Under the pieces are notes generated by a model that was given only the letters and a program-made list of their open reading frames with translations, was not told the DNA's origin and did not search any database. Both the position numbers and the translations under genes were made by a program. Positions 1 through 64,000 of a stretch of 64,000 bases of DNA are shown here, in pieces. Position 1 is the stretch's first letter. Every line of letters starts with the position of its first letter. Origin of the DNA: Noviherbaspirillum massiliense JC206 (GTDB lineage: Bacteria > Pseudomonadota > Gammaproteobacteria > Burkholderiales > Burkholderiaceae_D); the NCBI RefSeq assembly GCF_000312045.1, contig NZ_HE978634.1:2869875-2933874 (forward strand), in the 5' to 3' direction.

Positions 1-1
1 T

Positions 2-1045
2 CACGGGATGACCGGCATCGACCTGAATCGCGCCGGCACGCCGCTGCTGGAGATCGTGACCGAACCGGACATGCGCAGCGCCGCCGAGGCAGTAGCCTAT
101 GCCAAGGCCTTGCATTCCCTCGTGGTATGGCTCGGCATCTGCGACGGCAACATGCAGGAAGGCTCCTTCCGCTGCGATGCCAACGTCTCGGTGCGCCCGC
201 TCGGGCAGCAGGAATACGGCACCCGCTGCGAGATCAAGAACCTGAACTCTTTCCGCTTCCTGGAAGACGCGATCAACTATGAAGTACGGCGCCAGATCGA
301 GCTGATCGAGGATGGCGGCAAGGTGGTTCAGGAAACCCGACTTTATGATCCGGACCGCAAGGAAACCCGCTCGATGCGCAGCAAGGAAGATGCGCAGGAT
401 TACCGCTATTTCCCGGACCCGGACCTGCCGCCGCTGGTGATTGCGCAGGAATGGATCGAGCGCGTGAAAGCGACGATGCCGGAACTGCCGGGCGCGATGC
501 GCGAACGCTTCGTGCGCGACTACGGATTGCCGGAATACGATGCGGCGGTCCTGACCCAGTCGAAAGGGATGGCTGCCTACTTCGAGGCCGTGGTGGCCAA
601 GGCCGGCAGGGAACAAGCCAAGCCCGCGGCCAACTGGCTGATGGGCGATGTATCGTCGACATTGAATCGCGCCGGCACCGACATCGCTGAGGCACCGGTC
701 AGCGCGGGACAGCTCGCCCTGCTCCTGCAGCGCATTGCCGACGGCACGATTTCGAACAAGATCGCCAAGGAAGTGTTCGCGGCGATGTGGGATGCGCAAT
801 CGGACAAGCCGACGCTGGCCGACGACATCATCGAAGCCAAGGGCCTGAAGCAGATCTCCGACAGCGGCGCGCTGGAAAAGATCGTGGATGAAGTGCTGGC
901 CGCGAATGCCAAGTCGGTCGAGGAATTCCGGGGCGGCAAGGAGAAGGCATTCAATGCCTTGATCGGACAGGCGATGAAAGCCACCAAGGGCAAGGCCAAT
1001 CCGGCACAGTTGACCGACCTATTGAAGAAGAAGCTGGCGGGATAA
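2..1045 (+). CDS. gatB: Aspartyl/glutamyl-tRNA(Asn/Gln) amidotransferase subunit B, 5'-truncated by window edge
   Basis: The open frame runs in from the left edge and gives the C-terminal ~347 residues of GatB. In the GatCAB complex this subunit binds misacylated Glu-tRNA(Gln)/Asp-tRNA(Asn) and carries out the ATP-dependent transamidation with ammonia from GatA. The stretch [20 protein letters not shown] near the start is a GatB signature (the family normally has ~480 residues, so about 130 are missing upstream). The C-terminal ~150 residues are the YqeY-like tRNA-binding tail, ending in [12 protein letters not shown] terminator hairpin follows directly, so this is probably the last gene of a gatCAB operon. 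The true start lies outside the window. Confidence 0.97.
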
Positions 1046-1078
1046 GTTTCAGGCGCTGCAGCGCTTGGCAATATGAAA

Positions 1079-1113
1079 CGGGGCGCGGCCTTTCGGCTGC
1101 GCCCCGTTTATTT
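1079..1113. terminator. Bidirectional terminator between gatB and the DUF4124 gene
   Basis: A GC-rich stem (GGGCGCGGCC / GGCTGCGCCCC) with a TTTC loop is followed by a short T-rich stretch on the plus strand and by GTTTCAT on the minus strand. It sits between two convergent genes and can serve both. Confidence 0.8.
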
Positions 1114-1147
1114 CTCAGGCGGGAAAACCGCCGAAGGATGTTTGCGC

Positions 1148-1741
1148 TTACTTCCCGGCGGAAGCGATTTGCCGATAGCGCTTGAGCGTCGCGGCATATT
1201 TCGCGTTCAGCCGCTCGATCTCCGTCGTCTGCTCCTGTATGGCCCGCTTCCTGCCCTCGACCGACTGCCCCACCTCGTCGAGATCGCGTCGCAGGGACGC
1301 CGGCATCGGCCTGTTGTTCTTCTTGTATGTGTCGGCTTCGTCCGCCAGCTCCCGCAGCAGCTTTTCCGCGCTGGCAAGAGGAATCTTTTCGCGCTCCATC
1401 CTTTCCTGGAAGGGCTGAATGGCCTTCAGCCGCTCGCGCTCGATATCGCCTTCGCTGGGATAGCGGGCACGCAGCAGGCGGTCGCTATCCCTCGTTTGCG
1501 CGGCGGATCGGCTGCGACCGTCCTGTCCCGCCTGTTCGCCTTCGGAAGCGGAACCGATTTCGCCCCGTACCCTGCCCTTGCGATCGCGCACAGTAAGCTT
1601 GCGGTCAAAGCATTCGGGGATCGGCTGATCGGAAGTGATGGTGCGGCCCGACGCGTCCTTGCACGTGTAGATCTGGGCCTGCGCGCTCGGCAGCGCCAGG
1701 AATAGAGGAAGAAAAAGCAAACCTGCTGTCAGACTGCGCAT
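1148..1741 (-). CDS. DUF4124 domain periplasmic protein
   Basis: A 197-residue protein with a clear Sec signal peptide (MRSLTAGLLFLPLFLALPSAQA, in two parts: charged start, hydrophobic core, AQA cleavage site). The DUF4124 signature follows at once: IYTCKDASGRTITSDQPIPEC. The rest (about residues 60-190) is highly charged and probably helical or coiled coil (ERLKAIQPFQERMEREKIP; AIQEQTTEIERLNAKYAATL). The start is supported by GGAGAG upstream of the ATG. It lies 18 bp downstream of pyrE on the same strand and may be cotranscribed. DUF4124 proteins are common in betaproteobacteria and have no assigned function; a periplasmic location is inferred. Confidence 0.85.
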   Translation of the reverse strand: MRSLTAGLLFLPLFLALPSAQAQIYTCKDASGRTITSDQPIPECFDRKLTVRDRKGRVRGEIGSASEGEQAGQDGRSRSAAQTRDSDRLLRARYPSEGDIERERLKAIQPFQERMEREKIPLASAEKLLRELADEADTYKKNNRPMPASLRRDLDEVGQSVEGRKRAIQEQTTEIERLNAKYAATLKRYRQIASAGK

Positions 1742-1759
1742 GCGCTCTCCAGGACGGAT

Positions 1760-2425
1760 TTATTTCACGCCATAGCGGCTGCGGTAAGCCGCGACTGCGT
1801 CCTTGTACTGCGCCAGTTCCGGATTGGTCCCGGCGGCGGAAATATATTCCAGCAAATCGTCCAGGTTGCCAATCGAAATCACCGGCATGCCGTAAGTTTG
1901 ACTCACTTCTTCCACAGCCGAATGCACTGACAACGCGCCATCCTTGCCCGAGCGTTCCATGCGGTCAAGCGCAATCAGCACCGCGCAAGGTGTGGCGCCG
2001 GCGGCACGAATCATCTCGACCGATTCGCGCACCGAGGTACCGGCGGAAATCACGTCGTCGATGATGACGACCCGCCCCTGCAGCTTGGCACCGACGATGG
2101 TGCCGCCTTCGCCGTGGTCTTTCGCTTCTTTGCGATTGAAGGCGAAGGGCACGTTGCAGCCCTTGTTCGCGAGCGCGACTGCAGTGGCGGAAGCCAGGGT
2201 GATGCCCTTGTAGGCCGGCCCGAACAGCATGTCGAATTCGACACCCGAATCGAGCAGCGTCTGCGCGTAGAAGTCGGCCAGCTGCCCCAGCACCTTGCCG
2301 TCGTTGAACAGGCCGGCGTTGAAGAAATAGGGCGATGTGCGGCCGGCTTTGGTGATGAATTCGCCGAACTTCAACACGCCGGACGATACGGAAAACGCAA
2401 TAAATTGCTGACGTAACTTGCTCAA
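1760..2425 (-). CDS. pyrE: Orotate phosphoribosyltransferase
   Basis: Converts orotate and PRPP to orotidine-5'-phosphate, the fifth step of de novo pyrimidine synthesis. Visible family features are VLKFGEFITKAGRTSPYFFNAG (in two blocks) near the N-terminus, AYKGITLA, the catalytic-loop region RKEAKDHGEGG, and the PRPP-binding motif VVIIDDVISAGTS. The open frame extends upstream to 2518, but family alignment starts at SKLRQQFIAF. I therefore chose the TTG at 2425, which has GAGG 5-6 bp ahead, giving 221 residues (E. coli PyrE has 213). An ATG at 2467 is the alternative but lacks a ribosome binding site. Divergent from the exonuclease III gene. Confidence 0.95.
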   Translation of the reverse strand: MSKLRQQFIAFSVSSGVLKFGEFITKAGRTSPYFFNAGLFNDGKVLGQLADFYAQTLLDSGVEFDMLFGPAYKGITLASATAVALANKGCNVPFAFNRKEAKDHGEGGTIVGAKLQGRVVIIDDVISAGTSVRESVEMIRAAGATPCAVLIALDRMERSGKDGALSVHSAVEEVSQTYGMPVISIGNLDDLLEYISAAGTNPELAQYKDAVAAYRSRYGVK

Positions 2426-2590
2426 GGCTGCCTCGGTGTCTGGATAAAAAAACAGGCTTCGCTTCATCAGCGAACCAAAGCGGCATTGTAAATCGAATCG
2501 CCTTCGTTTCCGCGGCAACGCGGGGACAAATGCAGGCGCAGGCCGGCGACGGATCGGTTATCCTACCCGCCTCTTCATACTCTTCATGCC

Positions 2591-3388
2591 ATGTTAAAGA
2601 TCATTTCCGCCAATCTGAACGGCATCCGCTCTGCCGCGAAAAAAGGCTTCTTCGACTGGATGTCGCAACAATCCGCGCATTTCGTCTGCGTGCAGGAACT
2701 CAAGGCGCAGGCAGCCGACATGACGCCGGAATTCCTTGCGCCGGCCGGCTATCACGGCCATTTCCACTATGCCGACAAGAAGGGCTATTCCGGCGCAGGA
2801 GTCTATTCGAAGTTCAAGCCGGATGCGGTGCAGATCGGTTTCGGCTGCCCGGAATTCGATGCCGAAGGACGCTATGTGCAATGCGATTTCGGCAAGCTTT
2901 CGGTGATCTCGGTATATTGCCCCTCGGGCTCGTCAAGCGAAGAGCGGCAGCAGGCGAAATTCCGCTTCATGGAGGTTTTCCTGCCACACTTGATGAAACT
3001 GCGAGCCAGCGGGCGCGAAGTCGTGATCTGCGGCGACTGGAATATCGCGCACAAGGAAATCGATCTGAAGAACTGGAAGAGCAACCAGAAGAATTCCGGC
3101 TTCCTGCCGGAAGAGCGCGCCTGGATGACGCGGGTGTTCGACGAGCTGGGCTGGAAGGACGTGTACCGGCACCTGCACCCGGACAGCACCGACGAAGCCT
3201 ATACCTGGTGGAGCAACCGCGGCCAGGCCTGGGCCAAGAATGTGGGATGGCGCATCGATTATCACGTCGCCACCCCGGGCGTAGCGGCCAAGGCGAGTGC
3301 CGCGTCCATCTACAAGGAAGCACGGTTCTCGGACCATGCTCCCCTGACGATCGAATACCAGGGCGCCTCGGCCTTTATCAATCCCTGA
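2591..3388 (+). CDS. xth: Exodeoxyribonuclease III family AP endonuclease
   Basis: A 265-residue endonuclease/exonuclease/phosphatase fold protein. The N-terminal metal-site motif is IISANLNGIRSAAKKGFFDW, the metal-binding Glu is in VCVQELKAQ, the catalytic Asp/Asn pair is in CGDWNIAHKEIDLKN, and the terminal His is in FSDHAPLTIEY. These enzymes cut DNA 5' to abasic sites and degrade one strand 3'-5' during base excision repair. The length is typical (E. coli XthA 268). The gene overlaps the convergent ampG end by 11 bp. Upstream, at 2426-2590, is a shared divergent promoter region with pyrE. It could be xthA or a paralogue such as exoA; family assignment is firm. Confidence 0.93.
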   Translation: MLKIISANLNGIRSAAKKGFFDWMSQQSAHFVCVQELKAQAADMTPEFLAPAGYHGHFHYADKKGYSGAGVYSKFKPDAVQIGFGCPEFDAEGRYVQCDFGKLSVISVYCPSGSSSEERQQAKFRFMEVFLPHLMKLRASGREVVICGDWNIAHKEIDLKNWKSNQKNSGFLPEERAWMTRVFDELGWKDVYRHLHPDSTDEAYTWWSNRGQAWAKNVGWRIDYHVATPGVAAKASAASIYKEARFSDHAPLTIEYQGASAFINP

Positions 3389-4664
3389 TGCGCCAGGGCG
3401 CAATCTTCGGCAGCAGCAGCATGCCGGGCAAGGCCAGCAGGAAGCAGATGATGAAGAAGCTGAACCATCCGGTCTGCGCCACGATGTAGCCGGTGATGGC
3501 GTTGAAGAAGGTGCGGGGCACGGCCGCCAGGCTGGTGAACAGGGCGTACTGGGTCGCGGTGTAGCGCGGATCGGTGGTCTTTGCGATATAGGCGGTGAAG
3601 GCGGCAGTGCCAAGCCCGACTGCAAACGCCTCCAGTCCAATCACCAGGCCCAGCAACAGGGTGTTGGGATTCGATGCTGTTGTGCTGACACCAACTTTTG
3701 CCAGCATTGCGAAGCCGAGGATCGCCACCGCCTGCAGCACGCCGAAAATCCACAGGCCGCGGTTGACGCCAGTCTTTTCCAGCCAGACGGCGCCGAGTAT
3801 GCCGCCGGCAAGGCTGGCCCACAGGCCTGCATTCTTGGCGACCAGGCCGATCTCGGTGCGGGTGAAGCCGAGGTCGAGATAAAAAGGCGTTGCCAGCGCA
3901 GTGGCCATGGAATCGCCGAGCTTGTACAGGAAGATGAAGGACAGGACCAGCAGCGCTCCCGACCAGCCGCTGCGGTTGATGAATTCCCGGAATGGCAATA
4001 CCACCGCCTCGCGCAGGTTCTTCGGCGGCGTGCCATAAATCTTGGGCTCCTTGATCAGCAAGGTCGTCACGATGCCCGGAACCATGAAGAGCGCGGTCAC
4101 CGCGAACACTGCCTGCCAGCTCATGATGTCAGACAAAATCAGCGACAGCGAGCCCGGCACCAGGGTCGACAGCTTGTAGGCATTGACGAACAGCGCCGTG
4201 CCAGAGCCCTGCTCATGATCGGTCAACAGCTCGCGCCGGTAGGCATCGATCACGATATCCTGGCTGGCCGACAGGAAGGCGATCAGGCCGCACAGGAACA
4301 CGATCGCCGACAGGTCGGTCTTGGGCGAATAAAAGCCCATGGCGCCGATGGCCCCCAGCAGGACGAACTGGGTCGCCAGCATCCAGCCACGGCGGCGGCC
4401 GAGCAGGGGAAACTGGAAGCGGTCCATCAGCGGCGACCACAGGAACTTCCAGGTGTACGGAATGCCCACCAGTGCGAACAGTCCGATCGCCTTCAAGTCC
4501 ACGCTTTCCGACTTCAGCCAGGCCGACAACAGGTTATACAGGATGAACAGCGGCAGGCCGGAGGAAAAGCCGAGCGAGACGCAGATCAGCATCTTGCGGC
4601 TGAAATAATGGCGCCAGCCGGTCACGGCTGCGGAGTCGGTTGCAGGAGGTACGGCCTGGGTCAT
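3378..4664 (-). CDS. ampG: AmpG-type muropeptide permease (MFS)
   Basis: A 428-residue major facilitator protein with about 12 hydrophobic segments. AmpG imports GlcNAc-anhydro-MurNAc peptides from the periplasm for cell-wall recycling, and in many proteobacteria it supplies the ampC inducer. The AmpG-like pattern is SLGFSSGLPLFILYNLLSAW close to the N-terminus and GIPYTWKFLWSPLMDRF in the second helix and loop. The frame is open to 4772, but the first 36 residues look unlike the family; the ATG at 4664 (MTQAVPPATDS) is preferred. The 3' end overlaps the exonuclease III gene tail-to-tail. Confidence 0.9.
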   Translation of the reverse strand: MTQAVPPATDSAAVTGWRHYFSRKMLICVSLGFSSGLPLFILYNLLSAWLKSESVDLKAIGLFALVGIPYTWKFLWSPLMDRFQFPLLGRRRGWMLATQFVLLGAIGAMGFYSPKTDLSAIVFLCGLIAFLSASQDIVIDAYRRELLTDHEQGSGTALFVNAYKLSTLVPGSLSLILSDIMSWQAVFAVTALFMVPGIVTTLLIKEPKIYGTPPKNLREAVVLPFREFINRSGWSGALLVLSFIFLYKLGDSMATALATPFYLDLGFTRTEIGLVAKNAGLWASLAGGILGAVWLEKTGVNRGLWIFGVLQAVAILGFAMLAKVGVSTTASNPNTLLLGLVIGLEAFAVGLGTAAFTAYIAKTTDPRYTATQYALFTSLAAVPRTFFNAITGYIVAQTGWFSFFIICFLLALPGMLLLPKIAPWRIRD

Positions 4665-4798
4665 AAGCGTGTGCGCAATGCTGAGAGGTAGAGCGTTTGA
4701 CAAAAGGAGCGCAGGGATTCCCGGCAAGGCGAACGGATGCAGGCAGCGCGCGCTGGGGCTGGGCGACGCCACATTGCCGGGAACAGGCTGGGATGCTC

Positions 4799-5401
4799 TT
4801 ATTTTTTACGAAAGCGAAACACGGCTAGACTACCACGCCAATTCGGCAAGACCTTGACGGGCTTGCCTTCCTGCAACGCCACGCATTCGAGTACTTCGAG
4901 CCCCACTTCATTAGCAAGTTCCTGGAAATCCCAGATGGTGGCGCAGCGCACGTTGGGCGTGTCATACCATTCATAAGGCAGCGATTTCGACACCGGCATG
5001 CGCCCGCCCATCAGCGCAAAGCGGTGCGGCCAGTAGGCGAAATTCGGGAAGGACACGATGGCTTCGCGCCCGACGCGCGCGATGTCGCGCAACACGCCTT
5101 CCACGTTTTTCATCATTTGCAAGGCCGACAGGCAGAGCACCGTGTCGAAGGCATCATCGGCGAAGATGGCAAGTCCTGCTTCCAGATCCTGCTGGATCAC
5201 CTGCACGCCGCGCGCAATGCAGGCCGGGATTTTCGCATCGTCGATTTCAATGCCGTAGCCGATGCACTGCTTCTCGGATTGCAGGTATTCGAGCATCACC
5301 CCATCGCCGCAACCCAGGTCGAGCACATGGGAGCGCTCGCGCACCCAGTGTGCGATGAAGGCAAGGTCGGCACGCAAGACGCTCAAGTCATGGAAATTCA
5401 T
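4799..5401 (-). CDS. metW: Methionine biosynthesis protein MetW (SAM-dependent methyltransferase fold)
   Basis: A 200-residue MetW family protein. The SAM-binding glycine motif is [15 protein letters not shown] and the acidic strand is GYGIEIDD. The family partner of MetX is needed for, or stimulates, homoserine acylation in several proteobacteria. The start at 5401 is fixed by a 4-bp ATGA overlap with the metX stop codon, which indicates translational coupling; an upstream in-frame ATG at 5428 is inside metX and not needed. It is controlled together with metX from the SAM-II leader at about 6.7 kb. Confidence 0.95.
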
Positions 5402-6537
5402 GCGCGGCCTCCATTCATGTCCTTCCACGCACGGTCATAGTAGGCGCGTACCGTGTTCATGTACCGCGGGTCTTCGAGCAGGAAGGCGTCATGGCCGTGC
5501 GGCGCGGCGATTTCCGCGTAGCTGACCTGGCGCTTGTTGTGCACCAGCGCTTGCACGATTTCGCGGCTGCGCTCCGGCGAGAAGCGCCAGTCCGTGGTGA
5601 AGGACACCAGCAGGAACTGTGCCTTGGTATTGGACAGTGCCTTGGTCAGGTCGCCGCCGAATTCCTTGGCAGGATCGAAATAGTCGAGCGCCTTGGTAAT
5701 CAGAAGATACGTATTGGCATCGAAGTATTCGGAAAACTTGTCTCCCTGGTAACGCAGATAGGATTCGATTTCGAAATCGATGCCGAAGCCGAACTGGTAA
5801 TCGCCGTTGCGCAGGTCGCGCCCGAATTTTTCGGCCATGCTGTCATTGGACAGGTAGGTGATGTGGCCGATCATGCGCGCCACCCGCAGGCCGTTTTTTG
5901 GCACCACGCCATGCGCGTAATAGTCGCCGCCATAGAAATCCGGATCGGTGAGAATCGCCTGGCGCGCCACGTCGTTGAAGGCGATGTTCTGCGCCGACAG
6001 CTTGGGAGTGGACGCGATCACCACGCAGTGGCGCAGCCGCTCCGGGAACAGGATGCTCCAGGCCAAGGCCTGCATGCCTCCGAGCGAGCCACCCATCACG
6101 GCTGCGAATTGTTGAATGCCGAGCGCGTCGGCCAAGCGCGCCTGCGCCCGCACCCAGTCTTCCACCGTCACGACCGGGAAATCCGCGCCGTAGGGCTTGC
6201 CGGTGGCCGGATTGATGTGCATCGGCCCGGTCGAGCCGAAGCATGAACCGAGGTTGTTGACGCCGATGACGAAGAAACGGTTAGTGTCGACCGGCTTGCC
6301 GGGCCCGACCATGTTGTCCCACCAGCCCACATTTTTTGGCTCGTCCGCATACACACCGGCCACGTGGTGCGATGCATTCAAGGCATGGCAAATCAGCACC
6401 GCGTTCGAGCGGTCCGCATTCAGCGTGCCGTAGGTTTCATAAACCAGCTTGTAGTCGGCCAGCGACGCGCCGCTGCTCAAGGCCAGCGGCGTGGAAAAAT
6501 GCATCGTCTGCGGTACTACGATTCCGATGGATGACAT
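5398..6537 (-). CDS. metX: Homoserine O-acyltransferase MetX
   Basis: A 379-residue alpha/beta-hydrolase acyltransferase that activates L-homoserine (acetyl or succinyl transfer) in the first committed step of methionine synthesis. Visible are [17 protein letters not shown], the nucleophile elbow [16 protein letters not shown] (Ser in GGSLGG), the Asp in [10 protein letters not shown] and the His in [15 protein letters not shown]. Acyl-CoA preference (acetyl or succinyl) cannot be decided by eye; many betaproteobacterial MetX enzymes are reported as succinyltransferases. First gene of a metX-metW operon with a 5' leader holding a SAM-II riboswitch and an intrinsic terminator. Confidence 0.96.
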
Positions 6538-6616
6538 ATCTTCTTTTAAGCGGTCGACGACGGGGCAGGCGGCCCATTGCAGCGCCCGATTGCCTCATCA
6601 TCAACAGAGGGAAATG

Positions 6617-6648
6617 AAAAAGCCCGACAGCGCACAGCTTGTCGGGCT
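6617..6648 (-). terminator. Leader terminator of metX
   Basis: Read on the minus strand, a 9-bp perfect stem (AGCCCGACA / TGTCGGGCT) is followed at once by TTTTTCATTT. It lies between the SAM-II aptamer and the metX start, so the riboswitch could act through transcription attenuation. Confidence 0.85.
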
Positions 6649-6671
6649 AAATTCGGGAGCTCATGCTCAAG

Positions 6672-6726
6672 CACGCTTTAGCCGTATTTGTTATGCGCCC
6701 GCAAGCTGATTATCAAATCGGCGCCA
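6672..6726 (-). promoter_or_regulatory. SAM-II riboswitch upstream of metX
   Basis: On the minus strand the conserved SAM-II parts appear in order: GCGCCGATTTGA, then GCTTGCGGGCGC, then ACAAATACGGCTAAAGCG. The GCGCC/GGCGC pair forms stem P1, and GCTT can pair with AAGC at the 3' end to make the H-type pseudoknot. The family binds S-adenosylmethionine and represses methionine genes, typically metX/metA. Its place 135 bp ahead of metX fits. Confidence 0.92.
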
Positions 6727-6775
6727 TTCCGTAAGAATAACCAAGTCACTCCACGCCGTCAAACCCGACCGGCAA

Positions 6776-8527
6776 TCACTCCTTGCCCAGCAGGCGGACC
6801 GCCTCGGCAATCGCTGCGGGCTCGAAAGTGCGCAGAATCTTCTTGACCTGCGGCGTGAGCTTGCCAAGATCGCTGTTCAGGATTTCCTGCTTGACCGAGA
6901 GCAGCTGGGTCGGATGCATGGAAAATTCGCGCAAGCCCATGCCGAGCAAGAGGCGAGTCAGTCTTGGATCACCTGCCATCTCGCCGCACACTGCAACCGG
7001 AACGCCGGACTTGGCGCCGACCGAGATTGTATTGAACAGCAGGTGCAGCACCGCCGGGTGCAGGGGATTGTACAGATGCGCCACATCGCGATCGACGCGG
7101 TCGACCGCGAGGGTGTACTGGATCAGGTCGTTGGTGCCGATCGACAGGAAATTCATGCGCTTGACGAACAGGGGCAGCGTCAGCGCAGCAGCCGGAATTT
7201 CAATCATGGCGCCGACCTGCAGGGCGGGATCGAATTTCCTGTTGGCTTCGCGCAGTTGCTGTTTTGCCAGTTCGATCAGGGAAAGCGTCTGTTCAATCTC
7301 GAAGGCATGCGCAAGCATGGGTATCAGCAGCTTAATCGGCCCATATGCAGAAGCGCGCAGGATGGCGCGCAATTGCGTCAGGAACATCTGCGGCTCGGCA
7401 AGGCAATAGCGGATGGCGCGCAGGCCGAGCGCAGGATTGAGCGCCGTCTGCTCGGCGGCATCGAGCGGCTTGTCGGCACCGATATCGAGCGTGCGTATCG
7501 TCACCGGCAAACCCTTCATCGACCGGACCGCCTTGCGGTACGACTCGAACTGCTCATCCTCGGAAGGCAATTGCATGAGGTAGCCGGCGCGCCCCATGAA
7601 CAAGAATTCGGTCCGGAACAATCCGATGCCGACAGCACCCGCTTCCAATGCCGATGGGCAGTCTTCCGGCAACTCGATATTGGCAAGCAACTCGATGGAC
7701 GTGCCATCGCGGGTGACGGCCGGGGTCTTCTTCAGCTTGGCGAGCTTCTTGCGCTCGCGGACCAGCTGCGCCTGCCGCTCCCGGTATTGGGCCAGCACGG
7801 TCGGGGTGGGATCGACGATCACCACGCCGGCATCGCCATCCACGATCAGCCAGTCGTCCTGCTGGATCAGGGTGGATGCCTTGTACATGCCGAGCACGGC
7901 CGGGATGTCCAGGCTGCGCGCCACGATGGCGGTATGCGAATTCTGGCCGCCGACATCGGTCACGAACCCGCCGAAGGCGCGGTCCCGGAACTGCAGCATA
8001 TCGGCCGGTGAAATGTCATGCGCGACCACGATCAGGTGCCGGACGCCGTCATCCGATCCGCCCAGCACAGGCAGGGAACTGGCGCTGCCGGTCAAAACCT
8101 TGAGCACCCGTTCGCCGACCTGCTGGATATCTGCCTTGCGCTCGCGAAGATAGGGATCCTCGATTTCGTCGAATTGCGCGGACAATTCCTCGATCTGCGT
8201 GACCAGTGCCCATTCCGCGTTGTATTGGCGGGTGCGGATGATTTCCAGCGGCACTTCGGCGATCATCGGATCCGACAGGATCAGCGCATGCACATCGATG
8301 AAGGCGCCAAGCTCTGCGGGCGAATCCTTGGGCAGCTCGCTCCACAGGGTTTGCAGTTCCCAGTGCACGGTGGCGATCGCCTTCTGCAGGCGCTGCACTT
8401 CCGCCTCGACCTGTTCCTGCGGGATCAGGTAATGCTTGACGTCGAGCGCGGCCGGCGCAAGCAGGTGCGCGCGGCCGATCGCGATGCCGCGCGAAACTGG
8501 AATACCGTGGAGGGTGAAGGAGGCCAT
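6776..8527 (-). CDS. ptsI: PTS phosphoenolpyruvate-protein phosphotransferase, enzyme I
   Basis: A 583-residue enzyme I. It autophosphorylates on histidine from PEP and passes the phosphate to HPr. The phosphorylated His lies in GGQNSHTAIVARSLDIPAV, the PEP-binding region shows GIGLFRTEFLFMGR, and the C-terminal signature is FLSIGTNDLIQYTLAVDR. Length is typical (E. coli 575). It is the last gene of an EIIA-HPr-EI cluster with no sugar permease (EIIB/EIIC) in view. Such incomplete PTS chains in betaproteobacteria are thought to be regulatory rather than transporting. Confidence 0.97.
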   Translation of the reverse strand: MASFTLHGIPVSRGIAIGRAHLLAPAALDVKHYLIPQEQVEAEVQRLQKAIATVHWELQTLWSELPKDSPAELGAFIDVHALILSDPMIAEVPLEIIRTRQYNAEWALVTQIEELSAQFDEIEDPYLRERKADIQQVGERVLKVLTGSASSLPVLGGSDDGVRHLIVVAHDISPADMLQFRDRAFGGFVTDVGGQNSHTAIVARSLDIPAVLGMYKASTLIQQDDWLIVDGDAGVVIVDPTPTVLAQYRERQAQLVRERKKLAKLKKTPAVTRDGTSIELLANIELPEDCPSALEAGAVGIGLFRTEFLFMGRAGYLMQLPSEDEQFESYRKAVRSMKGLPVTIRTLDIGADKPLDAAEQTALNPALGLRAIRYCLAEPQMFLTQLRAILRASAYGPIKLLIPMLAHAFEIEQTLSLIELAKQQLREANRKFDPALQVGAMIEIPAAALTLPLFVKRMNFLSIGTNDLIQYTLAVDRVDRDVAHLYNPLHPAVLHLLFNTISVGAKSGVPVAVCGEMAGDPRLTRLLLGMGLREFSMHPTQLLSVKQEILNSDLGKLTPQVKKILRTFEPAAIAEAVRLLGKE

Positions 8528-8546
8528 ATATCAATGCCGGAACAAG

Positions 8547-8816
8547 CTACTCGTTTTCCCCAAACCTGTCATTGATCAAGGCTACCAGCGCATTGAAACA
8601 TTCCTGCTCATCGACACCGTCGGCCTCCAGCGTGACGGTTGCGCCCTTGCCCGCTGCCAGCATCATCACGCCCATGATGGATTTGGCATTGACCCGCCTG
8701 TTGTTGCGCGCGAGCCAGACCTCACTCTTGAATTTCGCAGCGAGCTGCGTCAGCTTGGCAGAGGCGCGCGCATGCAATCCCAGCTTGTTGATGATCTCGA
8801 TTTCCTGTTGAATCAT
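8547..8816 (-). CDS. ptsH: Phosphocarrier protein HPr
   Basis: An 89-residue HPr. The active-site His15 is in NKLGLHARASAKL and the regulatory Ser46 region is AKSIMGVMMLAAGKG, where HPr kinase would act. The frame is open further upstream, but the ATG at 8816 gives the canonical length. It lies between the EIIA gene (14 bp upstream) and ptsI (19 bp downstream). It carries phosphate from enzyme I to the EIIA encoded upstream. Confidence 0.96.
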   Translation of the reverse strand: MIQQEIEIINKLGLHARASAKLTQLAAKFKSEVWLARNNRRVNAKSIMGVMMLAAGKGATVTLEADGVDEQECFNALVALINDRFGENE

Positions 8817-8830
8817 TTTTATTGACGGAT

Positions 8831-9238
8831 TTAATTGGGAGAGAGGCGAATGCGGGGATCGACACGAACCGCGCCGCTTTGTCCACCCGCCAGCGCCATC
8901 TCGACCACCACATCCAGAGTGTCGTGGCGATAGGTCAGCGCGCGCAGCAACATCGGCAGGCTGATGCCCGCGATGACTTCGACGCAGCCCGGGTCCGAAA
9001 GACGGCGCGTGCAATTTGAGGGGGTGCCGCCCATCACATCGGTGATGACGAGCACGCCGGAGCCGTCGTCGATGCGGCTGATGGCCGCCCTGGCCAGCTC
9101 ATTGACTTGCGCCGGATCCTGATCGGCACTGACGTCGATCGCCTCCAGCCGCTCCGGCCGCCCGCGAAAGACATGGGCAGCCGCCTCGATGAAGGCATTG
9201 CCTAAAGGCGCATGCGTCAGAAGTAGGATACCAACCAT
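8831..9238 (-). CDS. PTS EIIA component, mannose/fructose type
   Basis: A 135-residue EIIA-Man domain protein. The phosphoacceptor His is residue 9 in ILLLTHAPLG; downstream VLVITDVMGGTPSN is typical of the family. It stands alone, without EIIB, EIIC or EIID domains, and starts the EIIA-ptsH-ptsI run. In Herbaspirillum relatives this gene sits next to gshB, as here. The phosphorylation state probably reports carbon/energy status to unknown targets; that role is inferred. Confidence 0.92.
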   Translation of the reverse strand: MVGILLLTHAPLGNAFIEAAAHVFRGRPERLEAIDVSADQDPAQVNELARAAISRIDDGSGVLVITDVMGGTPSNCTRRLSDPGCVEVIAGISLPMLLRALTYRHDTLDVVVEMALAGGQSGAVRVDPRIRLSPN

Positions 9239-9303
9239 GGTGTTTGCGTTATCGAGCTGGAGCGCCTGCCATGCGCATCATGCCCATGGCCTTTATTGTA
9301 TTT

Positions 9304-10248
9304 TTACTGCCGTGCCGCCTTTTCGAGCGCGTCAATAAACTTGGCCGCGACATCAAAGCCGGTTTGCTGCTTGATTTCCTGGAAACAGGTAGGACTCGTG
9401 ACATTGATTTCAGTCAGGCAATCCCCGATCACATCCAATCCTACCAGCAACAAACCGCGCTGGGAAAGTATGGGGCCGAGCGTTTCGCCGATTTCCCTGT
9501 CCCGCGCGGAGATCGGCTGCGCCACGCCGCGTCCGCCGACCGCCAGGTTGCCGCGCACTTCATTGCCCTGCGGGATGCGCGCCAGGCAGAACGGTACGAC
9601 CTCGCCATCGATCAGCAGAACGCGCTTGTCGCCCGCGCTGATTTCAGGAATGAAGCGCTGTGCCATGATGGTACGGGTGCCATTGGCGGTCAGGGTCTCG
9701 ATGATGGAACCGAGGTTCAGGCCGTCTTCCTTCACCCGGAAAATCCCGGCGCCGCCCATGCCGTCCAGCGGTTTCAGGATGACGTCGCGGTGCTGCTGAT
9801 GGAAGGCGCGCAGCCGGGCCGCATCGCTGGCAATCAGCGTCGGCGCAGTGAACTGGGAAAACTGCGCGATCGCCGCCTTTTCATTGTGGGTACGAATCGC
9901 TTCCGGCTTGTTAAATATGCGCGCCCCTTGTCGTTCCGCCATTTCCAGCAGGTAGGTGGCGTAGATGTATTCCATGTCGAAGGGCGGATCCTTGCGCACC
10001 ATGACGGCATCGAATTCCGACAGGTGCATCCGTGCCGGCGGATCGGCGCGGTACCAGTCCTTCGCATCGCCGGTCAGGGTGATCCGGGCGACATGGGCGA
10101 CGACGTTATCGACCTCGAACGCCATGTCCTTCTGTTCGAAGGCATAGATCGCGTGGCCGCGCCCTGCGGCTTCGGCCATCATGGCGTAAGTCGTGTCCTT
10201 GTAAATCTTGAAGCTGTCCAGCGGATCGGCGAGGAAGGCGAATTTCAT
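9304..10248 (-). CDS. gshB: Glutathione synthetase
   Basis: Joins gamma-glutamylcysteine and glycine with ATP. The 314-residue ATP-grasp protein begins MKFAFLADPLDSFKIYKDTT and shows AVMVRKDPPFDMEYIYATYLL in two parts, the ATP-loop region KPLDGMGGAGIFRV and the metal-site segment FLVNVTSPT-like INVTSPTCFQEI. The open frame continues to 10410 inside gshA, but the ATG at 10248 has AGG ahead and matches the family N-terminus. It lies 10 bp downstream of gshA, so the two are an operon. Confidence 0.97.
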   Translation of the reverse strand: MKFAFLADPLDSFKIYKDTTYAMMAEAAGRGHAIYAFEQKDMAFEVDNVVAHVARITLTGDAKDWYRADPPARMHLSEFDAVMVRKDPPFDMEYIYATYLLEMAERQGARIFNKPEAIRTHNEKAAIAQFSQFTAPTLIASDAARLRAFHQQHRDVILKPLDGMGGAGIFRVKEDGLNLGSIIETLTANGTRTIMAQRFIPEISAGDKRVLLIDGEVVPFCLARIPQGNEVRGNLAVGGRGVAQPISARDREIGETLGPILSQRGLLLVGLDVIGDCLTEINVTSPTCFQEIKQQTGFDVAAKFIDALEKAARQ

Positions 10249-10258
10249 GCTGGACCTG

Positions 10259-11557
10259 TCAATAGATTTCCGGATTGGGATCGGTCTTTTCCAGCTCGAG
10301 CGAAGCCGCCAGAAGCGCCAGGCGCGCCACCACGCCATACATGTAGAAGCGGTTCGGCGCGGCAGTGCCGGGTTTGGCCTGCGGGTCGGGCAAGGCATGC
10401 TGCTGCGCAAACGCCAGCGGCACGAAATGCGCGCCCGGCGAGTTCAGGTTCTCGTCGACGCCGCGCTCCGCATGCACCCGGTAGAAGCCGCCCACCACAT
10501 AGCGGTCGATCATGTACACCACCGGCTCGGCCACCGCATCGTTGATGCGCTCGTAGGTATGCACGCCTTCCTGGATGATCACGTCGCTGACTTCCAGGCC
10601 TTCCTTGACCACCGCCATCTTGTTGCGCTGCTTGCGGTTGAGGTCCTTCACCTCGCTCGCATCGCGCACCGTCATGATGCCCATGCCATAAGTGCCGGCA
10701 TCGGCCTTCACGATCACGAAAGGCGTTTCCTTGATGCCGTATTCCCGGTACTTCTTGCGAATCTTGGCCAGCACGGCATCGACTGCGCTCGCCAGACAAT
10801 CTTCGCCGGTGCGCTCATGGAAATTGATCTCGCCGCACTTGGCGAAGTACGGATTCAGCATCCACTGATCGACGTCGATCAGCTTTGCAAATTTCTTGAT
10901 CACTTCATCATAGGCTGCGAAGTGATTGGTCTTGCGCCGCACCGTCCAGCCGGCATGCAGCGGCGGCAGCAGATTCTGTTCATGCAGATTCTCGAGGATG
11001 GGCGGAATGCCGGACGACAGGTCGTTGTTCAGCAGGATCGTGCATGGATCGAAGTTCTTCAAGCCGAGCCGGCGGCCGTTCGATGAGCGTTCCAGGGGCT
11101 CCAGCAGGATGGTTGTTCCATCCGGCAATTCGACCGGCGTCGGCTCCTTCACTTCTTCCGAAAGCGAGCCCAGCCGCACGTTCAAGCCGGTCTGGCGGAA
11201 GATCTGCGTCAGGCGCGCAACGTTTTGCAGATAGAAAGTGTTGCGGGTATGGCGCTCCGGGATCAGCAGCAGGTTTCTGGCGTCAGGACAGTATTTTTCG
11301 ATGGCTGCCATCGCCGCCTGAACTGCCAGCGGCAGCATTTCGGGCGACAGGTTGTTGAAACCGCCAGGGAACAGGTTGGTATCGACCGGCGCCAGCTTGA
11401 AGCCGGCATTGCGCAAGTCCACCGAACAATAGAATGGCGGAGTGTGCTCCTGCCATTCCAGGCGAAACCAGCGCTCGATCGCGGGCGTCGCATCCAGGAT
11501 TTTCTTTTCAAGGTCGAGCAGGGGGCCATTCAAGGCCGTGACAAGGTGCGGCACCAT
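10259..11557 (-). CDS. gshA: Glutamate-cysteine ligase (proteobacterial 'ferrooxidans' type)
   Basis: Makes gamma-glutamylcysteine, the rate-limiting step of glutathione synthesis. The 432-residue protein belongs to the GshA family found in Acidithiobacillus and betaproteobacteria, not to the E. coli GshA fold family. Recognisable parts are MVPHLVTALNGPLLDLEKKI, AIERWFRLEWQEHTPPFYCS and VIVKADAGTYGMGIMTV. A GTG at 11569 is in frame, but the ATG at 11557 has GAAGG six bases ahead and matches the family start. Followed directly by gshB. Confidence 0.93.
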   Translation of the reverse strand: MVPHLVTALNGPLLDLEKKILDATPAIERWFRLEWQEHTPPFYCSVDLRNAGFKLAPVDTNLFPGGFNNLSPEMLPLAVQAAMAAIEKYCPDARNLLLIPERHTRNTFYLQNVARLTQIFRQTGLNVRLGSLSEEVKEPTPVELPDGTTILLEPLERSSNGRRLGLKNFDPCTILLNNDLSSGIPPILENLHEQNLLPPLHAGWTVRRKTNHFAAYDEVIKKFAKLIDVDQWMLNPYFAKCGEINFHERTGEDCLASAVDAVLAKIRKKYREYGIKETPFVIVKADAGTYGMGIMTVRDASEVKDLNRKQRNKMAVVKEGLEVSDVIIQEGVHTYERINDAVAEPVVYMIDRYVVGGFYRVHAERGVDENLNSPGAHFVPLAFAQQHALPDPQAKPGTAAPNRFYMYGVVARLALLAASLELEKTDPNPEIY

Positions 11558-11759
11558 ATGAACCTTCACATCTAATCAATTAAGCAAGGGCGGCTGACGC
11601 TGATTCTAACGGGAATCCCCGATTTGCGCCGGGCATGGCGAGCGAATCGGATGCGCCGGCAACCTCTCATGATTGGCGGAATGCAAACGCATGCAGCCAT
11701 GAAACGATTGCTTCAAGCGCAGCAGATGGGGGCGGATCGGGGATTTTTAAAGGCAGAAA

Positions 11760-11788
11760 AGAAAAGGCGCTTCCAATCGGAAGCGCCC
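11760..11788 (-). terminator. Intrinsic terminator of the glnK-amtB operon
   Basis: On the minus strand a perfect 9-bp stem GGCGCTTCC-GATT-GGAAGCGCC is followed by TTTTCTTTTC, about 35 bp after the amtB stop codon. Confidence 0.9.
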
Positions 11789-11821
11789 TGGCAAAGCCGG
11801 CGCGGTGAAGCGCCCGGATGC

Positions 11822-13354
11822 TTACAAATGGTAGGCGGATTCGCCATGGCTGGTGACGTCCAGCCCCTCGCGCTCCTGTTCTTCCGGCACGCGCAATCCG
11901 AGGATCAGGTCGACCACCTTGTAGGCCACGAAAGCCACCACACCGGACCAGACGATGGTGGTCAGCACGCCCTGCAACTGGATCCATACCTGGCCGGCGA
12001 TGGAGTAGTCGGGAGAGACCTTGTTGGCCACATAGTCGTAGATGCCGGAGCCACCCAGGGAGGGAGCCGCGAACACGCCAGTCAGCAATGCACCCAGGAT
12101 GCCGCCCACGCCGTGCACGCCGAACACGTCGAGCGAGTCGTCGGCGCCGAGCAGGCGCTTCAAGCCATTCACGCCCCACAGGCAGATGAGGCCGGCCAGC
12201 AGGCCGATGGCGAGCGCCCCCATGGGGCCGACGAAGCCGGCGGCAGGCGTGATCGCAACCAGTCCGGCAACGGCGCCGGAAGCTGCGCCCAGCATCGAAG
12301 GCTTGCCCTTGCCCATCCACTCGCCGAACGACCAGGACAGGGTGGCAGTGGCAGTCGCCAGCAGCGTGTTGACGAAGGCGAGCGCGGCGGTGCCGCCGGC
12401 TTCCAGTGCGGAACCCGCATTGAAGCCGAACCAGCCCACCCACAGCAGCGATGCGCCGACCATGGTCAGGGTCAGGGAATGCGGCGCCATCGACTCGCGG
12501 CCATAACCGATACGCTTGCCGATCACATAGGCGCCCACAAGGCCCGCCACTGCAGCATTGATATGGACGACGGTGCCGCCGGCGAAATCAAGCGCGCCTT
12601 TCTGGAACAACCAGCCGGCAGCCGCAGTTGCCTTTTCGGCCGCAGCCGCGTCGGTGAAGGCGTCAGGACCGGGCCAGAACCAGACCATGTGCGCGATCGG
12701 CAGGTAGCCAAAGGTGAACCACAGGGCAATGAACAGCAGCACGGCCGAAAACTTGATGCGCTCTGCGAAGGCGCCGACGATCAGGCCGCAGGTGATGGCG
12801 GCGAACGTCGCCTGGAAGGCTACGAACACATATTCCGGAATCACCACGCCCTTGCTGAAGGTCGCGCCGGTGGAGTCGGGCGTGATCCCTTTCAGGAACA
12901 GCCGGTCGAACGAGCCGATGAAGCTGCCGCCCTCGGTAAAGGCCAGCGAGTATCCGTATATGCACCACAGCACCACGATCAGCGAGAAGATCATGAAGAC
13001 CTGCATCAGCATCGAGAGCATATTCTTCGAACGCACCAGGCCGCCATAGAACAGCGCGAGGCCGGGAATCGTCATCAGGATCACGAGCACTGTTGCCACC
13101 ATCATCCAGGCGGTATCGCCCTTGTTGGGCACCGGTGCCGCGGCCGCAGGAGCAGGTTCGGAAGCGGTGGCGGCTGGTGCCGGCGCTGCTACCGAAGCAG
13201 TCGCTGCCGGCGCAGCAGGCGAGGACGCCGTGTCGGCGGCAACGGCTGTCGCGGCCGGAGCAGATGCAGTATCAGCAGCAAGAACGGGGTGCGCGAAACC
13301 CAGCGTAAACAGCAAGGTGCCGGTGGCAACGATGCTGGCAAAAAGTTTTTTCAT
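11822..13354 (-). CDS. amtB: Ammonium transporter AmtB
   Basis: A 510-residue Amt/MEP/Rh channel. Residues 1-26 are a signal peptide, 27-90 are an Ala/Pro/Thr-rich linker that enlarges the protein, and about eleven membrane helices follow. Family features include DTAWMMVATVLVILMTIPGL, FYGGLVRSKN, a DFAGGTVVHINAAVAGLVGA segment with the pore-region His, and DVFGVHGVGGILGALLTG. It forms an inner-membrane trimer regulated by GlnK, which is encoded 11 bp upstream. A good GAGGAG site precedes the chosen ATG. Confidence 0.97.
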   Translation of the reverse strand: MKKLFASIVATGTLLFTLGFAHPVLAADTASAPAATAVAADTASSPAAPAATASVAAPAPAATASEPAPAAAAPVPNKGDTAWMMVATVLVILMTIPGLALFYGGLVRSKNMLSMLMQVFMIFSLIVVLWCIYGYSLAFTEGGSFIGSFDRLFLKGITPDSTGATFSKGVVIPEYVFVAFQATFAAITCGLIVGAFAERIKFSAVLLFIALWFTFGYLPIAHMVWFWPGPDAFTDAAAAEKATAAAGWLFQKGALDFAGGTVVHINAAVAGLVGAYVIGKRIGYGRESMAPHSLTLTMVGASLLWVGWFGFNAGSALEAGGTAALAFVNTLLATATATLSWSFGEWMGKGKPSMLGAASGAVAGLVAITPAAGFVGPMGALAIGLLAGLICLWGVNGLKRLLGADDSLDVFGVHGVGGILGALLTGVFAAPSLGGSGIYDYVANKVSPDYSIAGQVWIQLQGVLTTIVWSGVVAFVAYKVVDLILGLRVPEEQEREGLDVTSHGESAYHL

Positions 13355-13365
13355 TTCATTTCTCC

Positions 13366-14480
<1,115 letters not shown>

Positions 14481-14508
14481 GGCGGTTCCCTGTGGTGGTT
14501 GTTAGAAT

Positions 14509-14532
14509 AAAAAAGCATTCGGTTGCTTTTTT
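14509..14532 (-). other. A/T-rich hairpin at the start of the porin-glnK-amtB leader
   Basis: AAAAAAGCA and TGCTTTTTT form a stem with a small loop just ahead of the porin gene. It falls close to the transcription start expected from the sigma-54 site. It could be a weak terminator or an mRNA-end hairpin. Confidence 0.45.
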
Positions 14533-14542
14533 CCAACTACTT

Positions 14543-14558
14543 AGCAGGACTTATGCCA
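14543..14558 (-). promoter_or_regulatory. Sigma-54 (-24/-12) promoter of the porin-glnK-amtB operon
   Basis: The minus strand reads TGGCATAAGTCCTGCT. The GG and GC dinucleotides have the required 10-bp gap (consensus TGGCAC-N5-TTGC). GGTGC/GCACC half-sites that could bind NtrC lie upstream around 14610-14660 (GTGCAC, GCGCACC, CCGCACC on the plus strand). Nitrogen control of this operon type is established in Herbaspirillum. Confidence 0.75.
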
Positions 14559-14716
14559 TGCCTTGCATGCATGAATAGCGGGGATTTTGCGATTAAACTT
14601 GGCATCAATCCGGTGCACTCCCCTAAGTTGCGCACCACACTTTCAACCCCGCACCATAATGAAGCGCCGATGCGATGAATCGCACCATCGCGGAGCCAGT
14701 TATCTTGAGGAACATC

Positions 14717-14962
14717 ATGGACAGAACCAACTTTTTTAACGATCTGCAAGCCAAGATCAATCAGGCTCTGGAAAACTCGCCTGCCAAGGACATCGAGAAA
14801 AACGTCAAGGCCATGCTGAACCAGGGCTTCTCCAAGCTGGACCTGGTCACGCGCGAGGAATTCGACGTGCAGATGCAGGTGCTGGCGAAGACCCGTGCCC
14901 GGCTGGAGATGCTGGAACAGCGGGTGGCGGAACTCGAAGCGCAGCTGAAGACCAGGCAATGA
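14717..14962 (+). CDS. ubiK: UbiK-family ubiquinone biosynthesis accessory factor (BMFP/YqiC)
   Basis: An 81-residue protein with a conserved N-terminal amphipathic part (FFNDLQAKINQALENSPAKD, and DIEKNVKAMLNQGFSKLDLV) and a C-terminal coiled coil (ARLEMLEQRVAELEAQLK). The family (formerly BMFP/YqiC) helps the aerobic Ubi complex bind lipids. The start at 14717 has GAGGAAC six bases upstream; the frame is open earlier but without a site. The stop codon overlaps the start of comM (ATGA). Confidence 0.9.
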   Translation: MDRTNFFNDLQAKINQALENSPAKDIEKNVKAMLNQGFSKLDLVTREEFDVQMQVLAKTRARLEMLEQRVAELEAQLKTRQ

Positions 14963-16482
14963 GCCTGGCGGTCCTGAAAAGCCGGGCGCTGGAAGGCACG
15001 CATGCGCCGGAAGTCACGGTCGAGGTGCACCTGGCCAATGGCCTGCCTTCCTTCACCATCGTCGGCTTGCCCGAGACCGAGGTCAAGGAATCCAAGGACC
15101 GCGTGCGAGCCGCATTGCAGAATGCGCGCTTCGAATTCCCGGCACGCCGCATTACCGTCAACCTAGCGCCTGCCGATCTGCCGAAGGAATCCGGACGTTT
15201 CGACCTGCCGATTGCACTCGGCATCCTGGCGGCTTCCGGCCAGATACCGGCGGATGACTTCGACCGCTACGAGTTCGCGGGCGAGCTGTCGCTGTCGGGC
15301 GAACTGCGTCCGATCCGCGGCGCGCTGGCGATGACCTATGCGATGCACCGCGCCGCCGACGCTTCCGGTCGCCAGCGTGCATTCATCCTGCCGCGCGCGA
15401 ATGCCGACGAAGCTGCGCTGGTGAAGGATGCCGCCATCTTCCCCGCCGATTCGCTGCTGCAGGTCTGCGCGCATTTCGCAGCGACCGACAACGATGCGAA
15501 ACTGAACCGGCACCGCCCGTCCGCTGATGTAGTGCGGCCGCAGTATCCGGATTTTGCCGAAGTCAAAGGCCAGGCCCAGGCCAAGCGAGCGCTCGAAGTG
15601 GCGGCGGCTGGCGGCCATAGCCTCCTGATGGTCGGCCCGCCTGGCACCGGCAAGTCGATGCTGGCGGCGCGCTTCCCCGGCATCCTGCCGTCGATGACGG
15701 ATGAGGAAGCACTGGAATCGGCGGCCGTGCAATCGCTCACCAGCGGCTTTTCAATGACACGCTGGAAGACGCGGCCGTATCGTGCGCCCCACCATACCGC
15801 CTCCGGCGTGGCACTGGTCGGCGGCGGCGGCACGCCTCGCCCCGGCGAGATCTCGCTCGCACATCGTGGCGTGCTGTTTCTCGATGAATTGCCGGAGTTC
15901 GACCGCAAGGTGCTGGAAGTCTTGCGCGAGCCGCTGGAGTCCGGGCAGATCACGATTTCGCGCGCAGCGCGGCAGGCGGATTTCCCGGCCCGCTTCCAGC
16001 TGATCGCCGCCATGAATCCCTGCCCCTGCGGTTATCTCGGCCACCATTCGAACAAATGCCGCTGCACGCCGGATGCGATCGCGCGCTATCAGGACAGGAT
16101 TTCGGGGCCGCTGCTCGACCGCATCGACATGCAGATCCAAGTCGGCGCGCTGCCGCATGAGGAATTACTGAAGCAGGCAGACGGCGAAGCGTCGCAATCG
16201 ATCGCACAGCGGGTCGAACGCGCGCACGAAAGACAGCGCGAACGCCAGGGCAAGGCCAATCATGCCCTGTCCCCGGCGGAGATCGATGACCACTGCAAGC
16301 CGGATGCCTCAGGCGAGCAATTGCTGCGCACCGCGATGACCAGGCTGAACTGGTCGGCGCGCGCCTACCACCGCGTGCTGAAGGTGGCGCGCACCATTGC
16401 CGATCTCGCCGCCGCGCCAGGCGTCGGCCAGGCGCATGTAGCCGAAGCCATCCAGTACCGCCGGGCGCTGCGCGAACACTGA
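14959..16482 (+). CDS. comM: YifB/ComM family Mg-chelatase-like AAA+ ATPase
   Basis: A 507-residue protein. Residues 1-170 form the ChlI-like Lon-protease-fold domain (SLAVLKSRALEG, SFTIVGLPETEVKESKDRVR); the AAA+ domain has Walker A MVGPPGTGKSMLAARFPG and Walker B GVLFLDELPEFDRKVLEVLR; the Mg_chelatase C-terminal domain has SARAYHRVLKVARTIADLA. ComM is a hexameric helicase that promotes branch migration during natural transformation. With dprA further along this window it suggests at least part of the competence machinery. It is translationally coupled to ubiK upstream and to the DMT transporter downstream. Confidence 0.94.
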   Translation: MSLAVLKSRALEGTHAPEVTVEVHLANGLPSFTIVGLPETEVKESKDRVRAALQNARFEFPARRITVNLAPADLPKESGRFDLPIALGILAASGQIPADDFDRYEFAGELSLSGELRPIRGALAMTYAMHRAADASGRQRAFILPRANADEAALVKDAAIFPADSLLQVCAHFAATDNDAKLNRHRPSADVVRPQYPDFAEVKGQAQAKRALEVAAAGGHSLLMVGPPGTGKSMLAARFPGILPSMTDEEALESAAVQSLTSGFSMTRWKTRPYRAPHHTASGVALVGGGGTPRPGEISLAHRGVLFLDELPEFDRKVLEVLREPLESGQITISRAARQADFPARFQLIAAMNPCPCGYLGHHSNKCRCTPDAIARYQDRISGPLLDRIDMQIQVGALPHEELLKQADGEASQSIAQRVERAHERQRERQGKANHALSPAEIDDHCKPDASGEQLLRTAMTRLNWSARAYHRVLKVARTIADLAAAPGVGQAHVAEAIQYRRALREH

Positions 16483-17420
16483 TGCTGGTCGGTTTCCTGT
16501 GCGCCCTCGGCGCCGGCCTGCTCTGGGGGCTGGTCTTCGTGACGCCCCTGATCCTCGCAGAGTATCCGGGCCTGGTCTTGTCCTTCGGACGCTATGCGGG
16601 CTTCGGCCTGATTGCACTGGTTCCGGCCTACCTGGACCGGCGCCGGATCGCTACCCTTACCAAGGCAGACTGGATCGCCGCATTCAAGCTGTCGATGGTG
16701 GGCAATATCCTGTACTACGCCGCACTGGCCACCGCGATCCAGCTGGCCGATGCGCCCTTGCCGACCATGCTGATCGGCACCCTGCCTGTCGTGATTTCCT
16801 TTTGCTCCAACTGGGCGCCGGGCCATCCCTCGGAAGCGATCGCATGGAAACGGCTGCTGCCTTCGCTGCTCATCATTTTCATTGGGATCATGCTGGTCAA
16901 TGTCAGCGAGCTGGCGCATCTCGATGGTCGTCGCTCGCCGCGCGAATATGCCGCCGGGTGCGTGATTGCCCTGGGCGCAGTCGCTGCCTGGACCTGGTAT
17001 CCCATCATGAATGCGCGGCATTTGAAACAGCATCCGCACATCCGGTCCTCGACCTGGGCAACCGCGCAAGGCCTGACGACCTTGCCCCTGGCCTTGCTCG
17101 GATTCGTGGCATACGGACTCTATGTCCACCTGTCCGGGAGCGGCTATGCGTTTCCCCTCGGGCCAAGTCCAGGCTTGTTCATCGGGCTGATGCTGACGCT
17201 GGGCCTGTGCGCATCCTGGATGGGTACCCTGCTCTGGAATCAGGCAAGCCAGCGGCTACCGACTTCACTCGCCGGACAGCTGATCGTGTTCGAGACCCTG
17301 TCGGCCCTGTTGTATGCCTTTCTCTGGCGCGGCACCGTGCCGGCATTGCCGGTTCTGGCCGGCATCGTCCTGCTGTGCGCAGGCGTCATCCTGGGCGTCC
17401 GGATATTTCGCGCTGCGTAA
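16482..17420 (+). CDS. DMT-superfamily (EamA) transporter
   Basis: A 312-residue inner-membrane protein with about ten predicted helices arranged as two EamA repeats. The first is near GFLCALGAGLLWGLVFVTPL and the second near IALGAVAAWTWYPIMNARH. The start codon overlaps the comM stop codon (TGATG), so it is coupled to comM. The substrate is unknown; the superfamily includes exporters of amino acids and metabolites. Confidence 0.85.
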   Translation: MLVGFLCALGAGLLWGLVFVTPLILAEYPGLVLSFGRYAGFGLIALVPAYLDRRRIATLTKADWIAAFKLSMVGNILYYAALATAIQLADAPLPTMLIGTLPVVISFCSNWAPGHPSEAIAWKRLLPSLLIIFIGIMLVNVSELAHLDGRRSPREYAAGCVIALGAVAAWTWYPIMNARHLKQHPHIRSSTWATAQGLTTLPLALLGFVAYGLYVHLSGSGYAFPLGPSPGLFIGLMLTLGLCASWMGTLLWNQASQRLPTSLAGQLIVFETLSALLYAFLWRGTVPALPVLAGIVLLCAGVILGVRIFRAA

Positions 17421-17461
17421 GCCGACAGACAGGTGCCGTCCGCCCTGTTACCATCCTGATC

Positions 17462-17995
17462 ATGCCAAAAGTATCTTTATCTGCAATCGCAGTACCCCTT
17501 TGCGCCGCACTCCTTCTGTGTGCCTGCAGCCCCAAGCTCGACTGGCGCGAAGTGCGCGGCACCAATGTTCCCTACACCGTCCTGCTGCCGGCCAAGCCCA
17601 CCTCGGCATCGCGCCCGGTCGAACTCGACGGCCTGCACATGACGCTGACAATGACGGCGGCGGAGGCCGAGGATGTCACCTACGCAGTGGGCTCCACGGA
17701 ATTGCCGGATGCCGCCGCGGCGCAGCGCGCGCTTGCTGCGATGAAATCTGCACTTGTGAAGAATGTCGGCGGCGCTGTCAGGAACGAAAGCACGACCGCC
17801 GTGCCTGGACTCATCACGACCGACATGGAAGCCGTAGGACGGCCAGGCTCGGCGCCGGAAAGCGAGACCAGGCTGATGTTTGCCCGCCTCGTTGCCAAGG
17901 ACAGGCGCGTCTACCAACTGGTCGCGGTCGGCAAGGAAAAGGCGGTCTCGCGCGAAGCGGTCGATACTTTTCTGTCCTCCTTTAAGCCGGGGTAA
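17462..17995 (+). CDS. Putative lipoprotein of unknown function
   Basis: A 177-residue protein with a lipoprotein signal: a hydrophobic core ending LLLCACSP, with Cys about residue 22 as the lipid-attachment site. The mature part is soluble and mixed alpha/beta (DWREVRGTNVPYTVLLPAKP; MTLTMTAAEAEDVTYAVGST) and ends VDTFLSSFKPG. I do not recognise a named domain. The start ATG at 17462 has no strong ribosome binding site. It lies 41 bp after the DMT transporter on the same strand. Confidence 0.78.
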   Translation: MPKVSLSAIAVPLCAALLLCACSPKLDWREVRGTNVPYTVLLPAKPTSASRPVELDGLHMTLTMTAAEAEDVTYAVGSTELPDAAAAQRALAAMKSALVKNVGGAVRNESTTAVPGLITTDMEAVGRPGSAPESETRLMFARLVAKDRRVYQLVAVGKEKAVSREAVDTFLSSFKPG

Positions 17996-18124
17996 GGCCG
18001 GCGGACACCATCGCGTGTCCGTGCAAGCCATTCCGCAGCCGGGACAAGAGCCGACGGGCGAGGGCGTATAAAATGAAAACATGAAATTCCGGCATTTCAT
18101 GCCCGCTTACCATTTGGAGGCTCC

Positions 18125-18472
18125 ATGTTAGTAAGGTTCAAGTCCAAGGCCGCCGCCGAAGTGATGATGTATGAAGAACATGCCAAGCGCATTCTTGACC
18201 TGCTGAACAAGGATGTGAAGATGGGCGTCATCACCGCTGCCGAAGCCCCGCATGCAATCGAAACGCTGGAACGGGAAATTGCCGAATGCAAACGGCATCC
18301 GGTGACGGATGAAGTCGAACAGGACGTCAAGGCGCACCACGGGGAAGACGGCGACGACAACGAGCATGAGCAGATTCAGTTCGTTTCCTTTGCTACCCGA
18401 GCCTATCCCTTGCTGGAAATGCTGCGTGCCGCAAAGAAAGGCGGCAATGACGTGACCTGGGGAGTATATTGA
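18125..18472 (+). CDS. DUF1840 family protein
   Basis: A 115-residue acidic soluble protein. The family signature is MLVRFKSKAAAEVMMYEEHA followed by RILDLLNKDVKMGVITAAEA. The C-terminal part (FATRAYPLLEMLRAAKKGG) also fits DUF1840, a family typical of Burkholderiales and of unknown function. GGAGG seven bases before the ATG confirms the start. The TGA stop overlaps the TTG start of the hydrolase gene. Confidence 0.9.
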   Translation: MLVRFKSKAAAEVMMYEEHAKRILDLLNKDVKMGVITAAEAPHAIETLEREIAECKRHPVTDEVEQDVKAHHGEDGDDNEHEQIQFVSFATRAYPLLEMLRAAKKGGNDVTWGVY

Positions 18473-19305
18473 ATGCGCCACGCGAGTCGCTGCTGGCCGG
18501 CAGCGACGACACGCCGCTGTTCGTGACGGATTGGCCGGCCGACGCCACCCATGCCTTTCGGGGCGGCATCCTGCTGATGCATGGACTGGGCGAGCATTGC
18601 GGGCGTTATGCCCATGTGGCGCGCTTCTTCCATGCCCGCGGCTGGTCGGTGCGCGCCTATGATCATCGCGGCCATGGTCGCTCCGGCGGCAAGCGCGGCG
18701 ATGCGCCGCATCAGGGTACGTTGCTGACCGATGCCAAGATCGTGCTCGATGAATTCGCCAGGCAATTGCCCACGCCACCGCTCCTGCTCGGGCACAGCAT
18801 GGGAGGCCTGTTCGCGGCGCGCTTTGCAACGGCACAGCTGTCGCCACTGCGTGGCTTGATCCTGTCCTCCCCGGCATTGGCCGTCCGGCTCTCCGGCGCG
18901 CAAAGAACGCTGCTCAAGCTGATGCTTGGCGTAGCGCCGGGCCTGCCTCTGCCCAACGGTTTGCAGGTGGACTACCTTTCCCATCGGCGGGATGTCATCA
19001 ATGCCTACCGAAATGATCCGCTAGTGCACGGCAAGATTTCGGCGCGTCTGCTCACCGCCATGCTGAATGCCATGGACTTTTCCCATACCCATGCATCCAG
19101 CCTGTCGGTGCCCACCCTGATGGTGGTGGCAGGGGATGACCATCTTGTCGACCCCCGCGGCAGCAGGGAATTCTTTGCGAAGCTCGTGCCGGGCATCGGC
19201 AGATTGCACTGGTACCAAGACTTCTATCATGAAGTATTCAATGAAGCCGAAGCAGCGCGGGTGTTTGCGGATGTCGGCAACTGGCTGGACGACTGCATAA
19301 AGTAG
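18469..19305 (+). CDS. Alpha/beta hydrolase, monoacylglycerol lipase-like
   Basis: A 278-residue hydrolase_4 family protein. Oxyanion region LLMHGLGEHCGRYAHVARF, nucleophile elbow LLGHSMGGLFAARF (Ser in GHSMGG), acid in VVAGDDHLVDP and the catalytic His in QDFYHEVFNE. Such enzymes cleave monoacylglycerols or lysophospholipids. The TTG start at 18469 overlaps the previous stop codon (TTGA) and has GGGGAG four bases ahead; no ATG exists near it, so the unusual start is preferred. Cotranscribed with the DUF1840 gene. Confidence 0.9.
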   Translation: MNAPRESLLAGSDDTPLFVTDWPADATHAFRGGILLMHGLGEHCGRYAHVARFFHARGWSVRAYDHRGHGRSGGKRGDAPHQGTLLTDAKIVLDEFARQLPTPPLLLGHSMGGLFAARFATAQLSPLRGLILSSPALAVRLSGAQRTLLKLMLGVAPGLPLPNGLQVDYLSHRRDVINAYRNDPLVHGKISARLLTAMLNAMDFSHTHASSLSVPTLMVVAGDDHLVDPRGSREFFAKLVPGIGRLHWYQDFYHEVFNEAEAARVFADVGNWLDDCIK

Positions 19306-19368
19306 GCTGCTGAAAATAGGCTGCCGAGACAGACGCTACAATCAGGTCTTTTTTCGAATCACCACCCC

Positions 19369-20007
19369 ATGAATCTCTTCGGCATTTCCGACTTTGGCCT
19401 GTTTTGCCTGGCAGTCCTGCTGCTGAATGCAACACCCGGACCGGATACCGCGTACATCATTGGCCGCAGCATCGCGCAGGGCCGCAACGCCGGCCTCGTG
19501 TCTGCGCTGGGAATTTCCGTCGGTTGCTGCATCCATGCGCTTGCGTCCGCTCTCGGCTTGAGTGCGCTGCTGGCGGCATCGGCCACTGCTTTCATGGCCA
19601 TCAAGCTGGCAGGCGGCACCTATCTGATCTACCTCGGAGTGCGCATGTTGCTAGCCAGGCCAGATCAGGCGGCCGGTCAAGTGCCTGCTGCCCAAACCCG
19701 CTCGCTGCAAAAAATCTTTTGGCAGGCAATCTTGACCAATGTGTTGAATCCGAAAGTCATCCTGTTTGTCCTTGCCTTCCTTCCCCAGTTTGTCCGGGCA
19801 GACTCTTCCGAAAAAACCGCAGCCTTTCTGATGCTTGGCCTTGTATTCGCAGCAATCACCATGTGCTGGAACAGCAGCACCGCTTTTCTTGCCGGCACAC
19901 TGGCAAGAAAAGCCCGCCAAAATCGGCAGGTCCGGACATGGCTGCAGCGTATCGTCGGCACCGCCTTTATCGCGCTCGGAATAAGGCTGGCGCTTGCTAG
20001 GAACTGA
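19369..20007 (+). CDS. LysE/RhtB family amino-acid exporter
   Basis: A 212-residue inner-membrane protein with about six hydrophobic segments. LysE/RhtB features are LLNATPGPDTAYIIGRSIAQ and GRNAGLVSALGISVGCCIHA near the N-terminus, and ILTNVLNPKVILFVLAFLPQ in the middle. It probably exports an amino acid such as threonine or homoserine lactone-like compounds; the substrate cannot be told from sequence. It stands between the hydrolase and rsmB. Confidence 0.92.
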   Translation: MNLFGISDFGLFCLAVLLLNATPGPDTAYIIGRSIAQGRNAGLVSALGISVGCCIHALASALGLSALLAASATAFMAIKLAGGTYLIYLGVRMLLARPDQAAGQVPAAQTRSLQKIFWQAILTNVLNPKVILFVLAFLPQFVRADSSEKTAAFLMLGLVFAAITMCWNSSTAFLAGTLARKARQNRQVRTWLQRIVGTAFIALGIRLALARN

Positions 20008-20054
20008 TCCCTTCGCTTTTCGCCCCAAGAAAAGCGGCTTGTGAAAAACGCATC

Positions 20055-21365
20055 GTGCCAAGACTACAATTAAAACCCGATTCCCTCGCATACAGCCTGT
20101 CTGGCGCAGCGCAAGCCGTCGCCAGAGTGAGCGCCGGTACTGCCTTGCCGCAGGCGCTGGCACAGGTATTCGACGACATCCAGGCCCCGGCTCCAGCGCG
20201 TGGTGCCATCCAGGACATCTCCTACCGGACCATGCGTCGGCTCGGCCTTGCCGATGCCCTGCTGAGGCTGCTCGCGAAAAAGACGCCGCCGGCGCCGAAG
20301 CTGCAGGGTTTGCTGCGCGCTTCACTGGCCCTGATTTCGGCATCCGGTCATATGGAGGAAGAAGCACCATATGAAGCCTTCATCATCGTGGACCAGGCGG
20401 TGACGGCGGCCGCGGCAGATCCCGCAATCGCGCATGCCAAGGGGATGGTCAATGCAGTGTTGCGGCGGTTCCTGCGCGAGCGCGATCCCCTAATGCAGAA
20501 AGCGCTGAAACAGCCGGAAGCGCGCTGGAACTACCCGGCATGGTGGATCGCCGCCGTGAAGTCGGCATACCCGCGGGACTGGGAATCCATCCTGGAGGTT
20601 GGCAATGGCCAGCCACCGCTGACCCTGCGCATCAACCGCCGCAAGACCACGGTGGACGACTATCTTGAACGCCTGACAACGCAGAGCATGGCGGCAAGCC
20701 GCATCGGCGAATATGCAGTACGCCTTTCCAGGCCGGTTCCGGTAAGCCAGATCCCCGGCTTCGATGAAGGCTTGGCGTCCGTGCAGGATGCCGCTGCGCA
20801 ACTGGCAGCACCATTGCTCGACCTGCGGGACGGCATGCGGGTACTGGATGCCTGTGCCGCCCCCGGCGGCAAGACCGGCCATATTCTGGAGTCCGCCGAT
20901 ATCGACTTGCTCGCGCTCGACAGCGATCCCAAACGCCTGTCGCGTGTCGAGGAGAACCTGCAGCGTCTGCAGCTTGACGCCACGCTGCGTTCCGGCGATG
21001 CGGGTGAGCGGGATTGGTGGGATGGCAAGCCCTTCGACCGCATCCTGGCCGACGTTCCTTGCACGGCTTCGGGCATCGTCCGCCGCCATCCCGACATCCG
21101 CTGGCTGCGGCGGGAGGACGATGCTGCTCAGCTTGCAACAGTTTCGGCCCGAATTCTCGACAACCTTTGGCAGATGCTGCACCCCAATGGTAAATTGCTG
21201 CTTGTGACATGCTCGCTCTGGCCCCAAGAGTCGGAATTGCAGGCAGCTGCTTTTGCGGCACGCAACCATGCCGTACGACTGCCGGCGCCCGGCCAGCTGT
21301 TGCCGACAGCGAGGGTCGAACGAGATCATGACGGCTTGTTTTACGCGCTGTTCCAAAAAGCCTAG
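20055..21365 (+). CDS. rsmB: 16S rRNA (cytosine-967 C5) methyltransferase
   Basis: A 436-residue RsmB/Sun protein. The N-terminal NusB-like RNA-binding domain covers about residues 10-150 (RGAIQDISYRTMRR). The methyltransferase domain has the SAM motif VLDACAAPGGKTGHILE, the motif LADVPCTASGIVRRHPD with one catalytic Cys, and LLLVTCSLWPQESE with the second. Length agrees with E. coli RsmB (429). The start is a GTG without a clear ribosome binding site. It heads the conserved betaproteobacterial order rsmB-DUF4390-ntrY-ntrX-like. Confidence 0.95.
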   Translation: MPRLQLKPDSLAYSLSGAAQAVARVSAGTALPQALAQVFDDIQAPAPARGAIQDISYRTMRRLGLADALLRLLAKKTPPAPKLQGLLRASLALISASGHMEEEAPYEAFIIVDQAVTAAAADPAIAHAKGMVNAVLRRFLRERDPLMQKALKQPEARWNYPAWWIAAVKSAYPRDWESILEVGNGQPPLTLRINRRKTTVDDYLERLTTQSMAASRIGEYAVRLSRPVPVSQIPGFDEGLASVQDAAAQLAAPLLDLRDGMRVLDACAAPGGKTGHILESADIDLLALDSDPKRLSRVEENLQRLQLDATLRSGDAGERDWWDGKPFDRILADVPCTASGIVRRHPDIRWLRREDDAAQLATVSARILDNLWQMLHPNGKLLLVTCSLWPQESELQAAAFAARNHAVRLPAPGQLLPTARVERDHDGLFYALFQKA

Positions 21366-21484
21366 AGCGTCCAACAAAATGAAGGCTGTCCAGCCCGAAT
21401 GCGTGTCGCGCGCGGCGCCAAGAGAATAAATGACGTACGGCAAGAGGACACTGTATCTGCCGGCATTTTGTTCGACGCTCTTAA
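21366..21484. repeat. ~115-bp element with 16-bp terminal inverted repeats (copy 1)
   Basis: It begins GAGCGTCCAACAAAATG and ends CATTTTGTTCGACGCTC, an almost perfect inverted pair around an ~80-bp core. A sister element with the same ends lies at 24449-24556. It fills the whole gap between rsmB and the DUF4390 gene. Confidence 0.7.
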
Positions 21485-21514
21485 GAAAACAATAATTTCT
21501 CATCCTGCAACAGA

Positions 21515-22096
21515 GTGACGCCCGCTTCTCTTTACTTTCCGCTGCGCTGGCTGGCTGCAACGTTGCTGCTGGTATTGTCATTTGTCATGCTGCCAGTCCA
21601 AGCGGCGGAAGGCATCGAAATCACGCAGGCGCAAATCGAGCGCACGGACGAAGGCTACAGGCTGGCGCTGGCGGCATCCTTCGAATTGAACCGCGGCCTG
21701 GAAGATGCCCTGAACCGGGGGGTTCCCCTGTATTTCACCACCGAGGTTGAAATCACGCGCCCACGCTGGTATTGGTTTGACGAGAGGGCTGTCAGCACCT
21801 CGCAAACCATGCGCATCTCCCACAATGCCCTGACGCACCAGTATCATGTCTCGATCAATGGCCGCCCGCAGCAAAGTTTCGGCTCCCTGGAAGATGCCCT
21901 GTCGCTGTTGCGGCGACCGGCGCGCTGGATCGTCGCGGAAAAGGGCGAACTCAAGACGGGGCAGCTTTACAATGTCGCGGTCCGCATGGGGCTCGACGTT
22001 GCCCGCCTGAGCAAGCCGTTTCAGGTCAATGCATTGAACAACAGCGACTGGCGCTTTTCATCCGATTGGGAGCAATTCATATATAGGGCCGAATAG
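21515..22096 (+). CDS. DUF4390 family secreted protein
   Basis: A 193-residue protein with an N-terminal signal/anchor (LRWLAATLLLVLSFVMLPVQ, then AA) and a beta-rich mature part. The DUF4390 pattern includes ELNRGLEDALNRGVPLYFTT, RPRWYWFDERAVSTSQTMRI and FQVNALNNSDWRFSSDWEQF. The family is nearly always directly upstream of the NtrY-like kinase gene, as here (2 bp apart), so it may take part in periplasmic sensing; that is inference. The GTG start at 21515 is the only option that keeps the signal peptide. Confidence 0.88.
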   Translation: MTPASLYFPLRWLAATLLLVLSFVMLPVQAAEGIEITQAQIERTDEGYRLALAASFELNRGLEDALNRGVPLYFTTEVEITRPRWYWFDERAVSTSQTMRISHNALTHQYHVSINGRPQQSFGSLEDALSLLRRPARWIVAEKGELKTGQLYNVAVRMGLDVARLSKPFQVNALNNSDWRFSSDWEQFIYRAE

Positions 22097-22098
22097 CA

Positions 22099-24399
22099 GT
22101 GTCGCGCTTGTTGCGTTATTTCCTGGTCGTCGGTGGCGCGGTTGTCAGCATCCTGCTGTTCCTGCTGGCCTCTGCAGCAGAAAACTCCATCTTTTTCGAT
22201 CAGCATTATCCGTGGCTGCTGGGCTTGAACGCGCTCGCAGCCGTGGCCTTGCTGTTCCTGGTATCGCTTCTGCTCACGCGCCTGTTCAAGCGCTACCGGC
22301 GGCGCGAGTTCGGTTCGCGCCTGATGGCGCGGCTGGTGCTGCTGTTTGCCACGATAGGCATCCTGCCGGGCATCATCATCTATACCGTCTCGGTGCAGTT
22401 CGTGTCGCGCTCGATCGAATCCTGGTTCGACGTGCATGTCGAAGCCGCGCTCGAATCCGGTCTCAGGCTGGGGCGTACCGCGCTCGACGCATCGCTGGCG
22501 GACCTGAGCGCCCAGGCACGAGGCATCGCGCTGGAATTGTCCGAACTCTCTGACTCGGCGCAAGTCACTCAGCTGTCCCGGCTGCACGACCAGAACCAGA
22601 CGCAGGAAGCGGTCATCGTGACCGCTACCGGCCAGGTGATTGCCAGCGCCGGCGGCCGGCTCGGCAACCTGGTACCCGACCTTCCGACGGCAAGCATGCT
22701 GCGCCAGGCCCGCATGTCGCGCGGCTACTATGCGATCGAAGGCAGCGAGAATGAAGAAAGCGCGTCGGGCAATGCGCAATCCCGCAAGTCCTCAAGGTCG
22801 GACGCGGTGCCGGCCGACCCTTCCGGCGGGCTGCGCCTGCGCGCGGTGGTACAGATCCCGGGTTCCGACAATGTCCTCGCCTTTCACAGGGAAGCCCGCT
22901 TCCTGCAGTTGCTGCAGCCGGTACCGCCCCATCTGGCAGTCAATGCCGAAGCTTTGCGGGTCGCCTACAGCGATTACCAGGAACGCTCGGTGGCGCGCAC
23001 CGGCCTGCGCAAGATCTACATCGTGACCTTGACCCTGACGCTGCTGCTGGCGATTTTCGGTTCCATCACCGCCGCCTTCCTGATTGCCGGCGACCTGGCC
23101 AAGCCGCTGCTGCTGCTGGCGGAAGGCACCAAGGCGGTTGCCGAGGGCAATCTCTCGCCGCGCCCCATCGTCGCAACCACGGACGAGCTTGGCACCCTGA
23201 CCCAGTCATTCAACGTGATGACCCGCCAACTGTCGGAGGCACGCGCCTCGGTCGAGAAGAACCGGGCTGAACTGGAAAACGCAAAAGCCTATCTCGAATC
23301 GGTTCTTGCCAACATGTCGGCAGGCGTGATGGTGCTCGATGGCCAGTTCCGGCTGATCACCTGCAATGAATCGGTCGAGCGCATCCTGCAGCGTGATTTC
23401 GATGCGCATATCGGCAAGCCGCTCGGAGAGATCGAAGGCCTGGATGCACTGGCCAATGCCGTCATCACGGCCTTCTCGGACCAGCACGCGCAACTGGCCG
23501 CAGCCGACGCCGACCTCGGCAACCTGCACTGGCAGCAGCAGATAGAAGTCCCGCGCCACGATGGAAGCGAACCGGACCAGCAGAACATTACGCTGCTGGC
23601 ACGCGGCTCCTACCTGCCGGTCACCAGCGATACCGGCTATGTGGTGGTGTTCGACGACATTACCGACGTGATTTCAGCCCAGCGATCCGTTGCATGGGGA
23701 GAGGTGGCGCGGCGCCTGGCGCATGAAATCAAGAATCCGCTGACCCCGATCCAGCTATCGGCAGAACGCCTGCAGATGAAACTGGTCGATAAGCTGGAAG
23801 GACCGGACCAGGCGATCCTGACCAAGGGAACAGGCACGATCGTGAACCAGGTCGCGGCCATGAAGCGCATGGTCGACGATTTCCGCAATTACGCGAAAAC
23901 GCCGCCGGCGGTACTGTCGCCCCTGAACCTGAATGAACTGGTCGAGGAAATCCTGCATCTGTATGTGGGCGGCGAGGATGGCGGCATCATCCATGCCGAC
24001 CTGGAACCGGCTTTGCCCCAGGTCATGGGCGACGCCACCCAGCTGCGCCAGGTGATCCACAACCTTTTGCAAAATGCGCAAGATGCGGTTGTCGACCGCC
24101 CGGGCGTGCCATCGCAGATCGACGTGACGACGGAAGCCATCCATTACAAGGCATCCGACGGCAGCCGCCGCATCGCGGTACGATTGTCGGTGGCCGACAA
24201 TGGGCCAGGATTTTCATCGAAAATCCTGGCTCGGGCATTCGAACCCTATGTCACGTCGAAGCCGCGTGGCACGGGTCTGGGACTCGCAATGGTCAAAAAG
24301 ATCATTGATGAGCACGGCGGGCGCATCGATGTGCATAACCAGCCGAATGGAGGGGGCGCAAAAGTCTCCATTTTGCTGTTAAAGTTAGCGCCAAATTGA
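22099..24399 (+). CDS. NtrY-like membrane sensor histidine kinase
   Basis: A 766-residue kinase. Two N-terminal helices and a long loop are followed by a further transmembrane helix near residues 310-330, HAMP (LAKPLLLLAEGTKAVAEGNL), PAS (LANMSAGVMVLDGQFRLITC), HisKA with the phosphorylated His in ARRLAHEIKNPLTPIQLSAE, and HATPase with NLLQNAQDAV, DNGPGF and GTGLGLAMVKKIIDEHGG. The layout is that of NtrY, a nitrogen/redox-linked kinase of proteobacteria. GTG start. Its partner is the response regulator gene 195 bp downstream. Confidence 0.93.
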   Translation: MSRLLRYFLVVGGAVVSILLFLLASAAENSIFFDQHYPWLLGLNALAAVALLFLVSLLLTRLFKRYRRREFGSRLMARLVLLFATIGILPGIIIYTVSVQFVSRSIESWFDVHVEAALESGLRLGRTALDASLADLSAQARGIALELSELSDSAQVTQLSRLHDQNQTQEAVIVTATGQVIASAGGRLGNLVPDLPTASMLRQARMSRGYYAIEGSENEESASGNAQSRKSSRSDAVPADPSGGLRLRAVVQIPGSDNVLAFHREARFLQLLQPVPPHLAVNAEALRVAYSDYQERSVARTGLRKIYIVTLTLTLLLAIFGSITAAFLIAGDLAKPLLLLAEGTKAVAEGNLSPRPIVATTDELGTLTQSFNVMTRQLSEARASVEKNRAELENAKAYLESVLANMSAGVMVLDGQFRLITCNESVERILQRDFDAHIGKPLGEIEGLDALANAVITAFSDQHAQLAAADADLGNLHWQQQIEVPRHDGSEPDQQNITLLARGSYLPVTSDTGYVVVFDDITDVISAQRSVAWGEVARRLAHEIKNPLTPIQLSAERLQMKLVDKLEGPDQAILTKGTGTIVNQVAAMKRMVDDFRNYAKTPPAVLSPLNLNELVEEILHLYVGGEDGGIIHADLEPALPQVMGDATQLRQVIHNLLQNAQDAVVDRPGVPSQIDVTTEAIHYKASDGSRRIAVRLSVADNGPGFSSKILARAFEPYVTSKPRGTGLGLAMVKKIIDEHGGRIDVHNQPNGGGAKVSILLLKLAPN

Positions 24400-24448
24400 A
24401 ATGAATTTTAACAATTCACCTGTATCGCGGCAGACACCTATAAGATAA

Positions 24449-24556
24449 GGGCGTCTAACAAAATGTGCGCAGCGGTTCCCGTGAACAATCTCTGCGCCTG
24501 CAAGCAGTGCAGTACCTGCAAGCACACTCTGTCAGGGCCATTTTGTTAGACGCTCC
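24449..24556. repeat. ~108-bp element with terminal inverted repeats (copy 2)
   Basis: It begins GGGCGTCTAACAAAATG and ends CATTTTGTTAGACGCTCC, matching the ends of the element at 21366-21484. The cores differ apart from a loosely shared ACACT..CTG stretch near one end. It occupies the gap between the kinase and response regulator genes. Confidence 0.7.
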
Positions 24557-24594
24557 AAGAAACCAGCGAACATGCAAACGGAGAAGACAAGCAT

Positions 24595-25311
24595 ATGGCA
24601 AATATTCTGGTAGTCGATGACGAGATGGGCATCCGTGAGTTGCTCTCGGAAATTCTGGGAGACGAAGGGCATGTCGTGGCTACGGCGGAAAACGCACAGC
24701 AGGCGCGCGAAATCCGCGCCACCAGCACGCCGGAACTGGTGCTGCTCGATATCTGGATGCCGGACACCGATGGCGTCACACTGCTGAAGGAATGGCAGCG
24801 CGATGGATTGCTGACCATGCCAGTGATCATGATGTCAGGCCACGCCACCATCGACACGGCGGTTGAAGCCACGCGCATCGGCGCCCTCAACTTCCTGGAA
24901 AAACCGATCGCCCTGCAAAAGCTGTTGAAAGCGGTTCAGCAAGCCTTGACCCGTAGCCAGGAACCGGTAAGGCCGCCGCAATTCCATGCACGCCCGGTGG
25001 TAGCTCCCAAGCCGGAGCAGGCCGCTTCGCAAGCGGGCTCCCTGACGGCCTCCCCTGCTCCCGTGTTGCACGGCAATGCAGCCGTCGCCCCTGCCCTGGC
25101 GCCGGAACCGCAATTGTTCGGCCTGTCCTTCGACATGCCCCTGCGTGAAGCGCGCGATGCGTTCGAGCGGGCCTATTTCGAACACCATCTGGTGCGTGAA
25201 GGCGGCAGCATGACACGGGTAGCGGAAAGAACGGGACTGGAACGCACCCACCTGTACCGCAAGCTCAAGCAACTGGGCGTTGAACCGGCAAAGGTGGCCA
25301 AGAAGGGGTGA
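24595..25311 (+). CDS. NtrX-like response regulator lacking the AAA+ domain (REC + Fis HTH)
   Basis: A 238-residue regulator. The receiver domain (1-120) has DDE at 8-10, the phosphorylated Asp in VLLDIWMPDTDG, Thr/Ser and Lys switch residues in IMMSGHATID and NFLEKPI. An Ala/Pro-rich linker (about 120-180) follows, then a Fis-type helix-turn-helix (EGGSMTRVAERTGLERTHLY). Classical NtrX has a central AAA+ sigma-54 activation domain, absent here, so this protein cannot activate sigma-54 polymerase in the usual way. Paired with the NtrY-like kinase upstream; the stop codon overlaps the next gene (GTGA). Confidence 0.92.
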   Translation: MANILVVDDEMGIRELLSEILGDEGHVVATAENAQQAREIRATSTPELVLLDIWMPDTDGVTLLKEWQRDGLLTMPVIMMSGHATIDTAVEATRIGALNFLEKPIALQKLLKAVQQALTRSQEPVRPPQFHARPVVAPKPEQAASQAGSLTASPAPVLHGNAAVAPALAPEPQLFGLSFDMPLREARDAFERAYFEHHLVREGGSMTRVAERTGLERTHLYRKLKQLGVEPAKVAKKG

Positions 25312-25670
25312 CGCTTACCACCTTGGTCAGCGGCGCCGGTGCTGCCGCGCGTGAAGCCTGGATTGCCGACAGCATTGATCCGTCCGTCCCCACCACCATC
25401 ATCCTGGAAGGATTGCCCGATGGGTCGACCCGGCTTGATGCACTCGCCGCTTCGCCCACGGTGCAGATTCATCGAATAGCGCCGGGCTGCCTGTGCTGCA
25501 CAGGAAACCTGACCATGCGCGTGACACTGAATCGTGTCCTGCGCAATTCTCCGCAGCGCCTCTTCATTAGCCTCGCAACCGCCGGCCATCTGGACCGCAT
25601 CCGCGATACTCTCCTGCAGCCACCGTATGACAGTTTGCTGAGCCTGACTCAGGACACCCAGCTGTCGTAG
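25308..25670 (+). CDS. CobW/COG0523-like protein with degenerate P-loop
   Basis: A 120-residue protein starting at a GTG that overlaps the regulator stop codon. The order of elements matches the N-terminal half of CobW-type GTPases: a Walker-A-like strand LTTLVSGAGAAAREAWIADS, then the metal-binding CxCC motif in APGCLCCTGNLTMRVTLNRV, then RLFISLATAGHLDRIRDTLL. The Walker A Lys-Thr/Ser pair is missing and the C-terminal domain is absent, so GTP hydrolysis is doubtful. It may be a small metal-binding relative or a decayed gene; the intact frame and coupling favour a real protein. Confidence 0.7.
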   Translation: MTLTTLVSGAGAAAREAWIADSIDPSVPTTIILEGLPDGSTRLDALAASPTVQIHRIAPGCLCCTGNLTMRVTLNRVLRNSPQRLFISLATAGHLDRIRDTLLQPPYDSLLSLTQDTQLS

Positions 25671-25813
25671 GGTTTCCTCAGGCAAGACTGAATCTGTTCA
25701 CCCTGCGCATCGGTTTACATGGGGCATCGACTTGAAACTGTTCGGGATGGCCCCATTTTTGCATTAGCCTGAATGGGTACTCAGTAATCATTCCGAAGCA
25801 CAAGGAGCGCAAC

Positions 25814-26071
25814 ATGAACTTAATCTACAACAGCGAGCAATATAGCGTAGTGGAATTTGGCGCTGACGATGGCCGGGAAGCATTACGTTTTGGTGGTTAC
25901 GAAATCATGGACAAATCCGGGAAGCGGGAAATTTTCATCGGTGGAACATTGGCCAAGACCTTCCGCAAGGAAGTGGAGAGCCTGATTGCAACCGAGCCCA
26001 CGATTGAGGAAATCGATGATTTCCTGGGGAAGTACGACGAATTGATGCGTCAGCCGGTCACCCTGCACTGA
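25814..26071 (+). CDS. DUF3567 family protein
   Basis: An 85-residue soluble protein. The family pattern is MNLIYNSEQYSVVEFGADDG with REIFIGGTLAKTFRKEVESL and a C-terminal IEEIDDFLGKYDELMRQPV. DUF3567 is restricted mainly to Burkholderiales and has no known function. AAGGAG lies eight bases before the ATG. It appears to be a single-gene unit, with 143 bp upstream and nearly 300 bp downstream free of genes. Confidence 0.9.
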   Translation: MNLIYNSEQYSVVEFGADDGREALRFGGYEIMDKSGKREIFIGGTLAKTFRKEVESLIATEPTIEEIDDFLGKYDELMRQPVTLH

Positions 26072-26367
26072 TCCCCTCCTTTCCCGACACGTCATGGAAC
26101 GCGGGCTGCGCTCGCATTTCATGGCGTTCTCTTTCCGCGGTCCCTTTTCTCACGTCCGTTCACCCGACTTGATGCGCCCCGGCACTCTTTTTCCGGAAAA
26201 AACTACGTGCCCGCATTCTGCCTTTACGCATGGGCGGTAATCTCTACAATTTCAGCGCATTGATCATAAGCTACGACACGCCTCACCATGAAAGGCAAAA
26301 TTGGCAGGGACGAACATGGTTCTGTTCAACACACCGGGGACGAATAGCGTCAGGGTATACTTTGCCC

Positions 26368-27063
26368 ATGCATGCCAATTCCCGCCCCATTACGACGAGC
26401 CAAAATGACATTCACTCGCAGCTGGCATCGGTTGTTGCCCGGCATGCTGCCACTGCCTTTCTCAAGCCTATCCTTTCTTACAACCGGCAAGCGTTTGAAG
26501 CAAGCATGGAGGCATGGCAAGCCTGCGGCAGCAAGCCGCTGATTCTCGATGCAGGATGCGGGGTAGGTTTGTCGACGCGGCATTTGGCGCAGCAGTTTCC
26601 AGACCACTTCGTCATCGGTGTCGATCAATCAGCGCATCGCCTGTCACGCAACACGATGTGGCAAGGCTCCTTGCCCACCAACTTCATGCTGGTACGTGCC
26701 GACCTGGTGGATTACTGGCGCCTCATGCATGCGGCTGGCATTCGTCTCGCAAGGCACTATCTGCTGTATCCGAACCCGTGGCCGAAAATCGGACAACTCG
26801 CCCGACGCTGGCATGGACATGCAGTATTTCCGGCAATGCTTGCACTGGGTGGCGAATTCGAATGCCGCAGCAACTGGGCGCTGTATATCGAAGAGTGCGC
26901 TGCCGCCATCCGACAACTGACCTCGGCTGAAGTCTCGATGGAACGCCATGCTCCGGTTTCACCCATCACACCCTTCGAACAGAAATACCTCGCATCAGGC
27001 CATAGCTTGTGGCGTTGCCGCGCGAGACTCTCTCCTGTTGCCGCTGCTTGCAAGCCTGTTTGA
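26368..27063 (+). CDS. TrmB-like SAM-dependent methyltransferase
   Basis: A 231-residue protein related to tRNA (guanine-46 N7)-methyltransferase. SAM motif ILDAGCGVGLSTRHLAQQFP, acidic strand FVIGVDQSAHRLSRN, and the TrmB-like YLLYPNPWPKIGQLARRWHG (canonical TrmB has YPDPWPK with basic residues after it). The catalytic Asp of that motif is Asn here and the N-terminal part is shorter than usual, so it may be a paralogue with another substrate. The frame is open from 26230, but the ATG at 26368 gives a normal N-terminus. Confidence 0.82.
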   Translation: MHANSRPITTSQNDIHSQLASVVARHAATAFLKPILSYNRQAFEASMEAWQACGSKPLILDAGCGVGLSTRHLAQQFPDHFVIGVDQSAHRLSRNTMWQGSLPTNFMLVRADLVDYWRLMHAAGIRLARHYLLYPNPWPKIGQLARRWHGHAVFPAMLALGGEFECRSNWALYIEECAAAIRQLTSAEVSMERHAPVSPITPFEQKYLASGHSLWRCRARLSPVAAACKPV

Positions 27064-27433
27064 TGGCAGGCACGGACATCCCTGCAAGCAGCATTTCCTC
27101 TATGCTTTTGATCACAAGCACCGTCATGAAATGGGCCGTTTGACGCAGCACAAACGGAAGTTTGGTTCCCTCAAATCCCAAATCTGCAGCATTGTTCGGG
27201 TATCCAAAAGGCGGTAATCTGTTTTCGCATTTCGGGCCGTAGATGAAGGCGCACTTCCATGGAGTGCCCCATGCAGCAAAGGCCCCGCGAAACCGAATCA
27301 GACGCCGGAGGTATTTCCGTAAATGACCACGATGGCGAACTGAGGAAGCCATCGCAACTGAAGACGAGTGGGCATTTGCATGTCATCCTTTGCAGCCTTC
27401 GGTGGCCAAGAATACCAAGAAGGATATTTGAAA
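27064..27433. other. 370-bp intergenic stretch, no gene recognised
   Basis: Only short uncharacteristic frames occur on either strand. The region must hold the promoter of the sigma-54-type regulator at 27434, but no clear consensus could be picked out. Confidence 0.5.
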
Positions 27434-28876
27434 ATGCTATACGTCACCAATTCGGCGCCGATGAACCAGACCGTTCTGGTTCCGCGCATTTCACCCCACA
27501 ATGACCAAACCTCCACCTATTCAGCCGCACTCAGAGAACATGGCCTGAACCTGACAGAGTGCGCAACGCCCGCAGCTGCTTACCACCTGGCACGGGATGG
27601 TTGCCGTGTCGGCCTGCTGATCCTGACGCAGGAAGCGGAGCTGGACCGGATTGCCGCATGGGAGCCGTTCATCCGCAGCCAAAGCCTGTCCTGGGTGGGG
27701 CTGATCTCGCGCGAAATTATTTCCAGACCGCGAGTGCGCGCCTTTGTCAGCGAGCACCTCTTCAATTTCATCACCATCCCGGCCGAACTAGAGCATATTT
27801 CACTGACCTTGCGCCACGCATGGGGCATGGCATTCATGCGCGATGAGCACGGCATAGGCACACAGGACTCGCCGGAGTTCGATGCCGACTTGATGATGGT
27901 CGGCAAGACTGCGCAGATGCATGCGGTACGGACGCAGATCCGGAAGGTGGCCCGTACCGATGCGTCTGTGCTGATTGCCGGACCATCGGGCACCGGCAAG
28001 GAACTGGCGGCACTGTCCATACACCGCCAGTCAGCACGCAAGAATGCGCCTTTCGTTGTCGTCAATTGCGGCGCCATCGCGCCGCAACTGTTCCAGTCCG
28101 AATTGTTCGGCTATGAAAAAGGCGCTTTCACCGGCGCCCATCAGCGCAAGATCGGCCGCATCGAAGCCGCCCAAGGCGGAACGCTCTTCCTCGACGAAAT
28201 AGGCGACATGCCATTCGACATGCAGGTCAACCTGCTGCGCTTCCTGCAGGAGAAAACCATCGAGCGCGTCGGCGGTACCGAGCCTATTCCCATCGATGTG
28301 CGTGTCATTGCCGCCACCCACGTCGATCTGGCAGAAGCGGTGAGGCAGGGGCGCTTCCGCGAGGACTTGTATTACCGGATCAATGTGGTGTGCATCACGC
28401 TTCCGCCGCTGGCCGAGCGCGGGGCGGATATCGAAGACATCGCGAAGCATTACTTCTACAAGTTCGCGCCGATGCATAACCGGAGCCTGCGCGGCTTTTC
28501 CCGCGCCGCCATGGAAGCAATGATGAGCCATTCCTGGCCCGGCAATATCCGGGAACTGGTCAACCGTGTGCAGCGCGCCACCGTGATGGCGGAAGGCCGC
28601 TTCATCCAGCCGGAAGACCTCGGCTTCGAGCGCGGCATCGACGATGCCCCGACCCTGTCCCTGGAAAATGCGCGTGCCGATGCGGAACGCATGATGATCC
28701 GCCGCGCCCTGTCGCAGTCACGCAACCAGATCTCGCGCGCGGCGTCACTGCTGGGCGTGTCGCGCGTCACGCTGTACCGCCTGATCGACAAATACAATAT
28801 CCGGCCGGATCTGCCGTCCGGCGCCGGGGCCTCGCTGCTCAGCAATGCGAAACCGGATCTCAAAGTCCACAAGTGA
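27434..28876 (+). CDS. VpsR-like sigma-54-dependent Fis-family regulator
   Basis: A 480-residue enhancer-binding-type protein. Residues 1-135 are a divergent receiver-like domain without the usual Asp pocket, as in VpsR. The AAA+ domain has Walker A IAGPSGTGKELAALSIH, the sigma-54 contact loop ELFGYEKGAFTGAHQ, Walker B GGTLFLDEIGDMP, and the arginine finger region. The C-terminal Fis helix-turn-helix is NQISRAASLLGVSRVTLYRL. VpsR relatives control biofilm matrix genes, some in response to c-di-GMP. The ATG at 27434 has GAAGGA ten bases ahead; two in-frame upstream ATGs lack sites. It stands next to the secretion gene cluster, but a regulatory link is only inferred. Confidence 0.88.
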   Translation: MLYVTNSAPMNQTVLVPRISPHNDQTSTYSAALREHGLNLTECATPAAAYHLARDGCRVGLLILTQEAELDRIAAWEPFIRSQSLSWVGLISREIISRPRVRAFVSEHLFNFITIPAELEHISLTLRHAWGMAFMRDEHGIGTQDSPEFDADLMMVGKTAQMHAVRTQIRKVARTDASVLIAGPSGTGKELAALSIHRQSARKNAPFVVVNCGAIAPQLFQSELFGYEKGAFTGAHQRKIGRIEAAQGGTLFLDEIGDMPFDMQVNLLRFLQEKTIERVGGTEPIPIDVRVIAATHVDLAEAVRQGRFREDLYYRINVVCITLPPLAERGADIEDIAKHYFYKFAPMHNRSLRGFSRAAMEAMMSHSWPGNIRELVNRVQRATVMAEGRFIQPEDLGFERGIDDAPTLSLENARADAERMMIRRALSQSRNQISRAASLLGVSRVTLYRLIDKYNIRPDLPSGAGASLLSNAKPDLKVHK

Positions 28877-29100
28877 ACGATTCATGCTCGCGGCAAGTAG
28901 CCGGCCGCCGGCGTTGAAGCCGTCCTACAGGCGCGGCTTGCCGCATTATCCTTCCAGAAATTCATTCCCGGCCGGATAACGTACTGCCCTCAAACCATCA
29001 TTGTCGTTCCTCAACTGCGCTCCGCCAGTTCATTGATACCTTTGCATGTGAAGTAACGCTTTCCCAATCAATCAAAACCAACAAGGAAAGGTGTACAAGG

Positions 29101-30300
29101 ATGGAATGGCAGATGAGGCGCAGCGCACGGATCGTGCCGGCTACCCTGATCGGGTTGCTGCTGGCCGCGCAGGCAGCAGAAAGTCCGGCACAGGAACGAG
29201 ACGTGGAATTGCGCGAAAGGCTGGCGCAAAGCGAAGCCAAGGCTGCGGCCCTGCAGCAGAGGCTGGAAGAACTGGAGCGGCGGGTCCAGGCGCTGGGAGC
29301 AGCGGCACCGGTTGTGGCGCCTCCCGCTGCGGTGCGCCCTGCGGTGAATGCGCAGGCAGCGCCTCCACCATCCGCATCGCCTGCGCAGGCTCCGGCGCCC
29401 TCGAGCAGCGGCCGTACCGCTGCGGCGCGCAGTGCTCCCGGCACCTTCGAAGTCGATGAAGAAGCCGCGCAGCGCGCGCTTGAACGCACGCTCACCCAGA
29501 CTGGTGCACTGCTGCTGCCGGTCGGGACGGTGGAAGCGACACCGAGCTTCACCTACAGGCGCTTCGAGCAGACCAATCCAGCCCTGGTATCCGATCCATC
29601 CGGCACCGTGGTGCTCGGCAACCAGCTAAACCGAAGGAATGAATACACGGCGGCGCTGGAACTGAGGGCGGGCTTGCCGTACAACTCCCAGCTGGAACTG
29701 GTGCTGCCATACAGCCATGTGCACACCTCTCAGGTGACACCCACGGTATCCGGACCGGCCGTCGACCGGACCGACAGCGCCAGCGGGACGGGAGACGTCA
29801 CGCTTGGCTTCGCCAAGACGCTGATGCGCGAGAGCGGATGGAAGCCGGATCTCATTGGTCGCCTGACCTATAACTTCGGCAATGGCGATCGCCAGAGTGG
29901 CGGGGTCAGCCTCAATGGCGGATTCCGCCAGCTGACTGCAGAAGTGGTCGCCCTCAAGCGTCAGGACCCGCTGGCCTTTGTCGGCACTGCCTTCTATGGA
30001 AAGGCGTTTGAAGAGGACAGGATCGACCCGGGCAATTCAGCCGGTTTCTCGCTGGCGGCATTGCTTGCAGCGAGTCCCGCAACATCCCTGCAGCTTGGCT
30101 TTTCCCAAATCTATCGGCAGAAACAGGAAATCGGTGGAGTTCGCCTGCCGGGAACGGACCAGAGTTACGGAATCATGACTCTGGGCGCTTCATCGGTCCT
30201 CTCGCGCGACCTGACACTGGTAACGCAGTTCGGCATCGGCTTGGGCAACGATGCGCCGAAGTACAGCTTTACCATTTCGCTGCCGATTCTTTTCAGGTAG
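29101..30300 (+). CDS. FapF-like outer-membrane transporter (coiled coil + beta-barrel)
   Basis: A 399-residue protein. Residues 1-30 form a signal peptide (PATLIGLLLAAQAAESPAQ), 31-66 a strong heptad coiled coil (LRERLAQSEAKAAALQQRLE, then ELERRVQAL), 67-118 an Ala/Pro-rich linker, and 120-399 a beta-barrel that ends KYSFTISLPILFR. The barrel opens with RALERTLTQTGALLLPVGTV. This order (coiled coil, linker, plug-like helix, ~12-14-strand barrel) is that of FapF, the trimeric pore that secretes Pseudomonas functional amyloid. Convergent with the small secreted-protein genes; a terminator separates them. An alternative start is the ATG at 29113. Homology to FapF is by architecture, not proven by alignment. 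Confidence 0.75.
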   Translation: MEWQMRRSARIVPATLIGLLLAAQAAESPAQERDVELRERLAQSEAKAAALQQRLEELERRVQALGAAAPVVAPPAAVRPAVNAQAAPPPSASPAQAPAPSSSGRTAAARSAPGTFEVDEEAAQRALERTLTQTGALLLPVGTVEATPSFTYRRFEQTNPALVSDPSGTVVLGNQLNRRNEYTAALELRAGLPYNSQLELVLPYSHVHTSQVTPTVSGPAVDRTDSASGTGDVTLGFAKTLMRESGWKPDLIGRLTYNFGNGDRQSGGVSLNGGFRQLTAEVVALKRQDPLAFVGTAFYGKAFEEDRIDPGNSAGFSLAALLAASPATSLQLGFSQIYRQKQEIGGVRLPGTDQSYGIMTLGASSVLSRDLTLVTQFGIGLGNDAPKYSFTISLPILFR

Positions 30301-30357
30301 CGTGCAAGCGAGTGCATCTGCGGCGCGCTGACGGTCAATGTCAAGCAATCCATGCCG

Positions 30358-30396
30358 CGCCCCATGCCCTCCTCTGCGTGGCCAGGACATGGGGCG
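30358..30396. terminator. Hairpin after the FapF-like gene
   Basis: A 9-bp perfect inverted repeat, CGCCCCATG and CATGGGGCG, with a 21-base loop. No T-run follows directly. It lies between convergent genes and probably helps stop transcription. Confidence 0.5.
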
Positions 30397-30403
30397 TCTT
30401 CCT

Positions 30404-30430
30404 AAGGGCGCGTGACCGGCGCCCCTTTTC
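30404..30430 (+). terminator. Intrinsic terminator of the FapF-like gene
   Basis: AAGGGCGC and GCGCCCCTT form a stem followed by TTTC on the plus strand, about 105 bp after the stop codon and just before the converging small-protein gene. Confidence 0.75.
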
Positions 30431-30441
30431 TTCGGCGCAGC

Positions 30442-30732
30442 TTACTGGCGTTGCCTGATGTATGAGAAGTTGCCGCTTACGATGTAGGCGGTGTTGTTGC
30501 CGCTATAGCCAAAGTTGCCGAGGGAGATCTGCGCGACCGTTACCGGTGACGCATTCACCTGGCCAACCAGGGCGAGATTGTTAAAGCTTAGGAACTGGCC
30601 TGCAGTGACGCCATCCATTTGGGCGGCCGTCAGTTGCATCGGCTCCGCGGTGGCCGGCTCGGCGGCAAACGCCAGGGACGACAGGGACAGTACAGGTGCG
30701 GCGACCAGGGTGGTGATCAGTGACTTTTTCAT
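30442..30732 (-). CDS. Small secreted protein 1: Sec signal + AG-type leader + curli-like tail
   Basis: A 96-residue protein. Residues 1-23 are a Sec signal peptide ending AFAA. Residues 34-45 read LTAAQMDGVTAG, which fits the double-glycine leader consensus (L at -12, T at -11, Q at -8, M at -7, V at -4, A-G at -2/-1). Cutting after Gly45 would free 51 residues: QFLSFNNLALVGQ, a VTVAQI strand, and the terminal GNNTAYIVSGNFSYIRQRQ, which resembles a curli repeat. AAGGAG seven bases ahead of the ATG at 30732 sets the start. It is nearly identical in plan to proteins 2 and 3 and lies 188 bp downstream of protein 2. Predicted substrate of the C39 peptidase. Confidence 0.85.
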   Translation of the reverse strand: MKKSLITTLVAAPVLSLSSLAFAAEPATAEPMQLTAAQMDGVTAGQFLSFNNLALVGQVNASPVTVAQISLGNFGYSGNNTAYIVSGNFSYIRQRQ

Positions 30733-30920
30733 TTCCATGCTCCTTTGTTGGTAGGTTGAACGCTTTTTATTGCTGATACGCTTGCTGCAGCCAATCTCCA
30801 TCGCTTCGGCCGAGCACTGCGCAAAGCCTGACGCCGCTGATGCCTGACATCGCAAATCCGGCTTTGCCCATGCCTGCCTTGGCAATGGATCGATTGCTTG
30901 AACCTTATCGAGTACACGCA

Positions 30921-31211
30921 TTACTGCCTTTGCACGATCCTGGACCAGTTTCCGCTGAAGATAGCGGCTGTGTTATTGCCACTTCCGAAGCCGTTCAGGA
31001 CGCTGATCTGGACGACGGTGACCGGTGAAACATTCAACTGGAACAGCCCGGCGACGTTGTTGGAGCTCAGGATCTGCCCTGCCGTGACACTATCCATCTG
31101 TGCGGCGCTCAACTGCATCGGCTCTGCCGAAGCGGGCTCGGCGGCAAACGTCAGCGAAGACAATGACAGCAGAGGCACGCCAACCAGTGTGGCAATCGAT
31201 AGCTTCTTCAT
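30921..31211 (-). CDS. Small secreted protein 2: Sec signal + AG-type leader + curli-like tail
   Basis: A 96-residue paralogue. Signal peptide 1-23, leader LSAAQMDSVTAG at 34-45, then a 51-residue predicted mature peptide with VSPVTVVQI and the tail GNNTAAIFSGNWSRIVQRQ. The start has GGAG at a good distance (AGGAGAAGATGAAATG). Upstream are both shared boxes of this cluster (31299-31323 and 31351-31365), so it probably has its own promoter and may read through into protein 1. Function unknown; a fibre subunit or nucleator is inferred. Confidence 0.85.
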   Translation of the reverse strand: MKKLSIATLVGVPLLSLSSLTFAAEPASAEPMQLSAAQMDSVTAGQILSSNNVAGLFQLNVSPVTVVQISVLNGFGSGNNTAAIFSGNWSRIVQRQ

Positions 31212-31298
31212 TTCATCTTCTCCTAAACAAGCGATTTAAAGAGGTTCGAAACACGAATCGGAACTCGCATTTCCCTATCAATTTAAGCAGCCGCCCTT

Positions 31299-31323
31299 CG
31301 AAAAATAAGTATGAAATTTCGAT
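31299..31323 (-). promoter_or_regulatory. Conserved AT-rich box upstream of small protein 2
   Basis: Minus strand ATCGAAATTTCATAC followed by TTATTTTTCG. The same box precedes proteins 3 and 5, each about 90-105 bp before the start codon. It contains the palindrome GAAATTTC. It could be the core promoter or an operator. Confidence 0.65.
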
Positions 31324-31350
31324 GGGAGCCGGCTCATTTCCCGGCATTTC

Positions 31351-31365
31351 ATCCATTTTTTTGAT
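31351..31365 (-). promoter_or_regulatory. Putative LysR-type box (ATC-N9-GAT) upstream of small protein 2
   Basis: ATC-CATTTTTTT-GAT, a dyad of the T-N11-A type used by LysR regulators, 28 bp further upstream than the AT-rich box. Equivalent sites occur before proteins 3 and 5 and, imperfectly, before the lysR gene. Confidence 0.6.
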
Positions 31366-31617
31366 CCATTTCCGGTGTGAACGCATCGACTCTTGCGTAC
31401 GCTCACAAGATCGCCCGAAAATGTGTGCTGCACAAAGATTGACATGACCGGCCGGGCGGCAGTGCACCGAGGAACACGGCTCTGCTGCTGCTTCAACAGC
31501 GCGGCTCATGCTCTGCCGGCGTGCCGCCGGTCGCGCCAGATCGGAGGTCTTGCGCCCTCGATCGGAAGTGTGGCTCAGCGTGTTTCGTGATCAGTTGGTC
31601 AGCAGGATTGCTCCGCC

Positions 31618-31905
31618 TTACCGTTGCCTGATGACGGAGGAATTACCACTGAAGATAAAGGCGGTGTTGTTGCCGCTGCCGGCGAAGTTGAGCGCGGAGA
31701 TCTGGGCCACCGTCACCGGTGACAGATTCAATTGACCAACCAGGGCAACGTTATTGAAGCTCAGGAATTGGCCTGCGGTCACCCCGTCCATTTGCGCGGC
31801 GGTCAGCTGCATCGGCTCTGTCACAGCGGGTTCGGCGGCAAAAGCGATCGACGAGAGAGACAGTACGGGTGCTGCAACCAGGGTGGTGATAAGCGAATTT
31901 CTCAT
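31618..31905 (-). CDS. Small secreted protein 3: Sec signal + AG-type leader + curli-like tail
   Basis: A 95-residue near-copy of protein 1. Signal peptide 1-23 (ending AFAA), leader LTAAQMDGVTAG at 34-45, mature start QFLSFNNVALVGQL, then SPVTVAQISALN and the tail GNNTAFIFSGNSSVIRQR. Differences from protein 1 are concentrated in the mature part, as expected for a diverging duplicate. AAGGAG lies seven bases before the ATG at 31905; upstream in-frame codons are not needed. Both shared boxes are present upstream. Confidence 0.85.
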   Translation of the reverse strand: MRNSLITTLVAAPVLSLSSIAFAAEPAVTEPMQLTAAQMDGVTAGQFLSFNNVALVGQLNLSPVTVAQISALNFAGSGNNTAFIFSGNSSVIRQR

Positions 31906-32008
31906 TTCAATGCTCCTTGGTGAAAAGGTGAACATGCTCGGATGAACATGCTCCACAACGCGAACACGACAGGTGCTTCGCGCCTTTTCACTCTATGCAT
32001 CTGCATGG

Positions 32009-32033
32009 CAAAGAATAAGTATGGAATTTCGAT
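32009..32033 (-). promoter_or_regulatory. Conserved AT-rich box upstream of small protein 3
   Basis: Minus strand ATCGAAATTCCATAC followed by TTATTCTTTGCC, matching the boxes ahead of proteins 2 and 5 at 20 or more of 24 positions by eye. Confidence 0.65.
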
Positions 32034-32060
32034 GCCAGGCGCCCCGATCGCAGACGCTCT

Positions 32061-32075
32061 ATCGGATTTCTTGAT
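32061..32075 (-). promoter_or_regulatory. Putative LysR-type box (ATC-N9-GAT) upstream of small protein 3
   Basis: ATC-GGATTTCTT-GAT, same spacing as the other copies and about 28 bp beyond the AT-rich box. Confidence 0.55.
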
Positions 32076-32342
32076 TGATTGGCTGCACGCAAAGCCGCCC
32101 GCGAAAGGAACAGGGAGGGAAGCGAAGTCGGGCTGTTTCGTGATTCTGTTCCGCCAGCCTGTATTGTCATTGCCCGTATGCAGACTGTCCGGGGACGCAT
32201 GCCGGAACTTGCCTGTTCAGGCACGACTGCAGCCTGCTTGTGGAGGATGATGGCTTGGCGGTGACTGCCGCACCGCCGGACAGCTGGTCCTGCATGCGCC
32301 CCGCCTCGCGAGGGCGCTGCATGCGGATCCGCCCTGGCGGAA

Positions 32343-32798
32343 TCAGGGCCTGGTCATTGAATAAATCTGGACCGAGGAAGCGCCGTTGCTGCGGACAAAG
32401 GCGTAGTTGCTGCCACCGGAGTTGAACTGCTGGATTTGCAAGGACTCGCCTGGCCGCAATTGATAAGTAGTGATCGTTTCGCCCGGCCGTACCTGGTAAG
32501 TGGTGACCGCTCCGCTTTTGGCAGACTGCTGAAGCACTGCAAGTTCGTTGGCAAGGGCTTTCTTGATGGATGACAGCTGGTCGGATGTCAGGGGCAGCCA
32601 GCCGCTGGCAAGAAGGCTGGTTGTTCCAGGGGGAGTGATCTTCAGCATGTCGAGGAGGTTGGCGAAAAATGACTGCGAGCCTGCCGTCACGCGGTCCATA
32701 TCGGGTGCGTCCAGCAGGACGGGTTCGGCCGCCAGAGCCAGGGCCGAGCTTGCGAACAGGGACAAAATCCCCAGCCTGATCTTTGCATTCGCTTTCAT
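32343..32798 (-). CDS. Small secreted protein 4: divergent member with same leader
   Basis: A 151-residue member of the set. Signal peptide 1-24 (ending ALAA), leader LDAPDMDRVTAG at 29-40, then SQSFFANLLDMLKI. The mature part differs from the others: an amphipathic helical section (LTSDQLSSIKKALANELAVL), two tandem copies of a TTYQ[VL]RPGE[TS][IL] unit around residues 99-120, and a C-terminal SNYAFVRSNGASSVQIYS that keeps the Asn/Ser/Gln alternation. It lies 75 bp downstream of protein 5 and is probably cotranscribed with it. It may be a minor component, chaperone or nucleator; unknown. Confidence 0.8.
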   Translation of the reverse strand: MKANAKIRLGILSLFASSALALAAEPVLLDAPDMDRVTAGSQSFFANLLDMLKITPPGTTSLLASGWLPLTSDQLSSIKKALANELAVLQQSAKSGAVTTYQVRPGETITTYQLRPGESLQIQQFNSGGSNYAFVRSNGASSVQIYSMTRP

Positions 32799-32873
32799 TA
32801 CTGTTCCTTTCCAGCGCCTGCCGACAGGCAGGGCGGACTGTGTCCGCCCTTGGTGCCGCTATCGCGCAGACGC

Positions 32874-33230
32874 CTATTGACGGAAATTCAGGAAATTTCC
32901 GCTATAGACGATAGCCGTGTTGCCGTTTCCGATCTGGATGATGATCACGGGAGAGATGTTGATTTGCGTGATCTGGGCCAGCTTCAGAACGGATTTCAGG
33001 ATGTTGTTGGATAACGCCGCATTGCCACCACCATGTCGATCCGCGCGCGGCGGATCGAATACCGGTCCTCGCTGTCGGGCCGATCCCGCTGTGATGCCGT
33101 CCATCTCCTGTGCGCTCAACAGCATGGGCTCTGCGGTGCCAGTTTCCGAAGGAGCTGGCGCTGCAAATGCCATGGAAGAGAGCCCCAGCATGGGGATGGC
33201 CAACAGCGCGGTGACTAGCGTTTTTTTCAT
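32874..33230 (-). CDS. Small secreted protein 5: Sec signal + AG-type leader + curli-like tail
   Basis: A 118-residue protein. Signal peptide 1-24 (ending AFAA), leader LLSAQEMDGITAG at 37-49 (the only copy with Glu at -8, as in classical double-glycine leaders). Then comes an Arg/Pro/Gly-rich stretch (RGPVFDPPRADRHGGGN), an Ile-rich strand TQINISPVIIIQI and the tail GNGNTAIVYSGNFLNFRQ, which is the closest to a curli repeat. The ATG at 33230 has AGGAGA six bases upstream; an ATG two codons earlier is possible. First small gene after the C39 peptidase gene. Confidence 0.85.
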   Translation of the reverse strand: MKKTLVTALLAIPMLGLSSMAFAAPAPSETGTAEPMLLSAQEMDGITAGSARQRGPVFDPPRADRHGGGNAALSNNILKSVLKLAQITQINISPVIIIQIGNGNTAIVYSGNFLNFRQ

Positions 33231-33320
33231 AGGCATTCTCCTGTGTGAATAGGTTTGGAAAAACAGGAAATTGAACTCTTGGCGAACCCAGAGCGATTAA
33301 CAATTTAACAATTGTCCGCA

Positions 33321-33345
33321 AAAAAAATAAGTAACAAATTTCGAT
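33321..33345 (-). promoter_or_regulatory. Conserved AT-rich box upstream of small protein 5
   Basis: Minus strand ATCGAAATTTGTTAC followed by TTATTTTTTT, corresponding to the boxes ahead of proteins 2 and 3 and at the same distance (about 91 bp) from the start codon. Confidence 0.6.
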
Positions 33346-33373
33346 CATGAATACGCAAGTTCCCTGGGTATCC

Positions 33374-33388
33374 ATCCAATTTTTCGAT
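33374..33388 (-). promoter_or_regulatory. Putative LysR-type box (ATC-N9-GAT) upstream of small protein 5
   Basis: ATC-CAATTTTTC-GAT with the same spacing as the other two copies, 29 bp beyond the AT-rich box. Confidence 0.6.
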
Positions 33389-33624
33389 GCGATGCGACCT
33401 TGCGTGCGATCGGAAAAGCGGGAGACACGCGGGGATGACTTTTCTCGTTGATCGCCTTCCTGAAATGGATGGTGCGGCATGCAAACCATCACGCGCCATG
33501 AATAAAGTGCCGTATTCATGCGTCATCAGGTCGCAAGGGGCTGGCGGAAAAACTATGCACAGGCACGGCGCATATCGAAGATGACCACTGGCCTGTGCCT
33601 GCCGGGCTGCCCGTGGTTCATACC

Positions 33625-34302
33625 TCAGCGCAACATCACAAAGTCCTGTCCCTGTGGCGCCAGCTGATTGGGTGGCGGAACATCATCACGCCGCTGCACG
33701 GTAAATCCGATATGCCCGAGAGACGGGTAATCAATCCATTTTTCCGTGAACTCATCCACCCGCATGGTGCGATTGCCCCAGGCGGGGTCGGCCAGCAGCA
33801 CGCGGTCGCCGCGCACGCCGCGGAAAATGACGAAGTGGTTGTAGCCATTGGTGTGGATGGGGACGATGATCGGCGCTTTCGCGACCAGATCCTTGAGCTG
33901 GAGCCTGCCATAGCCGTTGCCGAGATAGCCGCGGGAATCGGCATTGCGCTTCAGGTCCAGCAGGGAAAAGCCTTCCCGGCTCTGCACCAGTTGCGGATTC
34001 CGGATGTACTCTTCCCGCTTCATCAGTGCCACGGCCACTTCCTTCTCCGTGACATCCTCGCCATGCTGGTACCGCAGCAAGGTGGCGAGCGCCGCGGCGC
34101 CGCAGCTCAGGTCCCACTTCTGTATCACGACATTCTCGTGCCGCATCTCGAGAAGCGATTTGACAACCGGCTCGCCCGCCTCGGCGCCCCCTGCCAGCAG
34201 CAGCGCAGCGCAGGCCGCTGCGCGCAAGACACCGGTCAGCCTGCGATGCAGGCGCATCCCTTGCGTCCTGCCGTCTCCACTTCCCATTTGCCAGTTCTTC
34301 AT
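33625..34302 (-). CDS. Exported stand-alone C39 cysteine peptidase (FapD-like)
   Basis: A 225-residue protein. An N-terminal signal peptide (LRAAACAALLLAGGAEAG, residues 26-43) is followed by a peptidase C39 domain: oxyanion Gln61 and nucleophile Cys67 in QKWDLSCGAAALATLL, His156 in GYNHFVIFRG and Asp172 in LLADPAWGN. C39 domains cut after double-glycine-type leaders and are normally fused to an ABC exporter; here neither membrane helices nor an ATPase domain is present. The same stand-alone exported form is FapD of the Fap amyloid system. It lies between lysR and the small-protein genes, all on the minus strand. AGGAA precedes the chosen ATG; the ATG at 34257 is an alternative. Confidence 0.9.
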   Translation of the reverse strand: MKNWQMGSGDGRTQGMRLHRRLTGVLRAAACAALLLAGGAEAGEPVVKSLLEMRHENVVIQKWDLSCGAAALATLLRYQHGEDVTEKEVAVALMKREEYIRNPQLVQSREGFSLLDLKRNADSRGYLGNGYGRLQLKDLVAKAPIIVPIHTNGYNHFVIFRGVRGDRVLLADPAWGNRTMRVDEFTEKWIDYPSLGHIGFTVQRRDDVPPPNQLAPQGQDFVMLR

Positions 34303-34317
34303 TTCCTGTTCCCTTTT

Positions 34318-34356
34318 AAAAAATGCCTGTCCCGGGAAGTCCGCGCTGCCCGGGAC
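34318..34356 (-). terminator. Terminator-like hairpin between lysR and the C39 peptidase gene
   Basis: GTCCCGGG and CCCGGGAC form an 8-bp perfect stem, followed five bases later by TTTTTT on the minus strand. It may limit read-through from lysR into the peptidase gene. Confidence 0.65.
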
Positions 34357-34383
34357 GCCGGTTCTTGCATGCACCATGGAAGT

Positions 34384-35418
34384 TCAATGACAGGAATAGC
34401 TCTGCGAAAGGATTTCCCGGTCCGCGTCCGTGCCTGGCTCATCCGTGTCGCCGTCGGCGGCACCGCGCAGGATTTCCACGAGCCGGTTCGTCGCAGGATT
34501 GGCGGACCATGGGCGCGAATGAATGAGGTACAGAACCGTTTTATATTCGCGGCAGCCTGCGAGCGGCAAGCGCACCAGGCTTTCCTCATCCAGCCAGGAC
34601 TGGATGCGATGCGCCGGCAGCCAGGCGTACCCCAGCCCTTCCTGCACGGCTTGCACAACCGCATCAAGACTGTTCATGCTCCAGCGGACATAGTCGGGTC
34701 CGCCCTTGTCGCCCCTGTCGGACTCGTCGGCGTGACCGACATCGATCTGGATGAAGCGCGCGAGATCAGCGGCCGTCAATTCCCTCCCCATGCGCAGCAA
34801 GGGGTGATCCGGGTGGGCAACCGGAACATGTTCGACCTCGACCAGCGGTTCTCCCAGGAATCCCAGTGGCACGCGCTCACCGATCACCAGGTCCGCCACC
34901 TGCTTGCGCAACAGCTCTTCAGGCTGCGGCGCGGCGAGTATGCTCAGCTTCACATGGGCCGCACCCTTGCTGAGCAGGCTGAATTTGCGCAGCGAGCCCA
35001 TCAATAGCCGCGTGGGAAAATGATGATCGACGACCAGCCTGACCTCCCCGGCCCAGCCTTGCTCCATGGTCTTGGCAAAGGTTTCCAGCTCGATTGCTTC
35101 TTTCAGGACATGGCGCGAACGCTCCAGCAGGGCGTGGCCTTCCGTGGTCAGGATGGCCTTGCGCCCTTCTATCTTCAGCAACTGGACGCCCAGCTGCTCC
35201 TGCAGCTTGGCGATCGTGTAGCTGATTGCCGATTGGCTCAGATGGAGGAATTTCGCCGCTTCGGCAAATCCGCCGCAGTCGATCACGGCATGCAGGATCC
35301 GCCATTGCTTGAGGCTTACGCAGAGATTGGGAATGGTGCGGGGCCGGTAGTAATGCGATATCGGCGCTCCATCAAATACCATCGATTGTTCCAATGCTTG
35401 TTTTCCTGGTTGAGTCAT
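34384..35418 (-). CDS. LysR-family regulator of the secreted-protein cluster
   Basis: A 344-residue LysR regulator. The winged helix-turn-helix is preceded by an ~35-residue extension and contains GGFAEAAKFLHLSQSAISYT and LLKIEGRKAILTTEGHALLE. The effector-binding domain covers about 125-320. AGAGGG seven bases before the ATG supports the long start. It is upstream of the C39 gene on the same strand, and T-N11-A dyads recur ahead of the small-protein genes and about 320 bp ahead of this gene, so it is the natural candidate to control the set. The effector is unknown. Confidence 0.9.
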   Translation of the reverse strand: MTQPGKQALEQSMVFDGAPISHYYRPRTIPNLCVSLKQWRILHAVIDCGGFAEAAKFLHLSQSAISYTIAKLQEQLGVQLLKIEGRKAILTTEGHALLERSRHVLKEAIELETFAKTMEQGWAGEVRLVVDHHFPTRLLMGSLRKFSLLSKGAAHVKLSILAAPQPEELLRKQVADLVIGERVPLGFLGEPLVEVEHVPVAHPDHPLLRMGRELTAADLARFIQIDVGHADESDRGDKGGPDYVRWSMNSLDAVVQAVQEGLGYAWLPAHRIQSWLDEESLVRLPLAGCREYKTVLYLIHSRPWSANPATNRLVEILRGAADGDTDEPGTDADREILSQSYSCH

Positions 35419-36267
35419 CTTGCCCTCTACGATTCAAATTCGGTCGACCTGCCGGATTTGCAGTGGTGCTGCATCCGGCTGCGTCTCCACTGATGCATGC
35501 AAGCTCCGCGGGCGTCGAGGGCCTCGCGGAAAAACTTCGACCGGCAGTTTTGCTGCCGGCAAGGACGAAGAGGCATCTTTGAAATCGCCAGACATCAAGC
35601 CGATTCCCTCAAGAACAAGCATTGCGCCGAGCGTATGCCAGCCAAGGCTCTTGCATCCTTGCGGCATGTCTTTCAAGGACAGGACCCACTTCGCCGCGGC
35701 TACCTTTAGCAAGCTGTGCGCCCGCGTCTCAAGCCATTGATTTTTTTGATCTATTCCTTTAAGCGGCAGATGGCTTGTCCGGCTGTGTAGCAATCTCAGC
35801 ACAGCCTCGCATCGGCAGTATTGAACCGTGTTCCATTGGCCGCGCAAGAATGGTCCGAAGGTGCGGCGCAACCGGTGCAAACGGTGGGATTACGACTGCG
35901 GCGACCCGGCCCGCAAATCATGTGATACGCGGCGAACGATGTCGACGGATGTATCAAAAATGAACAGTGACGAGACGCATCTCGCAGCCACGCCTGCACC
36001 ACATGTTGATTTGCCTCGAATGCTGCCAATGGCGCGGAGCTATGCAAATGCCTTCGGAGTCGTGCAGCCGCACCGGCATCAAGGAAAGAAGTGATCAGAA
36101 TCTCCTGTCGCATTCCGATCGGCATCAGGAGCGATAGAGGGCGGAGCGTCCCCAAGTGTGTCGATTGCGAAGCATCGCGCGCCAGCCACACCACGCTTTT
36201 CTCTGCTGGGAATCAGGCGATTCAGAGTATTATTCCGTGGATCAAAACAATACGTTTTCTCCTGACT
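35419..36267. other. 849-bp region between two divergent LysR genes, no gene recognised
   Basis: Several short frames occur on both strands (the longest about 148 codons on the minus strand at 35434-35880), but none shows family features, a good ribosome binding site or a convincing codon pattern. The minus-strand half holds the imperfect LysR-type box at 35736-35750. Confidence 0.5.
35736..35750 (-). promoter_or_regulatory. Imperfect LysR-type box (ATT-N9-GAT) upstream of lysR
   Basis: ATT-GATTTTTTT-GAT, one mismatch to the ATC-N9-GAT dyad seen before the small-protein genes. The following GATCTATTCC also resembles the GATCCATTTCC after the copy at 31351. It is far (318 bp) from the lysR start. 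Confidence 0.4.
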
Positions 36268-37194
36268 ATGGATCGTCTGCAATCGATGCGGGTATTCGCC
36301 AAGGTGGTGGAACAGGGAAGTTTTGCCCGTGCCGGCCAGGCGCTCGATATTTCCAATGCAGTCGTGACGCGCCACGTGGCCGATCTTGAAGAGCATCTGG
36401 GAACACGCCTGCTGAACCGCACCACACGCAAGTTGTCGTTGACTGAAACGGGACAAGCCTATCTGGAGCGCGTCCTGCAAATCCTGCAGGAAATCGACGA
36501 AGCCGAAGCCATCGCTTCATCGCAATCGAAAAAGCCGACCGGGACGCTGCGCATTTATACGCAATCCGGATTCGGACAGCTGCAACTGGCAAAGCTGTTG
36601 CCGGAGTACGCGCGCCGCTATCCGGAAGTGACGCTGGACGTGACGGTGTCCGAATATAACGTCGACCTGGTCGAAGAAGGTTATGACGTCGGCATCCTGA
36701 TCGATATCCAGAAATTCGACAGCAGCATGATCGCCCGCCAGCTCGGCTGCTCGGAAATTTTGCTGTGCACCTCGCCCGACTACATCAAGCACCATGGCGC
36801 ACCAAAGAAACTGGAAGACGTCTCCAAGCATGCCTGCCTGAATTTTTCCTACGAGATGCTGCGCCATCACTGGCCGGTCAAGGCACCGGATGGCAGCACG
36901 ACGAATATCCCGATCAAGCCCAAGGTGATTTGCAATAACAGCGAACTGCTGCGCCAGTGTGCCTTGGCCGGCATGGGCATTGCGATCCGGGCTTCCTTTT
37001 CGCTCGGCGACGATCTGGCAACCGGCCGCCTGGTGCGCGTGCTCCCGGAGTACGAGCTCGGAAAGGTGTCGGTGATGATGGTCTATCCGAGCCGGCGCCT
37101 GCTGTCGGCCAAGGTACGCAGCTTCGTGGATTTCATGACGGAGCAGTTTCCCAGGCCGGATTCGGATCCCTGGCTGTCGCCCGCTGCAGCCTGA
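36268..37194 (+). CDS. LysR-family transcriptional regulator
   Basis: A 308-residue LysR protein. The DNA-binding part is MDRLQSMRVFAKVVEQGSFA and ISNAVVTRHVADLEEHLGTR; the effector domain runs from about residue 90 to 300 (GTLRIYTQSGFGQLQLAKLL). It belongs to the common CrgA/DsdC-like group of proteobacterial LysR regulators, many of which control neighbouring oxidoreductase or efflux genes; no such target is adjacent. The frame is open from 36091, but the ATG at 36268 gives the normal LysR start. Target and effector unknown. Confidence 0.92.
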   Translation: MDRLQSMRVFAKVVEQGSFARAGQALDISNAVVTRHVADLEEHLGTRLLNRTTRKLSLTETGQAYLERVLQILQEIDEAEAIASSQSKKPTGTLRIYTQSGFGQLQLAKLLPEYARRYPEVTLDVTVSEYNVDLVEEGYDVGILIDIQKFDSSMIARQLGCSEILLCTSPDYIKHHGAPKKLEDVSKHACLNFSYEMLRHHWPVKAPDGSTTNIPIKPKVICNNSELLRQCALAGMGIAIRASFSLGDDLATGRLVRVLPEYELGKVSVMMVYPSRRLLSAKVRSFVDFMTEQFPRPDSDPWLSPAAA

Positions 37195-37341
37195 GGCGAA
37201 TCGCTTCCATAGGGCAATCTGGCAAGAGGCTGTCCGGCTTTATTGATGTCCGGCAGATCCTGCGGATGCGCAATCCCCCATGGGACGTGATACTGTTATT
37301 CGCATCTTTTCACTCATCCAACTCGTCGATCTGTTTCAGCC

Positions 37342-38112
37342 ATGTGCCAGCTCCTCGGAATGAATTGCAATGTCCCGACCGATATTGTGTTCAGCTTCAC
37401 CGGTTTCTCCACGCGCGGCGGGCGCACCGACTTGCACAAGGATGGCTGGGGCATTGCCTTTTTCGAGGGGCACGGCGTGCGCCATTTCGTCGATTACGAG
37501 GCAGCCATCGCCTCGCCTCTGGCCGACCTGATCAAGCGCTATCCGATCAAGTCGAAGAACGTGATCGCCCATATCCGGAAAGCCACGCAGGGCCGCGTGG
37601 CATTGGAGAACTGCCATCCCTTCGTGCGCGAGCTATGGGGACGGTACTGGGTGTTTGCCCATAATGGCGACCTGAAGGAATTCGCGCCGCTGCTGAATGG
37701 CGCGTTCCGCCCGGTAGGAACCACGGACAGCGAGTGGGCATTCTGCTATCTCTTGCAGGAATTGCGTCGGCGCTTCGGCGACACGCCGCCGCAACTGGCA
37801 GACCTGGCTGTGGCGCTGCGCGAGCTGACCAGTGAAATCGCAAAGCATGGCTCGTTCAACATGATGCTGTCGGATGGCTCTGCCCTGTTTGCGCATTGCT
37901 CGACCAATCTGCACTACATCGTGCGCCAGTATCCGTTCGCCACGGCGAAGCTGGCGGATGAAGACATGCGGGTCGATTTTTCCCAGGTGACCACGCCCAA
38001 CGACCGCGTGGCCGTGATCGTCACCGAGCCGCTGACCGACAACGAAACCTGGACGCGGTTCGCGCCGGGCGAGATGAAGGTCTTTGTGGAAGGCAGTCCG
38101 ACGGACTTGTAA
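37342..38112 (+). CDS. Class II glutamine amidotransferase (YafJ-like)
   Basis: A 256-residue stand-alone glutaminase domain. The catalytic Cys is residue 2 (MCQLLGMNCN) and becomes the N-terminal nucleophile after Met removal. Other family parts are LHKDGWGIAFFEG, VIAHIRKATQGRVALENCHP and FAHNGDL. YafJ-type proteins resemble the PurF/GlmS amidotransferase domain but have no synthase partner in the same chain; function unknown. Single gene between the LysR gene and the convergent metH. Confidence 0.9.
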   Translation: MCQLLGMNCNVPTDIVFSFTGFSTRGGRTDLHKDGWGIAFFEGHGVRHFVDYEAAIASPLADLIKRYPIKSKNVIAHIRKATQGRVALENCHPFVRELWGRYWVFAHNGDLKEFAPLLNGAFRPVGTTDSEWAFCYLLQELRRRFGDTPPQLADLAVALRELTSEIAKHGSFNMMLSDGSALFAHCSTNLHYIVRQYPFATAKLADEDMRVDFSQVTTPNDRVAVIVTEPLTDNETWTRFAPGEMKVFVEGSPTDL

Positions 38113-38476
38113 TACCGGCCACGATACGCAGACACCCTTGCCAGCATTGCATGCCATTTGCACAATGCCCCGCCAGTAAAGGACATCACGCGTGTTTATG
38201 CTGTTGCGCGCAGCTTACAGGCAGGCGCATTCAGCGACAAAAATTTTCACCGGAAATTTGAATTCGGCTACAGTAGCGCTCTCCGGCACTCGTCATCAGA
38301 TGAATGCCGCAGAGTCAGCCGAAGTGCGGACTGGCCGTATGCGTTGCAGGATCAGGGGCGATGACATCATGTGCATCATCATGCGTTGTCCCCGGCCCGC
38401 GACCCATACGACCAGTCCGCATTTTCATTTGGCGTGACGCGCACGAATCCGGTACCGGATTCGCGCGCTCCTCCAA
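38113..38476. other. 364-bp gap between convergent genes, with a 20-bp palindrome
   Basis: No gene recognised. Close to the metH stop codon lies the perfect palindrome CGAATCCGGTACCGGATTCG (38444-38463), extended by GCGC on both sides; it could form a strong hairpin and stop transcription, although there is no T-run. Confidence 0.5.
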
Positions 38477-42232
<3,756 letters not shown>

Positions 42233-42261
42233 GTCGTACTCGTTTCAGATATCAGGAAAAC

Positions 42262-42292
42262 AAAAAACCCGGCCTGCAAAGCGGGACCGGGT
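42262..42292 (-). terminator. Leader terminator of metH
   Basis: Minus strand AACCCGG and CCGGGTT flank a loop and are followed by TTTTG. It lies between the SAM-II aptamer and the metH start, as in the metX leader. Confidence 0.85.
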
Positions 42293-42300
42293 TGATTGGC

Positions 42301-42383
42301 GTCCGCTTTAGCTGCATTTGTATCGGGACTGGAGCCCTCGCGCCCGCAAGCTGGGTTTGACTTTTCAATCAAATCGGCGCAGG
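42301..42383 (-). promoter_or_regulatory. SAM-II riboswitch upstream of metH, enlarged variant
   Basis: The conserved SAM-II blocks appear in order on the minus strand: GCGCCGATTTGA, GCTTGCGGGCGC and ACAAATGCAGCTAAAGCG. Compared with the metX copy it has two insertions: a 6-bp hairpin with a GAAA loop after GATTTGA, and a short hairpin (GGG-CTCCAGT-CCC) before ACAAATG. The invariant positions around the ligand pocket are kept. Confidence 0.9.
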
Positions 42384-42443
42384 AAAATTATACGTGAGAT
42401 CAATACCTTGCGCAAAGAAGCAGCGCCGGCGACTCGCGGCTTT

Positions 42444-43301
42444 TCAAGCCACGCTTTTTTCTCCCAAGACATCTCTCGATAGCATCGGATGTTCCTCGGT
42501 AAGCTTGAGCGTCAGACACTTGGCCGATCCGCCCGCCTTCATGAATTCCGTCAGCGGCGTCTGCCATACGGTAAAGCCGCGCGACTGCAATTCGCCAGCC
42601 AGCGTGATGGATGCGCGATTGAGAAAGATGTGGCGAGCGCTGTTGACAGCATTGCATGCGAATTCCAGCGCATCCGCATCGCTGACAGGAATGCGCCGCT
42701 CCGCCGGCAAGCGCGCCTGGATCCGAGCCTGCGAAGCCAGGTCGAAGGCTGGCGGGTAGTACATCAGGTAGCCGCCTTCCAGCGGGCAAAAGCAGGTGTC
42801 GAGATGATAAAAGCGCTCGTCCGCCAGACGCAGCGGCTCGACTTCGATATCGAGCAATTCTTCCAGCAAGGGCACGCAGGCCTGGCTCGAGCGATGGCCG
42901 TAGCCAAGCCACAGCAAGGCCTCCTCGCGGTCCAGCAAGGCATCGCCGGCGCCTTCAAAATGCACATCCGGCGGCAGGCGAAGCACGGTGAAACCATGCT
43001 CGTCGAACCAGCGTGCGAAATGCGCCTCCTCGCCCGTGCGCTCGGCATGCCGGAAGCGCGACAGGATGAACTTGTCGGCGAGCACCATGCCGGCATTGGC
43101 AGTAAACACCATGTCCGGCAAGCCACGCGCAGGCACAATAGATTCGACATCCGCCACCCGGCCGATCAATTGGGTCAAGGCATTCCATTGACACAATGCC
43201 TCATCCTGGCGGCAGTGCGCGACATTGCCTTCCATCCAGGGGTTGATCACATAGGCGACATCGAAGTGATGTGGAGCGCACATCAGGAATTGATCGGTCA
43301 T
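42444..43301 (-). CDS. Amidinotransferase-superfamily hydrolase (DDAH/arginine dihydrolase-like)
   Basis: A 285-residue guanidine-modifying enzyme. The fivefold alpha/beta propeller motifs are visible: MVFTANAGMVLADK, HFEGAGDALLDREEALLW, FYHLDTCFCPLEGGY with the catalytic His, and the terminal Cys in KAGGSAKCLTL. Family members hydrolyse dimethylarginine, arginine or citrulline. The next gene upstream is ornithine aminotransferase, so release of ornithine from arginine or citrulline would make metabolic sense; this is inference. GGGAGAG precedes the ATG, 22 bp after rocD. Confidence 0.87.
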   Translation of the reverse strand: MTDQFLMCAPHHFDVAYVINPWMEGNVAHCRQDEALCQWNALTQLIGRVADVESIVPARGLPDMVFTANAGMVLADKFILSRFRHAERTGEEAHFARWFDEHGFTVLRLPPDVHFEGAGDALLDREEALLWLGYGHRSSQACVPLLEELLDIEVEPLRLADERFYHLDTCFCPLEGGYLMYYPPAFDLASQARIQARLPAERRIPVSDADALEFACNAVNSARHIFLNRASITLAGELQSRGFTVWQTPLTEFMKAGGSAKCLTLKLTEEHPMLSRDVLGEKSVA

Positions 43302-43323
43302 GACTTCTCTCCCTTGGCGGCAT

Positions 43324-44565
43324 TCAGACTATGAGCGGTTCGGCCGCGCCAGCGGCGGCCTCCTTGGCGGGCAGCGCATCGAACACGGCGCGAATGATGC
43401 CGAGTGCGGTGTCGAGTTCGTCCTGCGTGATGACCAGCGGCGGCGCAAAGCGCACCACGGTGCTGTGGGTATCCTTGGTCAGCAGCCCGGCATGCATCAG
43501 CTTCTCGCAGAATGCGCGTCCGGATATCCATGCCGGGTCGAGTTCGAGTCCGATCAGCAAGCCCTTGCCGCGCACGTCGCGGATCGCCGGATGGCGCAGC
43601 TTGCGCAAGCCGGCCATCAGGTAGTCGCCCATGCTGCTGGCACGCTCGACCAGGTTTTCTTCCTGCAGAACACGCAGCGCCGCGCTGCCGACCGCCGCCG
43701 CCAAGGGATTGCCACCGAAGGTGCTGCCATGGTCGCCCGGGCCGAACACATCCATCACATCTTCCCTTGCGAGGAAGGCCGATACCGGCAGCAATCCGCC
43801 GCCCAGTGCCTTGCCGAGGATGAGCCCATCCGGCTTGACCGCTTCGTGATCGCAGGCAAGCAATCGACCGGTACGTCCCAGGCCGGTCTGCACCTCGTCG
43901 CAGATCAGCAATACATCGTGACGCGCACAGATGGCGCGGCAGGCGGCGAGGTAACCGGGTGGCGGCACGACGATGCCGCCTTCGCCTTGAATAGGTTCGA
44001 GCAGGAAGGCTGCGGTATGCGACGTGATGGCGGCTTCCAGTGCCGCCGCATCTCCGAAGGGAATCGAGACAAAGCCCGGCGCGAACGGACCGAAGCCGCC
44101 GCGATATTGCGGTTCCGATGAAAAGCCGACGAGGGTGGTGGTGCGGCCGGCGAAATTGCCATGGCAGACGATGACCTGCGCCTTGTTGTCCGGAATGCGC
44201 TTGACTTTATAGCCCCACTTGCGTGCCGCCTTGATGGCCGTTTCCACCGCTTCCGCGCCGGTATTCATGGGCAGCGCCTTTGCCTGCCCCGTCATGCTGC
44301 ACAGCCTTTCCAGGAAGGGCCCGAGCTGGTCAGTGTGGAACGCGCGCGAAGTCACGGCAAGCCGTTGCGCCTGCTCGGTCAGCGCTGCGAGCAGGGCCGG
44401 ATGGCCATGCCCGAAGCTGACGGCGGAATAGGCCGACATCATGTCGAGATAAGACTTGCCATGCACATCCCGCAACCACACGCCCTTGCCACTCCCGAGC
44501 ACTACCGGCAAGGGATCGTAGTTGCGCGCGCAGTAGCGCGCTTCCTTTTCCATCCACAGGTTCAT
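43324..44565 (-). CDS. rocD: Ornithine-oxo-acid aminotransferase
   Basis: A 413-residue class III PLP aminotransferase. It transfers the delta-amino group of ornithine to 2-oxoglutarate, giving glutamate semialdehyde. Family parts are YCARNYDPLPVVLGSGKGVW, MMSAYSAVSFGHGHP, MNTGAEAVETAIKAARKWGY and the PLP-lysine segment PDGLILGKALGGGLLPVSAF. GGAG before the ATG at 44565 makes that start more likely than the one four codons upstream. Same operon as the amidinotransferase-fold hydrolase; divergent from the Lrp-type regulator. Confidence 0.94.
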   Translation of the reverse strand: MNLWMEKEARYCARNYDPLPVVLGSGKGVWLRDVHGKSYLDMMSAYSAVSFGHGHPALLAALTEQAQRLAVTSRAFHTDQLGPFLERLCSMTGQAKALPMNTGAEAVETAIKAARKWGYKVKRIPDNKAQVIVCHGNFAGRTTTLVGFSSEPQYRGGFGPFAPGFVSIPFGDAAALEAAITSHTAAFLLEPIQGEGGIVVPPPGYLAACRAICARHDVLLICDEVQTGLGRTGRLLACDHEAVKPDGLILGKALGGGLLPVSAFLAREDVMDVFGPGDHGSTFGGNPLAAAVGSAALRVLQEENLVERASSMGDYLMAGLRKLRHPAIRDVRGKGLLIGLELDPAWISGRAFCEKLMHAGLLTKDTHSTVVRFAPPLVITQDELDTALGIIRAVFDALPAKEAAAGAAEPLIV

Positions 44566-44700
44566 GTTGCTCTCCATCTGAAGCAGCTTTCATGCGGATC
44601 ATGATAGCGATTGCGGGTGGAAATCTTTTTGCGTATTGGCGCGTCAAACACGGCAAATACGCAAGAATCGTTCGCGCCTGCCGGCATTTGGAACAAAAGC

Positions 44701-45174
44701 ATGCAAAACCTGGATCGCTACGACCGCATCATCCTGAAAACCCTGCAGGAAAACGGTCGTGCTTCGAATGTGGAGTTGTCCGACAAGGCCAGCTTGTCGG
44801 CGCCGCAGTGCTACCGGCGGGTGCAGCGACTGGAGAAGGAAGGGATCATCCGAGGCTATGCTGCCCACGTCGATCCCGCAACGATCGGCTTCGGCGTGCT
44901 TGCCTTTGTCAGCCTTAGCATTGACCGCGAACAATTCAAGCATGTCCGCGCATTGGAAAAGGCAATCCGGCAGTTTCCGGAAATCCTGGAGTGCTACACG
45001 ATTTCCGGAGATTTCGATTACCTGCTGAAAGTGGTGGCGACTGACCTGAAATCCCTGTCCTCTTTCCTGACCGACCGGCTGATGCAAGTGCCGGGGGTAT
45101 CCGGCGTGCGGTCAACGGTGTGCCTGGAAGAGATCAAGCAGGCCAGCCCGCTGCCGCTGGAGCAGGGACGCTGA
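44701..45174 (+). CDS. Lrp/AsnC-family regulator
   Basis: A 157-residue regulator. The N-terminal helix-turn-helix is LDRYDRIILKTLQENGRASN and LSAPQCYRRVQRLEKEGII; the C-terminal RAM/AsnC ligand-binding domain holds ECYTISGDFDYLLKVVATDL. Transcribed divergently from the rocD operon with a 135-bp shared upstream region, so it probably controls that operon in response to an amino acid such as arginine or ornithine. The frame is open from 44611, but the ATG at 44701 fits the family start. Confidence 0.92.
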   Translation: MQNLDRYDRIILKTLQENGRASNVELSDKASLSAPQCYRRVQRLEKEGIIRGYAAHVDPATIGFGVLAFVSLSIDREQFKHVRALEKAIRQFPEILECYTISGDFDYLLKVVATDLKSLSSFLTDRLMQVPGVSGVRSTVCLEEIKQASPLPLEQGR

Positions 45175-45200
45175 AGCGGCAATGCAAAGGCAGGGCCGCC

Positions 45201-46154
45201 TTAATCGAAATGCCCGCCTTCCATTTTGAAACCCTTCAGGAATTCGGCTGCGGGCAAGCGCTTGCCGCCGGGTTTCTGCAATTCCGCCAGCCGCAATGCG
45301 CCCTCGCCGCAGGCCACGAGCACACCGCTTGGGGCATTGGCTTCCAGCACCCGGCCGGGTTCCGCATTACGCGGCACGCTGACTGCTTCAGCGCGCCAGA
45401 ACTTGACCAAGGCATCGCCAAATCGTCCCGCTGCTCCGGGGAAGGGATTGAATGCGCGGATCTTGCGCTCCAGCTCGATGGCGGGCCGGGAAAAGTCCAG
45501 CACCGATTCTTCTTTCGAGATCTTGGCTGCGTAAGTCACGCCGGCTTCCGGCTGCGGCGTGGCATGCAAGGCACCTTTCTCAAGCGCGTGCATCGTATCG
45601 ACTATCAGCCGGCCGCCCATCGCCGCCAGCTTGTCATGCAGGGTGCCGGTAGTCTCATCGCTTTCGATCGTTACGCGCTCCATGAGCAGCATGGCTCCAG
45701 TATCGAGGCCCTCGTCCATCTGCATGATGGTCACGCCGGTTTCCGCATCGCCCGCCTCGATCGCCCGATGAATCGGCGCCGCGCCGCGCCAGCGCGGCAA
45801 CAGGGAAGCATGGATGTTGATGCAGCCGTATTTCGGAATCTCGAGTACGCTGCGCGGCAGTATCAGTCCGTATGCAGCGACGACCATCACATCGGGCTTG
45901 ATTTCGAGGAGCAAGTCATGCGCCTGCCTGGCGACATCCGGATGTTTGCCATCGAGACGAAGGGAAACCGGCTGCGCGACCGGAATATCGTGTGCGAGAG
46001 CGAACTGCTTGACCGGCGAAGCCTGCAATTGCATGCCGCGCCCGGCCGGACGATCGGGCTGGGTCAGGACCAGGGGAATGTCGAAGCCTGCCTCATGCAG
46101 GGACTTGAGCGCAGTGGCCGCGAATTCGGGTGTGCCGGCGAAGATGATTTTCAT
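45201..46154 (-). CDS. fmt: Methionyl-tRNA formyltransferase
   Basis: A 317-residue enzyme that formylates initiator Met-tRNA. The N-terminal Rossmann part shows [20 protein letters not shown], the catalytic segment is [20 protein letters not shown] with the Asn/His pair, and the C-terminal OB-like tRNA-binding domain covers about 205-315. Length as in E. coli (315). It lies downstream of def on the same strand, the usual def-fmt pairing. Confidence 0.97.
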
Positions 46155-46250
46155 GATTGGGACAGTCAGTGCCGACAGCCGGCAGGCAGGTGAAACGCAT
46201 CAAGCAAGCGCATCCCTGCCGAATGCTTGATCAGGCAGGCGCCGGAAATC

Positions 46251-46787
46251 TCATCTGCCTGCGGTGGCCCGCTTCTTTTCACGACTCAATTCGCGCTCCT
46301 CCTTGAGGAGCTTGGTCTTGATGCGGTTGCGTTTCAGGGGCGACAGGTATTCGACGAAGACCTTGCCTTTCAGGTGATCCATTTCATGCTGGATGCAGAC
46401 CGCCAGCAAGCCATCGGCCTCGAGTTCGAAAGGCTTCCCTTCCAGGTCGAAGGCCTTGACCTTCACGCGTGCAGGACGCTCGACGCCATCATAGACGCCG
46501 GGAACCGACAGGCAGCCTTCATCATAGACCTGCTTCTCTTCGCTGGCCCAGACGATTTCGGGATTGATGAACACCCGCAATTCGTCATGGGTTTCCGACG
46601 TGTCGATCACGATCACTTGTTCATGGACGTCGACTTGCGTCGCCGCCAAACCGACGCCCGGCGCGGCATACATGGTTTCGGCCATGTCGGCCGCCAGCTT
46701 TTTCAGGCGCTCGTCGAAGATGGCAACCGGCTTGGCAACTTTGTGCAGGCGCGGGTCGGGATAGCGCAGGATATTCAATAAAGACAT
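46251..46787 (-). CDS. def: Peptide deformylase
   Basis: A 178-residue metallo-enzyme that removes the N-formyl group from new proteins. All three family motifs are present: [10 protein letters not shown] (GxGLAAxQ), EGCLSVPG with a metal Cys, and [11 protein letters not shown] with two metal His. The ATG at 46787 ([14 protein letters not shown]) is preferred over one six codons upstream. Divergent from the LysM protein gene; followed by fmt. Confidence 0.97.
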
Positions 46788-46963
46788 ACGGCTTTTGCGC
46801 AACAATGCGGTGAAGTGGGAGTGCAGTTTCTCTTGCTAGCTCAAGGATTTATGTGCAGAATTTGATTCAAATTGACAAGTTTTGCCGCAAAGAATCATAT
46901 TCCCGCATAACTAAACTATGGCTGCAAAAGATGCTTTTTCAAGCCATATACACCGGAAAAACT

Positions 46964-48040
46964 ATGAAAAAGTTTAGCACAGCCGCACTCATCCTCGCTC
47001 TCGGCAGCGCTTCTGCAAGCTGGGCGGCCACCGATGCAGCCAAGCTGATTTCATCCCGCTGCTCCTTCCTGCCGAACGCGCCGGATCAGCATAAGGTCGT
47101 GCGCGGCGATACCCTGTGGGACATCTCGGGCAAATTCTTGAACTATCCCTGGTGCTGGCCGCAGGTCTGGGGCATGAACCGCGACCAGATCCGCAATCCG
47201 CACTGGATCTATCCAGGCCAGATCGTCTATTTCGATCGCGCTGCCGGCCGCCTGCGTCTGGGCAAGCCTACGGGTGATGGCGGCATCCCCACTGAACGCC
47301 TCCATCCTCAGGTGCGTGTCGAGGGACTCGGCCAGGATGCAATACCTGCGATCCCCGCACACCTGATCGAACCCTTCCTCTCTCAGCCGCTGGTAGTCGA
47401 AGAAGACGAATTGCAGGATACCGCACGCATCATCGCCGCCCAGGAGGGCCGGGTCGTCATCGGCAAGGGCGACAAGGCTTACGTGCGCGGTGACTTGAAA
47501 GGCAACACTTCTTTCCAGGTATTCCGCCCCAGCAAGCCGTTGAAGGACCCGGTGACCCGCGAAGTAATCGGTTATGAAGCTGCGTACCTCGGCACCGCCA
47601 AGCTGCAGCGCGCGGCGAAAGCGGATGACGAAGCGCATATCTTCACCGTCACGAACGTCAAGGAAGAAATCAGCATCGGCGATCGCCTGCTGCCCATGCC
47701 GCCCACGCCCATCCTCAGCTATGTGCCGCATCCTCCGGAACAGCCCGTCGATGCACGCATCGTTTCCATTTACGGCGGCGTGGCACAGGCGGGACAGAAC
47801 CAGATCGTGTCCATCAATCGCGGCAAGAGCCAGGGCATCGATGTCGGTACCGTGCTGGAACTCTATCAAGCCGGAACCACGATTGCCGATCCGACCGACA
47901 ACAAGAATCCGGTGAAGCTGCCTGACGAACGGTATGGCAGCCTGTTCATTTTCCGCGTCTTCAACAACATCTCTTATGGCCTGATCATGCAAGTCACCGA
48001 TACAGTGCGCGTAGGAGATATCGCCAAATCACCGGAATAA
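46964..48040 (+). CDS. LysM-domain exported protein
   Basis: A 358-residue protein with a signal peptide (residues 1-22, ending SWAAT) and a LysM domain at about 42-100 (HKVVRGDTLWDISGKFLNYP, NPHWIYPGQIVYFD). The remaining ~250 residues are beta-rich and of unknown function. Binding to peptidoglycan in the periplasm is expected. It stands just before dprA, an order widespread in Burkholderiales, and may be the first gene of LysM-dprA. The frame is open from 46853; the ATG at 46964 gives the signal peptide. Confidence 0.9.
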   Translation: MKKFSTAALILALGSASASWAATDAAKLISSRCSFLPNAPDQHKVVRGDTLWDISGKFLNYPWCWPQVWGMNRDQIRNPHWIYPGQIVYFDRAAGRLRLGKPTGDGGIPTERLHPQVRVEGLGQDAIPAIPAHLIEPFLSQPLVVEEDELQDTARIIAAQEGRVVIGKGDKAYVRGDLKGNTSFQVFRPSKPLKDPVTREVIGYEAAYLGTAKLQRAAKADDEAHIFTVTNVKEEISIGDRLLPMPPTPILSYVPHPPEQPVDARIVSIYGGVAQAGQNQIVSINRGKSQGIDVGTVLELYQAGTTIADPTDNKNPVKLPDERYGSLFIFRVFNNISYGLIMQVTDTVRVGDIAKSPE

Positions 48041-48050
48041 GTCTTCCGGC

Positions 48051-49169
48051 ATGGCAGGGAAAGAGGAAGGCCGGTTCGCGGATCTCGCCGACTGGATCAG
48101 GCTGGAGCGAACCAGCGGCGTCGGACCGGAAACCGCGCGCAAACTCCTGGCCGCATTCGGCTTGCCGGAGAATATTTTCTCGGCAAGCCTTTCATCCCTG
48201 CATCAAGTTGTCTCCGAGCGCGTTGCACAGGCGCTGCCCTGCGCGCCGTCCGATGCTACACAAGCACTGATCGACAAGACCATCGAATGGGCAAGCCAGC
48301 CGGGCAATTATGTCCTGACGCTGGCCGATGCCTGCTATCCCAAGACCCTGCTTGAAATCGCCGACCCGCCGCTGATACTGTTTGCGAAGGGACGGCTGGA
48401 ACTCCTGTCCTGCCGCACGCTGGCCGTGGTCGGCAGTCGCAATGCAAGCGCACAGGGTGTCGCGAATGCGGAAAAATTTTCGGAAGCCTTGAGCCAGGCA
48501 GGCTTGACCATCGTGTCCGGGCTTGCGCTCGGGATTGACACGGCTGCCCATCTGGGCGGCTTGCGCGGCGCGGGATCGACCGTCGCGGTGATTGGCACCG
48601 GCATCGACATCGTTTACCCGGCACGCAACCGCGGTCTCGCGCATCAGATCGCCGAGCAGGGATGCATCGTCAGCGAATATCCGCTCGGCACACCGGCCAT
48701 CGCCAGCAACTTCCCCCGCCGCAACCGCATCATTTCCGGACTGTCATGCGGTGTTCTCGTGGTCGAAGCCGCAGCACAGTCCGGCTCGCTGATCACGGCG
48801 AGAATGGCGGCGGACCAGGGCCGCGATGTATTTGCGATTCCTGGCTCCATCCACTCCCCATTGTCCAAGGGTTGTCATCAGCTGATCAAGCAAGGTGCGA
48901 AGCTGGTCGAATCCGCGCAGGATGTATTGGGTGAACTGGGACATCTGCAGAATTCCCGTGATGCCGCTCCACTGCACCCATCGACTGGTGATGATGCGGC
49001 AAGCGGCCATCCTCTCTTGCTCGCCATGGGCTATGATCCGGTGGATGCCGATACTCTGGCCGAGCGCTGCATGCTCGATGCAGCAACAGTGAGCGCACAA
49101 TTGCTTGAACTGGAACTTGCAGGCTTGGTGGAGTTGATGGCTGGCGGGATGTACCGGCGCCTTGCCTGA
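48051..49169 (+). CDS. dprA: DNA processing protein DprA
   Basis: A 372-residue RecA-loading protein for natural transformation. The central Rossmann fold shows VVGSRNASAQGVANAEKFSE, IVSGLALGIDTAAHLGGLRG, FPRRNRIISGLSCGVLVVEA and SGSLITARMAADQGRDVFAI. The N-terminal part (10-70) is SAM/HhH-like and the last ~65 residues are a DprA winged-helix domain. Starts 10 bp after the LysM gene. With comM at 15 kb it points to DNA uptake or repair functions. Confidence 0.95.
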   Translation: MAGKEEGRFADLADWIRLERTSGVGPETARKLLAAFGLPENIFSASLSSLHQVVSERVAQALPCAPSDATQALIDKTIEWASQPGNYVLTLADACYPKTLLEIADPPLILFAKGRLELLSCRTLAVVGSRNASAQGVANAEKFSEALSQAGLTIVSGLALGIDTAAHLGGLRGAGSTVAVIGTGIDIVYPARNRGLAHQIAEQGCIVSEYPLGTPAIASNFPRRNRIISGLSCGVLVVEAAAQSGSLITARMAADQGRDVFAIPGSIHSPLSKGCHQLIKQGAKLVESAQDVLGELGHLQNSRDAAPLHPSTGDDAASGHPLLLAMGYDPVDADTLAERCMLDAATVSAQLLELELAGLVELMAGGMYRRLA

Positions 49170-49394
49170 CACGAGCTTGTTCATGCTTTTGATGTCCCGC
49201 TCTTTTTGCGATATTCTGTAATCGCTCTTTCCGTCTTCGACGTTCCTCGTGTTGACGCTGTATCACATGACGTATTTTTCCAGCGATTCCATTTGCTGAC
49301 ACATTGGAAAAAGCCGTCCTCTGGCGATGACTATTTCGTGCAAGCACTGCTCCCGGGGCTTGTGTTGCGGTGACCTTAACGCTAGAGTAGAACC

Positions 49395-49871
49395 ATGTTC
49401 GACGTACTTGTTTATCTTTACGAAACTTATTACCGCCCCGAAGCTTGCCCCAGTTCGGAAGCATTGGTGAAAAAACTGTCGGCGGTTGGTTTCGAGGAAG
49501 AAGAAATTTCGCAAGCACTTGGCTGGCTGACCGACCTTGCAGAAACAACCAGCGAATTTTCCGACCGATACCCGCAGCAAACCGCATTTCCCTTTGGCAC
49601 AAGAATTTATGTGCCCCAGGAAACGGATGTGCTCGGAACCGATGCAATAGGATTTCTTCAGTTCCTGGAATCAGGCAAGCTGATTACTCCGATTCAACGT
49701 GAAATCATCATTGAACGGGCAATTGCCGTCAGCGACTCGCAAATCTCGCTCGACAAGTTCAAGGTTATTGTGCTGATGGTGTTGTGGAGCCAAGGCAAGG
49801 AACCTGACGGTCTCATCTTCGATGAATTATTTTCTGACGACGAAGATGCGGAACCGCGCATGCTGCATTGA
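49395..49871 (+). CDS. smg: Smg family protein (DUF494)
   Basis: A 158-residue acidic, mainly helical protein. Family pattern: [20 protein letters not shown] at the N-terminus and [10 protein letters not shown] in the middle; the end is strongly acidic ([13 protein letters not shown]). Smg genes lie next to dprA and topB/topA-type genes in many beta- and gammaproteobacteria, as here. The molecular role is unknown. Confidence 0.92.
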
Positions 49872-50099
49872 CATCACTGTCAAAATCGAAGTCGATTCAT
49901 TTCCATCTGCTTGTTCGGCAAAGGCTTTTCGCCATCCTCTTCTTGCGGACTCCGCCGCAACCCGCTTATTATTGGCCGCTTAATCAGATAGTTGTTATAT
50001 TAGTAGCAGAGCATTGCTTATTGGCAATGCCTTGTACTATGCGCCATACACTGCGCCACAAGCGCACAGTGCCGCGCCATTTTCGAGATCCTATTTATT

Positions 50100-52739
50100 A
50101 TGAGCAAAACTCTCATCATCGCAGAGAAGCCGTCGGTCGCGAACGACATCGCGAAGGCACTGGGCGGCTTCACCAAGCACGATGAGTACTTCGAATCCGA
50201 CGAGTACGTGCTTTCTTCCGCGGTCGGTCACCTGGTTGAAATCGGGGTGCCAGAAGAATACGACGTCAAGCGCGGCAAGTGGACATTCACTCATTTGCCC
50301 GTGATCCCGCCACATTTCGCGCTGAATCCGATCGCCAAGACCGAATCGCGCCTCAAGGTGCTGAACAAGCTGATCAAGCGCAAGGATGTCACCATGCTGG
50401 TCAATGCCTGTGACGCGGGGCGTGAGGGAGAGCTGATTTTCCGCCTGATCGTGCAGTACGCGAAAGCCAAGCAGCCGATCAAGCGCCTCTGGCTGCAGTC
50501 GATGACGCCGACCGCGATCCGCGACGGCTTTGCCCGCCTGCGGGACGACAAGGAAATGCTGCCGCTGGCGGATGCCGCACGCTGCCGCAGCGAAGCCGAC
50601 TGGCTGATCGGTATCAATGGCACGCGCGCCATGACCGCGTTCAATTCCAAGGAAGGCGGTTTTTACCTGACCACCGTTGGCCGGGTGCAGACCCCGACTC
50701 TGTCGATCGTGGTCGAGCGCGAAGAGAAGATCAAGAAATTCGTGCCGCGCGATTATTGGGAAGTGCGGGCGGAATTCGTGTGCGCCGCCGGTGTGTATGA
50801 AGGCCGCTGGCTCGACACCAAGTTCAAGAAGGACGAAACCGATCCGGAGAAAAAGGCCGAGCGCCTGTGGAGCAAGGCCGCCGCCGAATCGATCGTCGCA
50901 GCCTGCCGCGGCAAGCTGGGCACCGTCACCGAAGAATCGAAACCGGCCACGCAAATGGCGCCGGCGCTGTTCGACCTGACCAGCCTGCAACGCGAAGCAA
51001 ACGGTCGTTTCGGCTTTTCCGCCAAGAACACCCTCGCCTTGGCACAGGCCCTGTATGAAAAGCACAAGGTACTGACCTATCCGCGAACCGACTCGCGCCA
51101 CTTGCCGGAAGACTACATCAACACGGTGAAGCAGACGCTGGAAGTCGTCGCGGAGAACCACAACTATCAGCAATTCGCTTCGCAGATTCTGAACAAGAAC
51201 TGGGTCAAGCCGAACAAGCGCATTTTCGACAATTCGAAGATCAGCGATCACTTCGCGATCATTCCCACCACGCAGCCCCCGAAAAACCTGTCCGAAGCGG
51301 AGCAGAAGCTGTACGACCTCGTGACCAAGCGCTTCATGGCCGTGTTCTTCCCGGCCGCCGAATTCCAGGTGACGACGCGCTACACCGAAGTGTCCGGCCA
51401 TCAGTTCAAGACCGAAGGCAAGGTCATGACCAATCCGGGCTGGCTCGCCATCTATGGCAAGGAAGCCGCAAGTGACAAGGATGAGGAAAATGCCGGAACC
51501 CTGGTGCCGGTCGCCAAGGATGAGAAGGTCAAGACCGAGAAAATCACTGCCAACGGCCTGGTGACCAAGCCGCCGGCACGCTATTCGGAAGCGACGCTCC
51601 TGTCGGCGATGGAAGGCGCTGGCAAGCTCGTCGACGATGAAGACTTGCGCGAAGCAATGGCCGGCAAGGGCCTCGGCACGCCTGCCACGCGTGCGGCGAT
51701 CATCGAAGGCCTGCTGAATGAAAAATACCTGCTGCGCGAAGGCCGGGAACTTATCCCGACTGCCAAGGCGTTCCAGCTGATGACGCTCTTGCGCGGCCTC
51801 GGCGTGGATGAGCTTACCCTGCCGGAACTGACTGGCGAATGGGAATACAAGCTGGCGCAGATGGAGCGCGGCAAGATCAGCCGCGAAGAATTCATGCGCG
51901 AGATCGCGCAGATGACACAGGTGATCGTGAAGCGTGCCAAGGAATACGACAACGACACGATCCCGGGTGATTACGCGACGCTGAAAACCCCATGCCCGAA
52001 TTGCGGCGGCGTAGTGAAGGAAAACTATCGTCGCTTCGCCTGCACCAACTGCGAATTCTCGATGACCAAGACGCCGGGCGGACGCCAGTTCGAGATCGCG
52101 GAAGTCGAGGAATTGCTGGCCAAGCGCGAGATCGGTCCGTTGCAGGGCTTCCGCTCCAAGATGGGCCGACCGTTTGCCGCGATCCTGAAGATCGTGCGCG
52201 ATGAGGACATCAGCAACTTCAAGCTGGAATTCGACTTCGGCCAGGCGCAGGACGACGATGAAAACGGCGAAGGCGTTGATTTCAGCGGCCAGACCCCACT
52301 CGGCACCTGCCCGAAATGCGGCAGCGGCGTGTACGAGATGGGCCTGGCTTATGTCTGCGAGAACACGGCTGCCAAGCCGAAAACCTGCGACTTCCGCAGC
52401 GGACGCATCATCCTGCAGCAGGAAATCGTGCCGGAACAGATGGCAAAGCTGCTCAACGAGGGCAAGACCGACCTGCTGCCTGGCTTCATCTCCCAACGCA
52501 CGCGCCGGCCGTTCAAGGCTTACCTCGTCAAGGGCAAGGATGGCAAGATCGGTTTCGAGTTCGAGGAGCGCAAGGCCAAGGCCCCGGCCAAGGGCAAAGC
52601 CGCCACTGCCAAGCCCGAGCAGAAAACTGAAGCGAAAGCCGAGCCGAAGAAAATGGTGGCGGTAAAGGCACCGGCGAAAAAAGCGGCTGCCAAGAAAACC
52701 GTTGCGAGGAAAGCGACGGCGAAAAAAGTCGCGGCTTGA
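50100..52739 (+). CDS. topB: DNA topoisomerase III with zinc fingers and histone-H1-like tail
   Basis: An 879-residue type IA topoisomerase. Toprim domain: LIIAEKPSVANDIAKALGG and NACDAGREGELIFRLI (DxE metal site). The catalytic Tyr is in VLTYPRTDSRHLPEDYI. Two C-terminal zinc-ribbon regions follow (CPNCGG...CTNC; CPKCGSG...C), then GPLQGFRSKMGRPFAAIL-type repeats. The last ~60 residues are a Lys/Ala/Pro-rich tail like histone H1 or AlgP (AKKAAAKKTVARKATAKKVA). It relaxes negatively supercoiled DNA and unlinks replication intermediates. It follows smg, the normal order in this group. Confidence 0.95.
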   Translation: MSKTLIIAEKPSVANDIAKALGGFTKHDEYFESDEYVLSSAVGHLVEIGVPEEYDVKRGKWTFTHLPVIPPHFALNPIAKTESRLKVLNKLIKRKDVTMLVNACDAGREGELIFRLIVQYAKAKQPIKRLWLQSMTPTAIRDGFARLRDDKEMLPLADAARCRSEADWLIGINGTRAMTAFNSKEGGFYLTTVGRVQTPTLSIVVEREEKIKKFVPRDYWEVRAEFVCAAGVYEGRWLDTKFKKDETDPEKKAERLWSKAAAESIVAACRGKLGTVTEESKPATQMAPALFDLTSLQREANGRFGFSAKNTLALAQALYEKHKVLTYPRTDSRHLPEDYINTVKQTLEVVAENHNYQQFASQILNKNWVKPNKRIFDNSKISDHFAIIPTTQPPKNLSEAEQKLYDLVTKRFMAVFFPAAEFQVTTRYTEVSGHQFKTEGKVMTNPGWLAIYGKEAASDKDEENAGTLVPVAKDEKVKTEKITANGLVTKPPARYSEATLLSAMEGAGKLVDDEDLREAMAGKGLGTPATRAAIIEGLLNEKYLLREGRELIPTAKAFQLMTLLRGLGVDELTLPELTGEWEYKLAQMERGKISREEFMREIAQMTQVIVKRAKEYDNDTIPGDYATLKTPCPNCGGVVKENYRRFACTNCEFSMTKTPGGRQFEIAEVEELLAKREIGPLQGFRSKMGRPFAAILKIVRDEDISNFKLEFDFGQAQDDDENGEGVDFSGQTPLGTCPKCGSGVYEMGLAYVCENTAAKPKTCDFRSGRIILQQEIVPEQMAKLLNEGKTDLLPGFISQRTRRPFKAYLVKGKDGKIGFEFEERKAKAPAKGKAATAKPEQKTEAKAEPKKMVAVKAPAKKAAAKKTVARKATAKKVAA

Positions 52740-52746
52740 GAATGAA

Positions 52747-52771
52747 GGCCTGAATGAAGGCCTTTCAGGCC
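52747..52771 (+). terminator. Hairpin after topB
   Basis: GGCCTGAA and TTCAGGCC form a perfect 8-bp inverted repeat eight bases after the stop codon. The T-run is absent, so termination is uncertain. The loop contains a second copy of GAAGGCCT, making it also a short direct repeat. Confidence 0.45.
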
Positions 52772-52910
52772 GGCCCTTCGCCGCGACTTCTCGTATAGGT
52801 CGAAAGAAAGAGCCGGATCAGCAGGACTGCTCGCGACCGGTCTGGCTTCCCGCTCCCGGTTGGCAGGACTCATGCTCCGGCAAATCGCGGTGGGCCTTCG
52901 GGCTCTTTTA

Positions 52911-52948
52911 CACTACCGCCGCCCCGGCACACTACCGCCGCCCCGGCT
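52911..52948. repeat. Two tandem copies of a 19-bp unit
   Basis: CACTACCGCCGCCCCGG recurs with a period of 19 bp. The second copy overlaps the stop codon and last codons of the GFA-family gene, so slippage may have altered its C-terminus. Confidence 0.7.
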
Positions 52949-53339
52949 CCTGTCTTTCATAGCGCGGCCAGTCCTCGTCCAGCGCGGCCCATGCCGGCAG
53001 ATTGGAAACAAAGATATGCGCGGACGGCGTTGCCTGTATCGGCGTATCGATGCTTCCCATGCGCAGCCTGAGCACCTGCGGCAAATCCTCCCGCCGGGAA
53101 TAAAGCGGTGCGCCGCAGTCACCGCAAAACGCGCGCTTTTTCCCGGGCGAGGAAGCATATTCGCGAATCAGTTGCGCGCCGCTCGTCCATTGGAACTTCG
53201 TCGCCTCGACAACCGCTGCAGCCACTCCCGTGCTGCCCTGGGCCTTGCGGCAGTCGCTGCAATGGCAGATGGTGATGACGCCGAGTTCGCCGGCGTACTG
53301 GTAACGCACTGCACCGCACAGGCAGCTTCCTTGGATCAT
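52932..53339 (-). CDS. GFA-family protein (glutathione-dependent formaldehyde-activating-like)
   Basis: A 135-residue zinc protein. The metal-binding Cys clusters are GSCLCGAVRYQYAGE, ICHCSDCRKAQGS and AFCGDCGAPLYSR. The family is named after Gfa, which was reported to help glutathione and formaldehyde combine; most members have no proven function. The C-terminus lies in a 19-bp tandem duplication. No operon partner is apparent. Confidence 0.92.
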   Translation of the reverse strand: MIQGSCLCGAVRYQYAGELGVITICHCSDCRKAQGSTGVAAAVVEATKFQWTSGAQLIREYASSPGKKRAFCGDCGAPLYSRREDLPQVLRLRMGSIDTPIQATPSAHIFVSNLPAWAALDEDWPRYERQEPGRR

Positions 53340-53516
53340 TTTTCACTCCTTGATGATTGGGGGCGGCGACCTTCGCCATCTTCAGGTCAGGCGTGAGGGC
53401 CGGCAATACCGAGATGGAACCCCGGCCTCCCGCAATGGTCAAACTGAAACAACTCCATGGCGGAACAGTGGCGTGTCTTGGAACGCATAATGGGCCGCCG
53501 GATTTTCGGAGGCCAT

Positions 53517-53738
53517 ATGATCTCACGTATCCTGGTTTCTTTTGTCTCTGGCTTGGCGCTCGTTGCCTCCCTGTCCGCCTGTTCCACTTCTCCCTCCCGG
53601 CAACAAGTCGGAATCGGCACCGGTGCAGTTGCCGGGGGCGTGCTCGGCCATGTCCTGACTGATGGAAGCACCCTCGGGACCGTAGGCGGCGCCGCAGCGG
53701 GCGGATTGATCGGTAACGAAGTAACCAAGCGGAAATAG
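53517..53738 (+). CDS. Glycine-zipper lipoprotein, OsmB-like
   Basis: A 73-residue lipoprotein. The signal sequence ends SLSACSTSP, with lipidated Cys at residue 22. The rest is a glycine zipper: GIGTGAVAGGVLGHVLTDGS and TVGGAAAGGLIGNEVTK. OsmB-like proteins are stress-induced outer-membrane lipoproteins. CGGAGG four bases before the ATG sets the start. A 10-bp inverted repeat follows at 53769-53798. Confidence 0.88.
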   Translation: MISRILVSFVSGLALVASLSACSTSPSRQQVGIGTGAVAGGVLGHVLTDGSTLGTVGGAAAGGLIGNEVTKRK

Positions 53739-54086
53739 CCAGACACGGCAAATAATTGCCCTCCCGGGCATGGGATGATTTATTGCTCTCATCCCATGCG
53801 CGTGTTCGCGCCTGTACCTCACTCGCTTCTGTCGCTGGCGCGCAGACTCTGCACGAATCTCGTTCCAGCCAATCCGACCTACCTTTGAATAAGTGCTGTC
53901 TGCGTCACCTGAACATTGCCCGACAACACTTTGCCAGTGCCATTGCGATTTCCAAACGACATGTCAATTTGAAAATCTTTTCCGGAACTTTCGCTTATTG
54001 AAAGATTCTACTGATTCGCATGGATGCACTGCCATGGCATGAACGAAACTTCATGTCTTCCAATATTCATTTTTCAGGAGAATCTT
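53739..54086. other. 348-bp gap with a 10-bp inverted repeat
   Basis: CATGGGATGA (53769-53778) and TCATCCCATG (53789-53798) form a perfect stem with a 10-base loop, probably ending the OsmB-like transcript. The remainder, up to the Ser/Gly-rich lipoprotein, is relatively A/T-rich and shows no gene. Confidence 0.55.
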
Positions 54087-54416
54087 ATGTTGAAATGGAC
54101 TATTCCTGTAGCATGCGCATTCGTTCTTGCCGCATGCAGCGGCATGGGAATGAACAAGAGTTCCGGTTCATCGGGCAGCATGGGCTCCAGCTCCGGCTCG
54201 ACAGGCAGCATGTCTTCCGGCAGCTCGGGCTCGTCTTCCTCCGGCTCGACCGGTTCTGGCTCTTCGGGTTCTTCAAGCGGCGGCTCCACGGTTTCGCCCA
54301 GCCCTTCATCGAGCGCACCATCGACCGGCCCGCAAGCAGTTCCGAGCTCAGGCGCTCCTAGCACCAGTTCGCCGAGCAGCACTCCGGGCCGCACTTATGG
54401 TGGAACCAGCCAGTAA
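54087..54416 (+). CDS. Ser/Gly-rich low-complexity lipoprotein
   Basis: A 109-residue protein. The signal sequence ends FVLAACSGMG with lipidated Cys at residue 17. The mature part is almost wholly Ser/Gly (about residues 24-65, with repeated SSGS and STGS) and then Ser/Pro/Thr (66-100), ending RTYGGTSQ. Such chains are disordered and may act as a flexible surface or periplasmic linker. AGGAG eight bases ahead of the ATG confirms the start. I recognise no family. Confidence 0.8.
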   Translation: MLKWTIPVACAFVLAACSGMGMNKSSGSSGSMGSSSGSTGSMSSGSSGSSSSGSTGSGSSGSSSGGSTVSPSPSSSAPSTGPQAVPSSGAPSTSSPSSTPGRTYGGTSQ

Positions 54417-54468
54417 GCCCGCCTGACAGGCGTATCTCCTCATCATCGATCACTGACAAGCATCAGGT

Positions 54469-54512
54469 GCCGGCTTCCTTTCTCCGTGCCAGAGCGGGGA
54501 GCCGGCATTTTC
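54469..54512 (+). terminator. Intrinsic terminator after the Ser/Gly-rich lipoprotein gene
   Basis: TGCCGGCT and AGCCGGCA form a stem followed by TTTTCC, about 55 bp after the stop codon and before the convergent ogt gene. Confidence 0.8.
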
Positions 54513-54522
54513 CTCCTGCGGC

Positions 54523-55014
54523 TTAAGTGCCACTTGTGCAGTTCCGTTCATGCGCCAGCAAATAGCGCTTGCGCTCCAATCCTCCCGCATACCCGGCAAG
54601 CGAACCTGAAGTGCCAAGCACGCGATGGCAAGGCACGATGATGCATACCGGATTGCGGCCGATCGCACTGCCGACGGCACGCACCGCTTTCGGATTGCCG
54701 AGCCTTTGCGCGATCGTCCGGTAGCTCGTGGAGTCTCCATATGGAAGCTGCACCAATTCCTGCCATACGGACTTCTGGAATGCGGTGCCGCTCATGTCGA
54801 GAGGCAGTTCGAACACTGCGCGGCGTCCCGCAAAATATTCATCCAGCTGGCGTGCCGTCTCCTGCAGATGGTGATGCGCGCCGGCGGGCTGCCATGCCTG
54901 CGTGCCCTTGAAATACTTGTGCCCTTCCTGGAAGTACACTCCGCACAAGCCTGCGTCCGTGGCCGCCAGCAGCAGCTTGCCGAGCGGGCTGGAATATTCC
55001 GTGTAATAAGTCAT
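54523..55014 (-). CDS. ogt: Methylated-DNA-protein-cysteine methyltransferase
   Basis: A 163-residue suicide repair protein that takes alkyl groups from O6-methylguanine. The acceptor Cys lies in CIIVPCHRVLGTSGSLAGYA; the DNA-binding helix region is SYRTIAQRLGNPKAVRAVGS. The N-terminal part is YYTEYSSPLGKLLLAATDAG. It starts 3 bp after the Ada/AlkA fusion gene, so the two alkylation repair genes form an operon. Confidence 0.95.
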   Translation of the reverse strand: MTYYTEYSSPLGKLLLAATDAGLCGVYFQEGHKYFKGTQAWQPAGAHHHLQETARQLDEYFAGRRAVFELPLDMSGTAFQKSVWQELVQLPYGDSTSYRTIAQRLGNPKAVRAVGSAIGRNPVCIIVPCHRVLGTSGSLAGYAGGLERKRYLLAHERNCTSGT

Positions 55015-55017
55015 GAT

Positions 55018-56493
55018 TCACCTCATCCACAAGGCAAGTGCTGCATAGGCACGCCAGGGCGACCAGGAGCTGGCGCGCGCGAGCAGCTGCCGTTCAGTCA
55101 GGCGGCTGGAAGCGCCCTCTTCGGCCGCCGCCTTTTGCAGCCCGAGATCGCCGGCCGGGAAGGCATCGGCAAAACGCAAGGCGCGCAAGGCGATGTAGTG
55201 CGCGGTCCAGTCGCCTATCCCCGGCACGGTTTTCAGATACGCCACCACATCATCGAGTGAGGCACCGGGTTTCACCTGCAATCCGCCCGCGGCCGCGAAC
55301 CCGGCAAGGGCGCGTATCGTCCTGGCGCGCGATAGCGGAATGCCGATCCGCGCAATATCCACCTCATCGATGGCAGTCAGGAGTTCAGGCAAGGGAAAGT
55401 GGTGGCTGAGTCCGGCATGCGGAGTGAGCACAGGCTCTCCAAATCGCTCCACCAACCGTCCCGACAAGGTCGTGGCGCCAGCGACGCTGACCTGCTGGCC
55501 GAGCACGGCGCGTACCGCCAGCTCGAAGGCATCGAATGCACCCGGCACCCGCAGTCCGGGCGTGGCGGCGATCGATGCGGCCAGCAGCCGGTCCTGACTC
55601 AGATGCGCCTCGATTACCGCCGGATTCGCATCCAGGTCGAACTGACTGCGCACCCGCGCCAGCAAGGGCATCAGTATGCCGGCCAAGCTGGGCGCCACTT
55701 CCAGTTCGAGCTGGTGCCGCGATGCGGCATGCGTGATGCACAGCCAGCCCGTGTCCCTTCCGAGACGCACCGTGCGCAGATAAGTCCCGGGCTGGATAAC
55801 TGCTTCGACTCCCGGAATCGTGCGGCCGGCGAAATAGCGTACGAGTGCTTCCCAGTTGAAGGGTGGGCGGTAGGCGAGCCGTAGTGTCAGAGCATCGGGT
55901 GCCGACTGACCCGCTCTTGTCGTGGTCCGGCGGATCGTGCCCGGCGCCATGCCGTAGCGGGCGGCGAACAAGGCATTGAAGCGGCGCACGCTGCCGAATC
56001 CGGCGGCATACGCCACCTCGGCCATCGGCAAGCCGGTCTCCTGCAACAACTTTTTCGCGAACAGCAGGCGCTGCGTCTGCGCCAGCTCGACCGGGGTGAC
56101 GCCGAAATGCTGCAGCAGCACGCGCCGCAGCTGGCGCGAAGACAGACCGACTTCCACCGACAGGCGTTCCACATCGCCATCGTTCAAGGCGCCGGCCGCA
56201 ATCCGCTGCCACACCGCATGGGCCAGGTTCTGCTGCAGGGCATAAGGCGCAAGCTCGGGGCGGCAGCGCAGGCAGGGACGGAAACCGGCCGCCTCTGCCG
56301 CCGCAGCCGAAGCAAAGAACAGGCAGGAGGATTCGCGCGGCGTCTTCACTGCGCAGATCGGACGGCAATACACGCCCGTCGTCTTGACGCCTGTGAAGAA
56401 CATGCCGTCAAAGCGTGCGTCCTTGGCGGCGAGCGCGCGATAGCAGCTTTCACGGCTCAGCGTCAGGGTATCGGGTCTGGCGGTCGTTTCCAT
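55018..56493 (-). CDS. Ada-type regulator fused to AlkA-type 3-methyladenine DNA glycosylase
   Basis: A 491-residue three-part protein. Residues 1-85 are an Ada zinc/methyl-acceptor domain (FFTGVKTTGVYCRPICAVKT and CLRCRPELAPY give the four Cys). Residues 90-190 are an AraC helix-turn-helix pair. Residues 200-490 are AlkA: an N-terminal TATA-fold part, then the helix-hairpin-helix glycosylase with LKTVPGIGDWTAHYIALRAL and the catalytic Asp in FPAGDLGLQKA. It would both sense methylphosphotriesters and excise alkylated bases. Annotated as AlkA or Ada in other genomes. Operon with ogt. Confidence 0.93.
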   Translation of the reverse strand: METTARPDTLTLSRESCYRALAAKDARFDGMFFTGVKTTGVYCRPICAVKTPRESSCLFFASAAAAEAAGFRPCLRCRPELAPYALQQNLAHAVWQRIAAGALNDGDVERLSVEVGLSSRQLRRVLLQHFGVTPVELAQTQRLLFAKKLLQETGLPMAEVAYAAGFGSVRRFNALFAARYGMAPGTIRRTTTRAGQSAPDALTLRLAYRPPFNWEALVRYFAGRTIPGVEAVIQPGTYLRTVRLGRDTGWLCITHAASRHQLELEVAPSLAGILMPLLARVRSQFDLDANPAVIEAHLSQDRLLAASIAATPGLRVPGAFDAFELAVRAVLGQQVSVAGATTLSGRLVERFGEPVLTPHAGLSHHFPLPELLTAIDEVDIARIGIPLSRARTIRALAGFAAAGGLQVKPGASLDDVVAYLKTVPGIGDWTAHYIALRALRFADAFPAGDLGLQKAAAEEGASSRLTERQLLARASSWSPWRAYAALALWMR

Positions 56494-56686
56494 GTTTTCT
56501 TTATACGCGCCGCGCCCAGCAGCGTCTAGCCGCTTTCGGACATGGGAAAGCGTTCCGCCTGTGAAGAGTCATCGAGTTTTGGAGGAAGGGTTTGGTGCAA
56601 TTTCCACATTACCGACGCAAACATGTTTCCAATCCGACATCGTGCAGTACAATCCACGCGTTGCACCATCCCTTCTGGAGACCAGC

Positions 56687-57475
56687 ATGCCCGCACCGAT
56701 CAACCTCATGAAACAGAAACTGCAGCACAATGCACTCTCGACCGGCTGCTGGCTGTCCCTGGCCAGCGCGCCGGTAGCGGAAGCGCTCGCACACTGCGGC
56801 TTCGACTGGCTGCTGATCGACGCGGAACATGGGCCGAGCGATATCCAGAATGTCTTTTCCCAGCTGCAGGCCATCGATGCGGCACGCGCCCATGGCGCGA
56901 GTGCGCAGGCCATCGTGCGCGTAAGCTGGAACAATGCGGCGCTGGTCAAGCGGGTCATGGATTGCGGGGCCCAGACCATCATGTTTCCGGAAATCGAGAC
57001 TGCCCAGGATGCAGCCCATGCAGTCGCGTCCACCCGCTATCCGCAGGAAAACAATGCCGGCATCCGCAGCGTTTCCAGCGTGGTCCGGGCAGCGATGTAC
57101 GGCCTGGACCGCGCCTATACCTCGTCCGCGAATGCACAGGCCAGCGTGATCGTGCAAGTCGAATCGGCCAAGGGCTTTGCCAACATCGATTCCATCGCCG
57201 CGACTGAAGGCGTCGACTGCGTATTCATCGGCACCGCCGATTTTGCCGCCAGCATGGGCCATCTCGCCAACGTCACCCATACCGATGTGCAATCCGCAAT
57301 TGCCTATATCGCCGCAGTCTGCATGCAGCATGGCAAGGCAGTGGGCATTTACGCACCGGATGTCGAAGCCGCCAGGCGCTACCAGGAAATGGGCATCCAT
57401 TTCATCGCCCTGCATTCCGATGTCATGTGGCTGACCCGCGCCGCCAGCGCCGCGGTGGCTGCGATGAAACAGTAA
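56687..57475 (+). CDS. HpcH/HpaI-family class II aldolase
   Basis: A 262-residue metal-dependent aldolase of the phosphoenolpyruvate-barrel type. Motifs are FDWLLIDAEHGPSDIQNVFS with the catalytic His, MDCGAQTIMFPEIETAQDA, VIVQVESAKGFANIDSIA with the metal Glu, and CVFIGTADFAASMG with the metal Asp. Family members cleave 2-keto-3-deoxy acids such as 4-hydroxy-2-ketoheptanedioate. GGAG precedes the ATG at 56687; the frame is open further upstream. The MFS gene downstream may import the substrate. Confidence 0.92.
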   Translation: MPAPINLMKQKLQHNALSTGCWLSLASAPVAEALAHCGFDWLLIDAEHGPSDIQNVFSQLQAIDAARAHGASAQAIVRVSWNNAALVKRVMDCGAQTIMFPEIETAQDAAHAVASTRYPQENNAGIRSVSSVVRAAMYGLDRAYTSSANAQASVIVQVESAKGFANIDSIAATEGVDCVFIGTADFAASMGHLANVTHTDVQSAIAYIAAVCMQHGKAVGIYAPDVEAARRYQEMGIHFIALHSDVMWLTRAASAAVAAMKQ

Positions 57476-57629
57476 GACTGCCTGCCAGCATCGTCCGCAC
57501 TACGCATTCAAGCCGTCGCGATGGCGGCACCGGCACATGAAGCAGCCTGGCCCGGCTGAACCGGCAGGCCACATGGGTTCCGGCTTTACGCTACACTCGA
57601 TTCCCCCATTTGACCAAAATGCAACCAAC

Positions 57630-58847
57630 ATGCTGACGGCCTCCCGTACCCCGCAACTCAAGACAGTCCTCATCGCCAGCGGCGTGGTGCTTACGCTTGC
57701 CATGGGCGTGCGCCACGGCTTCGGATTCTGGCTGCAGCCGATTTCGCAAGCCCATGGCTGGACCCGCGAAACCTATTCCCTCGCGATGGCATTGCAGAAC
57801 CTGCTGTGGGGTGCGTTCGGACCGTTTGCCGGCATGGCGGCGGACCGCTTCGGCACGGCGCGCGTAGTGATCGTCGGTGCACTGCTGTACATGGCTGGCT
57901 TGCTGTGGATGGCGCTGGTCAATCAGCCGACCGCCTTCGTGATCGGCTCCGGCGTGCTGATCGGCGCGGCGCTTGCCTGCACCGCCTTCGGCGCCGTCAG
58001 CGGCATCGTCGGGCGCAGTGCGCCGGAAGCAAAGCGTTCCTGGGCCTTCGGCATGTCCTCCGCCGCCAGCTCCTTCGGCCAGTTCGCACTGATGCCGATC
58101 GAGCAGCAGCTGATTTCCGCAACCGGCTGGCAGAATGCCTTCTATATCCTCGCCGCCGTGGTCGTGCTGCTAATGATTCCGATGGCCTTCGGCCTGCGCG
58201 AGCCACCGGTGGAAAAAGCGAGCGGTCCGCAGCAAAGCATCCTGGAAGCGACCCGGGAAGCCTTCGCCTACCGTCCTTTCCTGCTGCTGATTGCCGGCTA
58301 TTTCGTGTGCGGATTCCAGCTGGTCTTCATCGGCGTCCACATGCCGGCCTACCTGAAGGACAAGGGCCTGATGGACCCGAACGTCGCGGTTATAGCCCTG
58401 GCGCTGATCGGCCTGTTTAACATCTTCGGTTCGTACTACGCCGGCAAGCTCGGCGGCTTCCTGCCCAAGCGTTATTTGCTGTCGACGATCTACATCACCC
58501 GCGCTGTCGTGATTGCCTTGTTCCTGCTGGCGCCGCTTTCATCCTGGTCCGTCTATATTTTCGCCAGCGCCATGGGCCTGCTGTGGCTGTCGACCGTGCC
58601 GCTGACCAATGGCGTCATCGCCGGCATCTTCGGCGTCAAATACCTGTCGATGCTGTCGGGCTTCGTCTTCCTGTCGCACCAGGTCGGCAGCTTCCTCGGC
58701 GTGTGGCTCGGCGGCTATTTATTTACGAAGCAAGGCAACTACGATACGGTATGGATGATCACGATCGCGCTCGGCGTGTTCGCTGCGCTGATCAACCTGC
58801 CGATCAATGAAAAGGCCATCGTGCGCACCCGTCCCGCAATGGCCTGA
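57630..58847 (+). CDS. MFS transporter (oxalate/formate antiporter-like)
   Basis: A 405-residue major facilitator protein with 12 predicted helices. The first helix region is VLTLAMGVRHGFGFWLQPIS; the second helix and loop have LLWGAFGPFAGMAADRFGTA, an MFS A-like motif. Related proteins are monocarboxylate or oxalate/formate-type carriers. The frame is open from 57537, but the ATG at 57630 fits the family better, although no clear ribosome binding site is seen. It follows the HpcH/HpaI aldolase gene and precedes a tiny membrane protein gene by 20 bp. Confidence 0.87.
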   Translation: MLTASRTPQLKTVLIASGVVLTLAMGVRHGFGFWLQPISQAHGWTRETYSLAMALQNLLWGAFGPFAGMAADRFGTARVVIVGALLYMAGLLWMALVNQPTAFVIGSGVLIGAALACTAFGAVSGIVGRSAPEAKRSWAFGMSSAASSFGQFALMPIEQQLISATGWQNAFYILAAVVVLLMIPMAFGLREPPVEKASGPQQSILEATREAFAYRPFLLLIAGYFVCGFQLVFIGVHMPAYLKDKGLMDPNVAVIALALIGLFNIFGSYYAGKLGGFLPKRYLLSTIYITRAVVIALFLLAPLSSWSVYIFASAMGLLWLSTVPLTNGVIAGIFGVKYLSMLSGFVFLSHQVGSFLGVWLGGYLFTKQGNYDTVWMITIALGVFAALINLPINEKAIVRTRPAMA

Positions 58848-58867
58848 TTCGATACCAAGAGGAAAGC

Positions 58868-58996
58868 ATGCAATCCCGCCTGAAACGCTGGCTGCTCGGC
58901 ACCGCATTCGCGGCGGTGCTGGCGCTCGCCTTCATGGCTTACCTGCGCCCGTCTTTCGTATTCGATCTCGCCAATCGCATTGTCATGTGCTTTTGA
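58868..58996 (+). CDS. 42-residue single-span membrane protein
   Basis: Too short for usual gene calling but well supported: GAGGAAAG six bases before the ATG, and an intact frame MQSRLKRWLLGTAFAAVLAL followed by AFMAYLRPSFVFDLANRIVM and CF. It has a positive N-terminus, one hydrophobic segment (residues 9-25) and a short polar tail. It lies 20 bp after the MFS gene and may be a small partner of that transporter. No family is known to me. Confidence 0.65.
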   Translation: MQSRLKRWLLGTAFAAVLALAFMAYLRPSFVFDLANRIVMCF

Positions 58997-59063
58997 ACGC
59001 CCGCCTTGTCGTTGCGGCATGACGGCAAGGCGGATTTGCGCGGCAACCGCGTACAATATGCGC

Positions 59064-59279
59064 ATGGAAATCACGCTACCCGAACTCGAACAAGCCATCA
59101 ATTACTGGCGCAGCCTGCGTCCGTCGACCGGCGAGGAGAGTGCCTTGTCGCCGGAAGTCAATACGCTTGCGACCGTCTATGCGCTGATGATTTTCGATCA
59201 CCGCAAGTCGATCGCCCTCGACGCGCTCGACCCTTCCTCGCGCCAGCTGGTGGAATCCTGGCGCAAGCACACTGCCTGA
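59064..59279 (+). CDS. DUF3717 family protein
   Basis: A 71-residue soluble protein. The family pattern is ITLPELEQAINYWRSLRPST with ALSPEVNTLATVYALMIFDH. DUF3717 is found mainly in Burkholderiales and has no known function. Start at 59064 (an ATG at 59058 is equally possible). Convergent with the radical SAM gene. Confidence 0.87.
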   Translation: MEITLPELEQAINYWRSLRPSTGEESALSPEVNTLATVYALMIFDHRKSIALDALDPSSRQLVESWRKHTA

Positions 59280-59319
59280 TTCTTCCTGCGCCCGCCGGCG
59301 CTAATTCTGATCTATTCAC

Positions 59320-60804
59320 TCACGCAGCCAGGTGCCGCATCTGCCGCTGCGGGGTTGCGGCTTCAGCCTTGCCAGCCGTTATCCTGCCCGCCTTGCCTGC
59401 GTGGTCGCTCGCCAGCAGCGTACTGACGATTTCCACATCCGCGCCTCTGCCGCGCAGCCATTCAGCCACCAGCGCCGCCAGGCGCTCGAGCGCGATCCGG
59501 TTGGTCGCATCGGTCTGCGCATACAGCCAGTCCGACAGGGCGAGGAAATTCGCGAACGGCGCGTCGCCGAGAATCAGCGGCAAGGTATGCGCGAAGCGTC
59601 CTGAATTCGCGATCATGTCCCAGTAGCGCGCAAAGCGCACCAGCCGCTGCATGGTGGCGAAATCGATGCGGTCGTTCGCGAGGATGGCATACGGCGGACA
59701 GGGATCGAACACCATCTTGCAGGATTCGGTATGGCGGATGATGGGCGTGCCGCGCAAACGCTTCAGGATGCCGAACTGGATCTCGTGCGGTCCGAGCGCC
59801 ACCAGTTGGTCGAAGCCGCGCGCGAAGCTGTCGAGGTCCTCACCCGGCAGGCCGGCGATCAGGTCCACATGCAGGTGCGCCTGCGAATGCTCGCGCAGCC
59901 AGCGGATGTTGGCCGCCGCTTTTTCATTGTTCTGCTTGCGGCTAACCAGGGACTGCACGTCCGGATTGAAGCTCTGGATGCCGATCTCGAATTGCAGCGT
60001 GCCGGGCGGGAACTTCGCAATCGCGTCCTTGAGCGCATCCGGCAAATGATCCGGCACCACTTCGAAATGCGCGAACACCGGATCGTCCGGATGCGCTGCC
60101 AGCTTGTCGAGGAAGAATTGCATGATCTTCAGGCTCGACTTGATGTTCAGGTTGAAGGTGCGGTCGACGAACTTGAACAGGCGGGCGCCGCGTGCATGCA
60201 GCGCTTCCAGCTCGGCAAGGAAGGCATCGAGGTCGAACGGCCAGGCGGTCTTGTCGAGCGAGGACAGGCAGAATTCGCACTTGAACGGGCAGCCGCGCGA
60301 AGCTTCCACATACAGCGTGCGGTGCGCGATGTCTTCGTCGGTATACAGCGAATACGGCAGCCTGATGTCGACCAGAGGCGGCTGCGCACCGGCATGGATT
60401 TTCATCAGCGGCTTCGGCCCGGTGAGAATCTGGCGGCACAGCTCCGGAAAGGTGACGTCGCCCCAGCCGGTCACCACATAATCGGCCAGCCGCACGATTT
60501 CCTGCTCCTGCGTCTCGTACGACACTTCAGGCCCACCGAGCACGATCGCCACCTGCGGTGCGACGCGCTTGAGCAGCGCCACGATCTTTGTCGTTTCTTC
60601 CACGTTCCAGATATACACGCCGAAGCCGATGATGCGCGGCTGATGCGCCAGCAGCCGCTCGACCACATCCGCCGCCCTGGCGCCGATCACGAATTCCTGC
60701 AAGCGCGTCGATGGCTGCAGTTCGCCCATGTTGGCAAGCAGATAGCGCAGCCCGAGCGAGGCATGGCTGTAGCGGGAATTGAGCGTGGAAAGTAGAATGG
60801 TCAT
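59320..60804 (-). CDS. B12-binding-domain radical SAM protein with DUF4080 tail
   Basis: A 494-residue protein. Residues 1-140 are a cobalamin-binding-like Rossmann domain (NSRYSHASLGLRYLLANMGE; IIGFGVYIWNVEETTKIVAL; IVLGGPEVSYE). Residues 165-390 are a radical SAM barrel with the cluster-binding Cys in ASRGCPFKCEFCLSSLDKTA. The last ~100 residues match DUF4080. Reaction and substrate are unknown; the class includes methyltransferases and ring-forming enzymes. Single gene, divergent side facing the AraC regulator (same strand, 71 bp apart). Confidence 0.92.
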   Translation of the reverse strand: MTILLSTLNSRYSHASLGLRYLLANMGELQPSTRLQEFVIGARAADVVERLLAHQPRIIGFGVYIWNVEETTKIVALLKRVAPQVAIVLGGPEVSYETQEQEIVRLADYVVTGWGDVTFPELCRQILTGPKPLMKIHAGAQPPLVDIRLPYSLYTDEDIAHRTLYVEASRGCPFKCEFCLSSLDKTAWPFDLDAFLAELEALHARGARLFKFVDRTFNLNIKSSLKIMQFFLDKLAAHPDDPVFAHFEVVPDHLPDALKDAIAKFPPGTLQFEIGIQSFNPDVQSLVSRKQNNEKAAANIRWLREHSQAHLHVDLIAGLPGEDLDSFARGFDQLVALGPHEIQFGILKRLRGTPIIRHTESCKMVFDPCPPYAILANDRIDFATMQRLVRFARYWDMIANSGRFAHTLPLILGDAPFANFLALSDWLYAQTDATNRIALERLAALVAEWLRGRGADVEIVSTLLASDHAGKAGRITAGKAEAATPQRQMRHLAA

Positions 60805-60875
60805 CGGAAAAACCTGCGGTGCGGCGAGCCGCCATTGTACGCTGCGGCGAGCGCTGCCTCAGTGCGCCGCAGTCA

Positions 60876-61913
60876 TCACGCGCCGCTTTTCCAGCGATAC
60901 GCCCCGGGATTGACGCCGGTCCATTCCTTGAATGCGTGGCAGAAGGAGCTCTGTTCCTGATAGCCGAGCAGGAAAGCGATTTCGGCCAGGCTCAGCTTGT
61001 CCTGCTTCAGGTATTCCTGCGCGAGTTCATGCCGCGTCTGGTCCAGCAACTGCTGGAAGGTGATGCCCGATTCCTTCAGCTTGCGCTGCAGGGTGCGCTG
61101 GGTGACGTTCATCTCTTGCGCAACGCAAGACAGGCGCGCGCCGTCCTGGGCGAGATTGCGGACGATGGCGGCGCGCACCTGGCCAACCACGCTGTTGTCA
61201 TGCTGGCTGCGCAGCTTTTCTTGCAGCAACTGCTCCGCATGGCGCTGCAGGACCGGATACAGCCCGACATCGGCATTGCGTACCGGCCAGGAAAGCAAGG
61301 CGGCGTCGAAGCGCGCCGCATTCATGCCGGCGCCGAAGCGGACATCCTTGCCAAAAATGCGCCAGTGTTCGCTGCAATCCTCCGGCGCGGCATGGGCAAA
61401 CGCGATCTGCGCCGGCGGCAGCGGCTGTCCGGCCAGCCAGCTGCCGAGGGTCTGGATGCCCGCAAACACGCTTTCCGCCAGATGCCGGCTCGCACCGGGA
61501 AGCTGGCTGTGCCAGCGATACTCGGCGATGCCGCCGTCGACCTGCAGGGAAGAACGCCCGAGGTCATGCGCCAGTCCTTCGAAGCGCATGGTCTGCTGCA
61601 GGGCTTGCCCGAAATTCTCGCAGCTCAGCAGGATCAGGCCGTAGACGTTGTAAGTCCCGAGCTTCACGCATTCCCCGACATGCAGGCCGAAATCGGCATC
61701 GCCGGCGAGCTGCGCGCCGGCGTCCAGCAGCCGCACGTATTCCCTGACCGGCAGCGATGCCGGCAAGGGTTCCAGCGCATCCGGCGCCAGGCCTGCCGCG
61801 CAGGCGAGCTCACGTACGGCCACGCCGCGCGTGCCGGCGGCTTCGAGCAGCGGCTGCAGGTAGGAGCCGGCGACGCTGGCCGCTTCAGGAATGGATGGGC
61901 GCGATGCTGGCAT
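60876..61913 (-). CDS. AraC-family regulator with arabinose-binding-type N-terminus (OruR/ArgR-like)
   Basis: A 345-residue regulator. The N-terminal ~200 residues are the 'Arabinose_bd' domain found in OruR-type proteins (YLQPLLEAAGTRGVAVRELA); the C-terminal HTH_18 includes CVAQEMNVTQRTLQRKLKES and LSLAEIAFLLGYQEQSSFCH. Transcribed divergently from the FAD oxidase/GlpD-like operon with 170 bp between, so it probably controls that operon. The effector is unknown. Confidence 0.9.
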   Translation of the reverse strand: MPASRPSIPEAASVAGSYLQPLLEAAGTRGVAVRELACAAGLAPDALEPLPASLPVREYVRLLDAGAQLAGDADFGLHVGECVKLGTYNVYGLILLSCENFGQALQQTMRFEGLAHDLGRSSLQVDGGIAEYRWHSQLPGASRHLAESVFAGIQTLGSWLAGQPLPPAQIAFAHAAPEDCSEHWRIFGKDVRFGAGMNAARFDAALLSWPVRNADVGLYPVLQRHAEQLLQEKLRSQHDNSVVGQVRAAIVRNLAQDGARLSCVAQEMNVTQRTLQRKLKESGITFQQLLDQTRHELAQEYLKQDKLSLAEIAFLLGYQEQSSFCHAFKEWTGVNPGAYRWKSGA

Positions 61914-62083
61914 GTTTCAACAATTCCATTGTCATCAATGCACAATACATGGCTGCACCCTTTGGCTAAGCTCTTGGTGGAAATGGCGCCGGGCCCTGCT
62001 TTGTCGCGGCAAAGAAGGATAGTTGACACAGTATAAACAAGCCCTGCAGTCTGGAAAAGGAGCAATACCTTGGGAGCAAGATC

Positions 62084-63724
62084 GTGAGACGCTGGAACGG
62101 ATGGGGAGACGATTCGATCGATGTAAGTCTCGACCGGGAAGCCTTGCGCTTTCTGGAAGAGCGCATCGGTCCCGGCATGCAACCGAAGGATGCGACGCTG
62201 GAAGAGGCATGCCGCGCCATTCCTCCGAGCCGGCTGCAGCCTCACCCCAGGATCGATACCACGCCGCAGACGCGACTGCGCCACGGCTTCGGGCAAAGCA
62301 TGCACGACTGGCTCCGCTTGCGCTACGGCAAGATTGGCAGGCTGCCGGACGGCGTCGCCTTTCCGGAAAGCAGTCAGGACGTGCGCGATCTCCTGGACTA
62401 CGCAGCCGCCTGCCATGCCCGCGTGATTCCCTATGGCGGCGGCACCAGCGTGGTGGGCCATCTCGATGCACCATCGGGAGAGCAGCCGGTACTGAGCATC
62501 GACCTGTCGCGCCTGTCGCGCCTGCTCGACCTCGATCCGGAAGCCCAGCTGGCCACCTTCGGCGCGGGCATTGCCGGCCCCGACCTGGAAGCGCAATTGC
62601 GCGCGCATGGCTACATGCTCGGGCATTTTCCGCAGTCCTTTGAATACTCGACGCTCGGCGGCTGGGTCGTCAGCCGCTCGTCGGGGCAGCAATCGCTGCG
62701 CTACGGGCGCATCGAACAATTGTTTGCCGGCGGCCGGGTCGAAACGCCGACCGGCACGCTGCGCATTCCCACTTTTCCGGCATCGGCCGCGGGCACGGAC
62801 CTGCGGGAAATGGTGCTCGGCTCGGAAGGCCGCATCGGCATCCTGACCGAAGCGACAGTGCGCATCACGCCGCTGCCGGCAGACGAGTCGTTTCACGCAG
62901 TGTTCTTTCCGGACTGGGCAACCGCCGAGCAGGCCTTGCGCTCGATCGCGCAGGCGAAGCTGCCGCTGTCGCTGCTGCGCCTGTCGAACGCGACCGAGAC
63001 GCTGACCACGCTCACGCTCGCCGGACACAAGAAGCTGATCGGCCTGCTGGAAAGTTATCTGCGCTGGCGCGGCTGCGGCGATGACAAGTGCCTGCTGCTG
63101 ATCGGCGCAACGAGCCAGAAGGGCCAGCGCTTTTCGGCACTCGACGATGCGCTGCGTATCGCCCGCGCATGGCATGGGGTGCATGCCGGGCAAATGATCG
63201 GCAGGAAGTGGAAGGCCAACCGCTTCCGTTCGGTCTACCTGCGCAACGCCCTGTGGCAGCACGGCTATGCGGTCGATACCGTGGAAACCGCAGTCGACTG
63301 GCCGCGCGTGAAGCAGATGATGCAGGCTGTCGAACAGGCCGCGTCCGACGCGCTCGCGCACGAAGGCGAGCGGCTCCATGCCTATACCCACCTGTCGCAC
63401 ATCTATGCGCAGGGCGCGAGCGTCTACACCACCTTCGCGTACCGGCTCGCCGGCAATTTCGAGCAGGACCTGGCGCGCTGGCGCAGGCTGAAGGCCGCAG
63501 CCAGTGAAGCGATCGTCGCCAACGGCGGCACGATCAGCCACCAGCACGGCGTCGGCACCGACCATGCGCCTTATCTCGCGGCCGAGAAGGGCGAGCTTGG
63601 CATCGGTGCGATGCGCCAGCTGTACCGGCACTTCGACCCGCAGGGCATCATGAACCCCGGCAAAACGATTCCGGATGCATCCACAGCGGAGGACGGCAGC
63701 CATGTGGCGCGCAAACTGGCGTGA
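62084..63724 (+). CDS. FAD-binding oxidase, alkyldihydroxyacetone-phosphate synthase-like
   Basis: A 546-residue FAD_binding_4 flavoprotein. The flavin-binding segment shows [20 protein letters not shown] and [20 protein letters not shown]; the C-terminal part holds [20 protein letters not shown] and [19 protein letters not shown] with a His-rich active-site loop; it ends GIMNPGKTI. This is the pattern of AGPS (ether-lipid synthesis) and of bacterial glycolate/lactate-type oxidases. GTG start with GGGAG seven bases ahead. Overlaps the next gene by 23 bp, so the two are coupled. Confidence 0.88.
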
Positions 63725-64000
63725 GGAATTGCCGGCGACATTGACCGGCCGCAGCTGGGATGTCGTGATCATCGGCGGCGGCATTACCGGCGCCGGCATC
63801 CTGCTGGAAGCGGCACGCCAGGGACTGCAGGCGCTGCTGGTCGAGCAGCGCGACTTCGCCTGGGGCACGTCGAGCCGTTCCTCGAAACTCGTGCACGGCG
63901 GACTGCGCTACATCAAGGAAGGCAAGCTGCTGCTCACCCGCGACTCGGTGAAAGAACGGCAGAACCTGCTGCAGGAAGCACCGGGTCTGGTCGACCCGCA
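63702..64000 (+). CDS. GlpD-like FAD-dependent glycerol-3-phosphate dehydrogenase, cut by window end
   Basis: The first ~99 residues of a DAO-fold flavoprotein. The dinucleotide-binding motif is [20 protein letters not shown] and the GlpD-type signature is [20 protein letters not shown]. It starts inside the 3' end of the FAD oxidase gene (23-bp overlap, GGAGG upstream). Aerobic GlpD oxidises glycerol-3-phosphate to dihydroxyacetone phosphate at the membrane, the substrate family handled by AGPS-like enzymes. The rest lies beyond the window. Confidence 0.9.

Follow-up and report, generated by a model that had tools for sequence, protein, structure and literature searches.

Within positions 29101..35418 of the 64,000-nt stretch of DNA analysed here (the window), a FapF-like pore is encoded together with its own C39 peptidase and five short secreted proteins that carry a common leader tag. 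We read the locus as a two-cut export system for biofilm-matrix proteins, with a probability of roughly 0.7. The parts named in a first-pass annotation were all located in this interval, in the order barrel gene (+), five small genes (-), C39 gene (-) and LysR gene (-). Four elements were absent from that annotation: the leader register, a repeated promoter-like site, a sigma54-type activator, and a second C39/barrel locus in the source genome. Signal peptides were assessed by eye and by regular expression.

27368..28876, +, sigma54-type activator, 502 aa (Pfam Sigma54_activat 3.3e-72, HTH_8, VpsR 3.5e-07; N-terminal domain weakly VpsR-like)
29101..30300, +, FapF-type outer-membrane pore, 399 aa (predicted: helix at 30-68, then a linker, a plug-like helix at 120-133 and a barrel at 144-398)
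30442..30732, -, substrate 1, 96 aa, predicted mature part 51 aa, signal-like N-terminus, leader LTAAQMDGVTAG
30598..30633, -, C39 leader (-12 to -1) of substrate 1, by leader register
30921..31211, -, substrate 2, 96 aa, predicted mature part 51 aa, signal-like N-terminus, leader LSAAQMDSVTAG
31077..31112, -, C39 leader of substrate 2, by leader register
31304..31323, -, promoter-like site ATCGAAATTTCATACTTATT, upstream of substrate 2, repeated-site match
31618..31905, -, substrate 3, 95 aa, predicted mature part 50 aa, signal-like N-terminus, leader LTAAQMDGVTAG
31771..31806, -, C39 leader of substrate 3, by leader register
32014..32033, -, promoter-like site upstream of substrate 3, repeated-site match
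32343..32798, -, substrate 4, 151 aa, predicted mature part 111 aa and different, signal-like N-terminus, leader LDAPDMDRVTAG
32679..32714, -, C39 leader of substrate 4, by leader register
32874..33230, -, substrate 5, 118 aa, predicted mature part 69 aa, signal-like N-terminus, leader LSAQEMDGITAG
33084..33119, -, C39 leader of substrate 5, by leader register
33326..33345, -, promoter-like site upstream of substrate 5, repeated-site match
33625..34302, -, C39 peptidase, FapD/FilB-like, 225 aa, signal-like N-terminus (Pfam Peptidase_C39 5.5e-15)
34384..35418, -, LysR-type regulator, 344 aa (Pfam LysR_substrate 1e-25)

A common leader on the five substrates

All five substrates fit a double-glycine leader, with hydrophobic residues at -12 and -7 and small residues at -2 and -1. 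Their consensus, L(-12)xxx(Q/E/D)(-8)M(-7)Dx(V/I)(-4)TA(-2)G(-1), agrees in register with the published one, given in the accessible part of PMC6959990 as L(-12)xxxE(-8)L(-7)xxxxGG. As far as sequence can indicate, the register supports the leader processing proposed in the first-pass annotation. MDx(V/I)(T/S)AG, searched as a codon pattern with M as ATG, occurred 6 times in the 4.19-Mb genome and 0 times in the backward control. Five of these occurrences were the substrate genes of the window, and the sixth lay in a 519-aa protein that we take to be NusA.

A strict leader expression retrieved 163 ORFs in the forward and 0 in the reversed direction. Among 160 ORFs whose N-terminus has a hydrophobic stretch, 159 were hydrophobic at both -12 and -7; these ORFs were chosen by D-x-(V/I)-(T/S)-A-G alone, which fixes -6 and -4 to -1, and some of the leaders are near copies of each other and hence not independent.

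Since this register equals that of double-glycine peptides, and loci hold several short, variable paralogues, the small proteins could be antibacterial, microcin-like peptides, with a bacteriocin leader behind a Sec signal and many varied cargos. We consider this improbable: no immunity-like gene was apparent on reading the window cluster, mature lengths among the sampled substrates reach 106, 121 and 155 aa, and a promoter-like site is shared with exopolysaccharide genes (see below).

Pore and peptidase

The barrel outer-membrane protein of the first-pass annotation is predicted to have the expected architecture, with barrel strands from residue 144. Its predicted barrel structure, plug-like helix included, matched the FapF fold, so that the structural match on which that annotation depended was found; the candidate counterpart of the N-terminal periplasmic coiled coil of the Fap trimer, the long predicted helix 30-68, falls outside the FapF-aligned range. 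By sequence the barrel scored 42.7 bits against the NCBIfam FapF equivalog (cut-off 700), and the FilC score in the window was 15.5 bits (cut-off 630), both below cut-off.

The C39 peptidase is stand-alone, as had been claimed, and is not fused to an ABC transporter. Its predicted catalytic residues Q61, C67, H156 and D172 were invariant in 12 aligned homologues. It matched NCBIfam FilB (2.8e-29; 102.3 bits, cut-off 475) with a score slightly above that for FapD (4.3e-28; 98.1 bits, cut-off 330), both below cut-off; the FapD equivalog cut-off was passed by 0 of 369 class genomes. Alternatively, the peptidase might act on the barrel and open its plug rather than cut the small proteins, the leader then being a docking signal only. 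Cleavage of FapF is raised as a possibility in the accessible part of PMC5557850. This arrangement is unlikely in our judgement, as a cleavable-type leader is kept before very different mature parts and the catalytic residues are conserved throughout the 12 homologues.

In a C39 tree, a 99/92 split separated the window C39 from the rows of Fap and Fil; the bootstrap had not settled, and the 80 named loci had been retrieved by C39, which biases the set towards C39s near that of the window. The Fap/Fil side also held L140 and one row labelled 'VTAGtype', a label assigned by retrieval and not by leader presence (L081_12256, the second C39 of that locus). ORFs above 420 aa were left out, as were the C39s of L041-L052, most of which, though not L043 or L047, share their contigs with named loci. 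This tree, and the lack of any match of the five small proteins to FapB, FapC or FapE at E<=1 in NCBIfam, which has such models, support the view that the system is related to Fap and distinct from it.

Properties of the substrates

The five small proteins had been described as single-repeat paralogues. Paralogy holds for their signal and leader, and not for the mature part of the 151-aa protein, which is longer and different; the single-repeat description fits the other four loosely. No match to NCBIfam FilA was obtained among the five, and no further repeat-rich ORF was seen on reading the window cluster. AlphaFold2 supported no fold for the substrate (pLDDT 49.7, pTM 0.21).

The mature part of substrate 5 contains S-x5-Q-x-G-x2-N-x-A, which we take to be the exact curlin-type consensus. 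It was present in 1 of the 5 window substrates and, with two orthologues, in 3 of 24 substrates, where shuffles gave 0.015 on average. A looser expression, devised after the sequences had been viewed, matched 17 of 24 against 1.2 in shuffles. Pfam Curlin_rpt matched two of the 24 (17.5 and 9.9 bits), both below the cut-off of 20.7. The curli-like part of the earlier proposal therefore keeps one exact motif and a weak link, and we dropped curli homology as a main claim.

The locus could nevertheless encode a functional amyloid in the strict sense, comparable to Fap or curli but with short subunits, whose mature parts polymerise into cross-beta fibres. This is a special case of matrix export, so its odds overlap with those of the main reading, and we give it slightly under an even chance. 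The FapF/FapD type of machinery, the enrichment of the exact motif, the composition of the short set (D+E 0.9%, N+Q 18%) and the 17.5-bit score, obtained for the L061 counterpart of substrate 5, all favour it. That score nonetheless stays under the cut-off, the looser expression was composed after the fact, and mature parts outside this family mostly lack such a repeat on reading.

Distribution across genomes and loci

Substrate-profile matches below 1e-6 were found in 10 of 245 family genomes, identical to the 10 with a best C39 match below 1e-80; six of them had contributed profile rows, which leaves four independent. Five further genomes gave a weak single match (between 4.9e-6 and 5.6e-4). 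Among them, G021, G043 and G120 had no C39 match, and in G135 the match sits just before the C39 gene. Widespread occurrence of the small genes without C39, which would have counted against the first-pass annotation, was thus not seen in this survey.

Linkage was assessed in those named loci, 41 in all, whose C39 was strong and had 3.5 kb of sequence to either side. A barrel lay within 3.5 kb of the C39 in 41/41 and a leader ORF in 33/41 (none in 8/41); the leader ORF was missing from the whole locus in 5/41, among them L125, which has a VAAG variant. Loci with a weaker C39 had a leader ORF in 1 of 5 cases, and the leader expression found none in the 11 loci L050-L060, where L053 has a VAGG variant.

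All 16 fap-like loci held at least one ORF in the leader register (26 of the 755 ORFs in the forward direction and 2 in the reversed), adjoining the C39 gene in 15; the fap-like label came from a FapD search, with model checks on L180 and L193 only. In L180 the C39 neighbour is a FapE homologue (NCBIfam, 6.6e-33) and a FapC match is also present (6.1e-53), both below cut-off. Two neighbours in L193 matched no NCBIfam model at 0.01, so loci like it are perhaps not genuine fap operons. For L191, the leader-register ORF picked by the script is a different one from that adjoining the C39 gene. The source genome has a second C39/barrel locus, Fil-like, on another contig (FilB 1.1e-68, FilC 6.6e-87, FilA 7.5e-07, all below cut-off).

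Regulation

The promoter-like site had 3 matches in the window against 0.02 expected, with none directly upstream of substrates 1 and 4; substrate 4 starts 75 bp past the end of substrate 5 and may therefore share its transcript. With a sigma70 scan, 1 site was found where 1.9 were expected. The exact site occurred in 8 of 245 family genomes (backward control 0), six with the substrate cluster; in the two without it, the site lay beside Wzc-like genes. Exopolysaccharide genes and no fewer than three of the five substrate genes have the site in common, so the exopolysaccharide matrix or the cell surface is where the products most likely act.

The sigma54-type activator, a possible regulator, is encoded next to the barrel gene, as is a homologue in three related genomes (L041-L043, two of which are those of L061 and L062); none was seen beside the barrel in L046. 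This activator and the LysR-type protein are both candidate binders of the promoter-like site, which does not resemble the sigma54 promoter motif. The LysR gene, present as previously annotated, adjoins the C39 gene in the window and in close relatives.

Proposed mechanism and significance

In the two-cut reading, the small proteins would enter the periplasm via Sec and lose their signal peptide. Judging from the register and gene linkage, the exposed leader would then be bound by the periplasmic C39 and cut after AG, and the unfolded mature chain would exit through the FapF-type pore, a transport role suggested by FapF and the predicted fold. Amyloid-like fibre assembly of the mature products is plausible; as mature parts are highly divergent across taxa, one common final structure should not be assumed.

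More broadly, we lean towards a widespread periplasmic C39/FapF-type secretion branch, whose highly diverse matrix proteins would be generally tagged for export by a double-glycine-type leader lying behind a Sec signal. In Fap this tag would survive on FapE and perhaps FapA. No earlier description of this branch was found in the open-licence literature searched. The leader, present in 160 ORFs of FapD-like peptidase loci and matching in register a leader-peptidase complex of known structure, gives a predicted cut site. It also predicts that nitrifiers, methanotrophs and other organisms have an unrecognised set of secreted proteins, one branch of which is tied to exopolysaccharide control.

Comparison with known systems

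Peptidase-containing ABC transporters share the C39 family and leader register with the window, whereas here the C39 stands alone with its own signal and the leader lies behind a signal peptide. With curli the window shares the curlin-type motif of substrate 5, which has one repeat only, unlike CsgA, and the Pfam model stays below cut-off. The window barrel scored higher to FapF than to COG4313 outer-membrane channels, for which the accessible part of PMC6173800 says that a C39 partner was never reported. Fil, a putative pilus system (FilA, the C39 FilB, and FilC), has the slightly closer peptidase by score, but the window proteins fall far under the FilB and FilC cut-offs, the small proteins lack a FilA match, and the window C39 lies on the opposite side of the tree split from both Fil and Fap.

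With Fap of Pseudomonas, the window has in common the pore fold with its plug-like helix, a C39 with a signal and intact catalytic residues, and close gene spacing. It differs in that no FapB-, FapC- or FapE-like protein was found and in bearing the leader on all five exported proteins. According to available portions of earlier work, fapD and fapF homologues are adjacent in five more phyla (PMC6173800), and the FapD and FapF models match many proteins outside fap loci (PMC3792158). The same holds for reports that FapC secretion requires FapD activity and that complete N-terminal processing was seen for FapE alone (PMC5557850); what FapD acts on is described as unclear or undetermined, FapE and FapF being the suspects (PMC5557850, PMC6173800). 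In fap-like loci, proteins encoded next to the C39 gene carry the window leader register, one of them the FapE homologue. If the tag is truly on FapE, and perhaps FapA, the FapD target could be read from sequence, and the leader makes the FapD substrate question directly testable.

Organization of the locus

The first-pass annotation had listed a FapF-like pore, an exported C39 peptidase, a LysR regulator and five small substrates, and all of these parts are present within 29.1-35.4 kb of the window. The locus is best read as a FapD/FapF-type secretion system whose short cargo proteins share a tag and probably belong to the matrix.

Features of the locus
27368-28876, sigma54-type activator, directly upstream of the barrel gene
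29101-30300, plus strand, barrel gene (predicted outer-membrane pore), opposed to the minus-strand genes
29.1-35.4 kb region, minus strand, five small genes (substrates 1-5), C39 gene and LysR gene, facing the barrel gene

Residues Q61, C67, H156 and D172 of the C39 peptidase, which we take to be catalytic, were unchanged in 12 of 12 aligned homologues. Elsewhere in the window, a short ORF (25308-25670) has a GCLCC motif and resembles a truncated CobW-type protein.

Leader register of the substrates

Each substrate has a signal-like N-terminus followed by L-x-x-x-(Q/D/E)-M-D-x-(V/I)-T-A-G. The MDx(V/I)(T/S)AG codon pattern occurs six times in the JC206 genome (backward control, 0 matches); five copies are the substrate genes, and the sixth lies within a NusA-like gene. 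For substrates of ABC-type C39 peptidases, PMC6959990 describes the leader as L(-12)xxxE(-8)L(-7)xxxxG(-2)G(-1). In the window and 80 named loci, leaders were picked by one anchor, D-x-(V/I)-(T/S)-A-G, where it followed a hydrophobic stretch. Positions -12 and -7 were both hydrophobic in 159 of 160 leaders, with L at -12 in 99%; the anchor itself fixes -6 and -4 to -1, and some of the 160 are close copies.

Distribution of C39, barrel and leader genes

The named loci are the best 80 of 156 stretches encoding relatives in a C39-alignment search of genome contigs. These 80 came from nitrifiers, methanotrophs, purple sulfur bacteria, Rhodospirillales, Granulosicoccaceae, two Acidobacteria and others, the five closest being Oxalobacteraceae. 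Forty-six had 3.5 kb on each side of the C39 gene. A barrel gene lay within that distance in all 41 with a strong C39 match and a leader ORF in 33 (36 counting the whole locus); the five weaker loci had 5/5 and 1/5, respectively. With no condition on the flanks, 53 of 73 loci had an ORF matching the strict leader expression at 3.5 kb or less. At loci with C39 below 1e-40, the strict expression found 163 ORFs (145 within 3.5 kb) and, on reversed proteins, 0. Mature parts were diverse, with abundant A, G, S and T; 115 of 154 had no Cys.

Among 245 family genomes, 80 had a C39 match at 1e-10 or better and fifteen a substrate-profile match at 0.001. The ten with a substrate profile below 1e-6 were the same ten with C39 below 1e-80, and six of them had contributed rows to the profile.

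Two C39/barrel pairs (L050 9493-11201 and L051 9142-10880) adjoin a gene for a protein of roughly 755 aa with apparent TPR repeats; no leader ORF was found at either. In other Oxalobacteraceae the pair is adjoined by another cargo type (L057 4224-8845, L058 10786-12318, L059 579-1076): large Gly/Ala/Asn-rich secreted proteins and, in L059, a small protein with DEKLEQMRGG.

A promoter-like site shared with exopolysaccharide genes

The site ATCGAAATT(T/C)NNTACTTATT occurs three times in the window (0.02 expected), upstream of substrates 2, 3 and 5; the direct upstream regions of substrates 1 and 4 are without it. Allowing two mismatches, the JC206 genome had seven sites and no backward match: these three, one upstream of a glycosyltransferase gene, and three inside 17 kb on another contig, C2. 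The cluster around the C2 sites has members of the Pfam families Wzc, Polysacc_synt_2, Polysacc_synt_3 and sugar dehydrogenase. One C2 site is upstream of a Wzc-like gene and one of a Polysacc_synt_2 gene; the third, an exact copy, is followed after about 0.5 kb by the gene of a 438-aa protein (L204 8165-9481) for which a Pfam search gave no match.

In relatives, the site was upstream of substrate genes (L061-L065), of Wzc-like genes (G151, G162), of a Polysacc_synt_2-like gene (G151) and of a sugar-dehydrogenase-like gene (G128). In G184, of the same genus as JC206, sites were located among Wzc-, Polysacc_synt_2- and sugar-dehydrogenase-like genes. Eight genomes bearing the cluster were searched at up to one mismatch, and the site was present in 7 and not found in G215; the sole site of G162 is at exopolysaccharide genes, not at the substrate cluster. 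The exact site occurred in 8 of 245 family genomes, six with the substrate cluster and two with the site beside Wzc-like genes. The consensus of 29 sites was ATCGAAATTTcaTACTTATTTTT, then TAnAnTG about 17 bases on.

Amyloid character of the substrates

S-x5-Q-x-G-x2-N-x-A, our rendering of the curlin motif, was found in substrate 5 and two orthologues (3/24, versus 0.015 in shuffles). The Pfam curlin model scored at best 17.5 bits on substrates and orthologues, under its cut-off, and a substrate structure model was too weak for use. We therefore put amyloid substrates at slightly under even odds.

Comparison with the Fil and Fap systems

The window C39 resembles FilB about as much as FapD. In a tree of 104 C39 domains labelled by mode of retrieval, it fell in a 78-row set separate from 26 rows comprising 16/16 Fap-labelled, 8/8 Fil/other and two other rows (support 99/92, bootstrap not settled). 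A second, Fil-like C39/barrel pair occurs in the JC206 genome (L004 3919-10791; C2, about 840-847 kb), scoring 1.1e-68 for FilB, 6.6e-87 for FilC and 7.5e-07 for FilA (a 165-aa protein). Its small proteins bear MTPIADEGLSQVSGQDG, in which the register is legible (I at -12, L at -7, V at -4, G at -2).

Of the 369 genomes in a class-wide FapD search, 49 matched at 1e-10 and none passed the FapD cut-off. Each of 16 loci fetched from these had at least one ORF in the leader register (26 of 755 ORFs fitted it, against 2 when the proteins were reversed). In 15 of 16, such an ORF adjoins the C39 gene, the position of FapE. At L180 this neighbour is a FapE homologue (6.6e-33), with FapC also in the locus (6.1e-53); at L193 the two neighbours searched had no NCBIfam match. 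At L191 the ORF beside C39 reads VSETKLDDMRGG but fell outside the script's filter. PMC5557850 describes FapD activity as essential, its target as unclear, and complete N-terminal processing as seen for FapE alone; PMC12822426 states that FapE and FapF are thought to be processed by FapD. The main value of the leader-tagged locus is that the question of the FapD target becomes testable. The locus varies an already known secretion type.
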